DNA of 6,920 nucleotides from Candidatus Desantisbacteria bacterium CG1_02_38_46 (lineage in GTDB: Bacteria > Desantisbacteria > UBA1551 > UBA1559). Below the pieces are notes generated by a model that was not told where the DNA came from, did no database searches, and worked only from the letters and a program-made list of their open reading frames with translations. The stretch is from assembly GCA_001871015.1 (NCBI GenBank), contig MNUO01000126.1, forward strand, positions 1 to 6,920, written 5' to 3'. How positions within the stretch are numbered: position 1 is the first letter of the stretch; every line of letters begins with the position of its first letter. The position numbers were made by a program, and so were the translations under genes. Positions 1 to 6,920 of the stretch are shown piece by piece.

Positions 1-45
1 AAGGGCAAGCGCCGTGACAATAAACTTAAATATCCTTCTTTTCAT
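1..45 (-). CDS. N-terminus of an unidentified, probably exported or membrane protein (partial)
   Basis: Fifteen codons of a minus-strand gene that runs off the left edge. The peptide reads MKRRIFKFIVTALAL: basic residues followed by a hydrophobic run, as at the start of a signal peptide or first membrane segment. The start is supported by a near-perfect ribosome binding site, AAGGAGGTG (minus strand, 60-52), with eight bases between GGAGG and the ATG. It lies downstream of the AlbA_2-type gene and beyond a probable terminator, so it may have its own promoter. I saw only a weak candidate (TATGCT at 94-89 with a poor -35 match), which I do not call. The function cannot be judged from 15 residues. 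The claim of a real gene rests on the ribosome binding site plus the signal-like N-terminus. Confidence 0.6.
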   Translation of the reverse strand, partial: MKRRIFKFIVTALAL

Positions 46-93
46 CTCTCTCACCTCCTTTCTTTTTCGCCATTTCTCCTACGTTTCCAGCAT

Positions 94-118
94 AAAAAAA
101 GTTTTTGCGAAGCAAAAA
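94..118 (-). terminator. Probable intrinsic terminator after the AlbA_2-type gene
   Basis: Read on the minus strand this is TTTTTGC, loop TTC, GCAAAAA, then C and a run of seven T. The stem is 7 bp with only two G-C pairs, but the T-tract is good and it sits about 30 bases past the stop codon of the gene at 1293-151. It would separate that gene from the one starting at position 45. The weak, A/T-rich stem is the main reason for doubt. Confidence 0.5.
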
Positions 119-150
119 TTTAAATTTGTTGGTTTCATAATTTATTTTCC

Positions 151-1293
151 TTAGATCCGGGGTATTAATAAGATAAACTCGTTTTCAGTTAAAGTTAATT
201 CAATTTCTTTATTTAATTTTTCTTTCATCGTTTTAATCATTCTACAAACCCCACTACCAGTGTCTGTTACCATTCCAATTTTGTAAAGCAGATTATAGAG
301 AGTTGGATTTCTAAGCACATGACAACCTGCTTTCATACTCCCTATAGTAACTGTATCAGGTAACTTTCCAGGTGTTCTAATTTCTATTCTATCCTCAAAT
401 ATGAACAATCTTATTGAAGCATTAATTGTATAATCTCTATGAGCGACTGCGTTTACAATACCTTCTCTTAAAACCTCTTCAGGAATTTCAGGATATAATT
501 CTGATTCAAAACCTTTTATCCTGTGTTCTTCCCTCAGGTATAATTTTAAAAATTTTGTCGAACCATTGAGTATATCCGGAATCTTCCCCTCCAAATCTTT
601 TCTGTCTGATGGGGGAATAGAAATATCCTTTCCAGGAATGTAAGCAGCTATAATCTTCGCAAATGGAATAAAGGCCTGGGGATTTTTTCCAAAAAATAAT
701 ATCCCGGCGAGTGTAGGTTTTTTATCATCCGTAATAATTTTAAGATTCTTGAAATAATTTTCAATCAACATCTCTTTAGGAGAAACACCCAGGTATTTTT
801 CCAGAAAATCTTTAAAAAAATCTATATCAAGCTCACCCGGTGAGACTTTAGAAATAGGAATCTCATCATAATAAATGCTTTCACTTGTTTGATAGAGCCT
901 TCTAACTTCTTGCCATGAGGCTTGTCTGCATCTATTCCCTGACCTGATATAATAAATACCACTTTTTGTCCGATAGGGCCTTTGTCCTCCTTTAGGAATA
1001 TTAATAATCAAAACAATTTTACCATCCATATCAACTGTTTCTGAAAGAATACTAACAGGGGGCTCACATCTATTGAATGCAACATCATCAATTGTTCTTA
1101 ATGATTCATCTACATCCTTAATTCCAACTATATCACCTGAGCTGCTAACGCCAATTATCAGTTGCCCACCATCAGTATTTGCAAAACAAACAATGGATTT
1201 AGCAAGAGCTTCATTATCTGGTGGGCTTTCTTTAAACTCTGTATGTAAATTTTCCCTTTTTAATATTCTTTCCTGCAATTCTAATTTATCCAT
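151..1293 (-). CDS. AlbA_2 (Schlafen-type) putative DNA-binding protein with GHKL ATPase-like C-terminus
   Basis: This 380-residue protein has the layout of a widespread bacterial family often annotated as putative transcriptional regulator or RecG-like ATP-binding protein. An N-terminal AlbA_2 domain (about residues 15-130) carries the family signatures EFKES (19-23) and ANTDGG (38-43). A linker region leads to a C-terminal HATPase_c_4-like domain (about 270-380) with the N-box-like EGIVNAVAHRDY (N281), an acidic D301 before RIEIRTPG, RNP (328-330) and the glycine motif TGSG (345-348). The start is ATG with GGAG five bases upstream. It follows fabF in the same direction, about 120 bases away, with a coding remnant between them, so it is probably a later arrival rather than part of the fatty acid pathway. 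Family members are scattered and often mobile; their physiological role is poorly known, with nucleic acid binding and ATP use predicted. The gene appears intact. Confidence 0.85.
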   Translation of the reverse strand: MDKLELQERILKRENLHTEFKESPPDNEALAKSIVCFANTDGGQLIIGVSSSGDIVGIKDVDESLRTIDDVAFNRCEPPVSILSETVDMDGKIVLIINIPKGGQRPYRTKSGIYYIRSGNRCRQASWQEVRRLYQTSESIYYDEIPISKVSPGELDIDFFKDFLEKYLGVSPKEMLIENYFKNLKIITDDKKPTLAGILFFGKNPQAFIPFAKIIAAYIPGKDISIPPSDRKDLEGKIPDILNGSTKFLKLYLREEHRIKGFESELYPEIPEEVLREGIVNAVAHRDYTINASIRLFIFEDRIEIRTPGKLPDTVTIGSMKAGCHVLRNPTLYNLLYKIGMVTDTGSGVCRMIKTMKEKLNKEIELTLTENEFILLIPRI

Positions 1294-1316
1294 TTAAACT
1301 CCACAATATTTTTCTG

Positions 1317-1403
1317 TTATTCTAAACGCTTCTTATCCACCCTCCATAATCTTTTTAGTCCCAGTACAGCAGTTTCTCCTGCAACTTCATATCTGAACCA
1401 GGT
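1317..1403 (-). pseudogene. Short degenerate coding remnant after fabF, possibly HemW-like C-terminal fragment
   Basis: Between fabF and the AlbA_2-type gene, the fabF reading frame continues past two TGA stops (1415-1413 and 1406-1404) into 28 sense codons ending at TAA (1319-1317). The peptide looks protein-like rather than random and includes GETAVLGLKRLWRVDKKR. By memory this resembles the E-x-x-x-LGLR stretch near the C-terminus of HemW-type radical SAM proteins (coproporphyrinogen oxidase-like), but the match is short and cannot be tested here. No ribosome binding site or start fits it as an independent gene. If real, it is what remains of a gene lost when the neighbouring DNA changed. 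It could also be a chance open stretch. Confidence 0.25.
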
Positions 1404-1408
1404 TCAGA
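1392..1408. repeat. Perfect 8-bp inverted repeat just past the fabF stop
   Basis: TCTGAACC and GGTTCAGA are separated by one base, starting four bases beyond the fabF stop codon. In the transcript this forms a 7-bp hairpin with a three-base loop. No T-tract follows on the minus strand (the next bases are TATGAAG), so it is not a standard intrinsic terminator. It may protect the 3' end of the fab message or be chance. Confidence 0.45.
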
Positions 1409-1412
1409 CATC

Positions 1413-2651
1413 TCATTTGAATTTCCTTACTACCAGGGTTGTATTATGCCCACCGAACGCAAAAGAATTGGAAATTGCAACATCAATTTTGACCTCTCTT
1501 GCCTTATTTGGAACATAATCAAGGTCACAATCCGGGTCAGGATATTCATAATTCATGGTAGGAAGTGCAATATCATTTTCGATTGACAGGGCAGTCGCAA
1601 TTAATTCAATGGCTCCCGCGGCTCCGAGGAGATGACCTGTCATAGATTTAGTTGCACTGATTGGAATCCTGTATGCATGTTCACCGAATACTGTTTTTAT
1701 TGCCATAGTTTCACACTTATCGTTCAAAAGCGTGGATGTGCCATGGGCATTTATGTAATTAACCTCAACAGGTTTTATGTCTGCATCCTTTAATGCCAGA
1801 GCAATTGCGCGTGTTGTCTGTTTTGCATCAGGGTCAGGAGCAGTCATATGATGTGCATCACCGGTCATACCATATCCTGCAATTTCAGCATATATGTGTG
1901 CTCCACGCACAACAGCATGCTCAAGGGACTCAAGGATAACTATACCAGCACCTTCTCCCATTACAAATCCATCGCGCATCTTATCGAATGGACGACTTGC
2001 CTTCTGTGGCTGGTCATTTCTTGAAGACAATGCTCTTGCAGCACAAAATCCACCAACAGCCAGAGGAGTAATGCAAGCTTCTGCTCCACCTGCAATCATC
2101 ACATCTGCTTCTCCTCTCTGAATAATTTTGAAAGCATCACCTATTGCATGGGTTCCGGTCGCACATGCAGTTGCAACAGCAGTATTTGGACCCTTCGCTT
2201 TCAGAAGTATGGAAACACAGCCAGATGCCATATTTACAATGAGCATAGGAATTAAAAAGGGACTTATGCGGCCTGGCCCTTTCTCCATTAATACATTATG
2301 CTCTCTCTCAAGTGTTGCAATACCACCTATCCCTGAACCTATCAGAACGCCAATCCTCTCAAGATTCTCTTTTTCCATGTCCAACCCGGCATCCCGCACA
2401 GCCAGAATTGACCCAACGACCGCAAACTGGACAAATCTATCCATATGACGGATTTCTTTTTTACCAATATAAGAACTCGGGTCGAAATTCTTAACTTCAG
2501 ATGCTATCTGACTGGAAAAACCAGTGGTATCAAACGCAGAAATTTTATCAATACCAATCTTTCCATTGCACAGGCTTTGCCAACATTCGTTCTTTCCAAT
2601 ACCTATGGAAGTAATTGGCCCCAAGCCTGTAATTACAACTCTATTATTCAT
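1413..2651 (-). CDS. fabF: 3-oxoacyl-ACP synthase II (KAS II)
   Basis: FabF is the elongating condensing enzyme of type II fatty acid synthesis. It takes an acyl chain from acyl-ACP onto its cysteine and condenses it with malonyl-ACP, releasing CO2, in the cytoplasm. The 412-residue length is standard. The catalytic triad falls at the same numbers as in the Escherichia coli enzyme: Cys163 in TACATGTHA, His303 in NAHGTST and His340 in SMTGHLLGAAG, with Lys335 in SATKS. The C-terminal NSFAFGGHN loop (395-403) is also present. The ATG start has an AGGAG four bases upstream that overlaps the last codons of acpP; only one base separates the two genes, implying translational coupling with its ACP substrate carrier. 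It is the last gene of the fatty acid block. No key residue is missing. Confidence 0.97.
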   Translation of the reverse strand: MNNRVVITGLGPITSIGIGKNECWQSLCNGKIGIDKISAFDTTGFSSQIASEVKNFDPSSYIGKKEIRHMDRFVQFAVVGSILAVRDAGLDMEKENLERIGVLIGSGIGGIATLEREHNVLMEKGPGRISPFLIPMLIVNMASGCVSILLKAKGPNTAVATACATGTHAIGDAFKIIQRGEADVMIAGGAEACITPLAVGGFCAARALSSRNDQPQKASRPFDKMRDGFVMGEGAGIVILESLEHAVVRGAHIYAEIAGYGMTGDAHHMTAPDPDAKQTTRAIALALKDADIKPVEVNYINAHGTSTLLNDKCETMAIKTVFGEHAYRIPISATKSMTGHLLGAAGAIELIATALSIENDIALPTMNYEYPDPDCDLDYVPNKAREVKIDVAISNSFAFGGHNTTLVVRKFK

Positions 2652-2652
2652 C

Positions 2653-2892
2653 TTACTCCTTTTTCATATGCCCTTCTATATAATTCACGGTATCCTGCAC
2701 GGTAAGAATCTTCTCTGCATCCTCATCAGGAATCTCTAAATCAAACTTCTCCTCAAGCGCCATAACCAATTCCACTGTATCAAGTGAATCTGCACCGAGG
2801 TCATCCACAAAGGAAGCATTTGGGGTTACTTCCTCTGGTTTCACTCCTAACTGCTCCACAATAATCGCCTTCACATCATCAAAAACAGCCAT
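2653..2892 (-). CDS. acpP: Acyl carrier protein
   Basis: This is the small acidic carrier that holds growing acyl chains on a phosphopantetheine arm. The protein is 79 residues from the chosen start. The attachment site is Ser36 in the classic [11 protein letters not shown] motif, and the acidic helix that partner enzymes dock on follows it. A GTG at 2910, 18 bases further upstream, would add MRKEEG. I reject it because those codons are the ribosome binding site itself (AAAGGAGG, five bases before the ATG at 2892), and ACPs normally begin close to this point. It sits 14 bases after fabG and one base before fabF, and the strong ribosome binding site fits the high ACP level cells need. Holo-ACP synthase is not in the window. 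Confidence 0.97.
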
Positions 2893-2906
2893 TCCTTCCT
2901 CCTTTC

Positions 2907-3647
2907 TCACATTGCCATTCCACCATCAATTCTGATCACTTGCCCGGTGATATAATTAGAATCATCACTGACTAAAAATAGTGCAAGTTTTGCAACATCC
3001 TCAGGACTACCAAATCTATTAAGTGGAATTTGCTCAATTAATTTTTTCTTCCACTCTTCCTTTAAAACCTGGGTCATTGGTGTATCTATAAAACCCGGAG
3101 CAATAGCATTTACATTTATTCCTCTACTGGCGAACTCTTTTGCTGTGGTTTTGGTAAGCGCAATAACCCCTGCTTTGCTGGCAGCATAATTTGCCTGTCC
3201 AAAGTTACCAATTATTCCGATAATTGATGCCATATTCAAAATCTTACCACTGCATTGTTTTAACATTATTCCTGATACTGCCCGGGTACAGTTAAAAATA
3301 CCCTTAAGATTAATGTCAATAACCTTATCCCAGTCTTCTTCTTTCATCTTAATTAATAACGCATCACGGGTAATGCCGGCATTATTAATCAAAATATCAA
3401 TCCGACCATATTTTTCCATTACTTTTTTAACCATATCCTCTACCTGAGCAAAATTAGAAACATCCACATTGAATGCAATTGAATCTCTGCCGATGAGATT
3501 TATTTCATTTGTAACCTTTGTGGCCTCTTGCTCGTCAACATCAATAATAACAGAATTTGCACCCTCCCTGGCAAGTGTCAATGCGATTGCTTTCCCAATA
3601 CCTCTGGCAGAACCAGTAACAATTGCAACTTTCCCCTCTAATTTCAT
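2907..3647 (-). CDS. fabG: 3-oxoacyl-ACP reductase
   Basis: FabG is an NADPH-dependent short-chain dehydrogenase/reductase that reduces 3-ketoacyl-ACP to 3-hydroxyacyl-ACP in each elongation cycle. The 246-residue protein has the cofactor motif TGSARGIG (11-18), NNAG (88-91), Asn113, and the catalytic Ser141, Tyr154 and Lys158 in [19 protein letters not shown] follows, and the family C-terminus [11 protein letters not shown] is near the end. I choose the ATG at 3647 ([12 protein letters not shown]), which has GGAGG four bases upstream and matches the family's usual N-terminus. A longer reading from TTG at 3677 adds ten residues, but these are encoded by one arm of the palindromic element at 3659-3720 and by the ribosome binding site. 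The hairpin ends only a few bases before this ribosome binding site and could affect fabG translation. Confidence 0.96.
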
Positions 3648-3658
3648 CAAACCTCCAG

Positions 3659-3720
3659 AGGTGTCAGGTCTTGACAAATCAGGACTAAAGTCCTGAGTTA
3701 CATGTCAAGACCTGACACCT
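3659..3720. repeat. 62-base palindromic REP/MITE-like element at the fabD/fabG junction
   Basis: The outer arms AGGTGTCAGGTCTTGACA (3659-3676) and TGTCAAGACCTGACACCT (3703-3720) are perfect 18-bp inverted repeats. Inside them, TCAGGACT (3679-3686) and AGTCCTGA (3689-3696) form a second perfect 8-bp stem with an AA loop, and a small asymmetric internal loop joins the two stems. This two-tier symmetry is far beyond chance and is typical of REP or MITE-like mobile repeats. The arm resembles, by recollection only, sequences flanking REP-associated (Y1/IS200-like) transposase genes. The right arm encodes the last residues of FabD and the inner stem carries its stop codon. No T-tract follows on the transcribed strand, so it is not a simple intrinsic terminator. 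No second copy is visible in this window. Confidence 0.85.
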
Positions 3721-4587
3721 ATTTTTATCGAATCGGCGCCACAGTCCGGAAAGTACTTTCCCTGGACCTACTTCAAGAACCCCATCTACGCCCTTATCTA
3801 AAATACGTTGCATCACATCTGTCCAGCGAACCGGATTATTAACCTGTTTAATTAACGATTGCCTGATTTCATCAGGGTCCTGTAAATAATCTCCTGTAAA
3901 ATTTGCTATAAATGAAATCCGGGGTGATTTTATTTTTAGATTTTTAATTTCTTCTGATAATCTCAAGGAAGCTTCGTCCATCAATCTTGAATGAAATGCA
4001 CCGCTTACAGGAAGTAGTTTACACATTTTTGCTCCTGATTCTTTAGCTAGTTTACCTGCTTCGTCCAGCGCCTTTAATTCGCCTGAAAGAACAATTTGCC
4101 CCGGACAATTGAAATTAGCAATATCAATTATTCCTTTTGAAGAAGTAACCCTGCAAATATCTTCAACTTTTTTTTTCTCGAGGCCTATTACTGCAAGCAT
4201 TCCAGACTGAATTTTTAAGCCTGCTTCCTCCATAAACAGGGCGCGCTTCCAAACCACTGGTAAGGCCGATTCAAAAGTAATTGCCCCACTTGCAATAAGC
4301 GCAGCATATTCACCTAAACTATGACCGGCACAAACCTGCGGCACAATGTTTTTCTCTTTTAATATTTCCAATATAGCAATCTCAACAGTTAATATTGCTA
4401 CTTGAGTAATGCTGGTTTTCTTGAGTTCTTCTTCGGTTCCATCAAAAATAGTTCGGGAAAGAGAAAAACCAAGTCTAAAATCAGCATTGTCAAAAACTTT
4501 TTTTGCTGCAGGGTATTTTTCATATAAATCCCTTCCCATGCCTGGTTTTTGACTACCCTGTCCGGGAAAAACAAACGCTAAATTCAA
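3685..4587 (-). CDS. fabD: Malonyl-CoA:ACP transacylase with repeat-derived C-terminal tail
   Basis: FabD transfers malonyl from CoA to ACP, giving the extender for every elongation round. The 300-residue protein shows FPGQGSQ (7-13), the nucleophile Ser90 in GHSLGEY, Arg115, Asn160, His199 in GAFHSRLM, Gln248 and GPGKVLSGL (274-282), so the active site is complete. The start is TTG at 4587. It overlaps the plsX stop in a TTGA arrangement, has GGGAG seven bases upstream, and gives the normal family N-terminus. The oddity is the end: residues 290-300 (RCQVLTCNSGL) and the TAG stop are encoded by the palindromic element at 3659-3720. The native tail beyond FDKN appears to have been replaced or truncated. 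The core fold is probably unaffected, since the family's tail after GPGKVL is variable, but this is inference. Confidence 0.95.
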   Translation of the reverse strand: MNLAFVFPGQGSQKPGMGRDLYEKYPAAKKVFDNADFRLGFSLSRTIFDGTEEELKKTSITQVAILTVEIAILEILKEKNIVPQVCAGHSLGEYAALIASGAITFESALPVVWKRALFMEEAGLKIQSGMLAVIGLEKKKVEDICRVTSSKGIIDIANFNCPGQIVLSGELKALDEAGKLAKESGAKMCKLLPVSGAFHSRLMDEASLRLSEEIKNLKIKSPRISFIANFTGDYLQDPDEIRQSLIKQVNNPVRWTDVMQRILDKGVDGVLEVGPGKVLSGLWRRFDKNRCQVLTCNSGL

Positions 4588-5597
4588 GAACTTTCTCCCT
4601 CTTTTTCTATATAATTGATAATATGCTGGGTCAAGTTGTGGGTTACCGATTCTGAAGCCACTCTAACAGCATTCTTTATTGCCTTGGGTGAGGATTTTCC
4701 GTGGCTTATTACACAAACACCATTGATTCCTAAAAGTGGGGCTCCTCCATATTCAGCATAATCCACCTTCTTTTTAAAATTATCAAAAGCTTCCTTGAAA
4801 AGAGAAGGAACAATTTTTTGCCTTGCAAATTCCCGTCTCACCAAGATTCCTGCCACTCTGAAAAGATTCTCTGCAAATTTCAACACTATGTTTCCTACAA
4901 ATCCATTACATACAATGATATCCACCTTGTTGCCCACTATATCGCTGCCTTCAATATTGCCTACGAAATTAAGCCTGCTATTTTTAAGTAAATTATAAGT
5001 GGTAACGGTCAGCTCATCACCCTTTGTAGGTTCCTCCCCAATACTCAGAAGTCCAATACGGGGATTTTTATAATTATAAACGGATTCCATGAAAACTGCA
5101 CCCATAATCGCAAACTGAAGCAGATTCCTGGGTTTACAATCCACTGTAGCCCCGGCATCAATTAACAGGAAGAAAGCTTTCAATGTGGGTTGCATCACTG
5201 CAATCCCTGGACGGTCTATACCTTTTAGTTTACCCAGTGTGAACAGCGATGAAACAACAACCGCACCTGTATTTCCGGCAGAGACAAAAGCATCTGCTTT
5301 TCCTTCTTTCAGCAATCTTGTACCTGCCATTATTGAAGAATCAGGCTTTTCCCTGCAGGCTGTCACAGGAGATTCACCCATTTCAATCGCCTGGCTGGCA
5401 TGAACAATGGAAATCCTGTTGTTGTCAAATTTGTATTTCTTTAATTCATCGCTAACCTCTTTTTCTCTTCCAGCAAGGATAAGATGAAAACTTCCTTCCT
5501 GTATTGCTTTTATAGCACCTTCTACAACAACAGATGGTGCATTATCACCACCCATTGCATCAACAACTATCTTAACTTCTTTTTCAATTTTATCCAT
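4584..5597 (-). CDS. plsX: Phosphate acyltransferase (acyl-ACP:phosphate)
   Basis: PlsX converts acyl-ACP and phosphate to acyl-phosphate, the donor used by PlsY to acylate glycerol-3-phosphate; it acts as a peripheral membrane enzyme. The 337-residue length is normal for the family. Conserved motifs run in order: VVDAMGGDNAP (11-21), SAGNTGA (106-112), IDAGA (146-150), LLSIGEEPTKG (183-193), NIEGSDI (214-220), CNGFVGNI (230-237), YGGAPLLGI (283-291) and HGKS (299-302). The start is ATG with an AAGGG about ten bases upstream, a modest site. The ATG lies in a small ATGGC-TTT-GCCAT hairpin, and an in-frame stop not far upstream leaves no better start. It follows rpmF by 25 bases and overlaps fabD by four. 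In many bacteria fabH would come next; here it is missing. Confidence 0.97.
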   Translation of the reverse strand: MDKIEKEVKIVVDAMGGDNAPSVVVEGAIKAIQEGSFHLILAGREKEVSDELKKYKFDNNRISIVHASQAIEMGESPVTACREKPDSSIMAGTRLLKEGKADAFVSAGNTGAVVVSSLFTLGKLKGIDRPGIAVMQPTLKAFFLLIDAGATVDCKPRNLLQFAIMGAVFMESVYNYKNPRIGLLSIGEEPTKGDELTVTTYNLLKNSRLNFVGNIEGSDIVGNKVDIIVCNGFVGNIVLKFAENLFRVAGILVRREFARQKIVPSLFKEAFDNFKKKVDYAEYGGAPLLGINGVCVISHGKSSPKAIKNAVRVASESVTHNLTQHIINYIEKEGESS

Positions 5598-5622
5598 GGC
5601 AAAGCCATCCCTTTGGGATTAA

Positions 5623-5829
5623 TTATTTCTTTTCCTCTTTTTTCTTCTTTTCCTCTTCTGATTTCATTACCTTGCGACCACGATAGTATCCGCACGACGG
5701 ACAAGCCCTGTAAGATAATTTTGGAGCCTGGCACTGAGGACAGAGCGCAACCGATGGAAGAATCAATTTCCACTGGCTGCGCCGCATAGAAGTCTTAGAC
5801 TTTGATTTTCTTCTCTTGGGAACTGGCAC
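5623..5829 (-). CDS. rpmF: 50S ribosomal protein L32, zinc-binding form
   Basis: This small basic protein of the large ribosomal subunit has 68 residues. It begins PVPKRRKSKSKTSMRRS, the typical L32 opening. Two CxxC pairs (Cys30/Cys33 in CPQC and Cys43/Cys46 in CPSC) form the zinc site of the cysteine-containing version, followed by the conserved GYYRGRKV (47-54). The start codon is GTG at 5829, with a strong AGGAGG five bases upstream. An ATG two bases further upstream is out of frame and would not give L32. The C-terminal tail is unusually rich in Lys and Glu (SEEEKKKKEEKK) and extends past the core. It lies 16 bases after the HD-domain gene and 25 before plsX. The rpmF-plsX pairing is conserved in many bacteria and ties ribosome and lipid synthesis in one transcript. 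Confidence 0.96.
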   Translation of the reverse strand: MPVPKRRKSKSKTSMRRSQWKLILPSVALCPQCQAPKLSYRACPSCGYYRGRKVMKSEEEKKKKEEKK

Positions 5830-5845
5830 ATTTCCCTCCTTTTAA

Positions 5846-6511
5846 TTAAAGCAATCTCACTCCATTCGCAACTAATTGAAAAGTGCAATTCAACATCTTC
5901 GCTGCTCTGCGACATATCACCATTCTGGAAAGGAAAATTTCAAAATACTCCATCACAGGAGAAATTTCAGTGTCTATCTTTAAATCAAGCGTTATCACTG
6001 CTTTCTCTGCATCCACATTCAAAAAAGAATGCGTAACCGCATAATTTACCCTGTCATGAATATCAAAACTAACCATCTTGGGATTCCGAACTCTTGTGCG
6101 ATGAACATCGGCTTTATCGGCAAGGATTATTGCAGCAGAAATGGGATTTACTGGAATTCCATCTTTTTCCTCATGACTTCCGATTGCAGACATAACTACG
6201 CCAATTTCATCCGCTGGCATACCAAGATTGGAAAGAAGACTGAAAGCAATGAGAGCTCCAATTTGAGGATGTCTGTCACGATTTACAAGATTTCCAATAT
6301 CATGGAGGTAACCTGCTATCGCGGCGAGTTCCTGCTCCCGGGAAGAAAAATTTAACCGGGATAAAATATTATGTGATATGGCAGCCACAAGCTCGACATG
6401 TCTTCTGCCATGCTCTGTATAACCAATGGCTTCTAACAATTCATCCGATTTCTTGAGATACTCACTTACATCCTTTGATCTTTTTACATCCTGCAGATTA
6501 ATTTCAGCCAT
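5846..6511 (-). CDS. HD-domain phosphohydrolase-like protein
   Basis: This 221-residue protein has a single HD superfamily metal-dependent phosphohydrolase domain. The likely metal and catalytic residues are His34 and His38 (TEHGRRHVE), the His70-Asp71 doublet in GYLHDIGN, His81, His113 (GSHEE) and Asp132 (ILADKAD). No second domain, signal peptide or membrane segment is evident; residues 145-221 look like a family-specific C-terminal extension. The substrate is unknown; HD proteins act on nucleotides, cyclic dinucleotides or other phosphoesters. The ATG at 6511 has only a distant AAGGG (about 11 bases upstream), so initiation may be weak. It appears to be the first gene of the operon, ahead of rpmF by 16 bases, in the place where a DUF177/YceD gene is common. 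That position suggests co-transcription, not necessarily a shared function. Confidence 0.88.
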   Translation of the reverse strand: MAEINLQDVKRSKDVSEYLKKSDELLEAIGYTEHGRRHVELVAAISHNILSRLNFSSREQELAAIAGYLHDIGNLVNRDRHPQIGALIAFSLLSNLGMPADEIGVVMSAIGSHEEKDGIPVNPISAAIILADKADVHRTRVRNPKMVSFDIHDRVNYAVTHSFLNVDAEKAVITLDLKIDTEISPVMEYFEIFLSRMVICRRAAKMLNCTFQLVANGVRLL

Positions 6512-6527
6512 TTCAAAACAGTCCCTT

Positions 6528-6575
6528 TACAGAACTTTGTTAAATTTTGGCATTGTTTTTATCATAAGTTCTGTA
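6528..6575. repeat. 10-bp inverted repeat in the leader of the fatty acid operon
   Basis: TACAGAACTT (6528-6537) and AAGTTCTGTA (6566-6575) are perfect inverted repeats with 28 bases between them. On the minus strand this structure ends right before the AAAGGG that could serve as the HD gene's ribosome binding site. It could be a leader hairpin with a large loop, or a pair of operator half-sites about 38 bases apart centre to centre. It does not match the FapR or FabT consensus sites that I know. I could not identify a convincing operon promoter around it. Confidence 0.5.
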
Positions 6576-6645
6576 TTTTCAATGGTTTTTCTTGAAAAAA
6601 GCATCCCCTGATTTTTCGACCCTTCGCCTCATTTTTTCGGGGCTG

Positions 6646-6690
6646 GGTAGCTTATGTCTGAATTACAGAATATAGTTTTTGGTAGCGTAT
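6646..6690. repeat. Direct repeat GGTAGCNTAT, 35 bases apart
   Basis: GGTAGCTTAT (6646-6655) and GGTAGCGTAT (6681-6690) match at nine of ten bases and start exactly 35 bases apart. They lie upstream of the probable transposase gene and could be subterminal protein-binding repeats of the element. Chance is possible given the short length. Confidence 0.3.
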
Positions 6691-6727
6691 AGAAAATTGG
6701 GTCTAATAAGTTCCAAAAGGGCTCTTT

Positions 6728-6741
6728 GAAAATTAATTTTC
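6728..6741. repeat. 14-base perfect palindrome upstream of the rightward promoter
   Basis: GAAAATTAATTTTC is a perfect palindrome centred about 45 bases upstream of the expected transcription start of the gene at 6818. Its location would suit a regulator-binding site or an upstream promoter element. The A/T-only core makes chance more likely than the length alone suggests. Confidence 0.35.
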
Positions 6742-6764
6742 TCGTCGTAAAATTAGCCTTTTTG

Positions 6765-6773
6765 TGATATAAT
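6765..6773 (+). promoter_or_regulatory. Extended -10 promoter for the zinc-ribbon gene
   Basis: TGATATAAT combines the extended TG motif with a perfect TATAAT (6768-6773). Transcription would start near 6780, giving a leader of about 38 bases before the ATG at 6818. No good -35 box is present at the standard spacing (the bases there are TCGTAA), which is tolerated in extended -10 promoters. It drives transcription away from the fatty acid operon. Confidence 0.65.
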
Positions 6774-6817
6774 TAAGGGAAAATATCCCCTATATCATAC
6801 TCACAAGGAGGCTAAAA

Positions 6818-6920
6818 ATGCGTAAATGTAAGCACAGGCTGCGATGTCCAAATTGTCAAAGCTTAAACACAAAGCGCAAGGGTAATTTCCAGACTAAAAA
6901 GGGTAAAAAGAGAAATAGCT
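6818..6920 (+). CDS. N-terminus of a zinc-ribbon transposase-like protein (partial)
   Basis: Thirty-four codons are visible before the window ends. The peptide is very basic and contains CPNC (residues 10-13), followed by QSLNTKRKGNFQTKKGKKRN. This fits the first half of the N-terminal zinc ribbon found in several DDE insertion-sequence transposases, which show CPxCxS, a K-x-G stretch, then a second cysteine pair (beyond the edge here). The start is well supported by AAGGAGG (6805-6811) six bases before the ATG, and by an extended -10 promoter at 6765-6773. The gene diverges from the fatty acid operon. The transposase family cannot be assigned from this fragment, and a non-transposase zinc-ribbon protein remains possible. 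Confidence 0.6.
   Translation, partial: MRKCKHRLRCPNCQSLNTKRKGNFQTKKGKKRNS

Follow-up and report, generated by a model that had tools for sequence, protein, structure and literature searches.

The fabD-fabG junction

The DNA analysed here (the window, 6,920 nt of Candidatus Desantisbacteria bacterium CG1_02_38_46) corresponds to contig C7 in a draft MAG of 1.73 Mb (133 contigs, 87.8% complete), which we call G000. A plsX-fabD-fabG-acpP-fabF cluster is read on its minus strand, and a Schlafen/AlbA_2 domain gene (window 151-1293) lies downstream of this fatty-acid cluster. The junction between fabD and fabG comprises the following features.

3685-4587, minus strand: fabD (malonyl-CoA:ACP transacylase), 300 codons; PF00698, E 5.9e-39; TIGR00128, E 4.2e-95
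3659-3720, no strand assigned: 62-nt palindromic element (non-autonomous, TIRYT-type arms), a copy of a dispersed family
3659-3676, plus strand: outer arm, AGGTGTCAGGTCTTGACA
3703-3720, minus strand: outer arm, inverted copy; the translated 5' arm on the fabD strand
3679-3696, no strand assigned: inner palindrome TCAGGACTAAAGTCCTGA, which occurs elsewhere as an independent tandem repeat
3688-3720, minus strand: FabD codons 290-300 (RCQVLTCNSGL), element-encoded
3685-3687, minus strand: FabD TAG stop, at the apical loop of the inner hairpin
3648-3658, minus strand: spacer between element and fabG, CTGGAGGTTTG, including the fabG Shine-Dalgarno sequence GGAGG
2907-3647, minus strand: fabG, the next gene of the cluster

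The outer arms, 26 nt apart, are complementary at 18 of 18 positions, in agreement with an earlier note on this DNA that had placed a perfect 18-bp inverted repeat at the fabD 3' end. The nested 8-bp stem of that note is likewise present, in that the inner palindrome (TCAGGACT/AGTCCTGA) forms 8 pairs by sequence and folds as 7 bp with a 4-nt loop. On the fabD strand, the RNA of the element has a predicted folding energy of -42.6 kcal/mol (z = -9.2), a stability reached by 0 of 200 shuffles; its DNA fold has a z of -9.7. Each of the six reading frames contains a stop codon 16-38 nt from the edge of the element, as do 445 of 5000 shuffles of the 62 nt, and no open reading frame passes through the element in any of the six. 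A reading frame should therefore be closed wherever the element lands at a gene end.

As the earlier note had described, the fabD frame runs through one arm, so that codons 290-300 and the TAG at the hairpin apex fall within the palindrome. In the predicted product of this essential gene, the last 11 residues and the stop are provided by the element, and between the element and the fabG ATG nothing remains but CTGGAGGTTTG. No target-site duplication was found, a direct repeat being absent between the flanks gataaaaat and ctggagg. Y1-type elements (IS200/IS605 type) do not make target-site duplications, and their absence is thus expected; for the same reason, the boundaries of the element were inferred from its family.

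Homologous FabD proteins vary widely in their tails beyond the last conserved strand, and some are about equally short (297 residues at locus L090). An AlphaFold2 model of FabD, built on a shallow three-sequence alignment (mean pLDDT 83.5, about 62 over the last ten residues), places the element-encoded QVLT within the C-terminal strand (292-295), and the FabD tail of the relative G001, introduced below, has QVL at almost the same position. At low confidence, the element-encoded tail may replace the native one by luck. Deletion of the 62 nt yields a native-looking empty site, with FabD ending RFDKNLEV* and a TGATG overlap into fabG. We do not rely on this reconstruction because the joined frames of 16 elements after excision restored a nearby stop no oftener than shifted frames did.

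A dispersed family of palindromes in the source genome

The earlier note had proposed a search for other genomic copies, and these were found. The element and its flanks as query gave 129 matches in G000, and the arm core GTCAGGTCTTGACA occurs in 69 exact copies (35 + 34), against 0 for a reversed control. The identical 62 nt are present at two other loci (C67:6658 and C6:3228) and 61 of the 62 at C68:1715, which excludes a chance palindrome; gene conversion would also fit the 62/62 identity among copies. Family members vary internally, with a longer spacer, several tandem inner palindromes or none, and the inner unit TCAGGACTAAAGTCCTGAGTTACA is also found in arrays that lack outer arms. Two palindromic repeats are thus combined in the element. 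Tandem TCAGGACTAAAGTCCTGAGTTACA arrays are located at C132:7686, C48:6758, C116:9018, C45:3730 and C127:7304 of G000, some of them alternating with a second palindrome, AAACCTTTAGGTTT or AAACCTTCAGGTTT.

The window copy is short, multi-copy, bounded by inverted repeats and devoid of a transposase, as is usual for a MITE. Of the earlier designation as a REP/MITE element, the dispersed, MITE-like character stands; the arms are of the TIR (TIRYT) kind and not of the GTAG-type REP kind, since neither a GTAG nor a CGTC tag was found at the foot of the palindrome, which reads AGGT/ACCT with no adjoining GTAG. A plasmid collection searched with the element gave no match, leaving plasmid spread unsupported. 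Runs of N inside some family members indicate assembly trouble in the repeats. Separately, the folC match (C54:1-954, locus L095) covers 243 of 400 profile positions before an arm interrupts the gene at the contig edge; this is either a pseudogene or an assembly break.

Transposon origin of the arms

In two distant genomes of other families, GTCAGGTCTTGACA arms flank a single gene at a spacing of about 1.02 kb. These transposons, and one from the source genome itself, are located as follows.

L146 1057-2081 and L147 2480-3500 (genomes G015 and G040): Y1-transposase transposons with GTCAGGTCTTGACA arms
L062 1417-2449 (contig C109 of G000): complete TIRYT-type transposon, transposase at 1462-2445

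PF01797 (Y1 transposase) scored above cut-off in the G015 and G040 products and is present in all three transposases, that of C109 included. Against NF047646 (REP_Tyr_transpos, curated cut-off 80 bits), the G040 copy passed with 82.7 bits and the G015 copy fell short with 64. The HUH motif NHYHL is conserved, and a DnaA-like helix-turn-helix C-terminal signal was found in two of the three transposases (G015 and C109), with none detected in that of G040. The arms of the G015 and G040 transposons read GGGGTCAGGTCTTGACATTTGACATT. The motif GGGGWSAS is present in the arms of the autonomous copies (GGGGTCAG) and in 9 of 76 G000 arms; the window arm, GGTGTCAG, is one base off. GGGGWSAS is the TIR motif of the systems described as TIRtrons or TIRYT (Di Nocera et al. 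2013; PMC3733652), most of which a later classification assigned to TnpA-REP subclass 2.1, with helix-turn-helix C-termini (PMC6006769).

The C109 transposon lies 1 nt past the gatB stop and has 28-nt arms (AGGGTCAGACCTCAACATCTCACAACTC) that are 96% complementary; these arms (AGGGTCAGACCTCAAC) are related to those of the window yet belong to a different subfamily. In each of the three transposons, the last codons and the stop of the transposase lie inside its own right arm (SNVKT* in both G015 and G040, ELLDVEV* in C109).

Because the same arms bound Y1 transposons elsewhere, the most fitting interpretation of the window copy is that of a non-autonomous (MITE-like) relative. The Y1 transposase partner anticipated in the earlier note was thus found in G015 and G040, and none with the exact arms in G000, where no transposase among the three Y1 genes of the 87.8% complete assembly is bounded by GTCAGGTCTTGACA. 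Mobilisation of the window family in trans in this cell is therefore a matter of inference. The Y1 genes at C60 and C53 were rejected as partners, their arms not matching.

Gene endings across the genome

Arm copies in the retrieved G000 regions were grouped into 51 elements, and the neighbouring gene ends were scored. The stop of the upstream gene lies inside the element in 25 of the 51 arm-bearing elements, with all three frames used, and in a further 14 the distance from a gene's end to the edge of the element is 6 nt or less. By sequence, the family appears to close at least 25 genes in G000 including fabD, mostly core genes. The earlier note had called such protein-coding use uncommon, which does not hold within G000, fabD being only one of these genes.

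The element-supplied tails include GVRS*, VSGLDK*, VSGLDM*, RCQVLTNDKYQD and RCQVLTCNSGL. All recipients except one of the 25 match an NCBIfam family; among them are secF, recJ, pta, ackA, hisD, pgk, an lptG-like gene, hom, aroA-cmk, ald, lpxB, xylB, acsC, recO, nifU/iscU, rnfB and etfA. The recipient profiles are almost complete, most equivalogs being matched to within about 0-6 end positions, with ald short by 11. Internal in-frame half-copies were seen in two genes only. One is plsY (C23:2461; L043 1485-1516), where a half-element encodes ICHLSRPDT and the G001 loop is shorter; the other is a fused acyl-CoA dehydratase activase gene (C74:11776; L116). Neither gene is ended by its half-element.

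Comparison with a relative

The lineage of the source is poorly sampled, its phylum having two genomes in the collection searched, and no relative closer than G001 was found there. G001 is of the same order, and its FabD is 66% identical to that of the source. It has no palindrome at fabD, and its FabD (...RFDRTKQVLNVEDIESLEKLVTA) ends RFDRT-KQVLNVEDIESLEKLVTA, compared with RFDKN-RCQVLTCNSGL in the source, which supports the claim of the earlier note that insertion gave FabD a new tail. Other recipients also differ in their ends between G001 and the source: ...GIAALSEKK vs ...GIAALGVRS in Pgk, ...RRLLEAVMSHE vs ...VVQRCQVLTNDKYQD in Cmk, ...EIVLKVAGL vs ...EIIIKGVRS in LpxB, and ...YEWDKRYRKAR vs ...YELEKGVRS in SecF. 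An ackA orthologue was not found in G001.

The fabD-fabG gap of G001 is filled by a different repeat, TGATTACGGTGATTAT, also present at two other junctions of the operon.

L065 1-60, 820-890 and 3080-3130 (G001): copies of the TGATTACGGTGATTAT repeat

Origin of the element-supplied gene ends

We consider it highly probable that a mobile, non-autonomous palindrome with arms of the Y1 TIRYT/TIRtron type ends fabD and at least 24 other genes of G000, and that these copies were kept by a survival filter. The arms of the 62-nt palindrome would be the terminal inverted repeats of a Y1 (HUH) transposon of this type. Having come to lie across the fabD 3' end, just ahead of the ribosome-binding site of fabG, the element would take the fabD frame into one arm and supply the last 11 residues and the stop. 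With a stop in every frame within 16-38 nt, a short tail (GVRS*, VSGLDK/M*, RCQVLT...*) would close any gene end that is hit. Insertions probably survive at gene ends in a genome whose tandem genes are tightly packed (median gap of 5 nt away from elements), where the last codons of the upstream gene would be the main spot in which some 60 nt spare both the protein and the next ribosome-binding site. The new tails would on this account be tolerated.

An alternative is that the transposon actively targets junctions of stop codon and Shine-Dalgarno sequence, the bias arising at insertion and not through survival alone. In total, 39 of the 51 elements contain a gene's stop or have one no more than 6 nt away. 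A null model spread insertions uniformly over tolerated positions, taken as the final k codons of a gene and the gaps ahead of a ribosome-binding site; with simple gene calls of our own on the retrieved pieces only, it gave an expected near-stop fraction of 24-45% when 4-10 codons (k) are dispensable (P 7e-15 to 6e-6). Targeting would also fit the C109 transposon, 1 nt past the gatB stop, and the autonomous G040 copy, which forms the end of an ABC ATPase gene. When gaps longer than about 60 nt are treated as closed (promoters), however, the expectation rises to 68-87% and the excess is gone. Moreover, the left flank has no stop-codon motif, its sole preference being an A-rich base ahead of GG, and most G001 copies lie away from stop codons, as judged by long ORFs only. 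Because the excess depends wholly on counting long gaps as open, the count does not tell targeting from survival; we favour survival as the simpler cause and regard targeting as unlikely. Slightly less likely still is a more specific proposal, in which a TIRYT family inserts specifically at stop/ribosome-binding junctions and has the all-frame stop and a short benign tail built in. If true, this would be a mobile element adapted to harmlessness by rewriting gene endings, one whose own transposase also ends in an arm.

The highly stable structure immediately upstream of the fabG ribosome-binding site could instead be a functional regulatory RNA, kept by selection at operon junctions for translation coupling, RNase processing or differential stability, with the coding overlap a by-product. 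Regulation of translation by REPs, which Liang et al. are said to have described in 2015 (as cited in PMC8266576), would speak for such a role. In G001, however, the junction carries an unrelated repeat in place of the palindrome, an Rfam search with the element gave no match, no terminator was recognised, and comparative support for conservation at any single junction is absent. We therefore consider this reading improbable.

It is very improbable that short reads joined or collapsed repeats at the fabD-fabG junction during assembly. The draft is in 133 contigs, some elements contain N runs, and an arm interrupts folC at the edge of its contig; against this, both flanks fit the order and orientation of plsX-fabD-fabG-acpP-fabF, 25 genes with near-complete profiles show the same pattern, and comparable gene ends are found in assemblies made independently (G040). 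A conventional terminator or attenuator of fabD, unconnected to mobile DNA, would explain a strong hairpin at a gene end, but can be practically dismissed: a T tract after the hairpin (intrinsic-terminator test, GC stem and T run) is missing on both strands, the arms bound transposase genes elsewhere, and 69 exact arm cores genome-wide contradict it.

On the preferred reading, a mobile palindrome kept by survival, a selfish palindrome can spread where hardly any intergenic space is free, by taking the last codons and stops of core genes. The 25 or more natural cases in one genome would make the dispensability of protein C-termini testable, as well as the effects of stop-codon hairpins on the next gene and the targeting of gene ends by a Y1 transposase. 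For annotation, the warning is that what looks like a protein's C-terminus in a genome of this kind may be derived from a transposon.

Comparison with known systems

The family most resembles the TIRtrons/TIRYT, with inverted-repeat arms around a Y1 (HUH) transposase, autonomous arms that fit GGGGWSAS, a DnaA-like helix-turn-helix signal in two of three transposases, and TIR-only copies that form repeat families as dimers. Unlike them, the window copy has GGTGTCAG, no gene and an extra inner palindrome, and half of its family overlaps gene ends. With REPIN/REP sequences and their RAYT it shares a palindromic, high-copy nature, a Y1 transposase partner and a position near gene 3' ends; it differs in lacking a GTAG foot, in having long perfect arms in place of short REP hairpins, and in lying unusually often inside coding sequence.

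Nearly half of the copies of Rickettsia palindromic elements are in ORFs (reviewed in PMC10969869). They, too, are palindromic mobile repeats that serve as protein-coding sequence, but they stay open and in frame inside genes, whereas the window element closes six frames and ends genes. C-termini supplied by a mobile repeat are known from the enterobacterial RU elements (PMC2759123) and the Coxiella QMITEs (PMC5896051), in which a MITE at a gene 3' end likewise removes the native stop or gives the C-terminus; these are other element families, with fewer genes per genome reported. Element-supplied C-termini are thus already known in other bacteria, and what is unusual is how many genes are involved, together with a TIRYT origin. 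New here is that roughly one copy in two closes a gene, and that this happens via a TIRYT-type element.
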